A DNA stretch of 64,000 bases from Gemmatimonadota bacterium (GTDB lineage Bacteria; Gemmatimonadota; Gemmatimonadetes; Longimicrobiales; Gaopeijiaceae): positions 94,486 through 158,485 of the forward strand of contig JAJDXG010000045.1 of assembly GCA_022823365.1 (NCBI GenBank). The letters run 5' to 3'. The notes under the pieces are model-generated. The model was not told the origin of the DNA, did no database searches, and worked only from the letters and a program-made list of their open reading frames with translations. Below, piece after piece: positions 1 to 64,000 of the stretch. Made by a program: the position numbers and the translations under genes. The first letter of the stretch is position 1. Every line of letters starts with the position of its first letter.

Positions 1-216
1 CAGCCATAGCACGATGGGGCCCCGGATCGGGTTGACCAGCCCGTTGCGCCACATGGCCACCACGGCGCCCTCGTAGAGCAGCCCGACGTGCAGATACCAG
101 AAGGCGGCCTGCCGGAACTTGCGGGCGCGCGCATCCCTGCTTCGCGCATCGGGGCCCTGGCTCTGCTCCTGCCCGCCCGCTCGCCCCTGAGCGAGGTCCT
201 GGCTCGAATCGGTCAC
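1..216 (-). CDS. Partial hypothetical membrane-type protein (N-terminal 72 codons)
   Basis: Only the first 72 codons are inside the window; the gene runs off the left edge. The chosen start is a GTG at 214-216 that overlaps the TGA of the upstream gene (GTGA), so it is probably translationally coupled. Residues 1-32 are polar and rich in Gln, Arg and Asp. From about residue 36 a hydrophobic stretch (FWYLHVGLLYEGAVVAMW) looks like a membrane helix, and the sequence continues NGLVNPIRGP. I do not recognise the family. It is the last visible member of the ferredoxin-mrp-PCP_red operon. Confidence 0.55.
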   Translation of the reverse strand, partial: MTDSSQDLAQGRAGGQEQSQGPDARSRDARARKFRQAAFWYLHVGLLYEGAVVAMWRNGLVNPIRGPIVLWL

Positions 217-665
217 ATTCCCTCCAGCCCCAGGTCCGTGCGCGCGGTGTCCATGACCTCGGGGGTCATTCGCCCGATGCCCCGTTCGCGGGCGTAGTCG
301 GTGTAGATGCGCTTCACCATGCCGCGCACGAAGGACGGCACCCGGCCGAGCCGATCCACCGCCGCCGGGGTCCACTCGACCCGGACGGGACGGGCGGGAG
401 CGGGGGGCTCCTCTTCCACGAAGGCGTCGTCGCGTCCTCCGTCCAGGTTGCTGCGCACCAGTTCCATTGGCTGTTCGGGCACCGTCCGGCCGCCGATCTC
501 GATGCCCATGCTGCTCACCAGCTGCGTTTCCATGGGGTTGGTGAGCATCGCGATCTCGCGGCCGCAAGCGGAACACTCGAACACCGCCGCCAGAGTGCCG
601 TCTCCGGGCAGCTGGCGCTCCGCGAAGGCCATGATGTGGTCGCACTGGATGCAGAGGAACTTCAT
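213..665 (-). CDS. PCP reductase-domain protein with N-terminal zinc ribbon
   Basis: This 150-residue protein has two CxxC pairs near the N-terminus (FLCIQCDH and ECSACGRE), forming a likely zinc ribbon, and a C-terminal segment (about residues 108-150: SFVRGMVKRIYTDYARERGI, then TPEVMDTARTDLG) that matches the PCP_red domain found at the C-terminus of light-independent protochlorophyllide reductase subunits. Here the domain stands without any BchN/BchB catalytic part, so the function is unknown and photosynthesis cannot be inferred. The start ATG (663-665) overlaps the upstream mrp stop as ATGA, showing coupling to the Fe-S ATPase. A role in handling a metal centre or Fe-S cluster is inference from the neighbours only. 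Confidence 0.75.
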   Translation of the reverse strand: MKFLCIQCDHIMAFAERQLPGDGTLAAVFECSACGREIAMLTNPMETQLVSSMGIEIGGRTVPEQPMELVRSNLDGGRDDAFVEEEPPAPARPVRVEWTPAAVDRLGRVPSFVRGMVKRIYTDYARERGIGRMTPEVMDTARTDLGLEGM

Positions 666-1570
666 CGGGCTGGCTCCTCCCCGACCTCCCGGGGTTCGGC
701 GATCCTCCGCGCCAGCGCCCGGAAGGCGCGCGCGCTCGGCGAGTCTTCGCTGGCGACCACAGCGGGAGCCCCGCGGTCGGACGCCTCGCCCAGACGGGGA
801 TCGAAGGGGATCCGGCCCCAGATCTCCAGACCGGTGGCTGCGGCCAGGCGGGCGACGCCGTCTCCGGGAAAGAGCGGATCGGAGTGACCGCAGCAGGGGC
901 AGACGTACTCGGTCATGTTCGCCACCAGGCCTACCGTCGGGATTCCCTGCTCGCGCGCCAGACGCGCCGCCCGCGCCACCACCCGGCGGGACATCTCCGA
1001 CGGAGTCGTCACCAGAAGCAGCGTCTCGAGTCCCGGCAGGAGCTGGAAGACGCGCTCCATCTTGTCGGTACCCGGCGGCAGGTCCATCAGAAGGAAGTCG
1101 AGGCCACCCCACGCCACGTCGGACAGAAACTCGCGCACGGCACCGGTTTCGATGGAACTCTGCCACAGAAAGCCGTCACCGGAGGGCGCCCGCCAGCGCA
1201 GGGGAGCGTCGGCGTCGTTCTGCAGCAGCTCCATCGACATCACCCGGACTCCGCACGCGGCCGGCGCCGGAACCACACCCTCCGCCCCATCCACCAGCCG
1301 TTGCCCGGCCGCGCCCAGCATGCGGGCCAGCGACGGGCCGTTCAGGTCCGCGTCCAGCGCGCCGACCGTGCGGCCTTCCGCGGCCAGGGCGGCAGCCAGG
1401 TTGGCGGCCACGAGGCTCTTGCCCACTCCGCCCTTGCCGCTTCCGACGGCGACGACATTGCGAATCCCGGCCAGCCGGCCGTCGAGCCGCCGGCGCTGGT
1501 CCCTGATCTGATCCACGAGCAGGTCGCCCGTCTGCGATTCCACCTCGTGGTAGGTGCGGATCTTTCTCAT
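662..1570 (-). CDS. mrp: Mrp/NBP35-family P-loop ATPase (Fe-S cluster carrier)
   Basis: This 302-residue cytosolic ATPase probably holds and transfers Fe-S clusters to apoproteins. Visible signatures are the deviant Walker A GKGGVGKS (residues 45-52), the ALDADLNGPS switch region, the DLPPGT motif (164-169) and a CPCC cluster-binding motif near residue 225. It lacks the N-terminal MIP18/FSCA domain that many bacterial Mrp proteins have: only about 35 residues precede the P-loop. It lies 21 bases downstream of a ferredoxin gene and overlaps the next gene by ATGA, so the three form an operon. The pairing with a ferredoxin and a PCP_red protein suggests a dedicated Fe-S delivery role. Confidence 0.9.
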   Translation of the reverse strand: MRKIRTYHEVESQTGDLLVDQIRDQRRRLDGRLAGIRNVVAVGSGKGGVGKSLVAANLAAALAAEGRTVGALDADLNGPSLARMLGAAGQRLVDGAEGVVPAPAACGVRVMSMELLQNDADAPLRWRAPSGDGFLWQSSIETGAVREFLSDVAWGGLDFLLMDLPPGTDKMERVFQLLPGLETLLLVTTPSEMSRRVVARAARLAREQGIPTVGLVANMTEYVCPCCGHSDPLFPGDGVARLAAATGLEIWGRIPFDPRLGEASDRGAPAVVASEDSPSARAFRALARRIAEPREVGEEPAR

Positions 1571-1591
1571 GGTACCGGGACTGCGGAGCGG

Positions 1592-1837
1592 TCAGGGCAC
1601 GAGCTGCGTTCCGTCGGAATCGAGAACGGAGATCGCGTCCACGGGGCACTCGTCGCAGGCGGCCAGCAGGGTCTCGCGGTCCACCTCGTCGATCCCCGCC
1701 CTGAACGCCGCAATCCCGTCGTCATCCAGCTCGAAGGCGGCTTCGGCAGCCTCGATGCAGTCGCCGAAGCCCACGCAGAGGTCCCGGTCGATGCGGACCA
1801 GAAGGTCTCCTGTCTGCCGCTCCTGAATGTCGCTCAC
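1592..1837 (-). CDS. Small single-cluster ferredoxin
   Basis: This 81-residue acidic protein has the cysteine pattern C21-x5-C27 ... C61-x2-C64-P (CVGFGDC and CDECPVDAI). The spacing C-x5-C without a middle Cys is typical of P450-type [3Fe-4S] ferredoxins, but the extra Cys61 could complete a [4Fe-4S] site; which cluster forms cannot be told from sequence. It should act as a soluble one-electron carrier. It is the first gene of the minus-strand operon with mrp and the PCP_red protein, divergent from hemA. Start: ATG at 1837, with GGTGAG about ten bases upstream. Confidence 0.85.
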   Translation of the reverse strand: MSDIQERQTGDLLVRIDRDLCVGFGDCIEAAEAAFELDDDGIAAFRAGIDEVDRETLLAACDECPVDAISVLDSDGTQLVP

Positions 1838-1922
1838 CGGGATCCCGCCGCTGAAGTGTGAAGTCCCCGCCGGTGTCGGCCGGGACGGCTGAACATCTCC
1901 AGGACCGCGAAACCGGGCAAGG

Positions 1923-1952
1923 TTGAAGGCGTGCCGTACCGATAACTATTAT
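1923..1952 (+). promoter_or_regulatory. Candidate sigma-70 promoter of hemAB
   Basis: TTGAAG (1923-1928) and TATTAT (1947-1952) are separated by 18 bases, a good -35/-10 pair in an otherwise GC-rich stretch. Transcription would begin near 1959, giving an 80-base leader before the GTG of hemA. The match is by eye only. Confidence 0.5.
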
Positions 1953-2038
1953 CATCTTCTGCCCGCCCGCTTTCACGGCAGCCCCGGGACTCGCCCGGGA
2001 CGGATCGGGCCGGCGCCACGCTTCAACCCAGGGAGACA

Positions 2039-3358
2039 GTGGAACTCCTGGTTTTCGGGACCAACCACAGGGTCGCCCCGGCCGCGGCCCGGGACCGGCT
2101 GGCGCTATCCGGCGAGGAAGCGCGCGAGCTCCTCGGAACGCTCGTCGACGGCGCGGACGCCGACCGCGTGATTCGCGAATGCGTGGTCCTGTCCACCTGC
2201 ACCCGGACCGAGATCTTCGCCTGGACGCGCCAACCGGCTCGGGCCATCGAGCTGACGCGCCACAGGCTGCGCGACGTCAAGGACAACGACGCCGTATCCG
2301 CTGAACGGCACACGTTCTCCCTGAGCGGGCGCGAGGGGGCTCGCCATCTTCTGCGCGTGGCAGCCGGGCTCGATTCGCTCATGATCGGCGAGCCGCAGGT
2401 GCTGGGACAGGTACGCCAGGCCTATGCGCTGGCTGCGGAGGAGAGAACGAGCGGTCCCCACCTGACCCGCCTGTTCCAGTGCGCCGTGCGCACGGGGAAG
2501 CGGGCGCGCGCGGAAACGGATATCGGCAAGGGATCGGCGTCGGTGGCGTTCGCCGCGGTGCGGCTGGCCACCAACATCCTCTCCGACCTGTCCGACCAGG
2601 CCGTGCTGGTGGTGGGCGCGGGCCGCACCGGCGCTCAGGCCGCGCGCAATTTCGCCGCGAAACGACCCGGCAGCCTGACCATCGTCAACCGTTCCGCCGG
2701 ACGGGCGCAGGCGGTCGCGGACGAGTTCGGCGGCACCGCGCGGCCGTTCGACGAACTCCACGCCGCGCTGAAACGGGCCAGCGTCGTGGTGACCGCGACC
2801 TCCGCCCCGAATCCGGTCATCACCGCCGCGACCCTTTGCGCCATCATGCGCGAGCGCGGTCGAAGGCCGCTGGTGATCATCGACATCGCCAATCCCAGGG
2901 ATGTCGAATCCAGCGCCGGCCGCATTCCCAATGTCTTTCTGCGCGACCTGGACAGCCTGGGCGACATCGTGCAGGAGAACCTGATCCGCCGCAGCAAGCA
3001 GATTCCCCACGTCGAGCGCATCGTCGAGGAGGAACTCCAGAACTTCGTCGACTGGTTCGACACGCTGCAGGTGGTTCCGGTGCTGCGGTCGCTGCGCGAG
3101 AGTTTCTACCGGATTGCGGAAGAGGAAGTGCGCCGGCACCTGCCCGGTTTCGACGAATCGAACCGCGACCGCCTGGAGCGCTACACCCGCTCGCTGGTGG
3201 CCCGGCTGCTGCATCAGCCCACCTGCCACCTGCGCGAACTCGACCTGGAGACTTCCGAGGGGGTTTCCAGTCTGGCGGCGGTCAAGGAGATCTTCCAGCT
3301 CACGCCGGACGAGCCTTCCGGATCCAACGGCGAACACGCGGGCAACGGCGCCGGCTGA
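2039..3358 (+). CDS. hemA: Glutamyl-tRNA reductase
   Basis: This 439-residue enzyme reduces glutamyl-tRNA(Glu) to glutamate-1-semialdehyde, the entry step of C5-pathway tetrapyrrole synthesis. Seen: the N-terminal GTNHRVAP motif; the catalytic cysteine C54 in LSTCTRTEIF, where the usual Asn after Cys is Thr; the MIGEPQVLGQVRQAY motif; a Rossmann NADPH fold starting VLVVGAGRTG; and a C-terminal helical dimerisation domain. Length is normal for the family. The start is GTG at 2039, supported by GGGAGA at 2031-2036 and by the conserved N-terminus MELLVFGTNHR. hemB follows 45 bases downstream, so the pair is likely one transcription unit. Confidence 0.95.
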   Translation: MELLVFGTNHRVAPAAARDRLALSGEEARELLGTLVDGADADRVIRECVVLSTCTRTEIFAWTRQPARAIELTRHRLRDVKDNDAVSAERHTFSLSGREGARHLLRVAAGLDSLMIGEPQVLGQVRQAYALAAEERTSGPHLTRLFQCAVRTGKRARAETDIGKGSASVAFAAVRLATNILSDLSDQAVLVVGAGRTGAQAARNFAAKRPGSLTIVNRSAGRAQAVADEFGGTARPFDELHAALKRASVVVTATSAPNPVITAATLCAIMRERGRRPLVIIDIANPRDVESSAGRIPNVFLRDLDSLGDIVQENLIRRSKQIPHVERIVEEELQNFVDWFDTLQVVPVLRSLRESFYRIAEEEVRRHLPGFDESNRDRLERYTRSLVARLLHQPTCHLRELDLETSEGVSSLAAVKEIFQLTPDEPSGSNGEHAGNGAG

Positions 3359-3403
3359 CGCCGCGACGGACGGCCCTCCCGCAGAACGGCGGCATCCCGA
3401 CGC

Positions 3404-4387
3404 ATGGCCTATCCGCAGCACCGCCTCCGCCGCCTCCGGCAGTCGCCGGCCTGGCGCCGCCTGGTGCGCGAGAGCGTGCTCCGGGTGGACGACCTCGTGT
3501 ATCCGCTTTTCGTGGTGCCGGGCGAACGACGGCGCCAGCCCGTGCCCAGCATGCCCGGGATACACCGCTTCTCGCCGGGGCTGCTCGTGGAGGAAGCCGG
3601 AGCGGCCGTGGACGCGGGGATCGGCGCCGTGCTGCTCTTCGGGGTGCCCGACCACAAGGACGCGCTCGGCTCCGAAGCCTACGCGGAGGGCGGCCTGGTT
3701 CCGCGGGCGGTGCGTGAACTCAAGGCGCGCTACCCCGAGCTGCTGGTGTGGACCGACGTGTGCCTCTGCCAGTACACCGACCACGGCCACTGCGCCGTGC
3801 TTGCAGCGGATGGCTCCCTGGACGAGGACGCCACCCTGCCCCTGCTCGCCCGGGCGGCCGTCTCCCACGCCCGCGCGGGAGCGGACGCGGTGGCTCCGAG
3901 CGACATGCTGGACGGGCGCGTGGGCGTGATCCGGGCGGCCCTGGACGACGCGGGCCACGGCTCGACGCCGATCGTGTCGTACGCGGCCAAGTACGCCTCC
4001 GCCTTCTACGGTCCCTTCCGCGACGCGGCCCACTCGGCGCCTTCGCACGGCGACCGCCGCACCCACCAGATGGACCCCGCCAACAGCGACGAGGCCCTGC
4101 GCGAGGTGCGGGCCGACCTGGAGGAGGGCGCGGATATCGTGATGGTCAAGCCGGCAGGCCCCTGCCTCGACGTGATCCGGCGGGTGAAGGACGCCTTCCG
4201 CGCGCCCACCGCGGCCTACCAGGTGTCCGGGGAGTTCAGCATGATGCGCGCCGCGGGCGAGCGCGGCTGGATCGACGAGAGGGCGGTGGCGCTGGAGAGC
4301 CTGGGCGCGATCAAGCGGGCGGGCGCGGACATCATCGTCACCTACTACGCCGTGGAGGCCGCACGCTGGCTGCGCGACGACGCCTGA
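3404..4387 (+). CDS. hemB: Delta-aminolevulinic acid dehydratase (porphobilinogen synthase)
   Basis: This 327-residue cytosolic enzyme condenses two 5-aminolevulinate molecules to porphobilinogen. The active-site lysines are K196 (SYAAKYASAFYGPF) and K249 (MVKPAGPCLDVI). The metal site has three cysteines, C120, C122 and C130 (DVCLCQYTDHGHC), which marks the zinc-dependent class. It follows hemA directly. The step between them (hemL) is not in the window. Downstream, an HmuY-like gene starts 20 bases after the stop, extending the haem-related theme. Confidence 0.96.
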   Translation: MAYPQHRLRRLRQSPAWRRLVRESVLRVDDLVYPLFVVPGERRRQPVPSMPGIHRFSPGLLVEEAGAAVDAGIGAVLLFGVPDHKDALGSEAYAEGGLVPRAVRELKARYPELLVWTDVCLCQYTDHGHCAVLAADGSLDEDATLPLLARAAVSHARAGADAVAPSDMLDGRVGVIRAALDDAGHGSTPIVSYAAKYASAFYGPFRDAAHSAPSHGDRRTHQMDPANSDEALREVRADLEEGADIVMVKPAGPCLDVIRRVKDAFRAPTAAYQVSGEFSMMRAAGERGWIDERAVALESLGAIKRAGADIIVTYYAVEAARWLRDDA

Positions 4388-4407
4388 GGATCCGCCCGGA
4401 GAACCGG

Positions 4408-5076
4408 GTGCCGGCCGTGCTGGTCGGCATCATCGTGGTCCTGGCCGTTGCGCTGGTGACCATGTCCTTCGGCCGGCCCGTGGTCGAGGCCTACGTCCCG
4501 ACGCCCCCGGACCCCTCCGAGGCCGGTGAGACGCTCGTCGGCCCCACCGACTACACCGTGGACGCCACGTCCACCGGCGCGTGGCAGTTCTTCGACTTCT
4601 CGCGCGGCTCGGTGGTGGCGGACCCGGAACCAGGTGAGTGGGATCTGGCTTTTCGGCGCTTCCACATCATCGCCAACGGCGGCCCCGGCTTTTCCGGGGA
4701 AGGCGGGATCATCCGCCTGGAAGAGACCGACCTCGACGCGGTTTCGGAGCTGCCCGACGCACCTTACGTGGAGACCCGGGTGCGGCGCGATTCGGTCAAC
4801 GCCGCCATTGAACGCTGGTATGCCTACGGCTGGACGAGCCACCTCCTGACGCCGCATCCCGCCGTCTATGCGGTCCGGACGGCCGACGGCCGTTATGCCA
4901 AGCTGCAGCTGCGCGGATATTACTGCCCGGGCGCGCAGCCCGGATGCCTGACCTTCCGCTACGTCTACCAGGGGGCGGGCGGGCGCTCGGTGGCGACGCC
5001 TGCGGAGGCGGGCGAGGTCGTGGAGGATCGCGAGCCGGACACCCGGGACCCGTCCCGCGCGAGCGACGAACCATGA
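4408..5076 (+). CDS. HmuY-like haem-binding family protein, membrane anchored
   Basis: This predicted 222-residue protein has an N-terminal hydrophobic segment (VLVGIIVVLAVALVTMSF), acting as signal or anchor, followed by an exported domain. The core WQFFDFSRG, EWDLAFRRFHIIANGG and later ADGRYAKLQLRGYY-CPG with FRYVYQ match the HmuY family of surface haem-binding proteins. The start is inferred as GTG 4408 with GGAG six bases upstream (4398-4401); the nearest in-frame ATG would cut the hydrophobic segment. It lies 20 bases after hemB and overlaps the next gene by ATGA. Whether it binds haem cannot be judged, because HmuY haem ligands are poorly conserved. Confidence 0.7.
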   Translation: MPAVLVGIIVVLAVALVTMSFGRPVVEAYVPTPPDPSEAGETLVGPTDYTVDATSTGAWQFFDFSRGSVVADPEPGEWDLAFRRFHIIANGGPGFSGEGGIIRLEETDLDAVSELPDAPYVETRVRRDSVNAAIERWYAYGWTSHLLTPHPAVYAVRTADGRYAKLQLRGYYCPGAQPGCLTFRYVYQGAGGRSVATPAEAGEVVEDREPDTRDPSRASDEP

Positions 5077-5462
5077 CACCGACTCCACCGACGGAAGCAG
5101 GGGACCGGAGGCAGGAACTGCGCCGCGCGCTGCGGGAACGACTTGCGCGGGGCATCTACGAGCGCGAGAAGGCCCGCGACCCGACGCGGAGCAGGCGCCA
5201 GTCTTCGTGGGAGGACCTGAACGCCGGCCGTCGGGCGACGCGCCTGAACTACGCCGACGAGTTGCTCACCACCCTCGCGGGAGCCCTGGGCGTGGACTGG
5301 GCGACGATCGAAGGCCTGGAGGCCTGCGCGGGCGCGGCACTTGCGCAGGGGGGCCGGGATCGCGAGATCGCTGCCGCCGGGACGCAAGAACTGGCCGAAG
5401 TGCTCGCCGCGCTGGTGCCGAGGCCGGCGGGCGGACCCGCCGGTCGCGCGGAATCGCAATAA
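5073..5462 (+). CDS. Small hypothetical protein
   Basis: This predicted soluble protein has 129 residues. The first 50 are strongly charged and Arg-rich (RRQELRRALRERLARGIYER); the middle has a helical pattern (NYADELLTTLAGALGVDW); the C-terminus is Pro/Ala/Gly-rich. No family recognised. The ATG overlaps the HmuY-like gene stop (ATGA), so it is the last gene of the hemA-hemB-hmuY unit. A 20-base perfect inverted repeat follows eight bases after the stop. Confidence 0.6.
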   Translation: MTPTPPTEAGDRRQELRRALRERLARGIYEREKARDPTRSRRQSSWEDLNAGRRATRLNYADELLTTLAGALGVDWATIEGLEACAGAALAQGGRDREIAAAGTQELAEVLAALVPRPAGGPAGRAESQ

Positions 5463-5469
5463 ACTAATC

Positions 5470-5489
5470 GGACTAAGTTTACTTAGTCC
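5470..5489. terminator. 20-bp perfect palindrome between convergent genes, possible terminator
   Basis: GGACTAAGT-TT-ACTTAGTCC is a perfect inverted repeat, AT-rich against its surroundings, sitting between the convergent ends of the 129-residue gene (stop 5462) and the VWA gene (stop 5497). There is no U-tract on either side, so it is a weak intrinsic terminator at best; an operator is the alternative. Confidence 0.4.
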
Positions 5490-5496
5490 ATGACTG

Positions 5497-6783
5497 TCAG
5501 GCGATTCGCCGCTGCTTGCGCCTGAGGAAGTCCATCATGATGTACTGTCCCAGGGTGAGCGAACTCGTGAAGTACGCTTTCCCGCGCGAGATCTCGGTCA
5601 CTTCGCGCACGAAGCGCACCAGGTAGGGATCGCGGGCCAGCATGAAGGTGTTGATGTGGATGCCGGCGTTCCGGCACGCGGCCACCTCGCGGAACGTCCT
5701 CCGCAGAATGAGGCCGTCGGGCGCGCCCGAGTTCTTGTAGATGCGCCCGTTGGGCAGGGTCACCGCGGAGGGCTTGCCGTCGGTGATCATGATGATCTGC
5801 ATCATGTCCTTCTTCTGCGCCTTGAGCAGGCGGCGCGCGATCAGGAGGCCTTCCGCGGTGTTGGTGTGGAACGGTCCCACCTGAGCCCGCGCCAGCTGCG
5901 ACAGCGGGATCTCCGTCGCGCGGTCGCCGAAGGTCACCACCTTGAGGATATCGCCCGGAAACTGCGTCCGGATCAGGTGGGTCAGCGCCAGGGCAACCCG
6001 TTTGGCGGGACCGAAGCGGTCCTCGCCGTAGAGGATCATCGAGTGCGACACGTCGAGCATGAGCACCGTCGCGCAGGAGGACCGGTATTCGGTCTGGTGC
6101 ACCATGAGGTCCTGGTAGTCGAGCTCGATGGGGATGGACAGCCCTTCCCTCTCGATCGCGCTCCGGAGGGTGGCGGGAATGTCCAGGTTCAGCACGTCTC
6201 CGTACTCGTAGGGGCGGCTTGCCGCGTCGGCCTCCACGCCGGTGGCCAGCTGCGGGGTTTCGTGGGAGCCGAAGCTGGACGTCCCGCTGGCCGAAAGCAG
6301 ATTGCGCAGAGCGCGATATCCGAGAAAGTCCATGCCCTTACGGGTAAGCCCGAAATTCACGCTGCGGGCCGCGTCCCTGGCCTCGTCGATGTGCCCCTGG
6401 CCGGTCATTTCCTGCGCAGGCGGCATGGCCTTGCCGCCCTCGAGGGTCAGGTAGCCTTCCTCCACCAGTTTCTGCACGATTTCGTCGATGAGCTGGGCGA
6501 TGCGGCGCTGGACCTCCTCGTCGCCCTCGCCCTCGCCGCGGAGTTCCTCGAGCATCTCCGGGGTGAACTGCCCGCTCTCGATGAGGGCGTCCAGGATCGC
6601 CCTCTGCAGGGCGTCGTAGGAGCTCGTGTCCTCGGTCCCGGACCATCCCCAGTAGGGATGGAAGTGCGGGCCGCCGGCGAATCCGCCGTCCATCAGGAAG
6701 TCGGTGAGGTGCTCGAGCAAGGCCTCGAGGTTCAGAGCGTCGAGCAGGCCTGGCCGATACTTTGTGTAGGTCGTGAAGCGCAC
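5497..6783 (-). CDS. VWA-domain protein (MoxR partner type)
   Basis: This 428-residue cytosolic protein has a C-terminal von Willebrand A domain. The MIDAS metal site is visible as DVSHS (244-248, in [10 protein letters not shown]) with a later TDGKPS loop. Residues 1-230 are helical and acidic and carry no domain I recognise. Such VWA proteins normally work with a MoxR-type AAA+ ATPase in metal insertion or protein remodelling; a MoxR gene lies at 8562-10031 on the same strand, separated by a secreted DinB gene and the opposite-strand mutY. The start is GTG at 6783; the next ATG would remove 30 conserved-looking residues. Confidence 0.8.
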
Positions 6784-6873
6784 TGCCCTGCCCTCCCGGA
6801 GTGAGCGTCCGCTCGCACCCGCCGGTCCGTCAACCTGAACGGCCGCCGGCGCGGCCGGCCATCCACAGGAGAA

Positions 6874-7893
6874 ATGGAAGCCATCCACGAAAGACTGCTC
6901 GCGTGGTTCGACGCGCACAAGCGGGACCTGCCGTGGCGGGGGGTCGGCGACCCCTACGCGGTGTGGATCTCGGAGGTCATGCTGCAGCAGACGCGAGCCG
7001 GCTCCGTGGCCCCCTACTACCGGCGCTGGATGGAGCGGTTCCCGGATGTCGGCACGCTCGCGAACGCCGACCTGGAAGAGGTGCTGCGGCTGTGGCGGGG
7101 GCTGGGGTACTACGCCCGCGCGCGCAATGCCCACCGGTGCGCGCGGCAGGTGCGGGACGGGCATGGCGGTGTATTGCCCTCGTCGGCCGCGGGCCTGCGG
7201 GCCCTGCCGGGGATCGGGCCGTACACCGCGGCCGCGGTGGCCAGCATTGCCTTCGGGGAGGTGGTGCCGGCCGTGGACGGCAACGTGCGCCGGGTGGTGG
7301 CGCGGCTGTTCGACCTCCCCGATCCCTCGCTCGCGGAGGTGCGCGACCTGGCGGCTGGGCTGATGGACACGGCCCGCCCTGGCGACTTCAACGAGGCCAT
7401 GATGGAGCTGGGGGCCACGGTGTGCACGCCCCGGTCGCCGAAGTGCGGCGCATGCCCGCTGGCGGCGGGCTGCCGGGCGCGCGCGGCCGGCACGGCGGCG
7501 GAGCGGCCGCTGAGGCGAAGGCGGCGCCCGGTGCCCACCCGGACCTGGGACGTGCAGATCGCGGTCTCGCCGCGGGGCAGGACGCTGGTGGTGCGGCGCC
7601 CGCGCGAGGGGCTGCTGGGGGGGATGTGGGAGTTTCCGGCGGTGGAGGTGGCGGATGGCGCCGACCGGGGTGGGCGACCGATGAAGGTCGCGGAGCCCGC
7701 GGCGGCGGCGGTCGCGGAACTGCCCCCGGTCACCCACCGGTTCTCGCACTTCACCGCGGTGTACCGGCCGCGGCGGGTCGAGGTGGCCGCGGAGTGGGGG
7801 GAGGCGGCGGGCCGCTGGGTCACCCCGTCAGAGCTGGCCGACCTCCCCCTTCCGGTCGCCCAGCAGCGCATCGCCCGGGCAGCAGGCTTCTGA
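6874..7893 (+). CDS. mutY: A/G-specific adenine DNA glycosylase
   Basis: This 339-residue base-excision repair enzyme removes adenine mispaired with 8-oxoguanine. Catalytic Glu34 (WISEVMLQQT) and Asp135 (PAVDGNV) are present, with the helix-hairpin-helix LPGIGPYTAAA at 111-121 and the [4Fe-4S] ligands C184-x6-C191-x2-C194-x5-C200. The C-terminal half is a NUDIX-like 8-oxoG recognition domain (GGMWEFPAVEV). Start ATG with AGGAG just upstream. It sits alone on the plus strand between minus-strand genes. Confidence 0.96.
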   Translation: MEAIHERLLAWFDAHKRDLPWRGVGDPYAVWISEVMLQQTRAGSVAPYYRRWMERFPDVGTLANADLEEVLRLWRGLGYYARARNAHRCARQVRDGHGGVLPSSAAGLRALPGIGPYTAAAVASIAFGEVVPAVDGNVRRVVARLFDLPDPSLAEVRDLAAGLMDTARPGDFNEAMMELGATVCTPRSPKCGACPLAAGCRARAAGTAAERPLRRRRRPVPTRTWDVQIAVSPRGRTLVVRRPREGLLGGMWEFPAVEVADGADRGGRPMKVAEPAAAAVAELPPVTHRFSHFTAVYRPRRVEVAAEWGEAAGRWVTPSELADLPLPVAQQRIARAAGF

Positions 7894-7945
7894 CGAGCAC
7901 ACCGCCCCGGACACCGGCGCGACGGCTACACCGGGGTCGCGACGG

Positions 7946-8542
7946 TCACCGCGACCAGGGCGGCACGACCCGGTTCATGCGGGCATAGGCGATCGCCTGC
8001 CCCAGGTGCTCGTTCATGTGGGTCACCAGCTGCAGCAGCACCGCCCAGCTCTCCACTTCGCGCCCGTACAGCTCGGTGGGCTTCGCCAGGTTCGCATCGG
8101 ACATCGCGTCCATGATCCCGCGCACGTGGTCCATCGAGGCGGCAAGGACGCGCACCGCCTCGCCCTTGGTGGTCACCCGCTCCTCCAGCGAGGCGTAGTC
8201 CACGCCCGAAGGTGCGTCCACCCCGAGGTACATGTCCGGATACATGTAGTTGTAGCGGGCGACGTGCATGTACGCGGCGGCCACGGTGTACACCCCCTCC
8301 ATGGGCTGCCACGAGTACGACTCCGCGGGCATCGCCTCGGCCAGCGCCACGAGCTTCTCGGCCGACCCCTCGAACTGGCCCCGCAGCTCTTCGCCAAGGC
8401 CGGGCGTCCCCTGTGCACGCGCGGGCATCGCCAGCACCGCCACGGCGGCGAGCGTCAGCATGCCGCGGGCGAGAAGCATTCGGCCTCGCCGACCCAGGAC
8501 CGGGTTCTCCGCGCAAGCGGAAGCACGAGTGGAACGACGCAT
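7946..8542 (-). CDS. Secreted DinB-family protein
   Basis: This 198-residue protein has a signal peptide (MLTLAAVAVLAMPARAQ, cleavage about residue 44) and a DinB/YfiT four-helix domain. Histidine positions typical of the metal site can be seen (YMHVARYNYM and THMNEHLGQAIAYARMN near the C-terminus). DinB-fold proteins are metal-binding thiol-transferase-like or damage-inducible proteins; the substrate of exported members is unknown. The start ATG has a strong AGGAGG ribosome site. It lies between moxR (same strand, upstream) and mutY (convergent). Confidence 0.85.
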   Translation of the reverse strand: MRRSTRASACAENPVLGRRGRMLLARGMLTLAAVAVLAMPARAQGTPGLGEELRGQFEGSAEKLVALAEAMPAESYSWQPMEGVYTVAAAYMHVARYNYMYPDMYLGVDAPSGVDYASLEERVTTKGEAVRVLAASMDHVRGIMDAMSDANLAKPTELYGREVESWAVLLQLVTHMNEHLGQAIAYARMNRVVPPWSR

Positions 8543-8561
8543 GGTTGTCCTCCTGATTGAC

Positions 8562-10031
8562 TCAGCTCTGGGCCGGGAAGGGCCCCGATTCCTTGAATCC
8601 CTGCCCCGGCGCGGGAGTGTCGTGGCGCGCGCGCCCATAGCCTCCCCCATCGGTGCGGCTGATGCGCTTGCCGTCGACCAGCGCCTCCAGCACGAGTTCG
8701 CAGGCGGATGCCGTGTGACCGTCGCCGGCACCCTTTGTCGCCAGCCCGACATGCGAGAGCAGCTCCAGCAGGCCGGGCACGTTCTCGAATCCCTTGACGC
8801 ACGCCTTCGCCCCGGCATCGTTGGACACCTGCAGCGCGCCGCCCTCCTCGAAATACTCGACGATCGGTTCCACGTCGGCGCCGCCGGCACAGGTCTCGAA
8901 GACCTGCCCCGCCGCCCGTGCGATCAGCTCGTGGGCGATGCGGTCGGGTCCGTGCAGCTCGCCCTCGTATTCCAGCTCCATCTTGCCGGTGATCGCGGGC
9001 CGGGCCGCGTAGATGTCGCTCACGCGCGGCACGACGGTCTTCTCCTTCAGGCGGAGCGCGCGGCGTTCCGCGCTGGCCACGGCGATCTCCAGCACCGAGA
9101 TAGGCATGCGCTGGCTCACGCCCGAGCGCTGGTCCACGCGCTTGTCGACGCGGGCCAGAAATGCGATCGACTCCACGATCTCGGCGATGAAGTCGGGAAT
9201 CTCCACCGGAAGATCCCCCCGCTCGACCCACGACTCCTGTGCCGTGATCGCGCGTCCAACGCCGAGCGTCTCCGGGTAGTGGGTGCGCACTTCGGTCCCG
9301 ATGCGGTCCTTCAGCGGCGTGATGATCTTGCCCCGCGCGGTGTAGTCCTCCGGGTTGGCGGTGAAGGCCAGCATGACGTCGAGTTGAAGGCGGATGGGGT
9401 ATCCCTTGATCTGCACATCCCCCTCCTGGAGGATGTTGAAGAGCCCCACCTGGATCTTTCCGGCCAGATCCGGAAGCTCGTTGATGGCGAAAATGCCGCG
9501 GTTGGCGCGGGGCAGAAGCCCGTAGTGGACCGTCAGCTCGTCGGCCAGGATGTGTCCCCCGCGCGCCGCCTTGATGGGGTCCACATCCCCGATCATGTCC
9601 GCGATGCTCACGTCCGGGGTCGCGAGCTTCTCCACATACCGGCTCTCGCGCGGCACCCACGCCACCGGCGCGTCTTCGCCGTGCTCCTCGATCAGCAGCC
9701 GGCCGTAGCGCGACACCGGGTGGAAGGGCTCGTCGTTGATCTCGCTGCCCGCGAGAATCGGGATTTCCTCGTCCAGAAACTCCACCAGCTGACGCAGGAT
9801 GCGGCTCTTGGCCTGGCCCCTGAGGCCAAGCAGGATGAAGTCGTGCCGCGCGAGTATCCCGTTCACGATCTGTGGAACCACGCTGGCGTCGTAGCCCAGG
9901 ATGCCCGGGAACAGCTCCTCCCGGCTGCGGAGCTTGCGGACCAGGTTGGCCCTCATCTCGTCCTTCACGCTGCGGGGGCGATAGCCCGATTCGCGCAACT
10001 CCCGAACCGTGGCGGGTCGGCGATGGGTCAT
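8562..10031 (-). CDS. MoxR-type AAA+ ATPase (magnesium-chelatase subunit I-like)
   Basis: This 489-residue ATPase has Walker A GLRGQAKSR (the GxxGxAKS form usual in MoxR proteins), Walker B region IFAINELPDL, and the sensor segment LAFTANPEDYTARGKIITPL with arginine-finger RIGTEVRTHYP. The C-terminal 120 residues form an unrecognised helical region. MoxR ATPases act as chaperones with VWA partners, and the VWA gene at 5497-6783 is the probable partner. The start chosen is ATG 10031 (MTHRRPATVREL); an upstream ATG at 10103 would add 24 residues of low-complexity sequence. Confidence 0.85.
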   Translation of the reverse strand: MTHRRPATVRELRESGYRPRSVKDEMRANLVRKLRSREELFPGILGYDASVVPQIVNGILARHDFILLGLRGQAKSRILRQLVEFLDEEIPILAGSEINDEPFHPVSRYGRLLIEEHGEDAPVAWVPRESRYVEKLATPDVSIADMIGDVDPIKAARGGHILADELTVHYGLLPRANRGIFAINELPDLAGKIQVGLFNILQEGDVQIKGYPIRLQLDVMLAFTANPEDYTARGKIITPLKDRIGTEVRTHYPETLGVGRAITAQESWVERGDLPVEIPDFIAEIVESIAFLARVDKRVDQRSGVSQRMPISVLEIAVASAERRALRLKEKTVVPRVSDIYAARPAITGKMELEYEGELHGPDRIAHELIARAAGQVFETCAGGADVEPIVEYFEEGGALQVSNDAGAKACVKGFENVPGLLELLSHVGLATKGAGDGHTASACELVLEALVDGKRISRTDGGGYGRARHDTPAPGQGFKESGPFPAQS

Positions 10032-10253
10032 GTCTGTCGTGGGGGAGCGGGGGGTCGGATCGGCGCCGTGACGACCGGCGCGGGATTGGCTAGGATGTAG
10101 CACTTCGGGAGGCCGTCTGCCCGGGGTCGGGCGGCGCTTCGGCCTCGACAGACTACCCCGCTCTCCGGGCCCGGATCCTGCGGGCCGGGCGCCGGCCCGA
10201 TTCGGTGGCGCCCTCCGCCCGCGCGGAGACCGGCAGCCCGCTCAGGAGTCCTT

Positions 10254-11915
10254 ATGCCACAACCCCCGGTGTCCGTGCGACCGGCTGCCTGGCAGCCTGC
10301 GCTCCCCGTCGATCGCTTCATCGTGGAGGAACCTCCCGACGCCGAAGCGATCCCCCTCGACGTGGTGTTCGTGGGCGGAGGCCCGGCCGGGCTCGCCGGC
10401 GCGATACAGCTCGCGAAGCTGGCGCGGGCGGACGGCGAGGCGGGGGGCGATCTGGGCGAACTCGAGATCGGCGTGCTCGAAAAAGCCGGGGAGCTGGGCG
10501 AGCACAGCCTGTCGGGCGCCGTGGTCAATCCGCGCGCCTTCCGGGAACTCTTCCCCGAGCTCTCGGACGGCGACTTCCCCTTCGCGCGCCCGGTGTCGCG
10601 TGAGGCGGTTTACCTGCTGACGGGCGCGGGCGCGCTCCGGCTGCCGACACCGCCCACGATGAGGAACCACGGCAACTTCGTGGGCTCGATCTGCGAGATG
10701 GTGCGGTGGCTGGGCGAGCGCGCGGAGGAATTGGGCGTTAACGTCTTTCCGGGGTTTCCCGTCGACTCGCTTCTCGTTGATGGACGGCGCGTCGCGGGTG
10801 TGCGCACGACGCCAGCCGGCCTCGACCGGAAGGGCGTGCCCGGCGCGGGATACCAGCCGCCCATGGACATCTCGGCCACGGTCACCGTGCTCGCCGAAGG
10901 CACCCGCGGCCCGCTCACCCAGGCCTGGCTGGAACGGGAGGGCATCGGTTCGCCAAACCCCCAGATCTACGCCCTCGGGGTGAAGGAGCTCTGGCGCACC
11001 CGCCGGCCCCTGGACCGCGTCGTGCACACCCTGGGATGGCCGCTCCCGCGCGATGCCTTCGGGGGCAGCTTCATGTATCCGCTCGCCGACGACCTGGTCG
11101 CGCTCGGGCTGGTCGTGGGGCTGGACTATCGCGACGCTTCGCTCGATGTCCACGAGTTGCTCCAGCAGATGAAGCTGCATCCCCTCTTTCGCTCGACGCT
11201 CGAGGGCGGCGAGATGCTGGAATGGGGCGCGAAGACCATCCCCGAAGGGGGCTACTACTCGGTTCCGGAGCGCCGCCATGGGGAGGGCGTGCTGGTCTGC
11301 GGCGACGCGGCGGGCCTTGTGGACGTGCCCTCCCTCAAGGGCATCCACTACGCGATGCAGTCGGGCATCTACGCGGCCAACGCAATCTTCGCCCAGCTCA
11401 AGGGCGAGAGCGACGGCCTGGCGGGATTCAGCCGCGCCCTGGACGACTCGTACGTGATGAAGGACCTGCGCCGCACCCGCAACCTGCGCCTCGCCTTCAA
11501 GAAGGGCTTCTGGGAGGGCGGGATCCGGGCGGGGCTCATGACGGTGACGGGCGGCGCCTTTCCCGGGGCGCGCATCCCGGTGGGGGAAGACGTCGAGGAA
11601 GAGCGTCGCAGCGGCTCGGCCCCGGCCTTCAAGCCCGATGGCGAACTCACCTTCTCCAAGGTCGACGCGGTGTACAAGTCGGGGAACCAGACCCGCGACG
11701 ACATCCCGAGCCATGTGCTTGCAGGCGACGAGGTCCCCCCGGAGGGAGCCGCATTCTACGCCCGCATGTGCCCGGCCGGGGTGTACGAGGAGGGCGACGA
11801 CGGCGAACTGGTCGTGAATGCTCCCAACTGCGTAGACTGCAAGGCAACCGACGTGCTGGGGCCACGCTGGACGCCCAGGGAAGGGGGAAGCGGGCCGGCG
11901 TATCGAAGGATGTAG
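10254..11915 (+). CDS. Electron-transfer flavoprotein:quinone oxidoreductase-like protein with altered Fe-S ligands
   Basis: This 553-residue flavoprotein would pass electrons from ETF to the quinone pool at the membrane. Seen: the FAD dinucleotide motif VVFVGGGPAGLAGA (about residues 43-56), the GAVVNPRAF, EGTRGPLT and GDAAGLVDVPSLKGIHYAM segments of the family, and a C-terminal ferredoxin-like domain. In the family four cysteines hold a [4Fe-4S] cluster; here C506, C526 and C529 are present but the fourth position is Thr532 (NCVDCKATDV; ACC at 11847-11849). Either a [3Fe-4S] cluster forms or the cluster is lost. It starts with ATG after a 222-base divergent gap to moxR. Confidence 0.88.
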   Translation: MPQPPVSVRPAAWQPALPVDRFIVEEPPDAEAIPLDVVFVGGGPAGLAGAIQLAKLARADGEAGGDLGELEIGVLEKAGELGEHSLSGAVVNPRAFRELFPELSDGDFPFARPVSREAVYLLTGAGALRLPTPPTMRNHGNFVGSICEMVRWLGERAEELGVNVFPGFPVDSLLVDGRRVAGVRTTPAGLDRKGVPGAGYQPPMDISATVTVLAEGTRGPLTQAWLEREGIGSPNPQIYALGVKELWRTRRPLDRVVHTLGWPLPRDAFGGSFMYPLADDLVALGLVVGLDYRDASLDVHELLQQMKLHPLFRSTLEGGEMLEWGAKTIPEGGYYSVPERRHGEGVLVCGDAAGLVDVPSLKGIHYAMQSGIYAANAIFAQLKGESDGLAGFSRALDDSYVMKDLRRTRNLRLAFKKGFWEGGIRAGLMTVTGGAFPGARIPVGEDVEEERRSGSAPAFKPDGELTFSKVDAVYKSGNQTRDDIPSHVLAGDEVPPEGAAFYARMCPAGVYEEGDDGELVVNAPNCVDCKATDVLGPRWTPREGGSGPAYRRM

Positions 11916-11918
11916 GTC

Positions 11919-13118
11919 ATGGACCGGCTTGTGCCATCCCGCCTCGCGCTCTTGCCGGTGCTCGCGCTCATTGCCGCGACGGCATGCGCGGAACGGGAAC
12001 CGGACGCCGTCATCGAGGTCGACAGCGCCGGCGTCCGGATCGTGGAGAGCGGGGCCCCGGCATGGCCGCCCGGGACGGAGTGGCGCGTGGATCCGGAGCC
12101 CGTGTTCCGGCTGGGCGACGCCGGGGACGATCCCTCTTCCAGCTTCTTCCAGGTCGCGGATGTCGCGCTGCTCGCCGACGGCGAGGTCATCGTCGTGGAC
12201 GGCGGGTCCGCGGAGGTGCGTCGCTACGATGCGGCGGGCCGTCATCTGTGGAGCACGGGTGGTCGCGGCGAGGGGCCGGGGGAATTCCGCTTCCCACGGT
12301 ACCTCGGGCAGCGTGACGACGGTGCGTTCCTGGTCTGGGACCGGGCGCTGTTGCGGCTGTCGGTCGTCGAGAACGGTGAAGTGACGCTCGCCGAGCGCCG
12401 GAACGCGCCGGACGGATCGACGTTCATCGCCGAGGGCCTCTTCGATGATGGCGCCTGGCTCGTCGCATACCCGCGGTCGGTGTCGCTGCCGGAAGGAGCC
12501 GCATGGACCGACACCATCCGTCTGGGACGCTACGATCCGGTGCTCGAAGAGGATGTCCGGCTGGCGATGGTTCCCGGCATGGGGTGGGTCTGGACAGGCC
12601 GGTATCAGCTGCCGGTCCCCTTCGGCGCGCGGCCGCTGCGGGCCATCGTGGGCGACCGCCTCGCCGTGGCCAGTGGCCCGGCATCGGAGGTTGCGGTCCA
12701 CGATGCCCGCGGTGCGCTGCAGGCCCGATACCGGATCGCGCGCGAACCCGAGCCGGTGACGGAATCGGATGTGGGGCAGGTGATCGAGAGCTTCGTTGAG
12801 ATCGGTCCGGAGCCCGAGGCGGTGTGGCGGCAATGGCGTGGCGAGATGGAGGTCCCGGCGCATGAGCCGGCATTCGACCGGCTGCTTGCGGACCGGGACG
12901 GCAACCTGTGGGCACGGCGATTCATGGCCGATCTGCTGACGCGCGAGCCACCGTCGTGGGACGTATTCGACCCCGCCGGCACCTGGCTGGGCGTGGTTGC
13001 GACCCCGGGCGGCATGACCGTGACCAGCATTCGCGACGGGCTTGTGGCGGGGATATACCGGGATGAGGTGGGGGTGGAGTACGTGAGCGTACATCGCCTG
13101 GCGATGGACGGACGCTGA
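11919..13118 (+). CDS. 6-bladed beta-propeller lipoprotein
   Basis: This 399-residue exported lipoprotein has signal peptide residues 1-22 and lipobox ATAC with Cys23. It carries NHL-like propeller repeats: LADGEVIVVDGGSAEVRRYD followed by GRGEGPGEFRFP, then DRLAVASGPASEVAVHD and DRDGNLWARRF. The motif G-x-G-x-GPGEF is common in secreted propellers of Gemmatimonadota and Bacteroidota. Ligand and function are unknown. The ATG lies four bases after the ETF oxidoreductase stop, but a functional link is doubtful. It converges on the NUDIX gene with 15 bases between stops. Confidence 0.8.
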   Translation: MDRLVPSRLALLPVLALIAATACAEREPDAVIEVDSAGVRIVESGAPAWPPGTEWRVDPEPVFRLGDAGDDPSSSFFQVADVALLADGEVIVVDGGSAEVRRYDAAGRHLWSTGGRGEGPGEFRFPRYLGQRDDGAFLVWDRALLRLSVVENGEVTLAERRNAPDGSTFIAEGLFDDGAWLVAYPRSVSLPEGAAWTDTIRLGRYDPVLEEDVRLAMVPGMGWVWTGRYQLPVPFGARPLRAIVGDRLAVASGPASEVAVHDARGALQARYRIAREPEPVTESDVGQVIESFVEIGPEPEAVWRQWRGEMEVPAHEPAFDRLLADRDGNLWARRFMADLLTREPPSWDVFDPAGTWLGVVATPGGMTVTSIRDGLVAGIYRDEVGVEYVSVHRLAMDGR

Positions 13119-13133
13119 TCGCGCGGCAGCCGT

Positions 13134-13934
13134 CTACTCGTCCAGAATACTCACCCTCACCCCGGCCTCGGTTCGCACCAGTGCGGGCATGACGGCCGGG
13201 ATGTCGCGCGTCCGGTAGTGCGCCAGCACGGCGTCCGCCGTCGAAAACGCGCTCAGTTGCTCCAGCGTGCGGATGGTCGGGAAGATCATCGGAAGGCGCC
13301 CCGCGCGGTGCCGGTCGAGGGCTTCGCCGGGCGAGAGCCAGAGCGAATCGGTCATCTCGCGCGGATCGGGAGCCGAGCGCGACCCCGCGGGCGCCAGCGC
13401 GGCGAAGAAGCGGGTGTCGTAGCGCCGGGTCTCGGCCTCGGGGGTGATCCAGTGGGCGATGTATTCGAGGGCGGCCCCGTCGATGTCCACCCCCAGGTCG
13501 TCAAGCACCTCGGCGAATCCCAGAGTGCCGGCCAGCAGGTGCTCGCGCAGGCGGATCAGGCGCGCGCGGCCCGCCGCCGTGCCCGGTAGAAAGCGTTCCC
13601 CGGGCCGGGCGACCAGCACCGCCGCCTCCTCGAAGGCTTCGCGAGCGGCGGCCAGATAGTACGCGATGGCAGGCGGATCCCCGTTCGGCAGCGCGAGCCG
13701 GACCGCCGCTGCCTCCGGCGTGAGCCGCTCAAGTCGGGAGACGAGCGCGCGATCGGCATCCTGCGCATCCACCCGCCCCCCGGGAAAGACGTAGGCGCCG
13801 GGCACGAATCCCGCGGACCGGTTGCGCCGCATCAGCAGGAGCTGGAAGCCCGGGACGCGCTCGCGCAGCAGCACGACGGTCGCGGCGGGACGAGGCGTCA
13901 CGCCGGAGGGCGGAAGGCGTTCAAACCGGTCCAT
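13134..13934 (-). CDS. NUDIX hydrolase with split Nudix box (NUDT19-like)
   Basis: This 266-residue hydrolase is probably for nucleoside diphosphate-linked compounds such as CoA derivatives. The N-terminal strand PAATVVLLRE and LLLMRRNRSAGFVPGAYVFP lead to GGRVDAQDAD (51-60); the second half of the Nudix box, AAAREAFEEAAVLV (95-108), comes after an insert of about 35 residues. A Nudix box interrupted in this way is characteristic of the NUDT19/RP2 subgroup. Its ATG overlaps the stop of ggt by one base (TGATG), so the two are coupled. Confidence 0.85.
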   Translation of the reverse strand: MDRFERLPPSGVTPRPAATVVLLRERVPGFQLLLMRRNRSAGFVPGAYVFPGGRVDAQDADRALVSRLERLTPEAAAVRLALPNGDPPAIAYYLAAAREAFEEAAVLVARPGERFLPGTAAGRARLIRLREHLLAGTLGFAEVLDDLGVDIDGAALEYIAHWITPEAETRRYDTRFFAALAPAGSRSAPDPREMTDSLWLSPGEALDRHRAGRLPMIFPTIRTLEQLSAFSTADAVLAHYRTRDIPAVMPALVRTEAGVRVSILDE

Positions 13935-15538
13935 CAGCGCCCGACCGCCATCCCGTCCTTGCGCGGGTCCGACCCTGCCGCCCAACCCCGCTCCAGGCGC
14001 ATCACCGCCTGTCCTCCGCCGAAGGACGTGAGCAACGGATCGATCACGTGATGCCCCATGAGGGCAAGCGCGACCTCCGTTGTGCGGCCCATTCCCTCGA
14101 CCGCGACATCCCGTCCGGCCGTGTGGCGAAAGCGGGGGGCCTCGATGGCGGCCTGCAGGTCCATGCCGAAGACGAGGAGGTTGAGCAGCACCTGGACGTG
14201 TCCCTGGGGTTGCATGGAGCCGCCCATGACACCGAACGCCAGCCACGGTTCCCGGCCGCGGGTGACGAACGCCGGGATGATGGTATGCAGCGGGTGCTTG
14301 CGGGGTGCGACCTCGTTGGGATGCCCTTCGTCGAAGGTGAAGCAGGCGCCGCGGTTCTGGAGCGCAAACCCGGTTCCCGGGATCACCACGCCGGAGCCGA
14401 AGCCCTCGTAGAGGCTGTTGATGAACGACACCATGTTGCCGTGCTCGTCCGCCGTGCACAGGTAGATGGTCTCGCTCTCCGGGACGACGGCGCCCGGGTC
14501 CACCCGGTCGGCGGCCTCCCTTGGGTTCAGGAGCGCCCGGCGGGAGTTCACATGGTCGTCGGCGAGCAATGCCCGAGGCGGGATCCGCATATGCTCCGGA
14601 TCGCCCACATGGCCCGCGAGGTCGGCGAAGGCCAGCTTCTTGGCCTCGATGAGATGATGCAGATACGCCGGGCTGTTGTGACCCATGATGCGGAGATCGA
14701 ACCCTTCGAGGATTCGAAGCATCTCGAGCGCGGCGATCCCCTGCCCGGCTGGCGGCAGTTCCCAAAGGGTGTGCCCCGCGAAATCGGTGGAAAGCGGCGT
14801 CACCCAGCGCGCCTCGTGGCGGGCGAGGTCCTCATGCGTCAGGAAGCCGCCCAGTTCCTCCAGCCCGTCCACCAGCCGGGCGCCCAGTTCGCCGGTGTAG
14901 AACGCCTCCGCGCCCCCGCCCGCGACCACGCGGAAGCTCGCGGCCAGCTCCGGCGACCGGAACCACTCACCCGCGCGCGGGGCGCGCCTGCCCCCCACCA
15001 GATAGGTGGCGGCGGCCCCTGGACCGGCGCGCAGCTTGTCGGCCGCGGCGGCCCACTGACCCGCGATGATGGGAGTGACCGGGAAGCCCTCCTCCGCCAC
15101 CCGGATGGCCGGCGCGAGCACTTCCGCGAAGGTCATCGCCCCGAACCTCTCCAGCAACGCCGCCCACCCGGCGACCGCGCCCGGCACCGTTACCGATCCG
15201 GGCCCGCTCGCGGGCACCTCCCCCAACCCCGCGGCCGCGAGCGCCTCGCGCGACATGCCGGACCCCGACCGTCCGCTCGAGTCGAGCCCCACCAGCCCGC
15301 CCTCCTCCGCCGACCACAGCAGCGCGAACATGTCGCCGCCCATCCCGGTCATGTGCGGCTCGACCACGTTCAGCATGGCCGCGGCGGCCACGGCCCCATC
15401 AATCGCGTTTCCGCCCCGTTCCATCACCGAGAGCGCTGCCCAGCTTGCGAGCGGCTGGCTGGTGGCGGCGGCGCTTCTGGGCGCGTAGACGGTGGATCGT
15501 CCGGTCACGGCCGCCCATTCCGGTCTGAGCGTGGACAC
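13934..15538 (-). CDS. ggt: Gamma-glutamyltransferase-family Ntn hydrolase
   Basis: This 534-residue autoprocessing hydrolase has the probable nucleophile Thr357 in SETIYLCTADEHGN, which becomes the N-terminus of the small subunit after self-cleavage. Other family segments are GGNAIDGAVAAAAMLNVVEP, GMGGDMFAL, LPPAGQGIAALEML and GGSMQPQGHVQV. The sequence around the nucleophile (ETIYLC rather than TTHYSV) resembles YwrD-like or cephalosporin acylase-like members more than classical GGT, so gamma-glutamyl specificity is uncertain. No signal peptide is apparent, which suggests a cytosolic enzyme. It is the upstream partner of the NUDIX gene. Confidence 0.87.
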   Translation of the reverse strand: MSTLRPEWAAVTGRSTVYAPRSAAATSQPLASWAALSVMERGGNAIDGAVAAAAMLNVVEPHMTGMGGDMFALLWSAEEGGLVGLDSSGRSGSGMSREALAAAGLGEVPASGPGSVTVPGAVAGWAALLERFGAMTFAEVLAPAIRVAEEGFPVTPIIAGQWAAAADKLRAGPGAAATYLVGGRRAPRAGEWFRSPELAASFRVVAGGGAEAFYTGELGARLVDGLEELGGFLTHEDLARHEARWVTPLSTDFAGHTLWELPPAGQGIAALEMLRILEGFDLRIMGHNSPAYLHHLIEAKKLAFADLAGHVGDPEHMRIPPRALLADDHVNSRRALLNPREAADRVDPGAVVPESETIYLCTADEHGNMVSFINSLYEGFGSGVVIPGTGFALQNRGACFTFDEGHPNEVAPRKHPLHTIIPAFVTRGREPWLAFGVMGGSMQPQGHVQVLLNLLVFGMDLQAAIEAPRFRHTAGRDVAVEGMGRTTEVALALMGHHVIDPLLTSFGGGQAVMRLERGWAAGSDPRKDGMAVGR

Positions 15539-15642
15539 ATCGTCACTCCCGGGGCTCGGTTCGGCTGGCGCAAACGCGCGTGCCGCGCCAAGCTAGAGGG
15601 AGCGAACGGAGCCTGCCAGCCTCCCTGCGTGCGAAACCCGGT

Positions 15643-15784
15643 CTGCCAGAATGGCAGTCCCGGCACGCGGGGTCGGCCATTATGTCAGGCCCGATTTGTG
15701 CATGTGGGCCCGACACCATGCATTTCGTCTGACATGGAAGGCGAGCGAACCGCCTGGAAGCCGGGGTATCTGCCTTTCTGACAG
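15643..15784 (+). promoter_or_regulatory. Three copies of CTGNCA-N3-TGNCAG in the lon upstream region
   Basis: The 332-base gap between ggt (divergent) and lon holds no gene. It contains CTGCCA-GAA-TGGCAG (15643-15657, perfect), CGGCCA-TTA-TGTCAG (15674-15688) and CTGCCT-TTC-TGACAG (15770-15784), all with the same 6-3-6 geometry, and a fourth half-site CTGACA at 15729-15734. The repeated spacing suggests operators or promoter elements of a heat-shock-type regulator acting on lon. The identity of the regulator is inference. Confidence 0.5.
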
Positions 15785-15870
15785 GTCGACCGCGGCGCGG
15801 CCCGAGGCAGGGCCGGCTTCGCGGGGCAGACCACCCGTCTCGCCAGAGCTAACGACAAGGAGTCGGATCC

Positions 15871-18414
15871 GTGGGCGAACGATACAGGCTACCCGTGCTT
15901 CCGCTGCGGGACACGGTGGTGTACCCGGGGGTGGCGGTGCCCATCTCGGCCGGTCGACCCGGTACCATTGAGGCCGTTCAGGCTGCCCTCGAAGGAGATC
16001 GCAAGCTCCTCGCGGTGGCCCAGCGGGAGAACGTGGACAAGCCGACCCCCGAGGGGCTGTACGAGGTCGGCACGGTGGTGCGCGTCATTCAGACCCACCG
16101 CGTACGGGCCGGAATCCAGCTCCTGGTGCAGGGGGACAGGCGGGCGCAGGTCCTCTCCTACGAGAAGCGCGGCAAGGCCATGCTCGCGGCCATGGTTCTC
16201 GACCTCGAGAGAATCCCGCCTCGCAGCGAGCAGGATCCCGCCTTCCGGGCGCTGGACCGCGAACTGCGCGACCGGGCGGCCGGGCTGGGAACCCGGCGCG
16301 GCGTCCCTGCCGAATCGCTGAACCAGCTCATCCAGGGGGTGGACGAACCGGGCGCGTTCGCGGACCTGGTCGCGTTCTACCTCGATCTGCAGACCGCCGA
16401 GAAGCAGCGGCTGCTGGAGGTGCTCGACGACGAGGACCGCATGCGCCAGGCGCTCGTGGCGGTGGAGCGCGAACTGGTGCGGCTCAGCGCGCAGGAGGAG
16501 ATCCAGGCCCGGGTGCAGGAGGAGCTGGGGGAGCGCCAGCGCGAGATGCTCCTCCGCGAACAGATGAAGCAGATCCGGCGCGAACTGGGCGACGAGGACG
16601 AGAAAGCCGAGCTCGACGATCTGCGCGAGCGGATCGAGGCGCTGCGGCTCAACGACGACGCCCGCGCCGAAGTGCAGCGGGAGCTCAAGCGCCTGGGCCG
16701 GACCAACCCCCAGTCGGCCGAATACCAGGTCATCCGCACCTACCTCGAGTGGATCACGGAACTGCCCTGGGACGATCGCACCGAGGACAAGATCGACCTG
16801 GAGACGGCTGCGGACGTGCTCGCCGAAGACCACTACGGGCTGGAGGACATCAAGGACCGCATCCTCGAATTCCTCGCCGTGCGCAAGCTTCAGGCGGAAC
16901 GGGCGCCGGACGCCGATGAAGCGGAAGACGAGGACGTGGGAGAGGAGGAAGCTCGGCAGCAGGCCCCGGTTGGGGCCGCCCGCAATGGATCCCCGGCGGA
17001 CGACGAGCCGGCCAGTGTATCGCCGCCCTCGAGCGGCCAGGGGCCCATCCTGCTTTTCGTGGGCCCGCCAGGTGTCGGCAAGACCAGCATCGCGCAGTCC
17101 ATCGCCCGGGCGATCGGCCGCAAGTATGTGCGCATCTCGCTGGGCGGCGCGCGCGACGAAGCGGACATCCGGGGCCATCGGCGGACCTACGTGGGCGCCA
17201 TGCCGGGCCGCATCATCCAGGGGATGCGCCAGGTGAAGTCGAAGAATCCCGTGTTCCTGCTCGACGAGGTCGACAAGCTCGGCGTCTCCTTCCAGGGGGA
17301 TCCCAGCGCGGCTCTGCTCGAAGTGCTGGACCGGGCCCAGAACTGGACCTTCACCGACCACTACCTGGGCATCCCCTTCGACCTGTCGGAGGTGCTGTTC
17401 GTCGCCACCGCGAACTACTGGGACCGCATTCCGCCCCCGTTGCTCGACCGCATGGAGCGGGTCGACTTCAGCGGCTACACCGAGCAGGAAAAGCTGGAGA
17501 TCGCCAAGCGCTACCTGCTGCCCAGACAGCTGGAGGAAAACGGGCTGCGCGATGATGAGATGGAGCTGGGCGACGAGGCCATCCTGAACGTGATCAGCGA
17601 ACACACGCGGGAAGCCGGGGTGCGCCAGCTGGAGCGCGAGATCGGAAAGCTGGCGCGCAAGGTCGCGCGCAGGATCGCCGGCGGCGGATGCGAACAGGTC
17701 GTCGTGGACCAGGCCGTCGTGCGCGAGTTGCTCGGCCGCCCGCGGGTGCACCCGGAGGTGATGGCCGAGGAGGACCGGGTGGGTGTGGCCACCGGAATGT
17801 TCTACACGCCCACCGGCGGGGACATCATGTTCGTGGAGGCCAGCGTCATGCCGGGGAACGGCAAGCTGGTACTCACCGGGCAACTGGGCGACGTGATGAA
17901 GGAATCGGGGCGTGCGGCGCTGACCTATGCCCGCAGCCATCACCAGAGTCTCGGGATGTCCGTGGAGGACGTGCTGGACAAGGAAGTGCACATCCACGTG
18001 CCCGCGGGCGCGGTGCCCAAGGACGGTCCCTCGGCCGGGATCACGATGGCGACCGCGCTCATCTCGGCGCTTTCGGGGCGGCCGGTGAGGCGCGACGTGG
18101 CCATGACCGGCGAGCTGACGCTGACGGGCAGGGTGCTCCCCATCGGCGGGCTGAAGGAGAAGATCCTGGGCGCCGTGCGCGCCGGCATCCACGAGATCGT
18201 GCTCCCCGCCGAAAACCACGCCGATCTGGAAGATCTTTCCGACGAGGTGCGCGCCGACCTGGTGCTGCACCTGGTCGACGGTCTCGACGACGTCACGCGG
18301 GTGGCGTTCGCGGGCAGGCCGGGCGCCGGGGAAGACCCGGTCGAGGCCGCCGACCCGATGGCGCTGCTCGCCCCCGACGGCTCGTCCTCCGCGCCCGAGG
18401 TCGCGACGCACTGA
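15871..18414 (+). CDS. lon: ATP-dependent Lon protease
   Basis: This 847-residue cytosolic AAA+ protease degrades misfolded and regulatory proteins. Domains in order are the LON substrate-binding domain (from [14 protein letters not shown]), coiled-coil helices (about 180-270), AAA+ with Walker A GPPGVGKT at 398-405 and Walker [11 protein letters not shown], and the peptidase with Ser721 (KDGPSAG) and Lys764 (GGLKEK). Unusual: an acidic, Pro/Ala/Ser-rich insert of about 45 residues (roughly 344-391) sits just before the Walker A motif. Start GTG at 15871 with AAGGAG at 15857-15862. Upstream lie repeated CTGNCA-N3-TGNCAG motifs, consistent with stress control. Confidence 0.96.
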
Positions 18415-18449
18415 CCGAGCCGACCCTCGAGGTTGCGCCCGGCGCCGTG

Positions 18450-19547
18450 ATGGGGCGGCATCACGGGCGGCAGACGGCGCGTCACTTCGGCCGGCCCGAC
18501 CTGGAGTACCAGGCCGCCGTGGGCTCGGCGGCCGTCCTCGATCGTTCGCACCGCAGCCGGCTGGCGGTCTCGGGCCGGGCGCCGGTGCGCATGCTGGCCG
18601 GCGTGCTCACCAACAGCGTCCCGCCACCCCCCGGGCCGGCCGCCTCCGGACTGCTCGCGGGGCGCACGGCCTACAGCGCCGTGCTCATCCCCAAGGGACG
18701 CATGGTCACCGACCTGGTGGTCGCCTGGAGGGGCACCCGCGAGGACCGCCACGGGCTCTGGCTGCACGTTCCGGCCGCCGGACACGCCCCACTGGCGGCC
18801 CACCTGCGCAAGTTCCTGCCGCCCCGGTTCGCCTTCGTCGACGACGTCACCGAGGCGACCGGCACCCTCACCATCGCCGGCCCGGACGCCGCCGGTATGG
18901 TGGCGGCCGCCCTCGGGATCGCCTCCGGCGAGCTCGCCGCCCTCGACGCGGACGGCTGCCTCCTCACCGGCCCGCCGCCGGACGGCCTCCTGGTCGCGCG
19001 CCTCGCCGAGGTACGGCTGCCCGCCTTCGACATCCTGGGTGACCGGGCCGCGCTCGCACGGCTGGGCGCCGAGCTGGTTCGCCTGGGCGCGGCACCGACG
19101 GGCATGGGCGTCTTCGAGACGCTGCGCATCGAGGCGGGCCGGCCCGAGTTCGGCCTCGACATGGACGACCGCACCATCCCCACGGAAGCGGGCATCGACG
19201 CGCGCGCCATCGACCATGGCAAGGGCTGCTATACGGGACAGGAAGTGATCGTGCGCATCCGCGACCGCGGCCACGTCAACCGGCATCTGCGGGGCCTTCT
19301 GCTCGGCGATGCGCCCGCCCCGGCGCCGGCGACCCCTTTGTACTCGGGCGCGAAGGCCAAACCGGTCGGGCACGTCACGAGCGCGGTCATGTCGCCCGCC
19401 TTCGGGCAGACCATCGCGCTGGGTTTCGTGCGCCGGGAGGTCATCCCGCCCGCCGAGCTTCGCCTGGGGAGCCCGGACGGGGCGCCGGCCGGGGTGCGGG
19501 CGCTGGGGAAAGGCGGCTGGGAGCTTCAGCCGGGCGACCTGAGCTGA
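18450..19547 (+). CDS. ygfZ: YgfZ/GcvT-family folate-binding protein
   Basis: This tetrahydrofolate-binding protein of the YgfZ/IBA57 family helps assemble or repair [4Fe-4S] proteins. The signature KGCYTGQE is complete (Cys260, counting from this start), preceded by the [10 protein letters not shown] segment. The ATG at 18450 gives 365 residues; GTG at 18447 is equivalent. A CTG at 18411 that overlaps the lon stop (CTGA) would add 13 residues and couple the gene to lon, matching the arrangement seen at two other junctions. The only GcvT-like protein in this window is this one; a true aminomethyltransferase is not present beside gcvHP. Confidence 0.88.
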
Positions 19548-19557
19548 GGCCCGGCCC

Positions 19558-19577
19558 GGCCGGCGGTCGCGCCGGCC
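19558..19577. terminator. GC-rich hairpin between convergent ygfZ and ypdA
   Basis: GGCCGGCG-GTCG-CGCCGGCC is an 8-bp perfect stem with a four-base loop followed by TT, ten bases after the ygfZ stop and between the convergent genes. The short T run makes it a moderate candidate terminator. Confidence 0.45.
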
Positions 19578-19621
19578 TTAAGGTGCGACCACATCGGGCG
19601 AGCCCCTTCCGCGTACTGCGG

Positions 19622-20623
19622 TCAGCCGTCCCGCGAGGCCTTGAAGTGGTCCACGATCAGGCCGCCGTGGAAGCGCCCGTTCTCGATGAAGATCTTGTTG
19701 GCGTCGTGGCCCGCGGCCAGCACGCCGGCGATGTAGATGCCGGGGGTGTTGGTCTCCATGGTGGCGCGGTCGTGGCTGGGAATGCCGGTCTGCTCGTCGA
19801 TTCCGACGCCCACGCTCTCCAGCAAGAGCGGTGATGCCCGCCAGCCGGTCATGGCGAAGACCCAGTCGTTGGCGAGCTCGGTGATCGCGCCCGTCTCCAG
19901 ATGCTCCAGGACGACGCTGCGCTGCCGGATCTCCGCGACCCGCGTCGTGAAGTGGGTGGCGATCTCCCCGAACCTGATCCGGTTGGTGATGTCGGGAACC
20001 ACCCACGGCTTCACGCCGTCGTCGATGCCGTCGAAGATGTGAACCAGCGTGACCCGCGCATGGGCCCGGAACAGCTCCAGCGCGGCCTCCACCGCGGAGT
20101 TGCGCCCGCCCACCACGAGAACGTCCTGGTCGTAGTAGGGATCGGGCTCCCTGTAGTAGTGGTGCACCTTGGGCAGGCCTTCTCCGGGAACCTCCAGGTA
20201 GTTGGGCTCGTGGAAGCTCCCGGTGGCGACCACCACGGCGCGGGCGCGGTGTCCGGCGCGGGTACCGTCACGGCGGCGCGTGCGAAGCACGAAATCACCC
20301 CTCTGGCCCTCGATCGCCGTCACCTCTTCGTGCTGGCGCACATCCAGCGCGAAATGCCGCACGACGCGCCGGTAGTAGACGAGGGCATCCCGGCGCGTCG
20401 GCTTCCCGGAAGCCAGAATGAAGGGCACATCCTCGATCTCGAGCTTCTCCGCCGTGGAGAAGAAGGTCATGTAGGGCGGATAGTGGATGAGGGAGTCGGT
20501 GATGAACCCGCGGTCGAAGACTGTGGCCGATACCCCTCCGATCCTGGCCGCACTGGCCGCCGCCAGGCCGCAGGGTCCCGCGCCCACGATCGCCAGGTCG
20601 ACGGGCTTGCCTTCGGTGGCCAT
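19622..20623 (-). CDS. ypdA: YpdA-family flavoprotein disulfide reductase
   Basis: This 333-residue FAD/NADPH-dependent oxidoreductase is of the type proposed to reduce bacillithiol disulfide. Seen: the FAD motif AIVGAGPCGLAAA with Cys18 in the GPCGL position used by YpdA, the segment YPPYMTFFSTAEKLEI, the NADPH motif VLVVGGRNSAVEAALEL, and C-terminal GIYIAGVLAAGHDANKIFIENG. The start is set at ATG 20623, which has GGAGG just upstream; ATG 20659 would add 12 residues. No bacillithiol biosynthesis gene is in the window, so the thiol partner is inferred from the family only. Confidence 0.9.
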   Translation of the reverse strand: MATEGKPVDLAIVGAGPCGLAAASAARIGGVSATVFDRGFITDSLIHYPPYMTFFSTAEKLEIEDVPFILASGKPTRRDALVYYRRVVRHFALDVRQHEEVTAIEGQRGDFVLRTRRRDGTRAGHRARAVVVATGSFHEPNYLEVPGEGLPKVHHYYREPDPYYDQDVLVVGGRNSAVEAALELFRAHARVTLVHIFDGIDDGVKPWVVPDITNRIRFGEIATHFTTRVAEIRQRSVVLEHLETGAITELANDWVFAMTGWRASPLLLESVGVGIDEQTGIPSHDRATMETNTPGIYIAGVLAAGHDANKIFIENGRFHGGLIVDHFKASRDG

Positions 20624-20817
20624 CCCGCCTCCGGCGGAGAGCGTTTCGAGTTGGGACATCTTCTTCACATCGTCGGTTTTCGCGGCGCCGACCCGGGAAA
20701 CATCCAGGCTCTGAAGATATAACTCCAGACGCGGGCGCCGCGTTGTGCGCGGGAACGCCGCTCGGGCTGGAGCGTACCCTTGGAGCACCTTCCACATCCT
20801 CTCAGGGAGCGTCGAAG

Positions 20818-21090
20818 ATGGCACAGGCCGAAGCTGAGGCCCGCAGGGCCGCGAATCGACTGCGGCGGGCGCTGGAGAAGGCGCACCGGGAAATCGATGC
20901 GCTGGAAGGGGCGCTCGCCAGAGCCGAGGCCGATGATTTTCCGGGGCACGCCTACGAAGAAGCCCGAGGGCGGCTCGACCAGGTGGTGGAATTCGTGGAC
21001 GACGAGTCACGCCGACTGCAACACAAGATCCTCGTGGCGGGAGGCCTGGAGCCCGGGCGGGTTCGACGCGCCTCCGCGCGGGATGGATGA
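20818..21090 (+). CDS. Small coiled-coil protein upstream of LuxE/LuxC-like genes
   Basis: This 90-residue, highly charged, all-helical protein has heptad-like repeats (EARRAANRLRRALEKAHREI and EEARGRLDQVVEFVDDESRR). No family recognised. ATG at 20818 with AGGGAG at 20804-20809. Its stop overlaps the LuxE-like start (ATGA), so it is the first gene of a three-gene coupled operon. A structural or adaptor role is possible, but nothing in the sequence proves it. Confidence 0.65.
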   Translation: MAQAEAEARRAANRLRRALEKAHREIDALEGALARAEADDFPGHAYEEARGRLDQVVEFVDDESRRLQHKILVAGGLEPGRVRRASARDG

Positions 21091-22193
21091 ACGGCACCCG
21101 GCTCCGTGACGATCTGATCGGCGTCATGGGAGCGGGGGTCGGCACGCCCCTGCCCGACGCGGACTTCGACGCTCTTGCACGCCGGGTATGGGCACACCAG
21201 TGCGAGCGCAACCCGGCATTCGCCCGCTTCTGCGATGCGCGCGGCGTTCAGCCTGGCTCGTGGTCCTCGTGGCGCGACCTGCCGCCCGTGCCCGCGCGCG
21301 CCTTCCGGGAGCGAGGCCTCGTCTCCCCGGGGCCCGCGCAGGCCGTTTTCCGGACCAGCGGCACCACGGACGCCGGAGCGGCGCGCGGGGAACACCGCGT
21401 CCCCGACCTGTCGCTCTACCACGCTTCGCTGCTTCCCAACTTCGAGGCGCATCTGCTTCCCGGAGGCGCGCGCCTGCCCATGGTCTCGCTCATCCCGTCT
21501 CCGCTGGAGGTTCCGGATTCTTCGCTCAGCCACATGATCGGCGTCGTGGAAGCCGAACTGGCGGCCGAGACCCGCTATTTCGTGGGCAGGGACGGGAGGC
21601 TGGACGAGCACGCGCTGCGGGCGGCGCTTCGCGACGCGGAGGACGCTGGAGATCCGGTACTGGTGGTTGGAACCGCCTTCGCGTTCGTCCACCTGCTGGA
21701 CGCCCTGGCAACGGGGGACACCCGCTTTCGGCTGCCGGACGGCTCGCGGGTCATGGAGACGGGAGGGTTCAAGGGGCGCAGCCGCACCGTTCCGAGGGAG
21801 GAGCTCTACGCGGCCATCGACAGTCGACTCGGCATTCCGCCGCGCCGGATCGTGAACGAGTACGGCATGACCGAGCTGCTCTCCCAGTTCTACGAACCCG
21901 TGCTCGCGGGGGGAGCGCGTCTGCACCGTCCCCCGCCGTGGGTGCGCACGCGCGTGCTGGACCCGGCGACGCTCGAGGAGCTTCCCCCTGGGCGCGAGGG
22001 ACTGCTGTGCCACGTCGACCTCGCCAACCTGGGCTCCGTGTGCTGCGTGCTCACCGAAGACCTGGGCGTGGAGCCCCCGGAGGCGGAGGGACACGGCTTC
22101 CGCGTGCTGGGACGGAACCCCGGCGCGGAGCCGCGCGGCTGCTCCCTGGCGATGGACGAGCTGATGACCGCCCGCCGCGGCCCGATACGATGA
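21087..22193 (+). CDS. LuxE-like acyl-protein synthetase / adenylating enzyme
   Basis: This 368-residue member of the LuxE domain family (ANL superfamily) is expected to activate a carboxylic acid as acyl-AMP. The phosphate-binding loop is FRTSGTTDAGAARGEHRV, and later motifs are METGGFKGRSR and NEYGMTELLSQFY, all typical of LuxE/phenylacetate-CoA-ligase-like enzymes. It is coupled by ATGA both to the small upstream gene and to the LuxC-like reductase downstream. Together these would reduce an acid to an aldehyde. No luciferase genes are present, so the substrate is not for light emission. Confidence 0.82.
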   Translation: MNGTRLRDDLIGVMGAGVGTPLPDADFDALARRVWAHQCERNPAFARFCDARGVQPGSWSSWRDLPPVPARAFRERGLVSPGPAQAVFRTSGTTDAGAARGEHRVPDLSLYHASLLPNFEAHLLPGGARLPMVSLIPSPLEVPDSSLSHMIGVVEAELAAETRYFVGRDGRLDEHALRAALRDAEDAGDPVLVVGTAFAFVHLLDALATGDTRFRLPDGSRVMETGGFKGRSRTVPREELYAAIDSRLGIPPRRIVNEYGMTELLSQFYEPVLAGGARLHRPPPWVRTRVLDPATLEELPPGREGLLCHVDLANLGSVCCVLTEDLGVEPPEAEGHGFRVLGRNPGAEPRGCSLAMDELMTARRGPIR

Positions 22194-23677
22194 GGACGTT
22201 CCCGGCCTGGTGGCTGCCTCCCGGGGTGCCGGGGCGGGCAGCCCCCGCCGTAGCGGAACTCCCGCCGCACGCGCGCGGAGCGGAGCACCCGGGCACGGCG
22301 CCGACCGCCTTCTCCACCACCTCCGTGAGCGACGACCTGCGGCTCCGCTTCCCCACCCCCGACCCCGCGTTCGCGCGCCGCCTGTGCGACCACCTGGTCG
22401 AAGGGGGCGCCCGCCTGCACGAGCGCCGCACCGACTCGCTGGTGGCGTCGCTGGGCCGCGCCGGGGCGCGCTTTCTGGATCCCGCCGACCCGATCCGCAA
22501 GGAAGCGCTCGACCTGCTGCCCGCCGCCGCCGGGCTCTCCACCGCCATGGCCCGGGAGGTCCTGGACGGGATGGCGCGCGACTGGACCGCCGACCGCCTG
22601 GCGCGGCTGGTGCGCGCGCAGTTCCCCGACCCGGCGGTGCTCGACGGCTTCCGGCCCGGGCCCGGCGGGTCGCGCGTGCGTGCGTTCGGACACCGCCTGA
22701 TCGTTCAGCTGGGCGCGGGCAATGTGGCCGGCGTGTCGGTAGGAGGGGTGGTGCGGGCGCTCCTGGCGCGCTCGCCCGTGCTCCTCAAGCCCGGCCTCCA
22801 CGACGCCGTGCTGCCGGTGCTCTACGCCCGCGCCCTGGCCGACTGCGACCCGGAGCTGGCGGCCGCCCTGGCCGTGCTCTACTGGCCGGGCGGCGCCGAC
22901 ACAGTCGAAGCGGAGGTGCTTCCCCGCGCCGGTCTGGTGGTGGTGTACGGCGGCACCGACACGGTGGCGGCCGTGCGCGGCCGTCTCCCCGCCGCCACTC
23001 CCCTGGTGGCGTACTCCCACCGGGTCGGGGTCGCCCTGGTCGGCCGGGAGGCGCTCGCCGCCGGGCAGGCGGCCCGAACCGCCCTGGACGCCGCACGCGC
23101 CGTAGCCGCATTCGACCAGCGCGGTTGCGTTTCCCCCCATCTCTTCTGGGTGGAGGAAGGCGGCGCGCTCACCCCCGCCGAGTGGGCAGCCCGCCTGGCC
23201 GCCGCCATGGCCGCGCTCGAGCAGGATCTCCCCGCCGGCCCCGCCGCCCCGGATATCGCGTCAAGGGTGCAGCAGTTGCGCGGAACCTGGGAGTTGAAGC
23301 AGGCGGCCGGCGATGGTACGCGTGTCTTCCGCCCGGCGGGCGCGGAGTGGACGGTGGCCTACGACCCCGACCCTGCCTTCTCGCCGTCCTGCCTGGGCCG
23401 TTTCGCCTGGGTGAAGCCCGTTCCCGACCTCGAGCGGGTCGCCGGACTCCTCGCTGGACTGCGCCCGTTTCTGCAGACCGCCGGGCTGTGCGGGGCCGGG
23501 ACGCGCGCTGCCTCGCTGGCCGAACAGCTCGGCCGGGCGGGCGTCACCCGGGTGGCCACGCTACGGCGGATGGCATGGCCGCCCGCCTGGTGGCACCACG
23601 ACGGCGGAGATCCCCTGCGGGCACTCGTCCGCTGGGTCGACTGGGAAGTGGAGCAGGAGCCCCGCCCCACGGTCTAG
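22190..23677 (+). CDS. LuxC-like acyl-CoA/acyl-protein reductase
   Basis: This 495-residue aldehyde dehydrogenase-fold reductase has probable catalytic Cys313 in FDQRGCVSPHLF, the LuxC-type active-site motif, and the nucleotide-binding segment QLGAGNVAGVSVGG. The substrate would be the acyl group from the LuxE-like partner, using NADPH to give an aldehyde. The ATG overlaps the luxE-like stop (ATGA). The first 35 residues are Pro/Ala-rich and unlike the family. Its TAG stop shares the palindrome CTAG with the stop of the convergent AbrB gene, leaving no space for a terminator. Confidence 0.85.
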   Translation: MRTFPAWWLPPGVPGRAAPAVAELPPHARGAEHPGTAPTAFSTTSVSDDLRLRFPTPDPAFARRLCDHLVEGGARLHERRTDSLVASLGRAGARFLDPADPIRKEALDLLPAAAGLSTAMAREVLDGMARDWTADRLARLVRAQFPDPAVLDGFRPGPGGSRVRAFGHRLIVQLGAGNVAGVSVGGVVRALLARSPVLLKPGLHDAVLPVLYARALADCDPELAAALAVLYWPGGADTVEAEVLPRAGLVVVYGGTDTVAAVRGRLPAATPLVAYSHRVGVALVGREALAAGQAARTALDAARAVAAFDQRGCVSPHLFWVEEGGALTPAEWAARLAAAMAALEQDLPAGPAAPDIASRVQQLRGTWELKQAAGDGTRVFRPAGAEWTVAYDPDPAFSPSCLGRFAWVKPVPDLERVAGLLAGLRPFLQTAGLCGAGTRAASLAEQLGRAGVTRVATLRRMAWPPAWWHHDGGDPLRALVRWVDWEVEQEPRPTV

Positions 23678-23862
23678 TCTTCCGGCTGGTCCTCCGAGCG
23701 CCAGACAACCAACTGACGCGACCCGTTCGAAGCCTCCACCCTCACCCGCAGCATGTCCCCCTCCACGATGCCGAGCTCGTCGCGCATCTCCTGGGGGATG
23801 GTGATCCTGCCCCCAACTCCCACGACAACGTCGCCGTAGTACAGCGAGCGATAGATGGCCAT
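23674..23862 (-). CDS. AbrB/SpoVT-type DNA-binding protein (antitoxin-like)
   Basis: This 62-residue protein is essentially one SpoVT-AbrB swapped-hairpin domain: VGVGGRITIPQEMRDELGIV then EGDMLRVRVE. Such proteins bind DNA as dimers, as transition-state regulators or as antitoxins of the MazE/VapB kind. No toxin gene is adjacent, so a stand-alone regulator is more likely. ATG at 23862 with AGGGA upstream. It lies 240 bases downstream of the GWxTD gene on the same strand, and its stop overlaps that of the LuxC-like gene. Confidence 0.8.
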   Translation of the reverse strand: MAIYRSLYYGDVVVGVGGRITIPQEMRDELGIVEGDMLRVRVEASNGSRQLVVWRSEDQPED

Positions 23863-24102
23863 GGCTTTCCCTGTGGTTGGAATCGAATCAAGACCGGAAG
23901 TGGTTTCCCGGGTGTGGCCTGGCGAAGCAGGGCCCGAAGGGCGGCCGTCCCGGGCCGGAACGTTGGCGCAAGCCCACCTTCCAATTTAGAGAGAAGGCAA
24001 GACCTTTGCACAGGGCTTCAGCCGGTATGCCCCGGATTCCGCATCCCGCCGGCCCGCCTGCCTGAGGCCGGGAGATGGGTGCGGCAACCCTGAAGGGGTG
24101 CC

Positions 24103-26409
24103 TTATCGGGGATCGTCGGCCGGCCGGCGGATGGTAAGCTCGCGCTCGACGCTGACGGAGGCGCCGGTGGTCCGGTCGGTGATGGCGATGATCAGCCGGT
24201 GCGCCCCCTCCCCGGCTTCATCGGCCGAGACGGAGAAGTACTCGGGCACGACTCCGTCGACGGGCTCGACGTTGCGCACGAAGCGGACGGCCAGGTCGCC
24301 CACCGCGCCGCCTATCAGGTTGCCCAGCGAGCGCAGGAGGCGCGCGCCCACGTTGCGCCGCTCAGCATCCTGCAGCGTCACCTCCACGGTGTACTCCGAC
24401 GAGCCCATGAAGTCGGTGGTCAGCCCGTAGATCTCCATGTAGACATGGATGTCGTCGTCCGCGTCGAAGATCAGGTCGCGCGAGGCGCCGATGGCGAAGT
24501 CGCGCCATCCGCCCGGCTGCTCGACACGCGGAATCACCCCGCCGGCCAGAACCAGGTCGGACGTGGACAGGCCCACGCGCCGTACGGGAATGGCGGTGAT
24601 CGTCCCCCGGTTGCGCGCGGCTACGCGGGAATCCGCCGCCAGCCCCTCGAGCGAGTATTCGAACGTTCCGCGGGGCAACTCGAAGGTGAAGAGAACGTTG
24701 CCCGTGTCTTCGGCCTTCACCGCGTGCGTCACGCTGGCCGAGTCCTCATAGCTCCGGTTGAACAGGAACATGCCGACGCGCACGGAGTCGCCTTCGAACA
24801 GATTGAAGGAGTCCGGGTCGGCGCGCAGGAAGGCCAGCACCTCCACCTGCCCGGGAGCCGCACCCCGGAACCGGGCGATCTGCGCGGGGATCTCCGTCCA
24901 CCGGTTGACTGCACGGCTCTCGAAGGTGGTAGTGGCCTCGGTTTCGCTGACCTGGCGCAGGTATTGTCCCGTGTTCGCGTCGAAGTCGAAGCCGACCCGG
25001 CTGTACCCCAGCTCCCGATGGAACACGAAGCTGGGCACCTCCAGCCGGTAATTCCAGAAGATCCACCGCCCGTTGGCGCTGGCACCGGCTCGCTGGGCCG
25101 CGCCTCCCAGCCCGGTGCCGGCGCCGTCCTGCCGCAGCATCCAGATGTTCGCAGGGAGGCCGTAGCGTATGAGAACCTGGCCCCGGTCGCTGCTCCAGCC
25201 CGGCAGACGCCGCTCGGGATCTCCGAAGGCCAACTCGGCGTGGGTGACGCGCGCGACGTGCTCCATCGCCCGCTCGTTTTCCGGAATCAGGAAGAGCGGA
25301 TCGGACTTGGCCCACAGGATGCGCTCGTATTCCCGTGCGTTGCCCGACTCGAGCCGCTGGTATTCGGCCGCGTCCTCCTCGTTCAGGAGGTAGGAAACGT
25401 TGTCGTAGGGGGCTCGCTCGGCCGGAGGCATGAGAGCGAGGCCGGTATCGAAGGCATTGCGGGCAGCGGTCCAGTCCAGCGACTCGTAGAACGCCAGCCC
25501 GAGGAAGATGTGCGCGTAGGGATCGTCGGGGTTCACCTCGGCAAGGCGCTGTGCCTCGGTCGCCATGTCCTCCAAACGGCCCTGGCGATGGAGCAGCGCG
25601 AGCAGTCCGCGGGCAGCCTGGGGGTGGTCCGGCACGTACGACAGAGCAGCCCGGTAGTGGGCTTCGATGCGTGGCGGGTAGTCCACGTCCCGGTCGCTGG
25701 CGCGCCCCGCGCGGGCCAGCTGACCGTTGAACGTGCGAGGTTCCGTGTAGTTGAGGCAGAAGGCCTGGACCCCGGCGGGGCAGCGCGTCGATCCCGCGTA
25801 CTCGTCCGTGCCGAGCGACCCGTCCCGCCGCCACCCGGCGGGCAGAAAGACCAGATGCTCGAAGTCCTCCATTTCCTCGGTGAGGATGCGCGCCAGCACA
25901 AAGTGCGACTGGGCCAGAACCCGTGGTTCCACGGCGCGGCTGCCTTCGGACGCGACCGTGCGCTCCAGAATCCTGCGCGAGTCCACGCGCATGAACTGGC
26001 GCCGCTTGAGCAGCGCCATCTCCAGCAGCACGCCTGCGTCCTCGTGGAGTCCCTCGTACGCCTCCTCAAGCAGCGCTTCCGCCTCCATCCGCTGCCTGAA
26101 GTCGGTCTCTCCCAGGGGCGCGGTGCGCGCCAGCAGCGTGCCCAGGGCGAAGGCGATGTGGGGATCGCGGTCGTCTTCCTCGCGAGCGGTGCGCAGCAGT
26201 CCGAGCGCGGCGGTCGTGTCGCCGGCTTCGAGCAGGCTCGTGGCCCGGGCCACGGCGCGCGGCACCGGAGCTGCCTGCACGGACGGCTCCTGAGGCGCAG
26301 GTCCCGCGGGCAGGACGGGATTCGCGGAAGCAGAGGCGGGTACGGGCACTACCAGAACCCACGTCAGCCACGTCAGGATACCGCGGGGCCCCCGAAGCGA
26401 CCGGCTCAA
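24103..26409 (-). CDS. GWxTD-domain protein with TPR-like repeats, exported
   Basis: This exported protein of about 768 residues begins with an N-terminal signal segment (ILTWLTWVLVVPVPASASA), then TPR-like helical repeats (roughly residues 40-360, for example DPYAHIFLGLAFYESLDWTA), then the GWxTD region with GWSSDRGQVLIRYGLP, where the usual Thr is Ser. The C-terminal third is beta-rich. GWxTD proteins are typical of Gemmatimonadota, Acidobacteriota and Bacteroidota; function is unknown. No ATG or GTG fits: TTG 26409 is used here, but CTG 26418, overlapping the stop of the upstream gene as CTGA, gives MKALSRSLRG plus the signal and is equally good. Confidence 0.8.
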   Translation of the reverse strand: MSRSLRGPRGILTWLTWVLVVPVPASASANPVLPAGPAPQEPSVQAAPVPRAVARATSLLEAGDTTAALGLLRTAREEDDRDPHIAFALGTLLARTAPLGETDFRQRMEAEALLEEAYEGLHEDAGVLLEMALLKRRQFMRVDSRRILERTVASEGSRAVEPRVLAQSHFVLARILTEEMEDFEHLVFLPAGWRRDGSLGTDEYAGSTRCPAGVQAFCLNYTEPRTFNGQLARAGRASDRDVDYPPRIEAHYRAALSYVPDHPQAARGLLALLHRQGRLEDMATEAQRLAEVNPDDPYAHIFLGLAFYESLDWTAARNAFDTGLALMPPAERAPYDNVSYLLNEEDAAEYQRLESGNAREYERILWAKSDPLFLIPENERAMEHVARVTHAELAFGDPERRLPGWSSDRGQVLIRYGLPANIWMLRQDGAGTGLGGAAQRAGASANGRWIFWNYRLEVPSFVFHRELGYSRVGFDFDANTGQYLRQVSETEATTTFESRAVNRWTEIPAQIARFRGAAPGQVEVLAFLRADPDSFNLFEGDSVRVGMFLFNRSYEDSASVTHAVKAEDTGNVLFTFELPRGTFEYSLEGLAADSRVAARNRGTITAIPVRRVGLSTSDLVLAGGVIPRVEQPGGWRDFAIGASRDLIFDADDDIHVYMEIYGLTTDFMGSSEYTVEVTLQDAERRNVGARLLRSLGNLIGGAVGDLAVRFVRNVEPVDGVVPEYFSVSADEAGEGAHRLIIAITDRTTGASVSVERELTIRRPADDPR

Positions 26410-26414
26410 GGCTT

Positions 26415-26708
26415 TCAGGGAAGAATGGACCGGAGCAGCGCTTCCAGTTGATGGCGCCTGAAGCTCTGTGCCTTCTCCACGGCGAGCTCGTACGATTCCT
26501 CGACAAAAATGGCCGCGGTCTGCGCGGCGTCCCCGGATTCGCCATCGGCCGGCGAATAGACGAGCTTCGCCCGGCACGGCTCCCCGCTCGCGGATCGCTT
26601 GGTCTCGAATTCCAGATAGACGTCCCAGATTCGATTCTGGTACGTGATGGTGGCGAGGTGCTGGCCCGGCATGGGCCTCAGGTCGGAGGGTACCGCAGGG
26701 TCGATCAT
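26415..26708 (-). CDS. Small hypothetical protein upstream of the GWxTD gene
   Basis: This 97-residue soluble protein has a mixed beta/helix pattern (HLATITYQNRIWDVYLEFET, then FVEESYELAVEKAQSFRRHQ). It has no signal peptide and no recognised family. The stop overlaps the probable start of the GWxTD gene (CTGA), so the two form one transcription unit. The stretch upstream (26709-26943) is non-coding. Confidence 0.6.
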   Translation of the reverse strand: MIDPAVPSDLRPMPGQHLATITYQNRIWDVYLEFETKRSASGEPCRAKLVYSPADGESGDAAQTAAIFVEESYELAVEKAQSFRRHQLEALLRSILP

Positions 26709-26943
26709 GGTGGCTTACGTTATCATCCGCAGCCTTGGAAATCCAGCGCCCCGACCCGCGCAACTCGGGTACTGCAGGCGCTCCCCCGCACCTGTCTGGT
26801 CGTGTGCTCCGTCGCGTGCTCCGCCACGGTGAAGCGGTCATCCTGCAGCAACCTCCTCGGCCGGGAGTTCGTGCATCCGTTCCACGACTGTTCTTTCGTG
26901 AACGGCCGCCTCCGGGTTCCAACCGATCCGCTCCACCTTTCCG
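26709..26943. other. Divergent intergenic region, no gene seen
   Basis: About 235 bases between the start of the 97-residue gene and the act promoter. Short frames exist on the plus strand but have no ribosome site and an Arg/Pro-rich composition expected from GC-rich non-coding DNA. I see no clear hairpin or repeat. Confidence 0.4.
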
Positions 26944-26972
26944 TTGACGCTCGCCACCGGTGCCCCTAACTT
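26944..26972 (+). promoter_or_regulatory. Candidate sigma-70 promoter of the act operon
   Basis: TTGACG (26944-26949) and TAACTT (26967-26972) with a 17-base spacer, about 100 bases upstream of actA. The match is by eye. Confidence 0.45.
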
Positions 26973-27072
26973 GCGGCCCGAACCACATGGGCCGCGTGTC
27001 TCCGTCGCCGCCGGATGCGAACGGCGCGAACCATTCCGTCGAACCTCCACACGCCAAGGAACCGCGCGCCTC

Positions 27073-27645
27073 ATGAAGGGACAGCGGACTGCCGCTCTGG
27101 CCGGAGTCGTCGCGACGCTCGGCGCCCTCGCCTTCGTTCAGGAGGGCGACACCCCCCAGGAGAGCCCCGATGCCGCCGCCGAGACGGCGGCTGTGGAACC
27201 GGATCCGCGGGCGCAGCCCATCGCCTTCCCTCACGACATTCACGCCGGCGAGTTCGGCATCGACTGTCAGTATTGCCATTTCTCCGCCGAGCGTTCCGTC
27301 GACGCGGGCATCCCCCCGGTTGCCACCTGCCAGGGTTGCCACCTGGTGGTCCAGGGCCGCAACAATCCGGAGGAAGTGGCCAAGGTGCGCGACTATGCCC
27401 AGCGCCAGGAAGCGATTCCGTGGGTGCGCATCTACAAGGTCTCCGACCACGTGCGCTTCCCGCACATGCGGCACGTCGCGCCCGACGAGTCCGGCGAACC
27501 CCTGGTCCAGTGTCAGGAGTGCCACGGCCCGGTGCAGGAGATGGCGGTCATAGAGGCGGTGAACCAGCCGCTCTCCATGGGATGGTGCGTGCAGTGCCAT
27601 GTGGAGCGGGACGTCTCCCGCGACTGCGCGGTATGTCACTACTGA
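27073..27645 (+). CDS. actA: Alternative complex III subunit ActA, pentahaem cytochrome c
   Basis: This 190-residue periplasmic or membrane-anchored multihaem cytochrome has one N-terminal hydrophobic segment (residues 7-22) and five CxxCH haem sites: 65-69, 86-90, 147-151, 172-176 and 185-189. Five haems is the ActA number. ActA takes electrons within alternative complex III, which oxidises quinol and reduces cytochrome c in place of the bc1 complex. It is the first gene of actABCDEF; actB begins 13 bases after its stop. Confidence 0.93.
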   Translation: MKGQRTAALAGVVATLGALAFVQEGDTPQESPDAAAETAAVEPDPRAQPIAFPHDIHAGEFGIDCQYCHFSAERSVDAGIPPVATCQGCHLVVQGRNNPEEVAKVRDYAQRQEAIPWVRIYKVSDHVRFPHMRHVAPDESGEPLVQCQECHGPVQEMAVIEAVNQPLSMGWCVQCHVERDVSRDCAVCHY

Positions 27646-27658
27646 GCGAGCGCGAGTC

Positions 27659-30600
27659 ATGAGCAGCCACCGCCGGAAGCGAGAACGCGAAGCCCATGAC
27701 CACAAGCGGGAAACAAGTGACAACCGAGAACACATGAGCGGCGGCATCCAGCGCCGGGACTTCCTGCGGGTGGTGGGCGCGTCGGGGGCCGGGGCCACCA
27801 TGTTCGGCTGCTCCACCGAGAACGTGGAGAAGCTCATCCCGTACGTGGTTCCTCCAGAGGAGATCACGCCGGGGGTCGCGACCTGGTACGCGTCCGTGTG
27901 CGGAGAATGCCCGGCCGGGTGCGGCGTCTGGGTGCGTACGCGCGAGGGTCGCGCGGTGAAGATCGAGGGCAACCCCGAGCATCCGGTCTCGGGAGGAGCG
28001 CTGTGCGCGCGCGGGCATTCGGCCCTGCAGGGCCTTTACAACCCCGATCGCCTCACGGGCCCGATGGTGCGCGACGGGGACGGCTTCGCGCCCGTCAGCT
28101 GGGAGGACGCCGAGGCGCAACTGGTCGAGCGGCTGGGCGCGGCGGGCGGAAACGTGGTGCTTGTCACCGGCAGCGACGGAGGAGCGCTCGGCCACCTCTT
28201 CGATCGGTTCACAGAGGTGACCGGCGGTACGCGCGTGGAGTACGAGGCGCTGTCGGAAGCCCCGCTGCGCGCGGCTGCGCGCATCGCTTTCGGACACGAT
28301 GTGGTTCCCGCCTACGATTTCGAAGCCGCCCGCTTCGTGCTTTCCTTCGGCGCCGATTTCCTCGAGACCTGGCTGTCGCCGACGGCGTACGGACGGGGCT
28401 TCGCGCGCACCAGCGCCATCGACCCGATGGGCTCCAAGGGACGCTTCGTCTTCGTGGCGCCCCGGCTCTCGCTCACGGGCCAGAACGCCGATGAGTGGTT
28501 CCCCATCCGCGCGGGATCGGAGGCTTCCGTCGCACTCGCCATGGCCGCGGTGATCGCGGGCGACGGGGCCAACGCAGGCCCGTACGCGGATCTGCTGGCC
28601 GGTTTCGACCTGGACGCGGCGGCGAATGCGGCGGGGCTCTCGACCGAGGAGATCGCCGATCTTGCACGGCGCTTCGTGGCCGAAGGGCCTGGGCTGGCGC
28701 TGGGTCCCGGCGTGAGCGGACAGCACCGGGGCGCCACCGGCGCCAACCTGGCGGTGCTGGTGCTCAACCACGTCGCGGGCAACATCGGCCGCTCCGTACA
28801 TCTGGCCTCGCCGGACCAGGCAGCCGCGTCCCCGTCGTACGCGTCGCTTGAAACCGCCATGGGCTCGATGCGGGCGGGCGAGGTCGCGGTTGCGCTCGTC
28901 CACGGCGCCAATCCGGCCTATTCGCTGCCGCCCGCCGCAGGCTTCGCGGAGGCGTTCGGGGCGGTGCCGTTCAAGGTGTCCTTCGCGTCGGCGCTCGACG
29001 AGACCGCGCACCTCGCCGACCTCGTGCTGCCCGACACTCACCCGCTCGAGTCCTGGGGAGACTCGCACCCCCGCCCGGGCGTGCACGCGCTCCGGCAGCC
29101 GGTCATGAGGCCGGTTCCGCTGTTCGATGCCCGGGCCACCGGAGACGTGCTGCTCTCCGCGGCGAACGCCCTCGGCCAGAACCTGGGCGTCGGCGACTTC
29201 CAGGGGTATGTGCGCGCCCGCTGGCAGGAGATGGGGCTCGCGGAAGACGACGACTTCGACGGCTTCTGGCGCGAGGCCCTGCGCCGGGGCGTGGTCTTGT
29301 CGGAGACCGGCGAGGAAGCGGATGCCGCGGAGCTGCTCGCCCCGGATCCCGCGGTCGGGTTCGACGTGCCCTCCCTGGACGGAGACCAGGACGGACTGGC
29401 GCTGGTCGTGTACCCGTCCTCCCGCTTCGGGGACGGACGCCAGGCCAACCGCTCGTGGATGCAGGAGCTCCCCGACCCGGTCAGCAAAATCACCTGGCAT
29501 TCGTGGCTGGAGCTGCACCCCGCCACGGCCGGGCGACACGGGCTCCGCGAAGGCGATGTCGTGCGCGTGAGTTCGCCGCACGGCCAGGTGGAACTGCCGG
29601 TATGGCCCTACGCGGGCGTGCGCGAGGATGTCGCCGCCATCGCCATGGGCAGCGGACACACGGGCTACGGCCGCTTCGCCGACGGCAACGGCGTGAACCC
29701 CATGGCGCTGCTCCCGGCCGAGTCCGAGGAGCGTTCCGGGGGGATGGTCCATCTCGCCACCCGGGTTGCGCTCGAAGCGACCGGGGAGTGGCGCAAGCTC
29801 GCGAGCATACACGGTTCGGGACATACCCAGGAAGACCGCAATATCGCGCCCGCGGTCGCGCTCGCCGATGTCGGCCACGCCGAAGAGGAACACGACGAGC
29901 ACGCGCTCTACGAACTGCAGGAAGTCGGGGGATTCATCCCCGTTCCCGCGGATGGGGAGCCCGGCGATTTCCCGCTTCCGGGAGCCCGCCATGGCGAATA
30001 CGACCCGGAGACCACTCCGCGCTGGGCCATGGCCATCGACCTGGACAAGTGCACCGGGTGCAGCGCCTGCGTCACCGCCTGCCAGGCCGAGAACAACGTG
30101 CCCGTGGTCGGTGAGCAGGAGCTCCTCATGGGCCGCGACATCCAGTGGATGCGCATCGAGAACTACTTCGAGACGGTGGACGCGTCGCACGCGGGCCCGG
30201 TGGACGTGCGCTTCACGCCCATGCTCTGCCAGCACTGCGGCAACGCTCCCTGCGAGCCGGTGTGCCCGGTGTTCGCGGCCTACCACACGCCCGACGGACT
30301 GAACGCGCAGGTCTACAACCGCTGCGTCGGCACCCGCTACTGCGCCAACAACTGCCCCTACAAGGTCCGTGTCTTCAACTGGTACGAGTACTCGGACGTC
30401 CCCGAGCCCCTGAACTGGCAATACAACCCCGACGTCACCGTGCGGGGCGAAGGGGTCATGGAGAAATGCACCTTCTGCGTCCAGCGGATCCGCGACGTGG
30501 AGAACCGGGCGGTGCTGGAGGGACGCGCGATCCCCGACGGGGAAGTGGTGACGGCGTGCCAGCAGAGCTGTCCGGCCGAGGCCATTGTTTTCGGCAACAT

Positions 30601-30742
30601 CCGGGATCCCAACTCGCGCGTGGCCCAGGTCACCGCGGGCGAGCGCTCGTACCGGGTGCTCGACGACCTGATCAACACCCAGCCGGCGGTCACCTATCAG
30701 CGGAAGGTGACGTTCCACGAACCGGCGGCGGCGGGACACTAG
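27659..30742 (+). CDS. actB: Alternative complex III subunit ActB, iron-sulfur/molybdopterin-oxidoreductase-like
   Basis: This subunit of about 1027 residues fuses a molybdopterin-oxidoreductase-like domain (beginning WYASVCGECPAGCGVWVRTR) with a C-terminal ferredoxin-like domain. It has a Tat-type signal, QRRDFLRVVGASGAGATMFG, with a Cys (FGC) right after it. The C-terminal part holds the cysteine groups CTGCSACVTAC, CQHCGNAPCEPVCP, CVGTRYCANNCPY, CTFC and CQQSCP for one [3Fe-4S] and three [4Fe-4S] clusters as in ActB. Known ActB proteins lack molybdenum. ATG 27659 is given; ATG 27734 (MSGGIQRRDF) puts the Tat motif at the true N-terminus and is a good alternative. Confidence 0.93.
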   Translation: MSSHRRKREREAHDHKRETSDNREHMSGGIQRRDFLRVVGASGAGATMFGCSTENVEKLIPYVVPPEEITPGVATWYASVCGECPAGCGVWVRTREGRAVKIEGNPEHPVSGGALCARGHSALQGLYNPDRLTGPMVRDGDGFAPVSWEDAEAQLVERLGAAGGNVVLVTGSDGGALGHLFDRFTEVTGGTRVEYEALSEAPLRAAARIAFGHDVVPAYDFEAARFVLSFGADFLETWLSPTAYGRGFARTSAIDPMGSKGRFVFVAPRLSLTGQNADEWFPIRAGSEASVALAMAAVIAGDGANAGPYADLLAGFDLDAAANAAGLSTEEIADLARRFVAEGPGLALGPGVSGQHRGATGANLAVLVLNHVAGNIGRSVHLASPDQAAASPSYASLETAMGSMRAGEVAVALVHGANPAYSLPPAAGFAEAFGAVPFKVSFASALDETAHLADLVLPDTHPLESWGDSHPRPGVHALRQPVMRPVPLFDARATGDVLLSAANALGQNLGVGDFQGYVRARWQEMGLAEDDDFDGFWREALRRGVVLSETGEEADAAELLAPDPAVGFDVPSLDGDQDGLALVVYPSSRFGDGRQANRSWMQELPDPVSKITWHSWLELHPATAGRHGLREGDVVRVSSPHGQVELPVWPYAGVREDVAAIAMGSGHTGYGRFADGNGVNPMALLPAESEERSGGMVHLATRVALEATGEWRKLASIHGSGHTQEDRNIAPAVALADVGHAEEEHDEHALYELQEVGGFIPVPADGEPGDFPLPGARHGEYDPETTPRWAMAIDLDKCTGCSACVTACQAENNVPVVGEQELLMGRDIQWMRIENYFETVDASHAGPVDVRFTPMLCQHCGNAPCEPVCPVFAAYHTPDGLNAQVYNRCVGTRYCANNCPYKVRVFNWYEYSDVPEPLNWQYNPDVTVRGEGVMEKCTFCVQRIRDVENRAVLEGRAIPDGEVVTACQQSCPAEAIVFGNIRDPNSRVAQVTAGERSYRVLDDLINTQPAVTYQRKVTFHEPAAAGH

Positions 30743-30794
30743 AAGCAGGGCGCCCTCCGGCCCGCTGGCCGGCGAACACGCGCCCAGGAGAAGG

Positions 30795-32167
<1,373 letters not shown>

Positions 32168-32171
<4 letters not shown>

Positions 32172-32692
32172 GCGCGCACGCCGGCCTGCTGGCCTCGTTC
32201 GACTACCTCGACGGGGCAGTGGACGCCGTGAAGGCGCTGCGCAAGTCGGGGTTCCGCGAGATCGTCGCCTATTCCCCGCTCCCGGAGCATCATCTGGAGG
32301 AGGCCCTGGGGTACGACCAGAGCCCGGTGCGCGTCTTCGCGCTGGTAGGGGGCCTGACCGGCGCCGCGACCGGGTTTGCGTTCACGACCTGGACGTCGAT
32401 GGACTGGCCGCTGGTGACGGGCGGCAAGCCCATCGTGTCGATCCCCGCGTACTTCATCATCGCCTTCGAACTGGCGGTACTGTTCGGGGCTCTCGCCACC
32501 GTCATCGGCGTCTTCATCAACGCGAAGCTGCCCCGCCTGCGCCCGCCGGTTGTCTACGATCCCGGGTTCAGCGGCGGACGCTTCGGGGTGCACGTGAGCG
32601 CCCCAGCGGACCGCATCGACGAAGCCCGCCGAATCCTCACCGGAAGCGATCCGGCCGAACTCACCGAAGAACCCGCCCCGTCCCATGGCTGA
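32168..32692 (+). CDS. actD: Alternative complex III subunit ActD (DUF3341)
   Basis: This 174-residue membrane protein has an N-terminal soluble alpha/beta domain (LLASFDYLDGAVDAVKALRK) and two membrane helices (ALVGGLTGAATGFAFTTW and YFIIAFELAVLFGALATVIG), the DUF3341 arrangement of ActD. It is overlapped by actC upstream (ATGA) and by eight bases with actE downstream. Confidence 0.92.
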
Positions 32693-33320
32693 CCGACCTC
32701 GCTCGCGCACCCCCGTCCGCTTCGTCGCGGTGGCCCTGCTGGCCGGGCTCGTGAGCGCGTGCTCGCCCTTCGACGACCTCATGGTCGCGATCTTCGGGCG
32801 CAGCATGCGCGACCAGCGGTCGTTCGATCCCTACGAGAACACGCTGCTGCCGCCGGAGGGCTCGGTGCCGTTTTCCGCGGGCAACTTCTCGGCCGGCCCG
32901 GACCAGGTCTCTCTGGGCCAGCCGGACCCGTCGGCCGAGATGCCGCCGTTCTTCACGGCGACGGAAGTCCTTACGCAGGCTCCGGTGGTGATGGAGATGG
33001 TCAACCCGGTCGAGGCCACCGCCGAGTCTCTGGCGCGCGGCGAGAGACTCTACAACCGCTTCTGCACTCCGTGTCACAGCGCGGACGGGGTGGGCGCAAA
33101 CGCCGCCCTCGCCCCGCTGCATCCCATGGTCCCCCTGTTCAACCTCTCGAGCGCGGCCACGGCGATCCGCCCCGATGGCTACATGTACGGCGTCATTCGC
33201 GTGGGACGTGGACTGATGCCCGCCTACGGGCACCAGATCCCGCACTACGACCGCTGGCACATGGTCAACTACATCCGCCAGATGCAGGAGCAGGCGGGCA
33301 ACCCGGCTCCGGGGGAGTAG
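32685..33320 (+). CDS. actE: Alternative complex III subunit ActE, monohaem cytochrome c lipoprotein
   Basis: This 211-residue lipoprotein has a signal peptide with lipobox LVSAC (Cys26) and a single haem site CTPCH at 127-131. A distal Met is probable at 178 (RGLMPAYGHQIP). It is the monohaem cytochrome of alternative complex III and would hand electrons to a soluble cytochrome c or directly to an oxidase. The start overlaps actD by eight bases. Confidence 0.93.
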   Translation: MADRPRSRTPVRFVAVALLAGLVSACSPFDDLMVAIFGRSMRDQRSFDPYENTLLPPEGSVPFSAGNFSAGPDQVSLGQPDPSAEMPPFFTATEVLTQAPVVMEMVNPVEATAESLARGERLYNRFCTPCHSADGVGANAALAPLHPMVPLFNLSSAATAIRPDGYMYGVIRVGRGLMPAYGHQIPHYDRWHMVNYIRQMQEQAGNPAPGE

Positions 33321-33324
33321 CGGC

Positions 33325-34623
33325 ATGGCCCACATCCACGTCCCGGCCGACATCCCGGTTCGCCACCTGGAGCGCTCGCGGGGCTTCTCGATGTTCTGCG
33401 GGGCCCTTTTCCTGGTCGGCGTGGTCTCGCTTTTCGCGTTGCGTGCCGCCGATCCCGCGCGCGCCGAGCAGGCCTATTCCGCCAACTGGCTCTTCTTCTT
33501 CGCCGTCGCCGAGGGCGCGATGCTCCTGTGCGCGGTGACCACCATAGTGAAGGCCAAGTGGAACTGGTCGGTGCGCCGCGTGAGCCTCGCCTTCGCCGCC
33601 TACCTGCCGATCGCGTTCATCCTCTTCCTGCCCATGCTGGGTCTCCGGGAGTCGTACTTCCCCTGGATCGAGGCAATGGAGAGCGATCCCATCGTGCAGG
33701 CGAAGGCCGCGTATCTGAACATCCCGTTCCTGATCGCGCGCAACGTGGCCGGGCTGCTGCTGCTGATCGGGCTGAGCCTGTACCTGGCGTATCAGGCGCT
33801 CCGTCCGGACATGGGGCTGGTCGAGCGCGGCGGTGATGCGGGCCGGGAGCGCTGGCGTGCGAGCCTTACGTCGGACTGGATGGGGCAGGAAGCCGAGGAA
33901 GCCGCGAGCGCCCGCCGCATGGGCCGCGTGGCCCCCGCCTTCATCCTGGTCTACGCCGCCGTGATGAGCATGGTGGTCTACGACTTCGCCATGTCGCTCG
34001 AACCCCACTGGTTCTCCACCATCTTCGGCGCCTGGTACTTCATGGGCGGCTTCTGGGGAGGCATCGCCTCCACCGCCCTGATCGTCGTGTTCCTGAAGCG
34101 CCGGCACGCGGATCTGAATCGGCTGATGGGCATCCAGCAGATGCACGACCTGGGCAAGCTGACCTTCGCCTTCTGCGTGTTCTGGACCTACATCGTCTTC
34201 GCCCAGTACATCGTCATCTGGTACGGCAAGCTGCCGTGGGAGCAGGCGTGGATCGTCCACCGGACCGGCGAGACCTGGGGAGCGTTTTCGCTCGCCCTGG
34301 TATTGATGTGCTTCGTGATTCCCTTCGCGGGACTCATCGGGCGCCGGCCCAAGATGAACCCCGTGATCCTCGCCAGCTTCGTCTGCGTCATCCTGGCGGG
34401 ACTCTGGCTGGAGCACCACTTGCTGATCGCGCCCTCGCTGCGCCTGGATGGACCGACGATCGGCGCATGGGAGGCGCTGGTGACGCTGGTCTTCCTGGGC
34501 CCGCTGCTCTGGAGCCTGCGCTGGTTCCTGAGCACCTTTCCGGTGGTGCAGGTATGGCAGCCGCCGGAACAGCTGGAGATGGTGGATCTGGAAGTGACGC
34601 GGGAGGAAGTGGGGGTCCGTTAG
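33325..34623 (+). CDS. actF: Alternative complex III subunit ActF, quinone-binding membrane subunit 2
   Basis: This 432-residue integral membrane protein with about ten helices belongs to the second NrfD-like subunit family of the complex. Landmarks are MVVYDFAMSLEPHWFSTIFG, MGGFWGGIAST and QYIVIWYGKLPWE, typical of ActF. It begins four bases after the actE stop and is the last gene of the operon. No caa3 oxidase or extra copper-chaperone genes follow, unlike in many act operons. Confidence 0.93.
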   Translation: MAHIHVPADIPVRHLERSRGFSMFCGALFLVGVVSLFALRAADPARAEQAYSANWLFFFAVAEGAMLLCAVTTIVKAKWNWSVRRVSLAFAAYLPIAFILFLPMLGLRESYFPWIEAMESDPIVQAKAAYLNIPFLIARNVAGLLLLIGLSLYLAYQALRPDMGLVERGGDAGRERWRASLTSDWMGQEAEEAASARRMGRVAPAFILVYAAVMSMVVYDFAMSLEPHWFSTIFGAWYFMGGFWGGIASTALIVVFLKRRHADLNRLMGIQQMHDLGKLTFAFCVFWTYIVFAQYIVIWYGKLPWEQAWIVHRTGETWGAFSLALVLMCFVIPFAGLIGRRPKMNPVILASFVCVILAGLWLEHHLLIAPSLRLDGPTIGAWEALVTLVFLGPLLWSLRWFLSTFPVVQVWQPPEQLEMVDLEVTREEVGVR

Positions 34624-34848
34624 GCGCTCCGGGCAGCGGTTGATCGACGCGGTTGAGGAGCGGGTCGGATGAAGATGTTGGGATGGAGGAACCCCTATCC
34701 GACTTGATTTCGGGCGTTTTCATGACCGGCCTTCAGCACGGCGTTCGCGGCTGACCGTGAGCATGAGTTGGGCCACATCATGGACACCTTCCTCGGAGAA
34801 GTCGTCGAATCCGCAGAGACGATCCGAAGCGGCAACGGAGGCTGACCC
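34624..34848. other. Intergenic region after actF, no convincing gene
   Basis: 225 bases of lower GC than the act genes. One 43-codon open stretch (34720-34848, plus strand) contains REHELGHIMDTFL but lacks any start codon after the TGA at 34717-34719; it could be a decayed gene end or chance. No terminator with a T run is visible. Confidence 0.3.
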
Positions 34849-35412
34849 ATGAGCGAGAAACACGATATCGGGCGTGCACTGTGGCTGCCGATGGCGTTGC
34901 TGCTTGCGAGCGTGCTGGCGATGGCTGGCTGCGGCGACATTGCCCACCCGAGTTCCGACCCCGAGCGCGGAATCGTGTACGGCCTCGTCACCAATGCCGA
35001 CGGGCTTCTGGATGGCGACGTGGAAATCTCTTTGCGTACCCAATTCGTAGGCTGTGGAACGCCCCCCTCAGACCCTGAGCCCGGACGGGCCGTTCTCGGT
35101 GTGCAGTCGTGCCTTGTATTGACCATTTTTCCGAACCCAAACGACATTACCAATGAAGGTGGATCTTGGCGCGCCAACGTGAATTTCGCCCATTTCAGTT
35201 TTCCCGGCGGCGTGAACCCGGAGCCCAAGACATACCATATCGGCTGCATTAGCAAAGAGGTCTACAAGCGGCCCCCAACCGAGTGCTCAGGTGCCTGCGA
35301 TTACCGGAAGTTCCTCATCGCCGACAGTGTGACGCTTCGGGCCGGCGACGTGCTGCGGAAGGATATCCAGTGCGACCCGACCGCCCCATACTTCCATCAT
35401 TCCCCATCCTGA
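34849..35412 (+). CDS. Hypothetical exported lipoprotein
   Basis: This 187-residue protein has a signal peptide and lipobox LAMAGC (residues about 23-28). The mature part has a short beta-strand motif GIVYGLVTNADGLLDGDVEI that resembles carboxypeptidase-regulatory-like beta-sandwich starts, and eight cysteines, which suggests disulfides. No family recognised. Its base composition is clearly more AT-rich than the flanking genes (for instance around 35041-35240), suggesting relatively recent acquisition. Start ATG with GGAGG ten bases upstream. Confidence 0.65.
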   Translation: MSEKHDIGRALWLPMALLLASVLAMAGCGDIAHPSSDPERGIVYGLVTNADGLLDGDVEISLRTQFVGCGTPPSDPEPGRAVLGVQSCLVLTIFPNPNDITNEGGSWRANVNFAHFSFPGGVNPEPKTYHIGCISKEVYKRPPTECSGACDYRKFLIADSVTLRAGDVLRKDIQCDPTAPYFHHSPS

Positions 35413-35485
35413 CGACTCATGGCCATCCGGGGGGCTGGCCACCCCGCCGGGCGGACAATCCTCGCGTATGCCGGTGTCTCGCGTC

Positions 35486-36301
35486 TTACCAGCGGCCCGG
35501 GTGAATTCTTCCGGCCAGCAGTTCAAGGACGCGTGGGTGCAGGGCCGGATTGCTGGAAACCCCCGAACCCCCGTGGATCGTGGGTTCGCCCGAAACGTCC
35601 GTGAAGCACCCGCCCGCCTCCGTGACGATCGTCAGCAGGGGCGCCGCATCCCAGGAGGCGAGCACCGGGTCCACCATGACCTGCGCCCGGCCCGTGGCGA
35701 CCAGCACGTGGCCGTAGCAGTCGCCCCAGCTGCGGGTCATGCGTGCGGCGGCGGCCAGGGCCCGCCAGCCCGCTTCGCCGGCGTGACCGTGAAAGGCTGC
35801 CTCGTCGGTGGTGAGGACGAGGCTCCGGTCCAGCCGGCTCTCGCTGGAGACCGAGCAGGGCTCGCCGTTCCAGCGGGCTCCCAGGCCCTTGGCGGCCGTC
35901 ACCGTTTCACCGAGCGCCGGGAGGTGGACGACCCCGACCACGGGCTGCCCCTCCACCTCGATACCGATGAGGACGCCCCACAGCGGCACCCCGCGAACAA
36001 ACGACTTCGTGCCGTCGATGGGATCGAGAATCCAGCGCACCGGAGCTCCGGGCAGCACTTCGCCGTGCTCCTCGCCGACGATGCCGTGATCCGGGAAGCG
36101 CCGCCGGATCTCCGCGCGCAGCAGGCTCTCGGCTTCCCGGTCCGCGATGGTGACCGGCGTGTCATCGGCCTTGGTCTCGACCTCGACCTCGATCCGGGCG
36201 CCGAAGTACCCGAGCGCGACCTCTCCGGCGGCGCGCGCGAGTTCCTCGGCCGTGCGTGCCAGGTCATCGAGTTCGATGGGGGTCGGAGGGGCTGCGTTCA
36301 T
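35486..36301 (-). CDS. hisN: Inositol monophosphatase-family phosphatase, probably histidinol-phosphatase
   Basis: This 271-residue Mg-dependent phosphatase has the family metal-binding motifs GEEHGE (76-81), LDPIDGTKSF (92-101) and SWDAAPLLTIVTEAGG near the C-terminus. The form DPIDGTKSFVRGVPLWG is typical of the HisN type (histidinol-phosphate phosphatase of the IMPase family) rather than SuhB, but substrate cannot be fixed from sequence. The start ATG lies inside the end of the diguanylate cyclase gene (38-base overlap). Confidence 0.85.
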   Translation of the reverse strand: MNAAPPTPIELDDLARTAEELARAAGEVALGYFGARIEVEVETKADDTPVTIADREAESLLRAEIRRRFPDHGIVGEEHGEVLPGAPVRWILDPIDGTKSFVRGVPLWGVLIGIEVEGQPVVGVVHLPALGETVTAAKGLGARWNGEPCSVSSESRLDRSLVLTTDEAAFHGHAGEAGWRALAAAARMTRSWGDCYGHVLVATGRAQVMVDPVLASWDAAPLLTIVTEAGGCFTDVSGEPTIHGGSGVSSNPALHPRVLELLAGRIHPGRW

Positions 36302-37217
36302 GGCGGAGGTCGGAGGGGGCGCGGCGGGGAGTCGGTGCTCCGCGGAGGGCGGGGAAGCCGGCGCACGCCGAGGATTCGCGCCCAAAGGTACCGAAAGCCC
36401 CGGTCCGCCGGGAGCGGACGGCCGCGCGACGACGATGGAGATCCCGGTCCGCTGCTGCCAGGGCGTCCTGCCAGCGGCACAGGACGGCGAGACCGAAGCT
36501 GACCGTAACGCCGTGCGGGGAGAGCAATGGATGCCGCGCGACCGCCCGTGCGATGCGGTCCGCAACCGCGCGAACCCGGCTGGCCGTCATATCCGCGAAG
36601 ATGACGACGAACTCGTCGCCGCCCAGCCGAGCTGCAAATGGCGAACCAGGCATGGAATCCGAACGACCGCGCGGGCGGCGGCCCGATTCCGGCCGGGAGA
36701 GAAATCTGCGCGATTGATGCGTCGAGACGTTGGCCGAGGCCCTCGAGAACACGGTGGCCACCGCGGCCAGCACCCGGTCGCCTTCAGGGTATCCATATCG
36801 GTCGTTGAAGCGCTTGAAGTCGTCCACGTCGAAGAGAGCCAGCGAGAACGGGCGAAGGCGAGAACCGGTTTGGTGGGAAGCCGCGAGGACACCGCGGGCC
36901 AGGACCCGATCCAGATAGCGGTCCAGGTGGCGGCGATTCGGAAGACCGGTCAGTGGATCGGTCAGCGCCAGGCGCCGATTGACTTCCGCGATCCGCTCCA
37001 TCCGGCGCAGCCTCAGCTCCAACTCTCGAACGTAGCGGGCGTCGAGACGGCAGTGGGTGCCGGGGCTCGGCCTTCGCCTCCGGCGGGGGACCCGGGCCGA
37101 TTCCCGCTTCGAGCGTCCGTCCGAATACGCCTCGGGCCCGGAGGGATGTGCCAAGAGCGTGATCCCGCGCGGAGTGTGGACGGACGGGCGACCCATGAGG
37201 CTATCGCAACGCCCCAT
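36264..37217 (-). CDS. GGDEF-domain diguanylate cyclase
   Basis: This protein of about 317 residues would make cyclic di-GMP from two GTP. Seen: TDPLTGLPNRRHLDRYLDRV, LALFDVDDFKRFNDRYGYPE and the intact active site GGDEF (199-203). Between the second helix and GGDEF lies an Arg/Ser-rich insert of about 25 residues, and there is no RxxD inhibitory site upstream of GGDEF, so product feedback is unlikely. The N-terminal 90 residues are basic and show no sensor domain or membrane helix. ATG 37217 is chosen; ATG 37196 is equally possible, and neither has a clear ribosome site. Confidence 0.8.
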   Translation of the reverse strand: MGRCDSLMGRPSVHTPRGITLLAHPSGPEAYSDGRSKRESARVPRRRRRPSPGTHCRLDARYVRELELRLRRMERIAEVNRRLALTDPLTGLPNRRHLDRYLDRVLARGVLAASHQTGSRLRPFSLALFDVDDFKRFNDRYGYPEGDRVLAAVATVFSRASANVSTHQSRRFLSRPESGRRPRGRSDSMPGSPFAARLGGDEFVVIFADMTASRVRAVADRIARAVARHPLLSPHGVTVSFGLAVLCRWQDALAAADRDLHRRRAAVRSRRTGAFGTFGRESSACAGFPALRGAPTPRRAPSDLRHERSPSDPHRTR

Positions 37218-37272
37218 GAGCAGGAATGGAAGATCGGGACCGATCGAGTCCCGGTTTTCGCGTCGGTGCGCG

Positions 37273-38145
37273 TCAGTCGGCGCGCTCCGGCGGAGCCGCG
37301 GCGGCCGGCCCGGTCTCGACGGATTCGGCCTCGTCGCCAGATTCGGCCTCGTCGATGGATTCGGCTCCGTCGCGCCTGCCCGCCAATCCCTCCGCACGCT
37401 CCGCGTAGCGCCTGATCTCGTACCCGACGGCCCGCAGGATCCCCGCTTCCTGGGTGTCCGGCTCGGCGCGCGCGATGATCGTGCGCAGCGTGCGCATCAC
37501 GCCTTCGGGCGCGCGGCGGGTGAAGAAGTCGATGCGGTCGAGGCCGCGCTCGAGGACCGCGTAGGTCTCTTCCAGTTCGGCGCTGGTGGCGGGTTCGGTC
37601 GCGCGCCGCCCCCGGGGCAGCTCCGCCGCGTCGTGCGCCGCCAGGAAGATCTCGTAGGCCAGGATCAGCACCGCCTGCGCCAGGTTGAGGCTCTTGTACT
37701 CGGGGAGGGTGGGGACGATGGCCACCCGGTTGCACAGGTCGAGCGCCTGGTTGGAGAGCCCCCGGTCCTCGCGGCCGAAGAGCACCGCCACGGTGCCCCG
37801 GGAGGTGCGCTCCACCACCTGGGCCGCCAGCTCCCGCGGCCGCCCGTAGTTGCGGTGGGCGGTGCGGGCGCGCGCGGTGGTGCCGAGCACGAAGGTGGTG
37901 TCGGCCAGGGCGTCGGCCAGGGTGTCGTGGATCTCGGCGCGCTCGACCAGATGGTCGCTGCGGTGGGCGATCCCGGTGATGCGCCAGGCATCGAACTCGG
38001 CGGGACGAACCAGGCGCAGCCGGTCGAGCCCCATGTTCATCATCGCCCGCACCGTGCCCGCGATGTTGACCAGGTTCTGCGGCTCGTGCAGCACGACCAC
38101 CACATTGGAGAGCGGAGAAGCCTCCGCGGGCACATCTCCCGGCAT
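37273..38145 (-). CDS. trmJ: TrmJ-like tRNA 2'-O-methyltransferase (SpoU/TrmH family)
   Basis: This 290-residue SAM-dependent RNA methyltransferase has a SPOUT knot. Motif 1 is LHEPQNLVNIAGTVRAMMNM; motifs 2 and 3 are VAVLFGREDRGLSNQALDLC and VPTLPEYKSLNLAQAVLILA. These fit TrmJ, which methylates position 32 of tRNAs. The C-terminal tail after residue 260 is an acidic repeat (DEAES, three times) encoded by an 18-bp tandem repeat. It lies 46 bases downstream of tatA and upstream of the diguanylate cyclase on the same strand. Confidence 0.88.
   Translation of the reverse strand: MPGDVPAEASPLSNVVVVLHEPQNLVNIAGTVRAMMNMGLDRLRLVRPAEFDAWRITGIAHRSDHLVERAEIHDTLADALADTTFVLGTTARARTAHRNYGRPRELAAQVVERTSRGTVAVLFGREDRGLSNQALDLCNRVAIVPTLPEYKSLNLAQAVLILAYEIFLAAHDAAELPRGRRATEPATSAELEETYAVLERGLDRIDFFTRRAPEGVMRTLRTIIARAEPDTQEAGILRAVGYEIRRYAERAEGLAGRRDGAESIDEAESGDEAESVETGPAAAAPPERAD
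37322..37375. repeat. 18-bp tandem repeat, three copies, inside trmJ
   Basis: The unit GATTCGGCCTCGTCGNNN repeats at 37322, 37340 and 37358 with exact 18-base spacing; the third copy has two changes. It encodes a hexapeptide of the type DEAES-x in the TrmJ tail, so copy-number change would keep the frame. Confidence 0.8.
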
Positions 38146-38191
38146 GGGGCGGGTCAGCGTTCGCGGAGGAATCCGCGAGAATCCGCGGGCG

Positions 38192-38425
38192 TCAGGACTC
38201 GGGAGCTACCTCTTCCTCGGGCGCCTCGGGAAGCTGGGGCAGCTCATCCGCCTGGCCCTCCTTCAGGCCGCGCTTGAAGTTCTTGATGCCCGTGCCCACT
38301 CCGCGGGCGAACTCGGGAATCTTGCGGCCGCCGAAGAAGAGGACCAGGAGGCCCAGCGCCAGAAGGATCTCGTTGAATCCCAGCAGCAGGGGCAGCGCCA
38401 CAAAGACCAGGTCTGGACCGAACAT
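38192..38425 (-). CDS. tatA: Sec-independent translocase subunit TatA
   Basis: This 77-residue protein has one N-terminal membrane helix (LLGFNEILLALGLLVLFFGG), the FGGRKIPEFARGVG hinge and amphipathic helix, and an acidic C-terminus, the TatA/E layout. It forms the pore of twin-arginine export of folded proteins. The Tat-type signal on ActB, encoded in this window, is a likely client. tatC is not present here. It precedes trmJ on the minus strand and is divergent from mcrB. Confidence 0.92.
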   Translation of the reverse strand: MFGPDLVFVALPLLLGFNEILLALGLLVLFFGGRKIPEFARGVGTGIKNFKRGLKEGQADELPQLPEAPEEEVAPES

Positions 38426-38688
38426 GTTCTCGCCTCGATGTCGTGGGTCGACTGGTGGAATGTAGCATTTCGTGGATGAATCCGCGCGAATACCGAGAAA
38501 GGCGAGGCACCGGGCTGGCCAACCTCAACGAGCGCGGGGTCTGCGGAATGCGAGCCGCGACAGCCATCGACGGCCCAGGTCTGAAGGACAGGCTTGGTAC
38601 CGGAAAGTACGACGATTGAGTCCCATGTGCCGCCAAGATGTTAGGTTGGCTGGCACGCCATCACGACACGCCAACCCGCGCTGCAATC

Positions 38689-41298
38689 ATGCCCTCAAAC
38701 ATCAAGATCAGATTCGGGCGCGCGCGACAGAGAGGTCCCGAGCGCTATTTCCGCGTCCAGGTCAGCTGGGATGGCGGGGAAAGCCATGATGACGCTCTGG
38801 TCATGAAACGGGATGAAGGGGACGGGGAAGACAAGCATGACCGGCCCTATCGGGTGGAGTGGGCGGCGACCAGGGAGCTCCAGCGGGAAGCGGAAGCGGC
38901 ACTTGGCCAGCATGAGAACCGGTCCTGGGCCCGGCCCACCAAGGAAGAGCTGAACAGGTTCCTCAAGGGCATACCGCGCCACTACGTCCCTAGCGACGCC
39001 GAGATTCCCGTAGACCTGGCGGTGCGCCTTGCCGAGTCGCGGATCGAGCGGGGGATGCATGCCGGAAAGGAGCCGGAAGCGTGGGAGCGAGAAGCCGATG
39101 CCACCGCGTTTCGCCGCGGCGGGATTGCAGATCCGGCTGGCGATGAGGGGGGTGTGAGGATACCGGAACTGTTCCAATGGGTACCGTGGTTCGGAGAGCT
39201 GGCCGAGAGGGTGCGGGAAGGCCGGCGAGAGGGACTCGTGGAGAGGGCGAGAGCGGTGGATTGGGCGGAGGGCAGGTGCGCCGTGCTCGATCAGGGGGAG
39301 AAGAAGGCCGACCCGTTGACGTTCTTCTACCACCTGGCGGAGATCGCGGGGGGCAAGGCGGAAAAGAGGGAGAGGATCTACTCGAGCGTCGCGGAGGTGT
39401 TTGGGATCAAGAGCGACCTCGACTACGGCGTCGAAGACCGGTTCATCTTTCCGACTCCGCCCGCGCTTGCCGTAAGGTTCAACAACCCCGAAGCCGATCC
39501 GCAGCTTCTTTGGGAGATGTTCGATCAGGCGTGCGCCGTCGATGGCATGTCCTATGGCGGCGTCACCGCCGACACCTTTTCCAAGGTCTTGCAGATCAAA
39601 TGGATAGGCGTCCCAAAGCTCACGCAAGTCCTCTTTCTGATCAATCCGAGGGCGTTTGTCCCCTTCGACGGAAAATCCGTGTTACCGCTGGGAGTCGGCG
39701 GGTACAAGAAGCCCCCCGCCAAGATGTCTTGGGCCGATTACGTCGAAGCAATGAACCGGATTCGGATCGTGTTCCCCGGCTGCCAGCCCTACGAAACAAA
39801 TGTCATCGGTTACCTGTGGACGAGCGGGCGTCTGCCAAGCAAAGGGAATCGCTGGTACCAGATCGGCGCCAGCGAGGACGGGTGGCGCGATTTCCGCGAC
39901 AACCACTGGATCCACCATGGTGGGCAGACCTACGGGCTTGACGAACCCGAACCGGGCGATGTCATCCTTGTCCGATCGGGCAGACAAGAAGGGCGCGGGA
40001 TCGGGATCGTGTACCGTAACGACTACACCAAGCAATCACGAAACGGTCGGATCCACGTTCTGTGGGTGAACAAGAAGCAGGCACCCCTGGCCGCCAACAT
40101 GCCGGCCACCCGTTTTTCCAGAATCGGCCGCGCCACTTGCGAGGCCTTTGCCAAGTCCGACGCGTACTCGGACACCCTGCGTATGTTGCAGCGTGTGTTG
40201 CACCCGCCCACGGACGAGCCGAAGCCCAAGCCCAACCGGGTTCGTCCACCAACCAAGGTCCACGACCTTAACACGATTCTCTATGGCCCCCCCGGCACCG
40301 GGAAGACCTGGCACACCGTCACCCGCGCGGTCGCCATCGTGGAAGGCCGGGAAGCGTCCGGGGTGGCACAGGAGGACCGCGCTGCCGTCAAACAGCGATT
40401 CGATGAGCACCGCGCCGCCAGGCGAATCGAAATGGTGACATTCCATCAGAACACCACCTACGAGGATTTCGTTGAAGGGATCAGGCCCATCCTGGCTGGA
40501 TCGCGCGAGGGCGACTCGCGGCCTACGCCCGAACGCGGGGATGCCGGAGAGGTCCAGTACGAGATGTCGCGCGGGGTGTTCCGGCGCATCGCCGAGCGCG
40601 CTGCAAACAACCTCGACCACCGCTATGTGCTCATCATCGACGAAATCAACCGGGGCAACATCGCCCGCATCTTCGGCGAGTTGATCACCCTGATCGAGGA
40701 CTCGAAGCGGATCGGCCGGCAGGACGAGGCGCGCGTGACGCTGCCCGGCTCGAAGACCGACTTCGGTGTACCGGCAAACCTGCATGTCCTCGGGACGATG
40801 AACACCGCGGATCGGTCCATCGCCTTACTGGACACGGCGCTGCGACGGCGGTTCGTGTTTGAGGAGATGATGCCGGATCCGTCCCACTCCGGCATCGCCA
40901 CCGACCTCGACGGCATCGATTGCGGGAAGCTCCTCACGGCCATGAACCGGCGCATCGCCGTCCTGCTGGACCGGGAGCACCAGATCGGGCACACCTACTT
41001 GCTGCGCGTCGACACCGTCACGGCGCTCGCCAGCTCGTTTCGCAACCGCATCATGCCGTTGCTGCAGGAGTACTTCTACGACGACTGGGAGAAGATCCGC
41101 GCGGTTCTGAACGACAACGGGTTCGTCCTGAAGTCGGACCCGCCGGAGGAACTGGTCCAACTACATCTAGTGGATGCAGACCGGATTGTGTACGACGTGC
41201 TGACTGCCAACGACGACCGGTGGACCGACGCGACCAGGTACCGGAAGATCTACGAGAAGACGAGCCCGGACGACGGCGAGCCGAAACAGGCCAACTGA
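38689..41298 (+). CDS. mcrB: McrB-like AAA+ GTPase of a type IV restriction system
   Basis: This 869-residue protein carries a C-terminal McrB AAA+ motor: Walker A GPPGTGKT (533-540), Walker B YVLIIDEINRGN, and the McrB signature LGTMNTADRSIALLDTALRR. McrB hexamers hydrolyse GTP and drive the McrC nuclease on modified DNA. The 530-residue N-terminus is not the classic McrB DNA-binding domain: residues about 260-345 are a helical region, and 420-475 (GDVILVRSGRQEGRGIGIVY, then IHVLWVNKK) look like a PUA/EVE-type base-recognition fold. The start is ATG 38689; an in-frame ATG/GTG further upstream would add about 17 residues. mcrC follows after two bases. Confidence 0.88.
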   Translation: MPSNIKIRFGRARQRGPERYFRVQVSWDGGESHDDALVMKRDEGDGEDKHDRPYRVEWAATRELQREAEAALGQHENRSWARPTKEELNRFLKGIPRHYVPSDAEIPVDLAVRLAESRIERGMHAGKEPEAWEREADATAFRRGGIADPAGDEGGVRIPELFQWVPWFGELAERVREGRREGLVERARAVDWAEGRCAVLDQGEKKADPLTFFYHLAEIAGGKAEKRERIYSSVAEVFGIKSDLDYGVEDRFIFPTPPALAVRFNNPEADPQLLWEMFDQACAVDGMSYGGVTADTFSKVLQIKWIGVPKLTQVLFLINPRAFVPFDGKSVLPLGVGGYKKPPAKMSWADYVEAMNRIRIVFPGCQPYETNVIGYLWTSGRLPSKGNRWYQIGASEDGWRDFRDNHWIHHGGQTYGLDEPEPGDVILVRSGRQEGRGIGIVYRNDYTKQSRNGRIHVLWVNKKQAPLAANMPATRFSRIGRATCEAFAKSDAYSDTLRMLQRVLHPPTDEPKPKPNRVRPPTKVHDLNTILYGPPGTGKTWHTVTRAVAIVEGREASGVAQEDRAAVKQRFDEHRAARRIEMVTFHQNTTYEDFVEGIRPILAGSREGDSRPTPERGDAGEVQYEMSRGVFRRIAERAANNLDHRYVLIIDEINRGNIARIFGELITLIEDSKRIGRQDEARVTLPGSKTDFGVPANLHVLGTMNTADRSIALLDTALRRRFVFEEMMPDPSHSGIATDLDGIDCGKLLTAMNRRIAVLLDREHQIGHTYLLRVDTVTALASSFRNRIMPLLQEYFYDDWEKIRAVLNDNGFVLKSDPPEELVQLHLVDADRIVYDVLTANDDRWTDATRYRKIYEKTSPDDGEPKQAN

Positions 41299-41300
41299 CC

Positions 41301-42635
41301 GTGCCGGCTGACGCGCTGGTGCAACATCCGCTCCGCCCCGCACCTCGCACAATGATCGTTCGTGAGCACCAGGCGCTCGCCGGATTGCATGCGGATGATG
41401 AGCGTGACCTGATGAGATTCGCCCTGACGCAGCCGACCGGCGAAGAGGGCCGGCGCCCGCCGGTGTTCGCGAGCAGAAACGGTCGCCTTTATGCGCAGAA
41501 CTACGTCGGGATCATCGAAACGCGCCGGGGAACCGTTATCGAAATCCTGCCGAAGATCGATCTTTCACCCGGCGGGGAAGAGGATACGCGGCGCGTCTTC
41601 CTGACCATGCTCCGGAACTGGCGCGGGCTCGGGCAGGCGCAGCTTGACGGCGCCAGCATCCGTGCCATCCGCCGGCTCGACATGTTCGAGGCCTTCGTCC
41701 ATCTGTTTCTGACGAGCGTCGTCCTGTTGACGCGGCGTGGCCTCGCTCGGGCGTACCGTACGCGAGAGGCGAACCTTCCCCGGCTTCGGGGGCGCATCCT
41801 GTTCCCGCAGCACGTCCGCGATAATCTCGTCGACCGTTCGCGGTTTTACGTCGGCTACGACGAGTTCACCGCGGATCGGCCTGCCAACCGGCTGATACAT
41901 CTGGCGTTGCGGCGCCTCACGGCTCTCACGCGCCACCCCGCGAACCGGCAGCGGGTTCACCAGTTGCGCATCGTCTTCTCCGACGTACCGGCGTCAACCA
42001 ACGTAGATGCCGACTGGGCGCGGCATCGCGTGGACCGCTCGATGCGGCATTACGATAACGTGATGCCGTGGGTCGGGTTGTTCCTCTTCGGCCACGGGCT
42101 GGCCACGTTCTCCGGCCGACATGTCAATCGTGCCCTTCTGTTTCCAGTGGAGCGGGTGTTCGAGGACTTCGTCACCGCCGCCGTTCGCCGGCACCAGCAC
42201 CGATTCACCGTGGGCGCCCAGAAGCCAAAGCGTCATCTGGCAACCGACGAGGCGGGCAAGCGGGCCTTCTGGCTGAAGCCGGATATCGTCCTGATGGAGC
42301 GCGGTGAGGTCCGATTCATCCTGGATGCGAAGTGGAAGCGCCTCGACCCCGGCGCGCGGAATCATGGCGTCGGTCCGGCGGACGCCTACCAGTTGTTCGC
42401 ATATGGGCGGAGGTACGGGTGTCGGCGTGTGGTACTCGTGTACCCGAGGACGGAGGAATTCCGCGAGACCGTGCGGTTCAGATTCGCCGGGGACGAGGAT
42501 CTGGAGTTGGCGTGCTTTCCGTTCGATGTGTCGGACGCAGTGGGGAGTGTGCGCCGGATGATGTTTGTCCTGCCGCCACAAGAGATTCCACCTTCTTCCG
42601 AGCGGGCCGCCGTCCTCACCGCCTCAGGTGGCTGA
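41301..42635 (+). CDS. mcrC: McrC-like nuclease subunit
   Basis: This protein of about 444 residues is the nuclease partner of McrB. The N-terminal part (IVREHQALAGL, RLYAQNYVGIIETRRGTVIE) is the McrC beta-domain that touches the McrB ring. The PD-(D/E)xK active site is visible: Asp328 (KPDIVL) and Asp342-x-Lys344 (FILDAKWKRLD), followed by DAYQLFAYG. The start is GTG 41301, two bases after the mcrB stop; ATG 41352 would shorten it by 17 residues and has no better ribosome site. It is complete and intact, so the pair should be active. Confidence 0.88.
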   Translation: MPADALVQHPLRPAPRTMIVREHQALAGLHADDERDLMRFALTQPTGEEGRRPPVFASRNGRLYAQNYVGIIETRRGTVIEILPKIDLSPGGEEDTRRVFLTMLRNWRGLGQAQLDGASIRAIRRLDMFEAFVHLFLTSVVLLTRRGLARAYRTREANLPRLRGRILFPQHVRDNLVDRSRFYVGYDEFTADRPANRLIHLALRRLTALTRHPANRQRVHQLRIVFSDVPASTNVDADWARHRVDRSMRHYDNVMPWVGLFLFGHGLATFSGRHVNRALLFPVERVFEDFVTAAVRRHQHRFTVGAQKPKRHLATDEAGKRAFWLKPDIVLMERGEVRFILDAKWKRLDPGARNHGVGPADAYQLFAYGRRYGCRRVVLVYPRTEEFRETVRFRFAGDEDLELACFPFDVSDAVGSVRRMMFVLPPQEIPPSSERAAVLTASGG

Positions 42636-42681
42636 CAAGAAGAGGGGCTCTGCTCGATCCGCTCTCAAACGGAAACCATAC

Positions 42682-43842
42682 ATGGATGTCCTCGATCCTC
42701 ACACCGAAGTCTCCCGCAACCCCGTCGGCCAGATCCTGACCCACGAGGGACGCTCGCTCGCCCTGGTTGACCTCGGGCGCGACGCCAGCAAAGCCCTGCG
42801 AGCGTCCTGGTCCACGAACCAACCGCCCCAATCCGGTGGAGCCATCGAAAGCTCCTGGGTGCTCCCGATGCTCGGCGCCGGAAGCACGGCTGCATCGTCC
42901 CTTATGGCCGGCAATGTCTTCCTGGCGACCGTCAATCCCGCGACGCTGATGACCATCGGCAGCGGGGTCGGTTCGGCCGTTATGGGCCCGACCGGGATCG
43001 TCGCGCAGGCGCCGTTCATCGCCGCCAGCAGTGCCCTGATGCCGGTCGTCGCGCCAGTGATGCTCTTCACGACCGTCTCGTCTGTGATGATGTGCGACCG
43101 CCTTGATCGGGCGCAGCAGACCCTTGGCCGGCTCTCCGAAGCTGTGGAGCGCGTCCGAGATCTTCTGGACGCCGAAGACTACGCCCGGTTCGAGACCGCG
43201 GCGGAACAAATCGACGAGATCCGGTCCGAATTCGACCATGCCGGACGATTCGCCAGCGACGTGCCGGACAGGCTGGCGAGAATCGATCACGATGTGGGCG
43301 TGCTGCGTTCCAAGTACGGGCTACTGATGACCGGAGCCGTTGACTCGGAGGACGGTGCCCGCGCGGCCGTGTCGGACCTCAACCGGTTCTTCCTGGCCAG
43401 TCTCTACGACATTCAGATCGACGTACTCCAGTTGCACCTGGCGCTCCAGAACGATCACGAGGTCGTCGAGTTCCGCATGTCCCGGCTCGGGGAGAAGCTC
43501 CACCGGTACGGTGAGGACTTCCGGCAGGTCCTCGTTGACGACCGGATCGGATCCTACCACAGGGAGCTGAAAGGGCGGTTGGCCAGGTCAGGGTTGCCGC
43601 GACTGCTGCGGCACGTGCGTCTTCCCTTCCGTGGCGAACCGGCTGGAGAGGTGCGAAGGATCCGGGTCATTCGGAAGCAATTCGACTCGGGCCGGAGGCG
43701 CGTCGAGCGGTGGGTCGAAGCGCTGGAGGCGGCTACGGGCGAGTCGCGGCGGGAGTCGGTGGTGTTCTACCGGGAAGGCGACGGTGCGCAGGCGTTGCGG
43801 GCGTATCGTTCCGGGGAGGTGCGGGTGGAGGCGGTGGAGTGA
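42682..43842 (+). CDS. Uncharacterised hydrophobic/helical protein, third gene of the McrBC locus
   Basis: This 386-residue protein starts 46 bases after mcrC on the same strand. Residues 58-138 are almost continuously hydrophobic and rich in Gly, Ala, Ser and Met (for example LMAGNVFLATVNPATLMTIG and APFIAASSALMPVVAPVMLF), which suggests membrane insertion or a glycine-zipper core. Residues 139-300 are predicted helices with coiled-coil character (RAQQTLGRLSEAVERVRDLL), and the C-terminus is Arg-rich. No catalytic motif or family recognised. Its place in the cassette suggests an effector, membrane anchor or regulator of McrBC; this is inference. GTG 42628 is an alternative start. Confidence 0.7.
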   Translation: MDVLDPHTEVSRNPVGQILTHEGRSLALVDLGRDASKALRASWSTNQPPQSGGAIESSWVLPMLGAGSTAASSLMAGNVFLATVNPATLMTIGSGVGSAVMGPTGIVAQAPFIAASSALMPVVAPVMLFTTVSSVMMCDRLDRAQQTLGRLSEAVERVRDLLDAEDYARFETAAEQIDEIRSEFDHAGRFASDVPDRLARIDHDVGVLRSKYGLLMTGAVDSEDGARAAVSDLNRFFLASLYDIQIDVLQLHLALQNDHEVVEFRMSRLGEKLHRYGEDFRQVLVDDRIGSYHRELKGRLARSGLPRLLRHVRLPFRGEPAGEVRRIRVIRKQFDSGRRRVERWVEALEAATGESRRESVVFYREGDGAQALRAYRSGEVRVEAVE

Positions 43843-43849
43843 AGGCGCA

Positions 43850-43965
43850 CTAGCAGCTTGCGCCGCAGAACGAGTCACGGCCTCCGAACACACTACAGGT
43901 AGTAGTAGGAGCGCAATTGCATACCATCAGTAGTAGTGTGAGGCTTCTGCGGCGCAGACTCCTAG
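43850..43965. mobile_element. MITE-like 116-bp element with 21-bp imperfect terminal inverted repeats
   Basis: The left end CTAGCAGCTTGCGCCGCAGA(A) at 43850-43870 and the inverted right end at 43945-43965 match at 18 of 21 positions, including a perfect 12-bp core TGCGCCGCAGAA. An inner inverted repeat CACACTAC (43889-43896) / GTAGTGTG (43933-43940) lets the whole element fold as a long hairpin. It carries no gene, starts 8 bases after the third McrBC-locus gene and truncates a YafQ-like toxin gene at its right side. Both ends are CTAG, which could be part of the repeat or a target duplication. Confidence 0.6.
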
Positions 43966-44050
43966 CACGCAGCTTGCTGAGCTCCTTCCCTCGTGCCCTG
44001 GCCTTTCTGAGGTCGCGCTTGAACTTCGAGGAACGAAGGGGGATCAGCAT
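43966..44050 (-). pseudogene. Truncated YafQ/RelE-type toxin gene (N-terminal fragment)
   Basis: From ATG 44050 the minus strand reads MLIPLRSSKFKRDLRKARAR then GKELSKL, an excellent match to the N-terminus of YafQ-type ribosome-dependent mRNA interferases. After about 28 codons similarity ends exactly where the inverted-repeat element begins (43965), and the rest of the roughly 90-residue toxin, including its catalytic histidines, is missing. The frame continues into the element for about 40 unrelated codons. GTG 44068 gives a six-residue extension. No DinJ/RelB antitoxin gene is nearby, so this is a dead remnant. Confidence 0.65.
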
Positions 44051-44074
44051 GTCAGATGTCGAGGACACCCGCTG

Positions 44075-45256
44075 CTACGCCCCCGCCTCGCGCAGCAACA
44101 GCTTCGCGATCGTCTGTAGCTGCATGTTGGTCGTCCCTTCGTAAATGGTTCCGATCTTGGCGTCGCGATAGAACTTCGCGACCGGGTAGTCGCTGGTGAA
44201 GCCGTATCCGCCGTGCAGATCCACGCACTCCGACGCCACCCGCTGGGCCGCCTGCGATGCGAAGAGCTTGGCCATCGCCGCCTGGCGGATGTAGGGGAAT
44301 CCGCCGTCGCGCAGGCGGGCCGCGTTGTACACCAGCAGGCGCGCCGCTTCCACATCGGTGGCCATCTGCGCGAGCTGGAACTGAACCCCCTGAAACTCGG
44401 AGACGGAGCGGCCGAACTGCTCCCGCTGCCGGGTATAGCGGAGCGTGTGGTCGAGGGCGCCCTGCGCCAGCCCCACCATCTGAGCGCCGATGCCGATGCG
44501 CCCCTCGTTGAGGGTGGCGATCGCGATTCTGTATCCGAGGCCGACCTCGCCCAGCAGGTTCCCGCCGGGAACCCGGCAGCCGTCCAGCACCACCTCGGTC
44601 GTCGACGACGCCCGAATCCCCAGCTTCTGCTCCCTCCTGCCCACGGAGAGACCCGGGGTGTTCCTGTCCACCAGAAACGCGGTGATGCCGCGGTAGCCCG
44701 AATCCGGATCGACGTTGGCGAAGACGATGTAGAGCCCGGCTTCGGCTCCGTTGGTGATCCAGAGCTTCTGGCCGTTCAGGACCCAGTCGCCGCCCGCGCG
44801 CGCGGCGGTGCATCGCAGGGCGAAGGCGTCGGACCCGCTCCCCGCCTCCGAGAGCGCGTAGGCGCCGACCGTGTCGGAGGCCAAGCGCGGCAGATGGCGG
44901 GCCTGCTGCTCCACGGTTCCGTAGCGGAGGAGCGCGTTGATGACGAGTGTGTTCTGCACGTCCACCAGCACGGCCACTGCAGGGTCCACGGCGGAGAGCT
45001 CCTCCACGACGAGCACCGCCGCGAAGAACGAGCTGCCCGCTCCCCCGAAGCGTTCGGGAATCTCCACGCCCATGAGACCAAGCTCGAACAGCTTGCGGAT
45101 CAGCGCGGGATCCATGGCCTCGTTCGCATCCATGGCGGCTACCCTGGGCGCGATCTCGCTCCGCGCGAAGTCCCGCACCGCCTGCTGAAAGAAACGTTCC
45201 TCCTCGCCAAGGGATGTCAACGGGCTGCGCATTCCGTCCGGGAAGCCTGCCTGCAT
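44075..45256 (-). CDS. Acyl-CoA dehydrogenase
   Basis: This 393-residue FAD enzyme catalyses alpha,beta-dehydrogenation of acyl-CoA. Family motifs are AYALSEAGSGSDAF (FAD/acyl-CoA loop), GQKLWITNGAEAG, REQFGRSVSEFQGVQFQLAQ and LHGGYGFTSDYPVAKFYRDA, then GTIYEGTTNMQ with the catalytic Glu in YEG. This is the short- or branched-chain type by length and motifs; the exact chain preference is not determinable. Electrons would go to ETF and then to the ETF-quinone oxidoreductase encoded at 10254. ATG 45256 with GGAG upstream. Divergent from gcvH. Confidence 0.9.
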   Translation of the reverse strand: MQAGFPDGMRSPLTSLGEEERFFQQAVRDFARSEIAPRVAAMDANEAMDPALIRKLFELGLMGVEIPERFGGAGSSFFAAVLVVEELSAVDPAVAVLVDVQNTLVINALLRYGTVEQQARHLPRLASDTVGAYALSEAGSGSDAFALRCTAARAGGDWVLNGQKLWITNGAEAGLYIVFANVDPDSGYRGITAFLVDRNTPGLSVGRREQKLGIRASSTTEVVLDGCRVPGGNLLGEVGLGYRIAIATLNEGRIGIGAQMVGLAQGALDHTLRYTRQREQFGRSVSEFQGVQFQLAQMATDVEAARLLVYNAARLRDGGFPYIRQAAMAKLFASQAAQRVASECVDLHGGYGFTSDYPVAKFYRDAKIGTIYEGTTNMQLQTIAKLLLREAGA

Positions 45257-45448
45257 GAGAGACTCCGTCTCCTGCGCTGAAGCCGAAGAATGGACCGACC
45301 CATGGACCGCCTCCCGATCCCCGGCCAGTGCCGCGAACGTCGCGCGCGCGGCGCGCCGTACAACCCCCCGGGGCCGCCCGGCGTTCCCGCGCGGAACCCC
45401 GGGCCCGAGGCCCGATCCGGCTTCTTCGCCGGGACGCGGGTATCGGGG

Positions 45449-45478
45449 TTGACGCGCAAGGAACGCACTTTCTATAGT
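45449..45478 (+). promoter_or_regulatory. Sigma-70 promoter of gcvHP
   Basis: TTGACG (45449-45454), 18-base spacer, TATAGT (45473-45478), the best promoter match in the window. Transcription would start near 45485, leaving only about 40 bases before gcvH, too short for a glycine riboswitch. Confidence 0.65.
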
Positions 45479-45524
45479 CCCGAACCGAAATCCACCCCCG
45501 ATCACTCCTGTGCCCGGAGCATCC

Positions 45525-45914
45525 ATGTCCGACATCCCCGAGCATCTCTACTACACCGAGGAGCACGAGTATGTGGGGGAAACCGACGAGGAGAGCGTCT
45601 ACGTCGTCGGGATCACCGACTACGCGCAGGGGGAGCTGGGCGACATCGTGTACGTGGAACTGCCCAGGGTCGGCACGCATTTCGACCGCATGGAGGTGTT
45701 CGGCGTCATCGAGGCGGTGAAGGCGGTCAGCGACCTCTACTGCCCGATCGTGGGCGAGGTCGTGGAGATCAACGAGGCCATCGACCTCGACCCGGCCCTG
45801 GTGAACGGCGACCCTTACGGGGACGGCTGGATGATCAAGCTGCGCGCGGAGGACGACGACGCGCTCGAGGGCCTGATGAGCCCCGAGGACTACGAGTCCC
45901 ACATCGACGGGTGA
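45525..45914 (+). CDS. gcvH: Glycine cleavage system H protein
   Basis: This 129-residue lipoyl carrier protein shuttles the aminomethyl group between the P and T proteins. The lipoylated residue is Lys66 in [17 protein letters not shown]. Overall length and the N-terminal YYTEEHEYV and [19 protein letters not shown] segments are typical. gcvP follows 37 bases later. The lipoate ligase at 49600 may load its lipoyl group. ATG 45525 is preferred; a GTG/ATG a few codons upstream is possible. Confidence 0.96.
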
Positions 45915-45951
45915 GGAGCACAGCATCCGCCCTTCGCGGATCCCCCGAGTA

Positions 45952-48825
45952 ATGCCCGACATCGCGCACGAGAACCGATTCCCCCGACGACATCTCGGTC
46001 CCGGGCCGGCGGATGTGCGCGCGATGCTGGAGGAGCTCGGCTACGAGTCCCTCGACGGGCTGGTCGCGGACACGGTGCCCGAATCCATCCGCCTGCGGCG
46101 CGAACTGGACCTTCCCGAGGGGATCTCCGAGCACGAGCTGATCGGTCGGCTGCGGGAGATCGCCTCCCACAACCAGGTGTTCCGCTCCTACCTGGGGATG
46201 GGCTACGCCGGCACCATCACCCCGCCCGTGATTCTCCGCAACATCCTCGAGAACCCCGGCTGGTACACGCAGTACACCCCCTATCAGGCCGAAATCGCGC
46301 AGGGCCGGCTGCAGGCGCTGCTGAATTTCCAGACCATGGTGGGGGATCTCACGGGCTGCGCCGTCGCCAACGCATCGCTGCTGGACGAAGCCACTGCCGC
46401 CGCCGAGGCCATGACGCTCTGCCTGGCGTCCACCCGCGACCGCGGCCGCAACCGCTTCCTGGTCGCCTCCGACTGCCACCCGCAGACCATCGAGGTGGTG
46501 CGCGCCCGGGCGGAGCCGCTCGGCATCGAGGTGGTGGTGGAGCACCCGCGCGACTGGGCGCTCGACGACAACGTCTTCGGCACGCTGATCCAGTACCCGG
46601 GCACGGACGGCAGCGTGCGCAACTACCGGGCGCTCTCGGACGCAGTTCACGCGGCCGGGGGCCTGGTGGTCATGGCCACGGACCTGCTCGCGCTCACCCT
46701 GCTCACCTCCCCCTGGGAGATGGGCGCCGACATCGCGGTGGGCAACAGCCAGCGCTTCGGCGTCCCCCTCGGCTACGGCGGCCCGCACGCCGCCTTCATC
46801 GCGGCGCGCGACAACATGCGCCGCCAGATGCCGGGCCGGATCATCGGCGTCTCCATCGACGCCCACGGCAACCCCGCGCTGCGCATGGCGCTGCAGACCC
46901 GGGAGCAGCACATCCGCCGCGAGCGGGCCACCTCCAACATCTGCACCGCCCAGGTGCTGCTGGCCGTCATGGCGGGCATGTACGCGGTCTACCACGGGCC
47001 GGACGGGCTGCGTCGCATCGCCACCCGGGTGCGCAACCTCACGGGCGTGCTGGCGGAGGGCGTGCGCAGGCTCGGCCATCGGGTGGTCAACGAGGTCTTC
47101 TTCGACACCCTGACCATCGAGCCCGCGGGCGTGAGCGCGCGCCGGATCGTGGAGCGGGCGCGGGAGCGCGGGATCAACCTGCGCGAGAGCGCCGGGCACG
47201 TGGGCGTGTCGCTGGACGAGACCGTGGGACCGCAGGATCTGGACGACCTCTTCGCCGCCTTCGCGGGCGAGGACGGGCCCGGGTTCGACGCCGCCGGTAT
47301 CGCCCGGGAGACGGAGGTTCCCGCGCTGCCTCCGAAGCTCGCGAGGCAGACCGTGCTCCTCGATCACCCCGTCTTCAACAGCTACCACTCCGAGACGGAG
47401 ATGCTGCGCTACATCCGCCGCCTCGAGAGCCGCGACCTGTCGCTGACCACGAGCATGATCCCGCTCGGCTCGTGCACCATGAAACTGAACGCCACCGCGC
47501 AGATGACGCCGGTCTCCTGGGCGGAGTTCGGCGCAATGCACCCCTTCGCGCCACCGGAGCAGGCGGCGGGATACCGGCGCATCGTCGCCGACCTGGAGCG
47601 GTGGCTGGCCGAGATCACCGGATTCGCCGCAACCTCCCTGCAGCCCAACTCGGGGGCCCAGGGGGAATACGCCGGCCTGCTGGTGATCCGCGCCTACCAC
47701 CACGACCGCGGCGACACCCACCGCGACGTGTGCCTCATCCCCTCCTCCGCACACGGCACCAATCCGGCCAGCGCAGTCATGGTGGGGATGAAGGTGGTGG
47801 TGGTGAAGTGCGACGCGGAAGGCAACATCGACGTCGAGGATCTGCGCGCCAAGGCGGACCTGCACGCCGACCGGCTGAGCGCGCTCATGGTCACCTACCC
47901 GTCCACGCACGGGGTCTTCGAGGAGCGCATCCGCGAAGCCTGCGACATCGTGCACGAGCGCGGGGGGCAGGTCTACCTGGACGGCGCCAACCTGAACGCC
48001 CAGGTGGGGCTGGCGCGGCCCGGCGACTACGGCGCGGACGTGTGCCACATCAACCTGCACAAGACGTTCGCCATCCCGCACGGCGGGGGCGGACCCGGGA
48101 TGGGGCCCATCTGCGCGGCCGAACACCTGGCCCCCTTCCTTCCCGGCCATCCGCTGGTGAACACGGGAGGCGAAAAGGCGATCGGCGCCGTCTCCGCGGC
48201 TCCGTGGGGGAGCGCGAGCATCCTGCTCATCTCGTGGGCCTACATCGCCCTGCTGGGGCGCGAGGGTACGAGGAAGGCCACGGAGGTGGCCATCCTGAAC
48301 GCCAACTACATGGCGAACCGGCTTGAGAAGCACTTCCCGGTCCTCTACAAGGGTGCGCGCGGTCGGGTGGCGCACGAGTTCATCCTCGACCTGCGGCCGC
48401 TCAAGCGGGCTACCGGGATCACCGACGAAGACGTGGCCAAGCGCCTCATGGATTACGGCTTCCACGCGCCCACCATGTCGTTTCCGGTGTTGGGCACGAT
48501 CATGGTCGAACCCACCGAGAGCGAGTCACGGGAAGAGCTGGACCGCTTTTGCGACGCGCTGGTCTCGATCCGGGCGGAGATCCAGCAGATCGAGCTTGGG
48601 CTGGCCGACCGCAAGGACAACGCGCTCAAGAACGCCCCGCACACCGCGGCGGTGGTCGTGAGCAGCGAGTGGAATCACGCCTACAGCCGGGAGCAGGCTG
48701 CGTTTCCCGCTCCCTGGACGAGAGAGGCGAAATTCTGGCCCTCCGTGGGCCGGGTCAACAACGCATTCGGGGACCGCAATCTGGTTTGCGTCTGTCCCCC
48801 GGTGGAGAGCTACTCGGAGGTTTGA
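45952..48825 (+). CDS. gcvP: Glycine dehydrogenase (decarboxylating), P protein
   Basis: This 957-residue PLP enzyme decarboxylates glycine and loads the H protein lipoyl arm. It is the single-chain form with fused N- and C-terminal halves. The PLP lysine is Lys704 in [20 protein letters not shown]. Other family segments are [35 protein letters not shown] and [11 protein letters not shown]. It is co-transcribed with gcvH; gcvT is not adjacent and not in the window. Confidence 0.96.
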
Positions 48826-48827
48826 CC

Positions 48828-49514
48828 ATGGCCAGCCTGACGTATCACGGACACGCCACCTTCCTGCTCGAGCTTGGCGACGGCACGCGCATCTCGATCG
48901 ACCCCTGGTACGAGGAGAACCCCGCCAACGACCTGTCCCTCGCGGATCTGGGCGACGTCGACTACGTGTTCTGCTCGCACGGGCACTTCGATCACTTCGC
49001 GGACGCCATCCCGCTCGCGAACGCCACCGGCGCCACTCTGGTGTCGACCTTCGAGATCGTGGCCTTCGCCCAGACACAGGGGGTCGAGAACGCGCACCCC
49101 ATGCACATCGGCGGGGGATTCAACTTCCCCTTCGGGCGCGTGAAGATGACGCCGGCGCTGCACGGCGGACAGGTGCACGGCGACAATACCGGGGCGTACA
49201 CCACGGTTCCGGGCGGGCTGCTCTTCCACGCCGACGGCACTCGTGTGTATCACGCGGGCGACACCGCGCTGCTGACGGACATGAAGCTGCTGCGCGGCCA
49301 GGTGGACGTGGCCCTGCTGCCCATCGGCGACAACTTCACCATGGGCCCGGACGACGCGGCCATCGCGGTGGACTTCATCCAGCCGTCGGTGGTGGTGCCG
49401 ATCCACTACAACACCTTCCCGCCCATCGTGCAGGACCCGGAGGCGTTCCGGGCGCTGGTGGGAGACGGCGCGCGGGTGGAGGTGATGGCCAGCGGGGACG
49501 TGCTGGAGCTGTAG
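48828..49514 (+). CDS. Metal-dependent hydrolase, UPF0173/YtkL-type metallo-beta-lactamase fold
   Basis: This 228-residue protein has the MBL metal-binding motif SHGHFDHFADAI, an upstream LTYHGHATFLLE strand typical of the UPF0173 family, ALHGGQVHG, the HAGDTALLTDM Asp ligand and PIHYNTFPPI with the last His. The substrate is unknown. The ATG lies two bases after the gcvP stop with GGAGG at 48816-48820, so it is in the gcv operon. Confidence 0.88.
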   Translation: MASLTYHGHATFLLELGDGTRISIDPWYEENPANDLSLADLGDVDYVFCSHGHFDHFADAIPLANATGATLVSTFEIVAFAQTQGVENAHPMHIGGGFNFPFGRVKMTPALHGGQVHGDNTGAYTTVPGGLLFHADGTRVYHAGDTALLTDMKLLRGQVDVALLPIGDNFTMGPDDAAIAVDFIQPSVVVPIHYNTFPPIVQDPEAFRALVGDGARVEVMASGDVLEL

Positions 49515-49599
49515 CACGGTCGTGCATCCTGCGGGGGCGTTTTCTCCCGCCGCTCGAGAGGGGACAGGCGCGGCCGGGTGGCGCGAGACGGTCCGCCGG

Positions 49600-50379
49600 A
49601 TGGCTCGCCTCCGCTGGACGGTCGTGTTCGATCCGCCCCGTGACGGCGCGGCCAACATGGGGGTGGACCACGCCCTCGCCGAGACCGTCGAGCCGGACGC
49701 GGGGTGGCTGCGCCTCTACCGCTGGGTCCGACCCACCCTCTCGCTGGGGCGCAACGAGCCGGCCGCGGACGTCTATGACTTCGCGCGCGCGGAGGGGATG
49801 GGCATCGACGTGGTGCGCCGTCCCACAGGCGGCCGGGGCGTGCTTCACGACGCCGAGCTGACCTACGCGGTGGTCGCCCCGGTCGCCGCGGCGGGGCGGT
49901 TGCGGGCGGCCTACGCGGCGGTGCATGCCGGCCTGGCCACCGGGCTGCGCTTGCTCGGGGCGGACGCCCGGTTGGCCGTGGGCGCGGCAGCCGGCCCGCC
50001 ACGGGCGGGCGCATGCTTCGACGCGACCGCCGGGGGGGAGGTGGTGGCGGGGGGGCGGAAGCTCACCGGCAGCGCCCAGGCCCGCATCGGGCGCGCGCTG
50101 TTGCAGCACGGGTCGGTGCTGATCGACGGATCCCAGAACATCGTAGGCGAACTGTCCCGGCAGCCGGCCGTCGCGAGCACCCCATCCGCGTCCACGACCT
50201 TGCGCGAACAGCTCGGCCGCGCGCCCTCGTGGGAGGAAGTCGCGACGGCGGTCGCGGAAGGGCTCTCAGCCGAACTCGGCACCGGAATGGTGGGGGGAGA
50301 GCTGCCGCAACCGGCGATGCGCCGGATGGGCTCGCTTGAGCGGCACTATCGGTCGCGCGAGTGGACGCTGCGGCGGTAA
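49600..50379 (+). CDS. lplA: Lipoate-protein ligase A-family protein
   Basis: This 259-residue BPL/LplA-family enzyme attaches lipoate (or octanoate) to lipoyl-domain lysines. The family motifs RRPTGGRGVLHDAELTYAVV and VVAGGRKLTGSAQAR are present, with probable catalytic Lys154. Its position behind gcvH-gcvP suggests GcvH as target, by ligation or by octanoyl transfer; the two cannot be separated by sequence. ATG 49600 is chosen because conserved sequence starts there; GTG 49522 would add 26 poorly conserved residues. Confidence 0.85.
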   Translation: MARLRWTVVFDPPRDGAANMGVDHALAETVEPDAGWLRLYRWVRPTLSLGRNEPAADVYDFARAEGMGIDVVRRPTGGRGVLHDAELTYAVVAPVAAAGRLRAAYAAVHAGLATGLRLLGADARLAVGAAAGPPRAGACFDATAGGEVVAGGRKLTGSAQARIGRALLQHGSVLIDGSQNIVGELSRQPAVASTPSASTTLREQLGRAPSWEEVATAVAEGLSAELGTGMVGGELPQPAMRRMGSLERHYRSREWTLRR

Positions 50380-50547
50380 TAGCGGCGACGCTCCCCGATC
50401 ATTCACTATTCGTATTGGGGCCGGCTCGCGGTGGGGCTGGCCGGCAATCACGTTCAGGATCGGTTGACCGCCGCCCCGGAACCATCAGATTTCGCAACCG
50501 GATGGTCTCTCCGAACGGGTCGTACCCCTCCTTTTCACGCCGGCGCC

Positions 50548-51807
50548 ATGAATCCGAGCAACCTGCACGTCAGCCGGGAAGGGAATCACGTTCGGGTCTC
50601 CGGAGACCTGCTCCTTGATTCCTTCCGGCGCGTGCTGGCGGCCATCCATCATGCCACCCAAAGGGGTTTCACCGAGGTGACGCTCGACTTCTCCGCGACA
50701 ACCTCGGCCTTTCCGGGCCCAATGCTGGCGGTGCTCGCGGCATGCGTCCGGCTCCACGACGAGTCCGACGTGGATGTGTCTTTGGTTCGCCCGACGGATG
50801 GAAGCCTGCGGCGCCTCTTCGCGAACGCGAACTGGGCTCACCTGATGGCACCCCAACGTGTCGCCGAGTCGGCCTGGCATCCCGCCTCCGTTCTGCCCGC
50901 GAGCCGCTTCAGGTCGCCGGACGAGCAGCACGAAATCGTGGACCGCATTCTCGACGCGGTCCTCTCTTCTCCCGCCAGGCTCGAGCGTTCCAATCTCGCG
51001 GTCTTCGAGTGGGCCGTAAACGAGATAACCGACAACGTGCTGCAACACGCCGATTCGGAGCAGGGCGGACTGGTGCAACTGAGCCACTATTCCAACAGGC
51101 AACGGTTGGAATTCGCGGTGGCGGACGCCGGCCAGGGAATCCCGACCACCATGAGGACTACGCGACCCGAGCTTTCAGACCCCGTCGCCCTGGAGTTCGC
51201 AGTCCGACACGGGATTACCCGCGACAAGGAGGTCGGGCAGGGCAATGGCCTCTTCGGCACGCACCGAGCATCCACCGTGGGCTCGGGTGACTTCGTAATT
51301 CATTCCGGATACGCAAGCGTCCAGCGCGACCTCGAAGCTCGCGAGCAAACCTCTCCTGTCGCCGGAACGCTGGTCGTGGTCAGCCTGGACTACTCTGATC
51401 CTGAAGCGTTGTGGCGCGCGCTCGACATTCAGGATACCGGAGCCGATCCGGCGGGCGACTACGTCGAGAACCGGTATGAAGCCGTGACCGAAGACGTTCT
51501 GCGTTTCGTGGTGCGGAAGGAAGCTGGTTCCGTCGGATCCAGATCATCCGGCAAGCTGGCCCGAACCAAGCTCGAGAATCTGATGGCGATGTATCCGAAC
51601 CATCCGGTGAACGTCGATTTCGGCGACATATCGGTCGTCTCCAGCAGCTTCGCGGACGAGTTTCTCGGCAAGCTGTTCGTTCGTCTCGGCGCACTCCGCT
51701 TCATGAGCGCCATCCGTTTGCGACGGATGTCGCCACCGGTTCGAGCCGTGCTGGACCGCGCGATCCTGCAACGGGCAGGGCAGGAAGGTGCGGGGCATCG
51801 ATCCTGA
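50548..51807 (+). CDS. Three-domain STAS-like / HATPase / STAS-like (DUF4325) regulator
   Basis: This 419-residue cytosolic protein has three parts: residues 1-105 resemble a STAS-like domain (SGDLLLDSFRRVL, VTLDFSATTSAFPGPMLAVL); residues about 130-290 are a GHKL/HATPase_c ATP-binding domain with N-box EWAVNEITDNVLQHA, G1 box VADAGQGIP and GQGNGLFG; residues about 330-410 are a STAS-like DUF4325 domain (VNVDFGDISVVSSSFADEFL). This looks like a partner-switching regulator with kinase and antagonist parts in one chain. It has no sensor, no His phosphoacceptor domain, and no sigma factor next to it. ATG 50548. Confidence 0.78.
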   Translation: MNPSNLHVSREGNHVRVSGDLLLDSFRRVLAAIHHATQRGFTEVTLDFSATTSAFPGPMLAVLAACVRLHDESDVDVSLVRPTDGSLRRLFANANWAHLMAPQRVAESAWHPASVLPASRFRSPDEQHEIVDRILDAVLSSPARLERSNLAVFEWAVNEITDNVLQHADSEQGGLVQLSHYSNRQRLEFAVADAGQGIPTTMRTTRPELSDPVALEFAVRHGITRDKEVGQGNGLFGTHRASTVGSGDFVIHSGYASVQRDLEAREQTSPVAGTLVVVSLDYSDPEALWRALDIQDTGADPAGDYVENRYEAVTEDVLRFVVRKEAGSVGSRSSGKLARTKLENLMAMYPNHPVNVDFGDISVVSSSFADEFLGKLFVRLGALRFMSAIRLRRMSPPVRAVLDRAILQRAGQEGAGHRS

Positions 51808-52076
51808 CCTCCGGCGAGCCAGCCTTCCCGGCCTATCGGAGACGGGATCGGGATGGACGGCATCGCCATCGATGGCACCGGCTCGGATGCCGCCCCGGAT
51901 GTGTCACGCATTTCCGAAGTTACGATCCTTCCTGCTACTTGAGACGAGCGCCAACCAACCCTTGACACACCCCGGAGGTACGTTCACCTTACCTGCTCCG
52001 GTGCTAGGATAAGCTCCGGTAGACTCGGTGGGCTGTCCGCTGTGGGCAGTCATTTCGTTTGCCTTGAAACCAGCTC

Positions 52077-52796
52077 ATGGAGGGCACTCCCTTGGCCGCA
52101 CTCAACAACCTCTACGTTGCGCTCCTGCAGATCCCCGGGATGGAAGCCCCGGATCAGACCATCGGCGAGCAGATGGGCTTCATCTGGGAGCAGACCGGTT
52201 TCATGCGCTGGCCGCTGGCAGCCTGCATCGTCGTCGGTATCATCGTCATCATCTGGAAGTTCTTCGACCTGATGGCCAAGAGCGGCCGCACCAAGAAGAT
52301 CCTCTCCGAGGTCGACGCGCTCCTCGCCGACGCCCAATTGCAGGAGGCGATCGAGGTCACCCGCGAGTCCAACTCGCCCGCAGCCAACATCCTGTACGCG
52401 GGTCTGGAGCGGCACGAGGAAGGCACCGACCGGGTCATGAAGGCCATCGAAAACCAGGGACTCATCGAGCTGAGCCGTCTGGAGCGTGGCCTTGTGGTGC
52501 TGGCGACCCTCACCAACATCGCCCCGCTGCTGGGCTTCCTGGGCACGGTGATCGGGATGATCATCGCGTTCCAGTCCATCGAGCTGGCCGGCGAGGTCGA
52601 GGCAACGCTGGTTGCGGGCGGGATCAAGGTGGCGCTCCTCACGACCGCCGCGGGCCTCACGATCGCGATCCCCGTGAGCATCGCCCACAACTTCTTCGTG
52701 TCGCGTATCGACTCGCTCGTAATCGACATGGAAGAGTCGGCCCAGAAGATGATCGACGCGCTCCACGCGATGGAGACCGGGAGGGCATCCATATAG
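52077..52796 (+). CDS. exbB: ExbB/TolQ/MotA-family proton channel protein
   Basis: This 239-residue inner-membrane protein has three helices: WPLAACIVVGIIVIIWKFF, LTNIAPLLGFLGTVIGMIIA and GGIKVALLTTAAGLTIAIPV, the last two carrying the family signature (APLLGFLGTVIGM). ExbB forms the pentameric channel that powers TonB- or Tol-dependent outer-membrane processes. Unusually no ExbD/TolR follows; a terminator-like hairpin closes the gene. The ATG at 52077 has no clear ribosome site, and ATG 52140 is possible. Confidence 0.85.
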   Translation: MEGTPLAALNNLYVALLQIPGMEAPDQTIGEQMGFIWEQTGFMRWPLAACIVVGIIVIIWKFFDLMAKSGRTKKILSEVDALLADAQLQEAIEVTRESNSPAANILYAGLERHEEGTDRVMKAIENQGLIELSRLERGLVVLATLTNIAPLLGFLGTVIGMIIAFQSIELAGEVEATLVAGGIKVALLTTAAGLTIAIPVSIAHNFFVSRIDSLVIDMEESAQKMIDALHAMETGRASI

Positions 52797-52824
52797 CCCG
52801 AAACCGCAAATTCGGCAGTCGAGA

Positions 52825-52847
52825 GGTCACCCCTTGGGGTGGCCTTT
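52825..52847 (+). terminator. Rho-independent terminator after exbB
   Basis: GGTCACCCC-TT-GGGGTGGCC (52825-52844) forms a nine-pair stem with one G-U pair, followed by TTTCGTCATTTT. It lies 29 bases after the exbB stop and separates exbB from the lytic transglycosylase. Confidence 0.65.
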
Positions 52848-52861
52848 CGTCATTTTGGACC

Positions 52862-55195
52862 ATGGGTCTGGCGATGAAGACGCTCACCGCACAAGCACCT
52901 GCCCTCCTCACGGCGGTATCCCTGATTATCCTCGTCCCGGCCCCGGCCTCTTCCCTGTCTCACCCGGGGCCAACTCCCCAGGCCACGGGAACGGAGAGCC
53001 GTGTCACCGTTGAACGGCCCTGGCACAACGCGATCCGGCTGAGGGAAGCGCTCGCCGCAACCGATTCCCCGGAGCCCGCCGCGATCCTGGAGCTGGCCCG
53101 GGCCGAGGCCGGCTGGCGGAACTGGACACAGGTGAGCGAGCTGCTGGCAGACGCCGAGTGGCTGGACGAGGTGAATGCCGGGGAAGGATGGCTCCTCCTC
53201 GGCCTGGCGGCCGAAGCCGCGGAAGACTGGGCAGCCGCGGAGCGGGCCCTGGGAGCCTGGCTTGCCGGCGGAAGCCGCGACGAGGAAGCCGTCCTGCGCC
53301 TGGTCCGGATTCGCGCCCGCCTGAACCGTTCGGGAGACGCGCTCGGGACGCTGGGTGCGATCGCTACGGGCCGCACGGACTTCTTCGATAGCCGCATGCG
53401 GTTGGAGGTCGCGGAGATTCTCGCTCCGCTGGGCGACACTGCCGGCGTCCGTATGGCCAACGCGGGCATCACCGACGACGAGATCCGGCAACGAAGCTGG
53501 CTGCTGCGTTCCGACGCCTATCTGACCGTCGCCGACAGCGCCGCCGCCGAGACCTTCCTCGACCAGACCGTCGCCTCGATCTCGGACGACGGACGCCGGG
53601 CGCGGGGATGGGCCATGCTCGGCGAACTGCGGCAGGCGCGCGGCGACCGGGAAGGCGCGCTATCCGCCTTTGGGGCCGTGCTCGACGCCGTCGACCGGGG
53701 CCGCGCCGCCACCCTTGCCGCCACCGCCCTGGCCGAGTCGGGCACCGCCTCGACCAACGAACTTCCGGCGCTGGGACGCGTCCTTCAGCGCGGAGGCGAA
53801 ACGGGACTCGCGCTTGAGGTCTACGACCGGTACGTGGAGGAATCCTCCACCTCTCCCCCGCTCACCCTTCGCCTGGCGCGAGCGCGTCTCATGGCGAGCG
53901 CGGGACGGCTCTCGGAAGCCAGGGACGAGTTCAGCAGCCTCGCCGGCAGCGAGGACCCCGAGGTGGGCGCGCCCGCCCTCGACAACCTGGCCCGGGTGCA
54001 GCGGCGGCTCGGTGCGGGGGGCGCGGCGGAGACGGCGCAGGAGCAGTTGGTGGAGCGCTTCCCGGGAAGCCGCCAGGCGGTCGACTTCATCTTCTTCCGC
54101 GCCGACGGCGACCACGACGCGGGCCGGCTCTCCCAGGCCATGGAGGGATACGGCCAAACCGCGTCGATGGCGCCCACCATGGATCGCGCAGGTCTGGCGC
54201 GAATGCGCCTCGGCCAACTCCACATCGGCGCTGGTGACCACCAGCACGCCGCGGCGGTCTTCGAGAACTACCTCGCCGACTTTCCCGAGGGGCGGCGCTG
54301 GCAGGAAGCCGCATACTGGGCGGCCTGGGCCCGCCTCCGGCTGGGCGATCACGAACGCGCGGCCGCGCATGTGGCGCTCGTTACCCGCGGTGATCCCCTT
54401 TCCTACTACGCCTTCCTGGGAGCGGAACTGCTCGGCCAGGACTACGAGCCCGAGCTGGATCCCGATCCCCCCTTCGACGAGTCCGGGGTCTTCTGGATGT
54501 ACGAGCCCCTGCGCGAAGCCGGGCTGCTCAAGCGCGCGGGGATGAACTCGGCCGCCGCGGACGCCGCGGCACGATTGGTCGAACGGGCCGAAGGCTCCCC
54601 GGGAGCGCTGCTGCGGCTGGCCGAGGGGCTGATCGCGGAGGGCATGTACATACAGGGCATCCGCGTCGGGGGACGAGCCCAGAGCGCCGGATACCCCCGT
54701 TCGCCGCGCCTCGTGCGCGCGGCCTATCCGCTGCCCTACCGGGACATCATCTTCGACGAGGCGGCCAAGCGCGAAGTGGACCCGTTCCTGATGGCCGCCC
54801 TGATGCGCCAGGAATCCGCCTTCGACGCCGAAATCGTCTCCAGCGCGGGAGCGGTCGGGCTCATGCAGGTGATGCCCGCGACCGGACGCGAACTCGCGCA
54901 ACGGGAAGGACCGCGCCCCTTCTCGGCCGCGTCGCTCGTGGTGGCCGACGTGAACCTCCACCTTGGCTCACGCTACCTCGCACAGATGCTCGCCCGCTAC
55001 GAGGGCCAGCTGCCCCTGGTGCTGTCGGCCTACAACGCAGGTCCATCCCGCGCCAACCGCTGGCGCCGCCTGCCCGAGGCCTCGGACCTCCAGCGTTTCA
55101 CCGAGCGGATTCCCTTCTTCGAGACGCGCAACTACGTGAAGAGCGTCGAGCGCAACCTGAGGGTCTATCGCTGGCTCTACGGCGACGACTCATGA
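52862..55195 (+). CDS. Soluble lytic murein transglycosylase-like protein with TPR repeats
   Basis: This 777-residue exported protein has a signal peptide (LLTAVSLIILVPAPASS), about 550 residues of TPR-like helical repeats, and a C-terminal SLT domain with catalytic Glu651 in LMRQESAFDAEIVSSAGAVG, then LMQVMPATG and LSAYNAGPSRANRW. It cleaves peptidoglycan glycan strands to anhydromuropeptides; the helical superhelix resembles that of Slt70 but its repeats are more TPR-like. ATG 52862 is used; ATG 52874 (MKTLTAQAP) is an alternative. polA starts 16 bases after the stop. Confidence 0.88.
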   Translation: MGLAMKTLTAQAPALLTAVSLIILVPAPASSLSHPGPTPQATGTESRVTVERPWHNAIRLREALAATDSPEPAAILELARAEAGWRNWTQVSELLADAEWLDEVNAGEGWLLLGLAAEAAEDWAAAERALGAWLAGGSRDEEAVLRLVRIRARLNRSGDALGTLGAIATGRTDFFDSRMRLEVAEILAPLGDTAGVRMANAGITDDEIRQRSWLLRSDAYLTVADSAAAETFLDQTVASISDDGRRARGWAMLGELRQARGDREGALSAFGAVLDAVDRGRAATLAATALAESGTASTNELPALGRVLQRGGETGLALEVYDRYVEESSTSPPLTLRLARARLMASAGRLSEARDEFSSLAGSEDPEVGAPALDNLARVQRRLGAGGAAETAQEQLVERFPGSRQAVDFIFFRADGDHDAGRLSQAMEGYGQTASMAPTMDRAGLARMRLGQLHIGAGDHQHAAAVFENYLADFPEGRRWQEAAYWAAWARLRLGDHERAAAHVALVTRGDPLSYYAFLGAELLGQDYEPELDPDPPFDESGVFWMYEPLREAGLLKRAGMNSAAADAAARLVERAEGSPGALLRLAEGLIAEGMYIQGIRVGGRAQSAGYPRSPRLVRAAYPLPYRDIIFDEAAKREVDPFLMAALMRQESAFDAEIVSSAGAVGLMQVMPATGRELAQREGPRPFSAASLVVADVNLHLGSRYLAQMLARYEGQLPLVLSAYNAGPSRANRWRRLPEASDLQRFTERIPFFETRNYVKSVERNLRVYRWLYGDDS

Positions 55196-55211
55196 ACCGC
55201 GACATCGGGGC

Positions 55212-57977
55212 ATGAACCCGCCCACCCTCTTCCTGATCGACGCCTACGCGCTCATCTACCAGTCGTTCTTCGCCTTCGCCAACCGGCCCCTCACCAACTC
55301 CAGGGGCGAGAACACGTCCGCGGAGTGGGGCTTCCTCAACTACCTGATCCGGATCCGGGAAGAGTTCTCGCCCGACTATCTCGCTGTGGTCTTCGACGCC
55401 GGCTCGAGTCAGCGCAAGGAACTCTATCCCGAGTACAAGGCGACGCGCGAGAAGATGCCCGAGGATCTGCGCGAGAGCCTGGGCCGCATCCGGTCGCTGC
55501 TGGATGCACTCCATCATCCCGTGGTCGAGGTCGAGGGATTCGAGGCGGACGACGTGATCGCATCCCTGGCGCAGCGCGCCCTCGCGCTCGAGGGGGATGT
55601 CGAGGCCGTCATCGTTTCGGGGGACAAGGACTTCTACCAGCTTCTGCGCCCGGGCCTGAGGCTGTTCCGGCCCGCGCGCGGGGGACGCGCCGGCACCTCG
55701 GCGGAGTGGGTCGACGAGTCGAACGCGAGCAAGCGTTTCGGGGTTCCTCCCGATCGCATCATCGACTACCTGGCGCTGATCGGAGACTCCTCGGACAACG
55801 TGCCCGGAGCTCCGGGCATCGGGCCCAAGACGGCGGTCAGGCTCATCGAGCAGTTTGGAGACCTGGACCAGATCCTCGCGCACGCGGAGGAGGTGCGGGC
55901 CAAGCGCCCGCGCGAGTCCCTGCTCCACAACGCGGACCAGATCCGGCTGTCCAGGCAGCTTGTGACGATGCTCACCGACGTGGACGTGAATCTCGATCTC
56001 GACGGCCTGGCCGTGCGTGCTCCGGACCGCGAGCGGATGCGCGAGCTGCTGCTGGAACTCGAGTTTCACACTCTCCTGGAGCGCTTCGCCGGCGCGCCGG
56101 CAGATGATGTGTCGTCCAGGGACGAGGATGTCGACTACCGGATGGTGCTCGACGAGGCCGGAGTCGACGAAGTGGTCAGGGAAGCGCGGGCGCAGGGCGA
56201 GGTGGCGGTCGCCGTCCTCACCGCATCCCCCGATCCGATGCGCGGATCCATCGCGGGGATTGCACTATCGAGCCAGCCGGCCATGGCCCGCTACCTCCCT
56301 CTGGCCCACCAGCCCGCCCTGGATCTCGAGATGGGGGCGCTGGCGGAGTCCGCGGCGTCGGCGAGCAATCTTCCCGCGCTCGACTCTCCCGCCATGGCCC
56401 CGCTCCGCGATCTGCTCGAGGATCCCGGCGTGCGCAAGACCGGCCACGACCTGAAACACGGGATGGTCGCGCTGGCAGAGGCCGGCATTGCGCTTGGAGG
56501 GGGCTCGTTCGACACCATGGTGGCGTCCTATCTCCTGGAACCCGAGCTCCGCGGCCACGAACTGGAAACCCTGGCGGCGAACCGGCTCGGCCTCGAGACC
56601 GCCCGACTCAAGGAACTCGTCGGCACGGGGAAGAAGGAGGTTCCCCTGACCCGGCTCGCGCCCGAAGAGGTGCTCCGCTACGCCTGCGAGCGCGCCGACT
56701 GCGCGGGACGCCTGCGGGAACATTTCCGGCCGAGGCTCGAGGGACACGCCCTCGACGGCCTGTTTCGGGATGTGGAGATGCGCCTGGTGCCGGTGCTGGC
56801 GCGCATGGAGCGAAACGGAGTCCGCATCGATCCATTGTTCTTCAGCGAGATGAGCCGGCAGCTGGAGTACGAGCTGGGGCTGGTCCAGGAGGAGATCTTC
56901 CGGGAAGCCGGATCCGAATTCAATCTCAATTCGACGCCCCAGTTGCGAACCGTGCTCTTCGAAACCCTGGGGCTCCCGGTCATCCGCAAGACCAAGACGG
57001 GACCCTCGACGGCCGCTTCGGTGCTGGAGGAGCTCGAGGCGCTCGGCCACCCGGTGCCGCGGCTGCTGATGAAGTATCGGCGCATGGAGAAGCTGCGCAG
57101 CACCTACATCGACGCCCTCCCCGGGCTGATGCACCCGCGCACCGGACGCATCCATACGCACTTCAACCAGACGGTTGCCGCGACCGGCCGGCTGTCTTCC
57201 AGCAACCCCAACCTCCAGAACATCCCCATCCGCACGCGGATCGGACGGGAGATCCGCAAGGGCTTCGTGGCTGCCCCGGGACACGCTCTGCTGACCGCGG
57301 ACTATTCCCAGATCGAGTTGCGCATCCTGGCGCACTTCTCGGGCGATCCCGCGTTCCTGACCGCGTTCCGCGAAGCCAGCGACATCCACCGGCAGACCGC
57401 TGCCGTGATCTTCGATGTGGCGGTGGATGAGGTCAGCCCGCGAATGCGCGACCAGGCCAAGACCATCAACTTCGCCACCCTGTACGGACAGGGAGCCTTC
57501 TCACTGGGCCGCCAGCTGGGCATTTCGCAAGGCGAGGCGAAGCGCTTCATCGACCAGTACTTCGAGCGCTTCAGCGGCGTGCGCACCTTCCTCGACGACC
57601 AGGTCTCGCTGGCAAAGGAACGGGGCTACGTCGAGACGCTCGCGGGGCGGCGCCGCTACGTGCCCGAGCTGGGCTCGCGCAACTGGAACATCCGCGCCCA
57701 CGGAGAGCGCATCGCGCGCAACACGCCTATCCAGGGCACCGCCGCGGATGTCATCAAGAAGGCGATGATCGAGGTTCAGAAGGCGCTGGACGAATCCGGT
57801 TCGGGGGCGATGATGCTCCTCCAGGTGCACGACGAGCTGGTGCTCGAGACGCCCACCGCAGAACTGGAGGCGGTGCGCGACGTGGTGGTGTCGCACATGG
57901 AGAACGCGACCGCGCTCGAGGTGCCGCTGGTGGTGGATACCGGCGCCGGCGAAAGCTGGTTCGAGTGCAAGGGCTGA
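55212..57977 (+). CDS. polA: DNA polymerase I with degenerate 3'-5' exonuclease domain
   Basis: This 921-residue polymerase acts in repair and Okazaki fragment maturation. Residues 1-300 are a 5'-3' exonuclease with intact acidic sites (VVFDAGSSQRKELYPEYKA, GFEADDVIAS, GDSSDNVPGAPGIGPKTA). The polymerase motifs A (LTADYSQIELRILA), B (RDQAKTINFATLYGQG) and C (LLQVHDELVLE) are intact. In the 3'-5' exonuclease domain the DxE motif is replaced around residues 334-341 (AVLTASPD), and the second motif has Gly417 for Asp (GHDLKHG), so proofreading is almost certainly lost, as in Thermus or Bacillus Pol I. Confidence 0.95.
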   Translation: MNPPTLFLIDAYALIYQSFFAFANRPLTNSRGENTSAEWGFLNYLIRIREEFSPDYLAVVFDAGSSQRKELYPEYKATREKMPEDLRESLGRIRSLLDALHHPVVEVEGFEADDVIASLAQRALALEGDVEAVIVSGDKDFYQLLRPGLRLFRPARGGRAGTSAEWVDESNASKRFGVPPDRIIDYLALIGDSSDNVPGAPGIGPKTAVRLIEQFGDLDQILAHAEEVRAKRPRESLLHNADQIRLSRQLVTMLTDVDVNLDLDGLAVRAPDRERMRELLLELEFHTLLERFAGAPADDVSSRDEDVDYRMVLDEAGVDEVVREARAQGEVAVAVLTASPDPMRGSIAGIALSSQPAMARYLPLAHQPALDLEMGALAESAASASNLPALDSPAMAPLRDLLEDPGVRKTGHDLKHGMVALAEAGIALGGGSFDTMVASYLLEPELRGHELETLAANRLGLETARLKELVGTGKKEVPLTRLAPEEVLRYACERADCAGRLREHFRPRLEGHALDGLFRDVEMRLVPVLARMERNGVRIDPLFFSEMSRQLEYELGLVQEEIFREAGSEFNLNSTPQLRTVLFETLGLPVIRKTKTGPSTAASVLEELEALGHPVPRLLMKYRRMEKLRSTYIDALPGLMHPRTGRIHTHFNQTVAATGRLSSSNPNLQNIPIRTRIGREIRKGFVAAPGHALLTADYSQIELRILAHFSGDPAFLTAFREASDIHRQTAAVIFDVAVDEVSPRMRDQAKTINFATLYGQGAFSLGRQLGISQGEAKRFIDQYFERFSGVRTFLDDQVSLAKERGYVETLAGRRRYVPELGSRNWNIRAHGERIARNTPIQGTAADVIKKAMIEVQKALDESGSGAMMLLQVHDELVLETPTAELEAVRDVVVSHMENATALEVPLVVDTGAGESWFECKG

Positions 57978-58096
57978 CGCCGAGCGGACCGGGGCTTCGA
58001 TCGGCTCATCCTGTCATTCCTTCGCCCGCGTTTCCCCGCGAACGTGAGAGTCGCCGGGAGGAACCCAGTTTCACGCGCAGCGAAGGAGCGACGCCG

Positions 58097-58438
58097 ATGA
58101 GCCGGTCGGTCAACAAGGTAATCCTGATCGGGAATGTCGGGCGGGATCCGGACATCCACGAGACGCAGGGACGCAAGAAGGTGGCGCACTTTTCGCTGGC
58201 CACCAACCAGCGGATCCGCCGCGGGCCGAACGACGTGGAGGAGCGGACGGACTGGCACCGAATCACCGTGTGGAACAGAACTGCCCAGTTCGTCGAGGAC
58301 TTCGTGCGGAAGGGAGACCGGGTGTATGTGGAGGGCCGGCTCGAGTACGACTCCTACGAGCGGGACGGCATCACCATTCCCACGGCCGATGTGACCGCGC
58401 GGGAGCTGGTGCTGCTCACGCAGCGGAGCGAGGACTAG
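58097..58438 (+). CDS. ssb: Single-stranded DNA-binding protein, short form
   Basis: This 113-residue OB-fold protein (SVNKVILIGNVGRDPDI, ATNQRIRRG, ERTDWHRITVWNRTAQFVED, KGDRVYVEGRLEYDSYE) ends at LLTQRSED. It lacks both the Gly/Pro-rich linker and the acidic C-terminal tail ending in DDDIPF that recruits partner proteins. It may be a secondary or specialised SSB. ATG 58097 with AAGGAG at 58083-58088. It follows polA by 119 bases and converges on the outer-membrane protein gene. Confidence 0.92.
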   Translation: MSRSVNKVILIGNVGRDPDIHETQGRKKVAHFSLATNQRIRRGPNDVEERTDWHRITVWNRTAQFVEDFVRKGDRVYVEGRLEYDSYERDGITIPTADVTARELVLLTQRSED

Positions 58439-58509
58439 CAGTCCTCGGGGCACCGTGTGAACCCGGCGCTACGCCGCTCCGGTGCTTGCGCGGATTCGTC
58501 CTCGGAATC

Positions 58510-60558
58510 CTAGAAGAGGTCGCGGAAGCGTCGGTTGAGGTCGAGAACGACCTCCCATGAGCCGCCGTTCAGTCCGCGCACCACATCGACCAGGATGAGA
58601 TCCCAGCCGAGCGCGAGCCCCATCCCGGCGGAGAAGCGGGTGATCCGGGGTGGGCGGGCGTCCCACGATGCCGGAACCGCCGCGGAGGCGAGCCGGGTGC
58701 GGCCGGCCGCGCCCACCCCGCGGAGCCGCAGCCACCGGCCGAAGAGTTGGCGGGAGCCTTCGACCCGTAGCAGCCAGAAGGCGTCGCCGGCCAGGGAGCG
58801 GTAGCCGTATCCGGGAAGGGTCTCGCGGCCTCCAAGGAGGTAGAGCGACTGCGGCGGCGCGCCCTCGGAGACGACAGCCGCGTCCAGGGACGAGCGGAGT
58901 TCCACGCCGTGTTCGAGCCAGCGGCGGCCGGCCGCGAGACGCAGGGACGCTTCCTGGTAGGGGGCGCCGTCGAGGTTCGCCCAGGTGGCGCCCCCTTCCC
59001 CGAACAGGCGGTCGGGAGAGCCGAGCGACGCGGACAGGCGGACGGCGGTCAGGTCGCCCTCGTCGATGGTGCGCACCGGACGCCAGCCGCCTGGCTCTCC
59101 ACCGACGGCGACGCGCGCGCCGTGATGGCGTTCGTAGCGCACCTCGGCGCGCGCCGAGACCGGGCCGAACGAGCGGCCTGCGCGGGCACGGGCGCCCGTC
59201 GCGAAGTAGGGGTCCGTCCAGTCGGTCTGGTGAAGCAGCGAGGAGAGGGTGTTCATGATCCGGCTCGACCCGGGCACCGGTCCGATATCGCGCGGCTCGC
59301 GCAGAAAGAGATCCAGGCCGACGGTGCTCGGCCGCTCGCGGTCAGGGGCCTCGAACACGGCGCTCACGCGACCCACGGGACGTTCTCCGGCGTGGGCGTA
59401 GCCCAGGAGCGTCCCGATATGCAGGCGGTTGGTCGCGCGAAGATTGAAGCCGCCCTGGGTAACCCAGCCTTCGGCGCGGTTGTAGCGTACCGTTTCGGAG
59501 AGGGGCGGCATCGCGAGACGCAGGCGGCCGAGCCCGCTCAGGTACCGACCGCGCACCAGTCGGGTCGCCTCGGCCTCGATGTCGATCAAGTCGGCGGTGG
59601 GGGCGAGTCCCTCCTCGTCGACCTGGGCGTAGAGATCACGCTCGAAGGGGAAGGCCAGCATCGGGTCGGGGTTGCGCACGATCTGCGGCCCCAGGAAGAA
59701 CAGGTCGGGGAGATCGTCCTCGAAGTTGTAGCCGCCGATTTCCCAGCGGCCCCGAATGACGCTGCCCACGGGAAGATCGAGGAACGGGAGTTTCCGCCGG
59801 ATCTCGAGGCTCTGCCGGTAGGGGAGCCAGTACCGGCGATCCCAGAGGGCGTTTTCCAGCGATACCCGGATGTAGTCGAGCTGCCGGTCGACGTAGGACG
59901 CGGGCGTGAACGTGAAGTTCATGCGCACGACCGCCGCCGTCTCGCGATCGAGAAAGAGGGTGCCCACGAAGCCGGGCTGGTCCGGATCGCGCGGCCGCAC
60001 CTGCACCTCGTACACCCGGACGGGGTCGAGGCCGTCCGCGAAGGCGACCGTGATCGAGTCGGCCAGCAGGTACTCGTAGCGGGCGGCCGCGCCCGGAGCG
60101 AGGGGATGGATAACCGAAGACACCTCGTCGCCGTCGCCGATGCGGATCACGTCGCCAAAGTTCTCCTGGACGATGACCAGGTGGTCGAGGTGGTAGCGGA
60201 TGTTGGTGGGCATCCGCCGGCCGTCGCGGCGACCGAGAATGTGCTGCCTGGTCAGGCCGGGCGCCTTCCAGTACACGCGCACGGCGAGCTGGTCGGTCTT
60301 GACCAGGTTGCGTTCCTCGCCGGCCTCACGGTCGAGGAAGAAATAGACGTAGCCGCGTGCGTCGGCCGTATACGCGCGCAGGCCGTCCATGACGGCGGCC
60401 TGTCGGGTGGCGGTCGCGCGCTCGACGAGCTCCAGCGCCCGGAGATCGTCCCACGAGGAAGCCTGTTGTGCCGAGGCGGGAGATACGCCGGTGGCGAGGG
60501 CGAAGGAAACGCCGATGGCGAGGGCGAGCAGAATGTCCTGAACCGAAAACCGGGTCAG
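58510..60558 (-). CDS. Exported outer-membrane beta-barrel protein, probable CTG start
   Basis: This protein of about 682 residues has a clean signal peptide when read from CTG 60558 (TRFSVQDILLALAIGVSFAL, ending PASAQQ). There is no ATG, GTG or TTG near: the first in-frame ATG is about 60 codons later and would delete the signal. CTG overlaps the sigma-factor stop (CTGA). The N-terminal half resembles exported carboxypeptidase-regulatory-like beta domains; the C-terminal half has alternating barrel strands and ends in Phe (FRDLF), the C-terminal signature for BAM insertion. The family is not identified with certainty; surface-antigen/BamA-like is plausible. Confidence 0.75.
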   Translation of the reverse strand: MTRFSVQDILLALAIGVSFALATGVSPASAQQASSWDDLRALELVERATATRQAAVMDGLRAYTADARGYVYFFLDREAGEERNLVKTDQLAVRVYWKAPGLTRQHILGRRDGRRMPTNIRYHLDHLVIVQENFGDVIRIGDGDEVSSVIHPLAPGAAARYEYLLADSITVAFADGLDPVRVYEVQVRPRDPDQPGFVGTLFLDRETAAVVRMNFTFTPASYVDRQLDYIRVSLENALWDRRYWLPYRQSLEIRRKLPFLDLPVGSVIRGRWEIGGYNFEDDLPDLFFLGPQIVRNPDPMLAFPFERDLYAQVDEEGLAPTADLIDIEAEATRLVRGRYLSGLGRLRLAMPPLSETVRYNRAEGWVTQGGFNLRATNRLHIGTLLGYAHAGERPVGRVSAVFEAPDRERPSTVGLDLFLREPRDIGPVPGSSRIMNTLSSLLHQTDWTDPYFATGARARAGRSFGPVSARAEVRYERHHGARVAVGGEPGGWRPVRTIDEGDLTAVRLSASLGSPDRLFGEGGATWANLDGAPYQEASLRLAAGRRWLEHGVELRSSLDAAVVSEGAPPQSLYLLGGRETLPGYGYRSLAGDAFWLLRVEGSRQLFGRWLRLRGVGAAGRTRLASAAVPASWDARPPRITRFSAGMGLALGWDLILVDVVRGLNGGSWEVVLDLNRRFRDLF

Positions 60559-61415
60559 TTCGCGCTCCAGAAACCGGACAGCGAATCCCCGTGCGGGCTG
60601 TCGCGCAGCTTTTCGAAGGCGCGGTTGCGAATCTGGCGAATCCGTTCGCGCGTGACCCCCAGCAGCACGCCGATCTCCTCGAGCGTGCGCTCCTCGCCGT
60701 CGTCCAGGCCGTAGTAGAGGTAGAGGATCTTGCGTTCGCGTTCCGTCAGGTACCTCTCGAACATGTCCTCCATGAAGGCCCGGCGCGCCAGCGCCTCCAC
60801 ATCCAGCTCGATGTCCGCGGCTTCCACGCCGGCGAAGCGTTCGCCGAAGCTCGAGCTGTCCCGGTCCCGGCGGTCGATGGGGGCGTCCAGGCTGAGTTCG
60901 GTCGCGGCCACCCGGCGCAGCGCGCGGATGGTCTCGACGGGCTCCTGCATCTCCTTGGCGATCTCCTGATCGGTGGGAGAGCGGCCCAGCTCCTGGGTCA
61001 GCGCGGTGTCGGTGCGCGCCAGCTTGGCGAGGTTGGAGTTCTGGTTGAGCGGGATGCGCACCGAACGGGTCTGTTCGGCCAGCGCCTGCAGGACGGTCTG
61101 CCGGATCCACCAGACCGCGTAGCTGATGAACTTGACCCCCTTGTCGGGATCGAATTTCTTGACCGCCTTCAGCAGGCCCTCGTTGCCGATGCACACCAGT
61201 TCGGCGAGGCCGAGGCCACGGCCCTGGTACTTCTTGACGTAGGAAATCACGAAGCGGAGGTTCGCGGTCACCAGCCGCTCCGCCGCTTCCATGTCCCCGG
61301 TCCGGGCGCGCCTTGCCAGCTCGCGCTCTTCTTCGGGATCCCGGATCAGCGGGTACTTCTCTACGTCCTGCAGGTACTGATCGAAGGAATCCAGACCACG
61401 GGAGGATGAGAACAT
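60555..61415 (-). CDS. RNA polymerase sigma-70-family factor (RpoD/RpoS-like, non-ECF)
   Basis: This 286-residue sigma factor has region 1.2 (SFDQYLQDVEKYPLIRDPEE), region 2 with the RpoD box (KFDPDKGVKFISYAVWWIRQ), region 3 and region 4.2 with helix-turn-helix (TLEEIGVLLGVTRERIRQIR). It lacks the large non-conserved N-terminal region of primary sigma-70, which fits a group 1/2 short factor such as RpoS, or the SigA of some phyla. It is followed immediately by the outer-membrane gene in a CTGA overlap. ATG 61415 is chosen as the conserved N-terminus begins there; a longer frame to 61517 has no homologous sequence. Confidence 0.9.
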   Translation of the reverse strand: MFSSSRGLDSFDQYLQDVEKYPLIRDPEEERELARRARTGDMEAAERLVTANLRFVISYVKKYQGRGLGLAELVCIGNEGLLKAVKKFDPDKGVKFISYAVWWIRQTVLQALAEQTRSVRIPLNQNSNLAKLARTDTALTQELGRSPTDQEIAKEMQEPVETIRALRRVAATELSLDAPIDRRDRDSSSFGERFAGVEAADIELDVEALARRAFMEDMFERYLTERERKILYLYYGLDDGEERTLEEIGVLLGVTRERIRQIRNRAFEKLRDSPHGDSLSGFWSAN

Positions 61416-61637
61416 CCAGTGCGCGCCTACCGGGGGTGGGTCTACAAACGGCGAATGCCGGGTCCAGGAACAACAAGTCGGGAAATGTAACACTGCCGAT
61501 GCCGACCGGTCTACCACTGATTCTTCTGACAGGTCAGACCCCGGTTTTGTTGTGTCTCCGGGCTGTGGCGAGCCGGGATATGAGATGATGGAGCGCCTTC
61601 CCGCTCCCGGCGCTCGCGCGGATTCACCTGCAAGCCG

Positions 61638-64000
61638 CTAGTGGAAGAACCGCCCCCTGCCCACGAATGCACTCCCTGAAATCGCTCCCGGCGCAACCGG
61701 GCCAGCCGACGAGCGTCGCCGCGGCCTTTCGGCCAGGCCGTCCAGCCAGTCGTTGAGGGAATCGATGTGGTCGGCGATCACATGGATCACTCCCTGTTCC
61801 TTCTCCAGCCGGCCGCGGCAGACCATCAGGCGCGCGGTGAGCAGGGCGCGGCGGCAACGCTCCTGGACCGAGGGGAACACCACCAGGTTGGAGGATCCGG
61901 TCTCGTCCTCCAGGGTCACGAACACGATCCTGCCCGCCGTGCCCGGCCGCTGGCGGACCAGCACGATGCCGGCGACGGTGACGCGCGCCCCGGCGGGGAG
62001 TTCTTCCAGGTGGCTGGCCGGGCGCACCCCCCGGCCGGCCAGCCGTTCCCTCAGCAGGGCGGCGGGGTGCTGTTTCAGGGACAGCCCGGTGGCGCGGTAG
62101 TCGGCCACCACCTGCTCGCCGGCGGAGAGGGCGGGCAGAGCCGGTTCCGGGCGGGGCGGCTCCGCCTCGCCGGGAGAATCGAAGAGCGGCAGCGGCTCCA
62201 CCTGGTCCATGGAGGCGATCGCCCAGGCGGCCTGGCGGCGGTCCAGCCCGGTGGAGGTGAAGGCATCGGCCCTGGCCAGGCGGACCAGAACGGCCGACCT
62301 GATCCCTGCCCGCCGCCGCAGGTCGGCCGGGGAACGATACCCCTCCTCCCGGGCCGTCACGATGCGGGTGGCGTCCTCTTCCCTCAGACCGCGGATCTGG
62401 CGCAGTCCCAGCCTCAACGCCATGCGCGGATGGGAGCCCACCGGCTCCAGGGTGCAGTCCCACTCCGAGTGGTTGACATCCACCGGGCGCACCTCCACCC
62501 CGTGCCTGCGCGCATCGCCCACGATCTGTGCGGGCGCGTAGAACCCCATGGGCTGGCTGTTGAGGAGGGCGCAGGCGAAGACCTCCGGGTAGTGGTGCTT
62601 CAGCCACGAGGAGATGTAGACCAGGAGCGCGAAGCTGGCCGCATGGCTTTCCGGGAAGCCGTAGTCGCCGAACCCCTCGATCTGCCTGAAGCAGCGCTCG
62701 GCGAACTCCCGGTCGTATCCCCTCCCCACCATCCCATCCACGAACTTGTCGCGGAAGCGATGGATGGTGCCGTAGTTGCGAAAGCTGGCCATGGCCCGGC
62801 GCAGCTGGTCGGCTTCGGCCGGGCTGAATCCGGCCCCGACGATGGCGATCTTCATCGCCTGCTCCTGGAAGAGGGGCACGCCCAGTGTCTTCCCCAGCAC
62901 CTCGCGCAGCTCTTCGGAGGGATACTCCACCGGCTCGACGCCCCTTCGCCGGCGCAGGTAGGGGTGGACCATGTCCCCCTGGATGGGCCCCGGACGCACG
63001 ATCGCCACTTCGATGACCAGGTCGTAGAAGGTGGCCGGCTTCAGCCGGGGGAGCATCGCCATCTGCGCCCGGCTCTCGATCTGGAACACGCCGATCGTGT
63101 CCGCCCGCTGGATCATCCCGTACACCCCCGGATCCTCCGAGGGCACGTCCCCCAGGGTGTGGCGGACGCCGTAGTGCGCCTCCAGCAACTCGAAGGAACG
63201 CCGGATACAGGAGAGCATGCCGAGCCCCAGCACGTCCACCTTGATGAGCCCCAGCGCCTCGAGATCGTCCTTGTTCCACTCGATCACCGTGCGGTCGTCC
63301 ATGGCCGCGTTCTCGATGGGAACGATCTCGCACAGCGGCCCGCGGGAGATGACGAACCCGCCCGTGTGCTGGGACAGATGGCGGGGGAAGCCGTACAGTT
63401 CCCGGGCCAGTTGCAGGGTCAGGCGCAGGCGCCGGTCCGTCGGATCGAATCCCTCCTCGCGGGCGCGCTCCTCGTCCACCGGCTTCGACCACACCGAAGC
63501 CATGGAGAGCAGCCGGTCGACCGTGTCCTTGCTCAGCCCCATGGCCCTGCCGGTGTCGCGCAAGGCGCTGCGCACGCGGTAGGTCACCACCGTCGCGGCC
63601 AGCCCGGCCCGTTCCCGGCCGTACTTGCGGTAGATGTACTGGATGACCTCCTCGCGGCGCTCGTGCTCGAAATCCACGTCGATGTCGGGCACTTCGCCGC
63701 GCTCGGCGGAGATGAAGCGCTCGAACAACAGGTCGACGCGGTCCGGATCGACCGATGTGATCTCCAGGCAGTAGCACACCGCCGAGTTGGCGGCCGAGCC
63801 GCGCCCCTGGCACAGGATGCCCAAGCCGCGGGCGGTCCGGACAATGTCGGCGACGGTGAGGAAGTACGGGGCGAACTCCAGTTCGCCGATGAGCGCCAGC
63901 TCGTGTTCGAGGGTCGCCCGCACCCTGGAGGGGATGCCCTCGGGATAGCGCCGGGCCGCGCCCTCCCAGGTCATAATCTCCAGCTCCCGCTGGGGTGTGC
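61638..64000 (-). CDS. dnaE2: Error-prone DNA polymerase III alpha subunit DnaE2/ImuC (partial)
   Basis: This partial gene lacks its 5' end (PHP domain) beyond the right edge of the window. Polymerase palm/finger motifs are visible: CQGRGSAANSAVCYCL, GEVPDIDVDFEHERREEVI, QHTGGFVISRG and FQEQAMKIAI. The C-terminus has a tandem HhH-like region and OB-fold (VTVAGIVLVRQRPGTAGRIV). DnaE2 is the translesion polymerase of the SOS mutasome with ImuA/ImuB. It appears intact in the visible 780 codons. The MTWEGAARRYP segment near 63974 and the open frame continuing to 64000 show that the gene extends further. Confidence 0.9.
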   Translation of the reverse strand, partial: TPQRELEIMTWEGAARRYPEGIPSRVRATLEHELALIGELEFAPYFLTVADIVRTARGLGILCQGRGSAANSAVCYCLEITSVDPDRVDLLFERFISAERGEVPDIDVDFEHERREEVIQYIYRKYGRERAGLAATVVTYRVRSALRDTGRAMGLSKDTVDRLLSMASVWSKPVDEERAREEGFDPTDRRLRLTLQLARELYGFPRHLSQHTGGFVISRGPLCEIVPIENAAMDDRTVIEWNKDDLEALGLIKVDVLGLGMLSCIRRSFELLEAHYGVRHTLGDVPSEDPGVYGMIQRADTIGVFQIESRAQMAMLPRLKPATFYDLVIEVAIVRPGPIQGDMVHPYLRRRRGVEPVEYPSEELREVLGKTLGVPLFQEQAMKIAIVGAGFSPAEADQLRRAMASFRNYGTIHRFRDKFVDGMVGRGYDREFAERCFRQIEGFGDYGFPESHAASFALLVYISSWLKHHYPEVFACALLNSQPMGFYAPAQIVGDARRHGVEVRPVDVNHSEWDCTLEPVGSHPRMALRLGLRQIRGLREEDATRIVTAREEGYRSPADLRRRAGIRSAVLVRLARADAFTSTGLDRRQAAWAIASMDQVEPLPLFDSPGEAEPPRPEPALPALSAGEQVVADYRATGLSLKQHPAALLRERLAGRGVRPASHLEELPAGARVTVAGIVLVRQRPGTAGRIVFVTLEDETGSSNLVVFPSVQERCRRALLTARLMVCRGRLEKEQGVIHVIADHIDSLNDWLDGLAERPRRRSSAGPVAPGAISGSAFVGRGRFFH

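Follow-up and report, generated by a model that had tools for sequence, protein, structure and literature searches.

Four-base NTGA overlaps (-4 nt), in which the stop codon of one gene overlaps the start codon of the next, are described as the commonest gene overlap (PMC12548453), and translational coupling at such overlaps by termination-reinitiation is reported there and in PMC10666635. The junctions considered here share with these systems the four-base TGA/NTG overlap between co-directed genes, in a genome in which ATGA and GTGA are common. They differ in that N is C, a variant that shows no phase enrichment, and in that the coupling is one that we infer. CTG starts have been annotated for 20 of nearly 85,000 genes of model genomes (PMC11983097). 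The same paper describes the rep gene of F-type FIB plasmids, a gene of low expression that starts at CTG but whose annotated start had long been a GTG lying 14 codons downstream, and it reports N-terminal and mutational proof of the CTG. In being missed by annotation, this start resembles the putative start at our main junction. It differs in that rep is plasmid-borne, has a ribosome binding site of its own and a proven CTG, and has no stop overlap mentioned for it, whereas the start discussed here is putative.

Within a sigma-factor operon, a non-canonical start that is conserved is known from sigR of Streptomyces, which starts at GTC and is repressed by IF3 (PMC5472188). In that case the codon is GTC and not CTG, the ribosome binding site is strong (AGGAGGTG), and the odd start lies on the sigma gene itself and not on its partner. 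A word of caution comes from dnaA of Caulobacter, where an upstream CUG with a Shine-Dalgarno sequence forms an initiation complex in vitro and is reportedly not used in vivo (PMC8443254). A CTGA-coupled start was not found in the literature searched, which lay mostly outside subscription journals.

The window, that is, the whole stretch of 64,000 nucleotides that we analysed, has a GC content of 68.7% and was placed in contig C63 of a 3.8-Mb genome (G000) in 63 contigs. Throughout, ATG, GTG, and TTG are referred to as canonical starts. Eleven genomes of the genus were compared, as well as G017 from another genus; the close relatives of G000, which we take to be the sponge-associated Palauibacter group, are metagenome-assembled genomes. 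The first-pass annotation had listed three CTGA overlaps in the window, and all of them are in place: J1, between a sigma factor gene and an outer-membrane gene (60555..60558, minus strand), J2, between a 97-residue gene and a GWxTD gene (26415..26418, minus strand), and J3, between lon and ygfZ (18411..18414, plus strand). At each of these the TGA is the upstream stop, the CTG is in the downstream frame, and the 4-nt overlap has the right phase for coupling. RNA folding showed nothing notable at J1, J2, or J3 (z -1.33, -0.89, and 0.72, respectively).

At J1, the upstream gene encodes a sigma-70 family factor with regions 1.2-4 (60555..61415, minus strand), and the downstream gene spans 682 codons when read from the CTG (58510..60558, minus strand). 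Its product is a weak match to the DUF5686 model (36.3 bits, below the cut-off of 39.2). We also observed that the outer-membrane frame is open through most of the upstream sigma gene (58510-61476), in genus relatives too, which is probably a side effect of the GC-rich codon usage. The nearest in-frame canonical codons are a GTG at codon -184 and an ATG at codon +56. The earlier claim that ATG, GTG, and TTG are missing here was thus confirmed, with the distance downstream corrected from 60 to 56 codons. Moreover, from -102 to +103 nt not a single ATG, GTG, or TTG occurs in any frame. To put this in perspective, a genome sample of 1,008,239 bases (26% of the genome, 794 genes called with a simple codon-usage caller of our own) contains 3367 CTGA followed by 56 open codons. 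In-frame ATG, GTG, and TTG are absent at 345 of these, and only one, J1 itself, also lacks them in every frame between -102 and +103. J1 is exceptional within the sampled genome.

We next compared J1 across the relatives. Orthologs with at least 86% identity are present in nine of the eleven genus genomes (G006 has a distant match only, and G007 none), and CTGA is kept in all nine without any swap to a canonical NTGA. In-frame canonical codons are absent from -184 to +56 in G000 and G003 and to +40 in G008 and G009, and in these four species every frame is free of canonical codons between about -100 and +103 nt. In three other genomes (G002, G004, and G010), a TTG follows some 11 codons after the CTG. 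In G005 and G001 the CTGA is kept, yet extra intergenic DNA follows that holds ATG starts. In the alignment this extra DNA is missing from the other seven genus orthologs, and a further 12 bases, carrying the TTG, are missing from G000, G003, G008, and G009. A tree from four coding regions did not group these four TTG-less species, so that more than one order of events at J1 is conceivable.

The possibility that an assembly error conceals an ATG, GTG, or TTG at J1 appears very remote. The relatives that share the J1 state are themselves metagenome assemblies, which leaves this explanation some room, but the state is identical in the assemblies of four species, those of G003, G008, and G009 matching separately named ones. 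In addition, because no frame holds a canonical codon over about 200 nt, a single indel would reveal none.

The mature outer-membrane protein is under purifying selection, with dN/dS values of 0.19-0.27 in six comparisons (for G000, 0.253 against G003, 0.197 against G008, and 0.192 against G009). The protein is therefore kept, and hence translated; and since it is made in four species that offer no canonical start, a non-canonical start is required. We thus consider it highly likely that the J1 outer-membrane gene uses a non-canonical start. Read from the CTG, the protein has a hydrophobic stretch and a putative ASA-type cleavage site of a signal peptide, judged solely by eye and hydropathy.

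The choice among the non-canonical codons can be argued from their surroundings. We favor the CTG of the CTGA, which is probably, though by no means certainly, the start, because it alone touches the stop codon, has a GGAG 6 nt upstream (60565..60568, minus strand), and gives the n-region an arginine. This GGAG, Shine-Dalgarno-like as it is, may be incidental, being part of the sigma C-terminal codons. A less likely reading that still carries some weight is that initiation, coupled or with its own ribosome binding, takes place at another non-canonical codon, namely ATT/ATC at codon 8, CTG at codon 9 (60529..60534 for the two, minus strand), or CTG at codon -4. Each of these lies in frame and is kept in G000, G003, G008, and G009, an AGGA lies 4 nt before CTG 9, and the infC genes of the genus (see below) indicate that other non-canonical codons are in use. 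However, starting at codon 8 or 9 would leave the signal peptide without a positive residue, starting at codon -4 would add two acidic residues, and none of these codons overlaps the sigma stop. The substitution pattern does not discriminate: in the signal-peptide region 4 of 12 variable columns fall at position 3 (p 0.61), with 2 synonymous and 8 non-synonymous variants, and without a third-position bias substitutions cannot identify the start codon.

Outside the genus, the equivalent of J1 in G017 again reads CTGA; the frame is closed by a stop 67 nt upstream and contains no canonical start up to beyond +120. The sequence there is LTLRAPRGERRWPLLLFLFALSAAFPSPAPARAQQ, with a positive n-region. 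G017 is an independent case of CTGA without a canonical alternative, and in G000, G003, G008, G009, and G017 a conserved functional product has no canonical start available. On a larger scale, 127 genomes were matched at differing thresholds and 66 loci of the outer-membrane gene were fetched, of which 65 were examined (L031 was dropped, its contig beginning at the match). By a crude hydrophobic-window rule, a canonical start lies no more than 25 codons ahead of the hydrophobic stretch at 55 of the 65. The ten that do not are spread over 6 genera; besides the five genomes just named they comprise L014, L096, L106, L110, and L118, orthologs from other genera whose starts may lie at other codons or whose boundaries may be poorly drawn.

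At J2, the GWxTD-domain protein gene (24103..26418, minus strand; TIGR04514, E 1.5e-11) follows a 97-residue gene (26415..26708, minus strand) for which no family was found by profile matches. From the CTG the GWxTD gene would gain a signal peptide, but a canonical TTG at codon 3 (26407..26409, minus strand), found in 7 of the 10 genus members, had been overlooked. The signal peptide read from this TTG is almost unchanged, and the CTG is therefore not needed at J2 in this genome. The comparison covered the ten genus members with this N-terminus (L059 gave no match, and L042 lacked the N-terminus), nine of which have CTGA, with TTGA in G006. TTG 3 is absent in G009, G001, and G006. Downstream of the CTG, G009 and G001 have their first in-frame canonical codons at +60 and +48 nt, respectively, within the hydrophobic stretch; upstream, the nearest in-frame one is a GTG at a distance of 53 codons. 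For these two genomes a CTG start would be the natural reading of the sequence. The TTGA of G006 could stem from a chance C/T difference in the last codon of the upstream gene, and the disputed segment has 10 of 28 variable columns at position 3 (p 0.46). A separate idea, that a TGA inside a second GWxTD homolog in 11 of 11 genus genomes is a recoded codon, was dropped, as it is the gene's own final stop.

At J3, conserved as CTGA in 10 of 10 genus members, the lon protease gene (15871..18414, plus strand; the codon-usage caller prefers a start at 15895) overlaps a ygfZ-like gene of the GcvT fold (18411..19547, plus strand). A GTG (18447) and an ATG (18450) follow 12 and 13 codons after the CTG. 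Among the ten genus members codons 4-11 vary synonymously only, codons 2-3 vary freely, and 4 of the 8 variable columns of the segment are at position 3 (p 0.26). The GCV_T match begins at residue 8, and on visual inspection the alignment of homologs from other genera seems to extend upstream of the ATG. Because all ten members keep the ATG despite this upstream homology, neither start was preferred at J3. CTG initiation, as originally proposed for all three junctions, is thus well supported at J1 (CTG, or at least a non-canonical codon), supported at J2 through the relatives, and undecided at J3.

Two further CTGA overlaps were followed through the genus. The first, outside the window at C63:24108, belongs to a Sir2-type deacylase gene that has GTGA in 8 of 10 genomes and CTGA in G000 and G003, with equal spacing. 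In G000 the first canonical codon lies at residue 20, downstream of the predicted N-terminus STSVDLER, and NCBIfam NF001753 aligns from residue 8 (model position 4); in G003 a GTG at codon 13 is also present. Here 11 of 19 variable columns are at position 3 (p 0.024), so that of the codon-position tests on the disputed segments that of Sir2 alone is suggestive. As far as sequences can tell, this would be the cleanest start-codon swap that we found, a short protein from residue 20 being still possible. The second is the in-phase CTGA of an HmuY-domain membrane protein gene (4384..4387, plus strand), kept in 9 of 10 genomes with TTGA in G001. A GTG (4408) lies 8 codons on in all ten, and 2 of 3 variable columns are at position 3 (p 0.26; rows without the CTG, their last codon being the GTG).

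A non-canonical start of another kind was seen in infC, the IF3 gene (L258, G000:C42, match 6860-7114, and L259-L268). Following a GGAGG, it has ATA in 10 of 11 genus genomes and ATC in G007, and near this start no in-frame ATG, GTG, or TTG was found in any of the eleven; in G007 the open frame extends further up. The infC gene starts at ATT in E. coli and at ATC in Streptomyces (PMC5472188). The starts in the genus fit this known infC habit, which suggests that IF3 discrimination operates in the genus. A tRNA scan of 49 stretches, covering part of the genome, gave three tRNAs and one tmRNA, none of them special-looking.

We then considered whether CTGA forms a genome-wide start class, using the 499 same-strand pairs of the 1,008,239-base sample in which the downstream start lies at most 250 nt from the stop. 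When the TGA is preceded by A or G, the overlap phase is strongly enriched over the other two phases (66/0/15 and 54/7/20, respectively). No such codon-phase excess was found for C (53 versus 42 and 52, p 0.47), nor for T (13/9/8, p 0.50). Of the 40 open in-phase CTGA, 15 are TGATG overlaps, in which an ATG follows immediately; without these the 53 for C drop to 38. Without a phase excess, in-phase CTGA occur at chance level, and true CTGA starts must be few. The codon-usage score of the gap between CTG and canonical codon is positive at only 6 of 21 CTGA junctions with the first canonical codon at least 8 nt away; among these we did not count C63:67432, where an ATG with a strong Shine-Dalgarno sequence is present, nor C63:207522, with a TTG 14 nt further on. 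At least three in-phase CTGA (C63:45507, 160969, and 194860) were discarded as starts in a six-genome comparison of C63, because in a relative a stop or a frameshift intervenes before the ATG.

One could go further and regard all three original CTGA overlaps as coincidence, with starts at TTG 3 (J2), ATG 13 (J3), and ATG 56 (J1, truncated and non-exported). The missing phase excess, the presence of TTG 3 in 7 of 10 and of ATG 13 in 10 of 10 genus members, and the exclusion of at least three other in-phase CTGA all point that way. But ATG 56 would remove the entire signal peptide of the outer-membrane protein, a canonical start ahead of the hydrophobic stretch is present at 55 of the gene's 65 loci, and the Sir2 family model reaches upstream of the first canonical start, so that we find this reading quite improbable. 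CTGA is a coincidence in most cases and occasionally a start, probably one used by termination-reinitiation at a weak codon. Across the genome such starts would be rare, about a handful per 800 genes, and J1 as a CTG start is a rare individual case and not a genome-wide habit. The suggestion that the three junctions form a pattern parallel to the ATGA overlaps therefore finds no support in this 26% of the genome, and the proposed count of CTGA overlaps against chance turned out negative. Overall, the original observation is right, and its reading is right in substance for J1, fair for J2, and wrong as a general pattern.

For J1 the following course of events would account for the data. The ribosome would end the sigma factor at the TGA, slip back one base, and, as a post-termination ribosome, reinitiate with fMet-tRNA at the CTG to give the signal peptide MTRFSVQDILLALAIGVSFALATGVSPASA. 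The CTG would have pre-existed as the end of the conserved sigma C-terminus (AAC-TGA). In the relative L028, where the outer-membrane gene starts far off, the sigma end has the same GGAG/CTGA letters; since these are shared and the sigma end is conserved, the overlap at J1 most plausibly predates its use as a start and was exapted. If the change ran in this direction, the intergenic DNA in which relatives carry their ATG would then have been lost, and this would have pressed the CTG into service. Translation of the outer-membrane gene would be coupled to that of the sigma factor, presumably at a low yield. CTG reportedly gives about 10-fold lower expression than TTG, a result that PMC11983097 credits to Hecht et al. 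A bolder proposal is that, within the family, this pair of genes has lost its canonical start again and again (10 of 65 loci, in 6 genera) because selection favors a weak, stop-coupled, and IF3-sensitive start that holds the level of the membrane protein well under that of the sigma factor, with CTGA as a regulated, stop-coupled start class invisible to annotation programs; we regard this as unlikely.

Taken by itself, a CTGA at a junction in this GC-rich genome mostly reflects the frequent third-position C and is not evidence of a start. In genes of the J1 type, gene callers limited to ATG, GTG, and TTG would cut N-termini and lose signal peptides. The change from GTGA to CTGA at Sir2 and the loss of ATG at J1 together make up a naturally replicated set, with which one may ask whether a ribosome that has just terminated accepts CTG more readily than a free 30S subunit.
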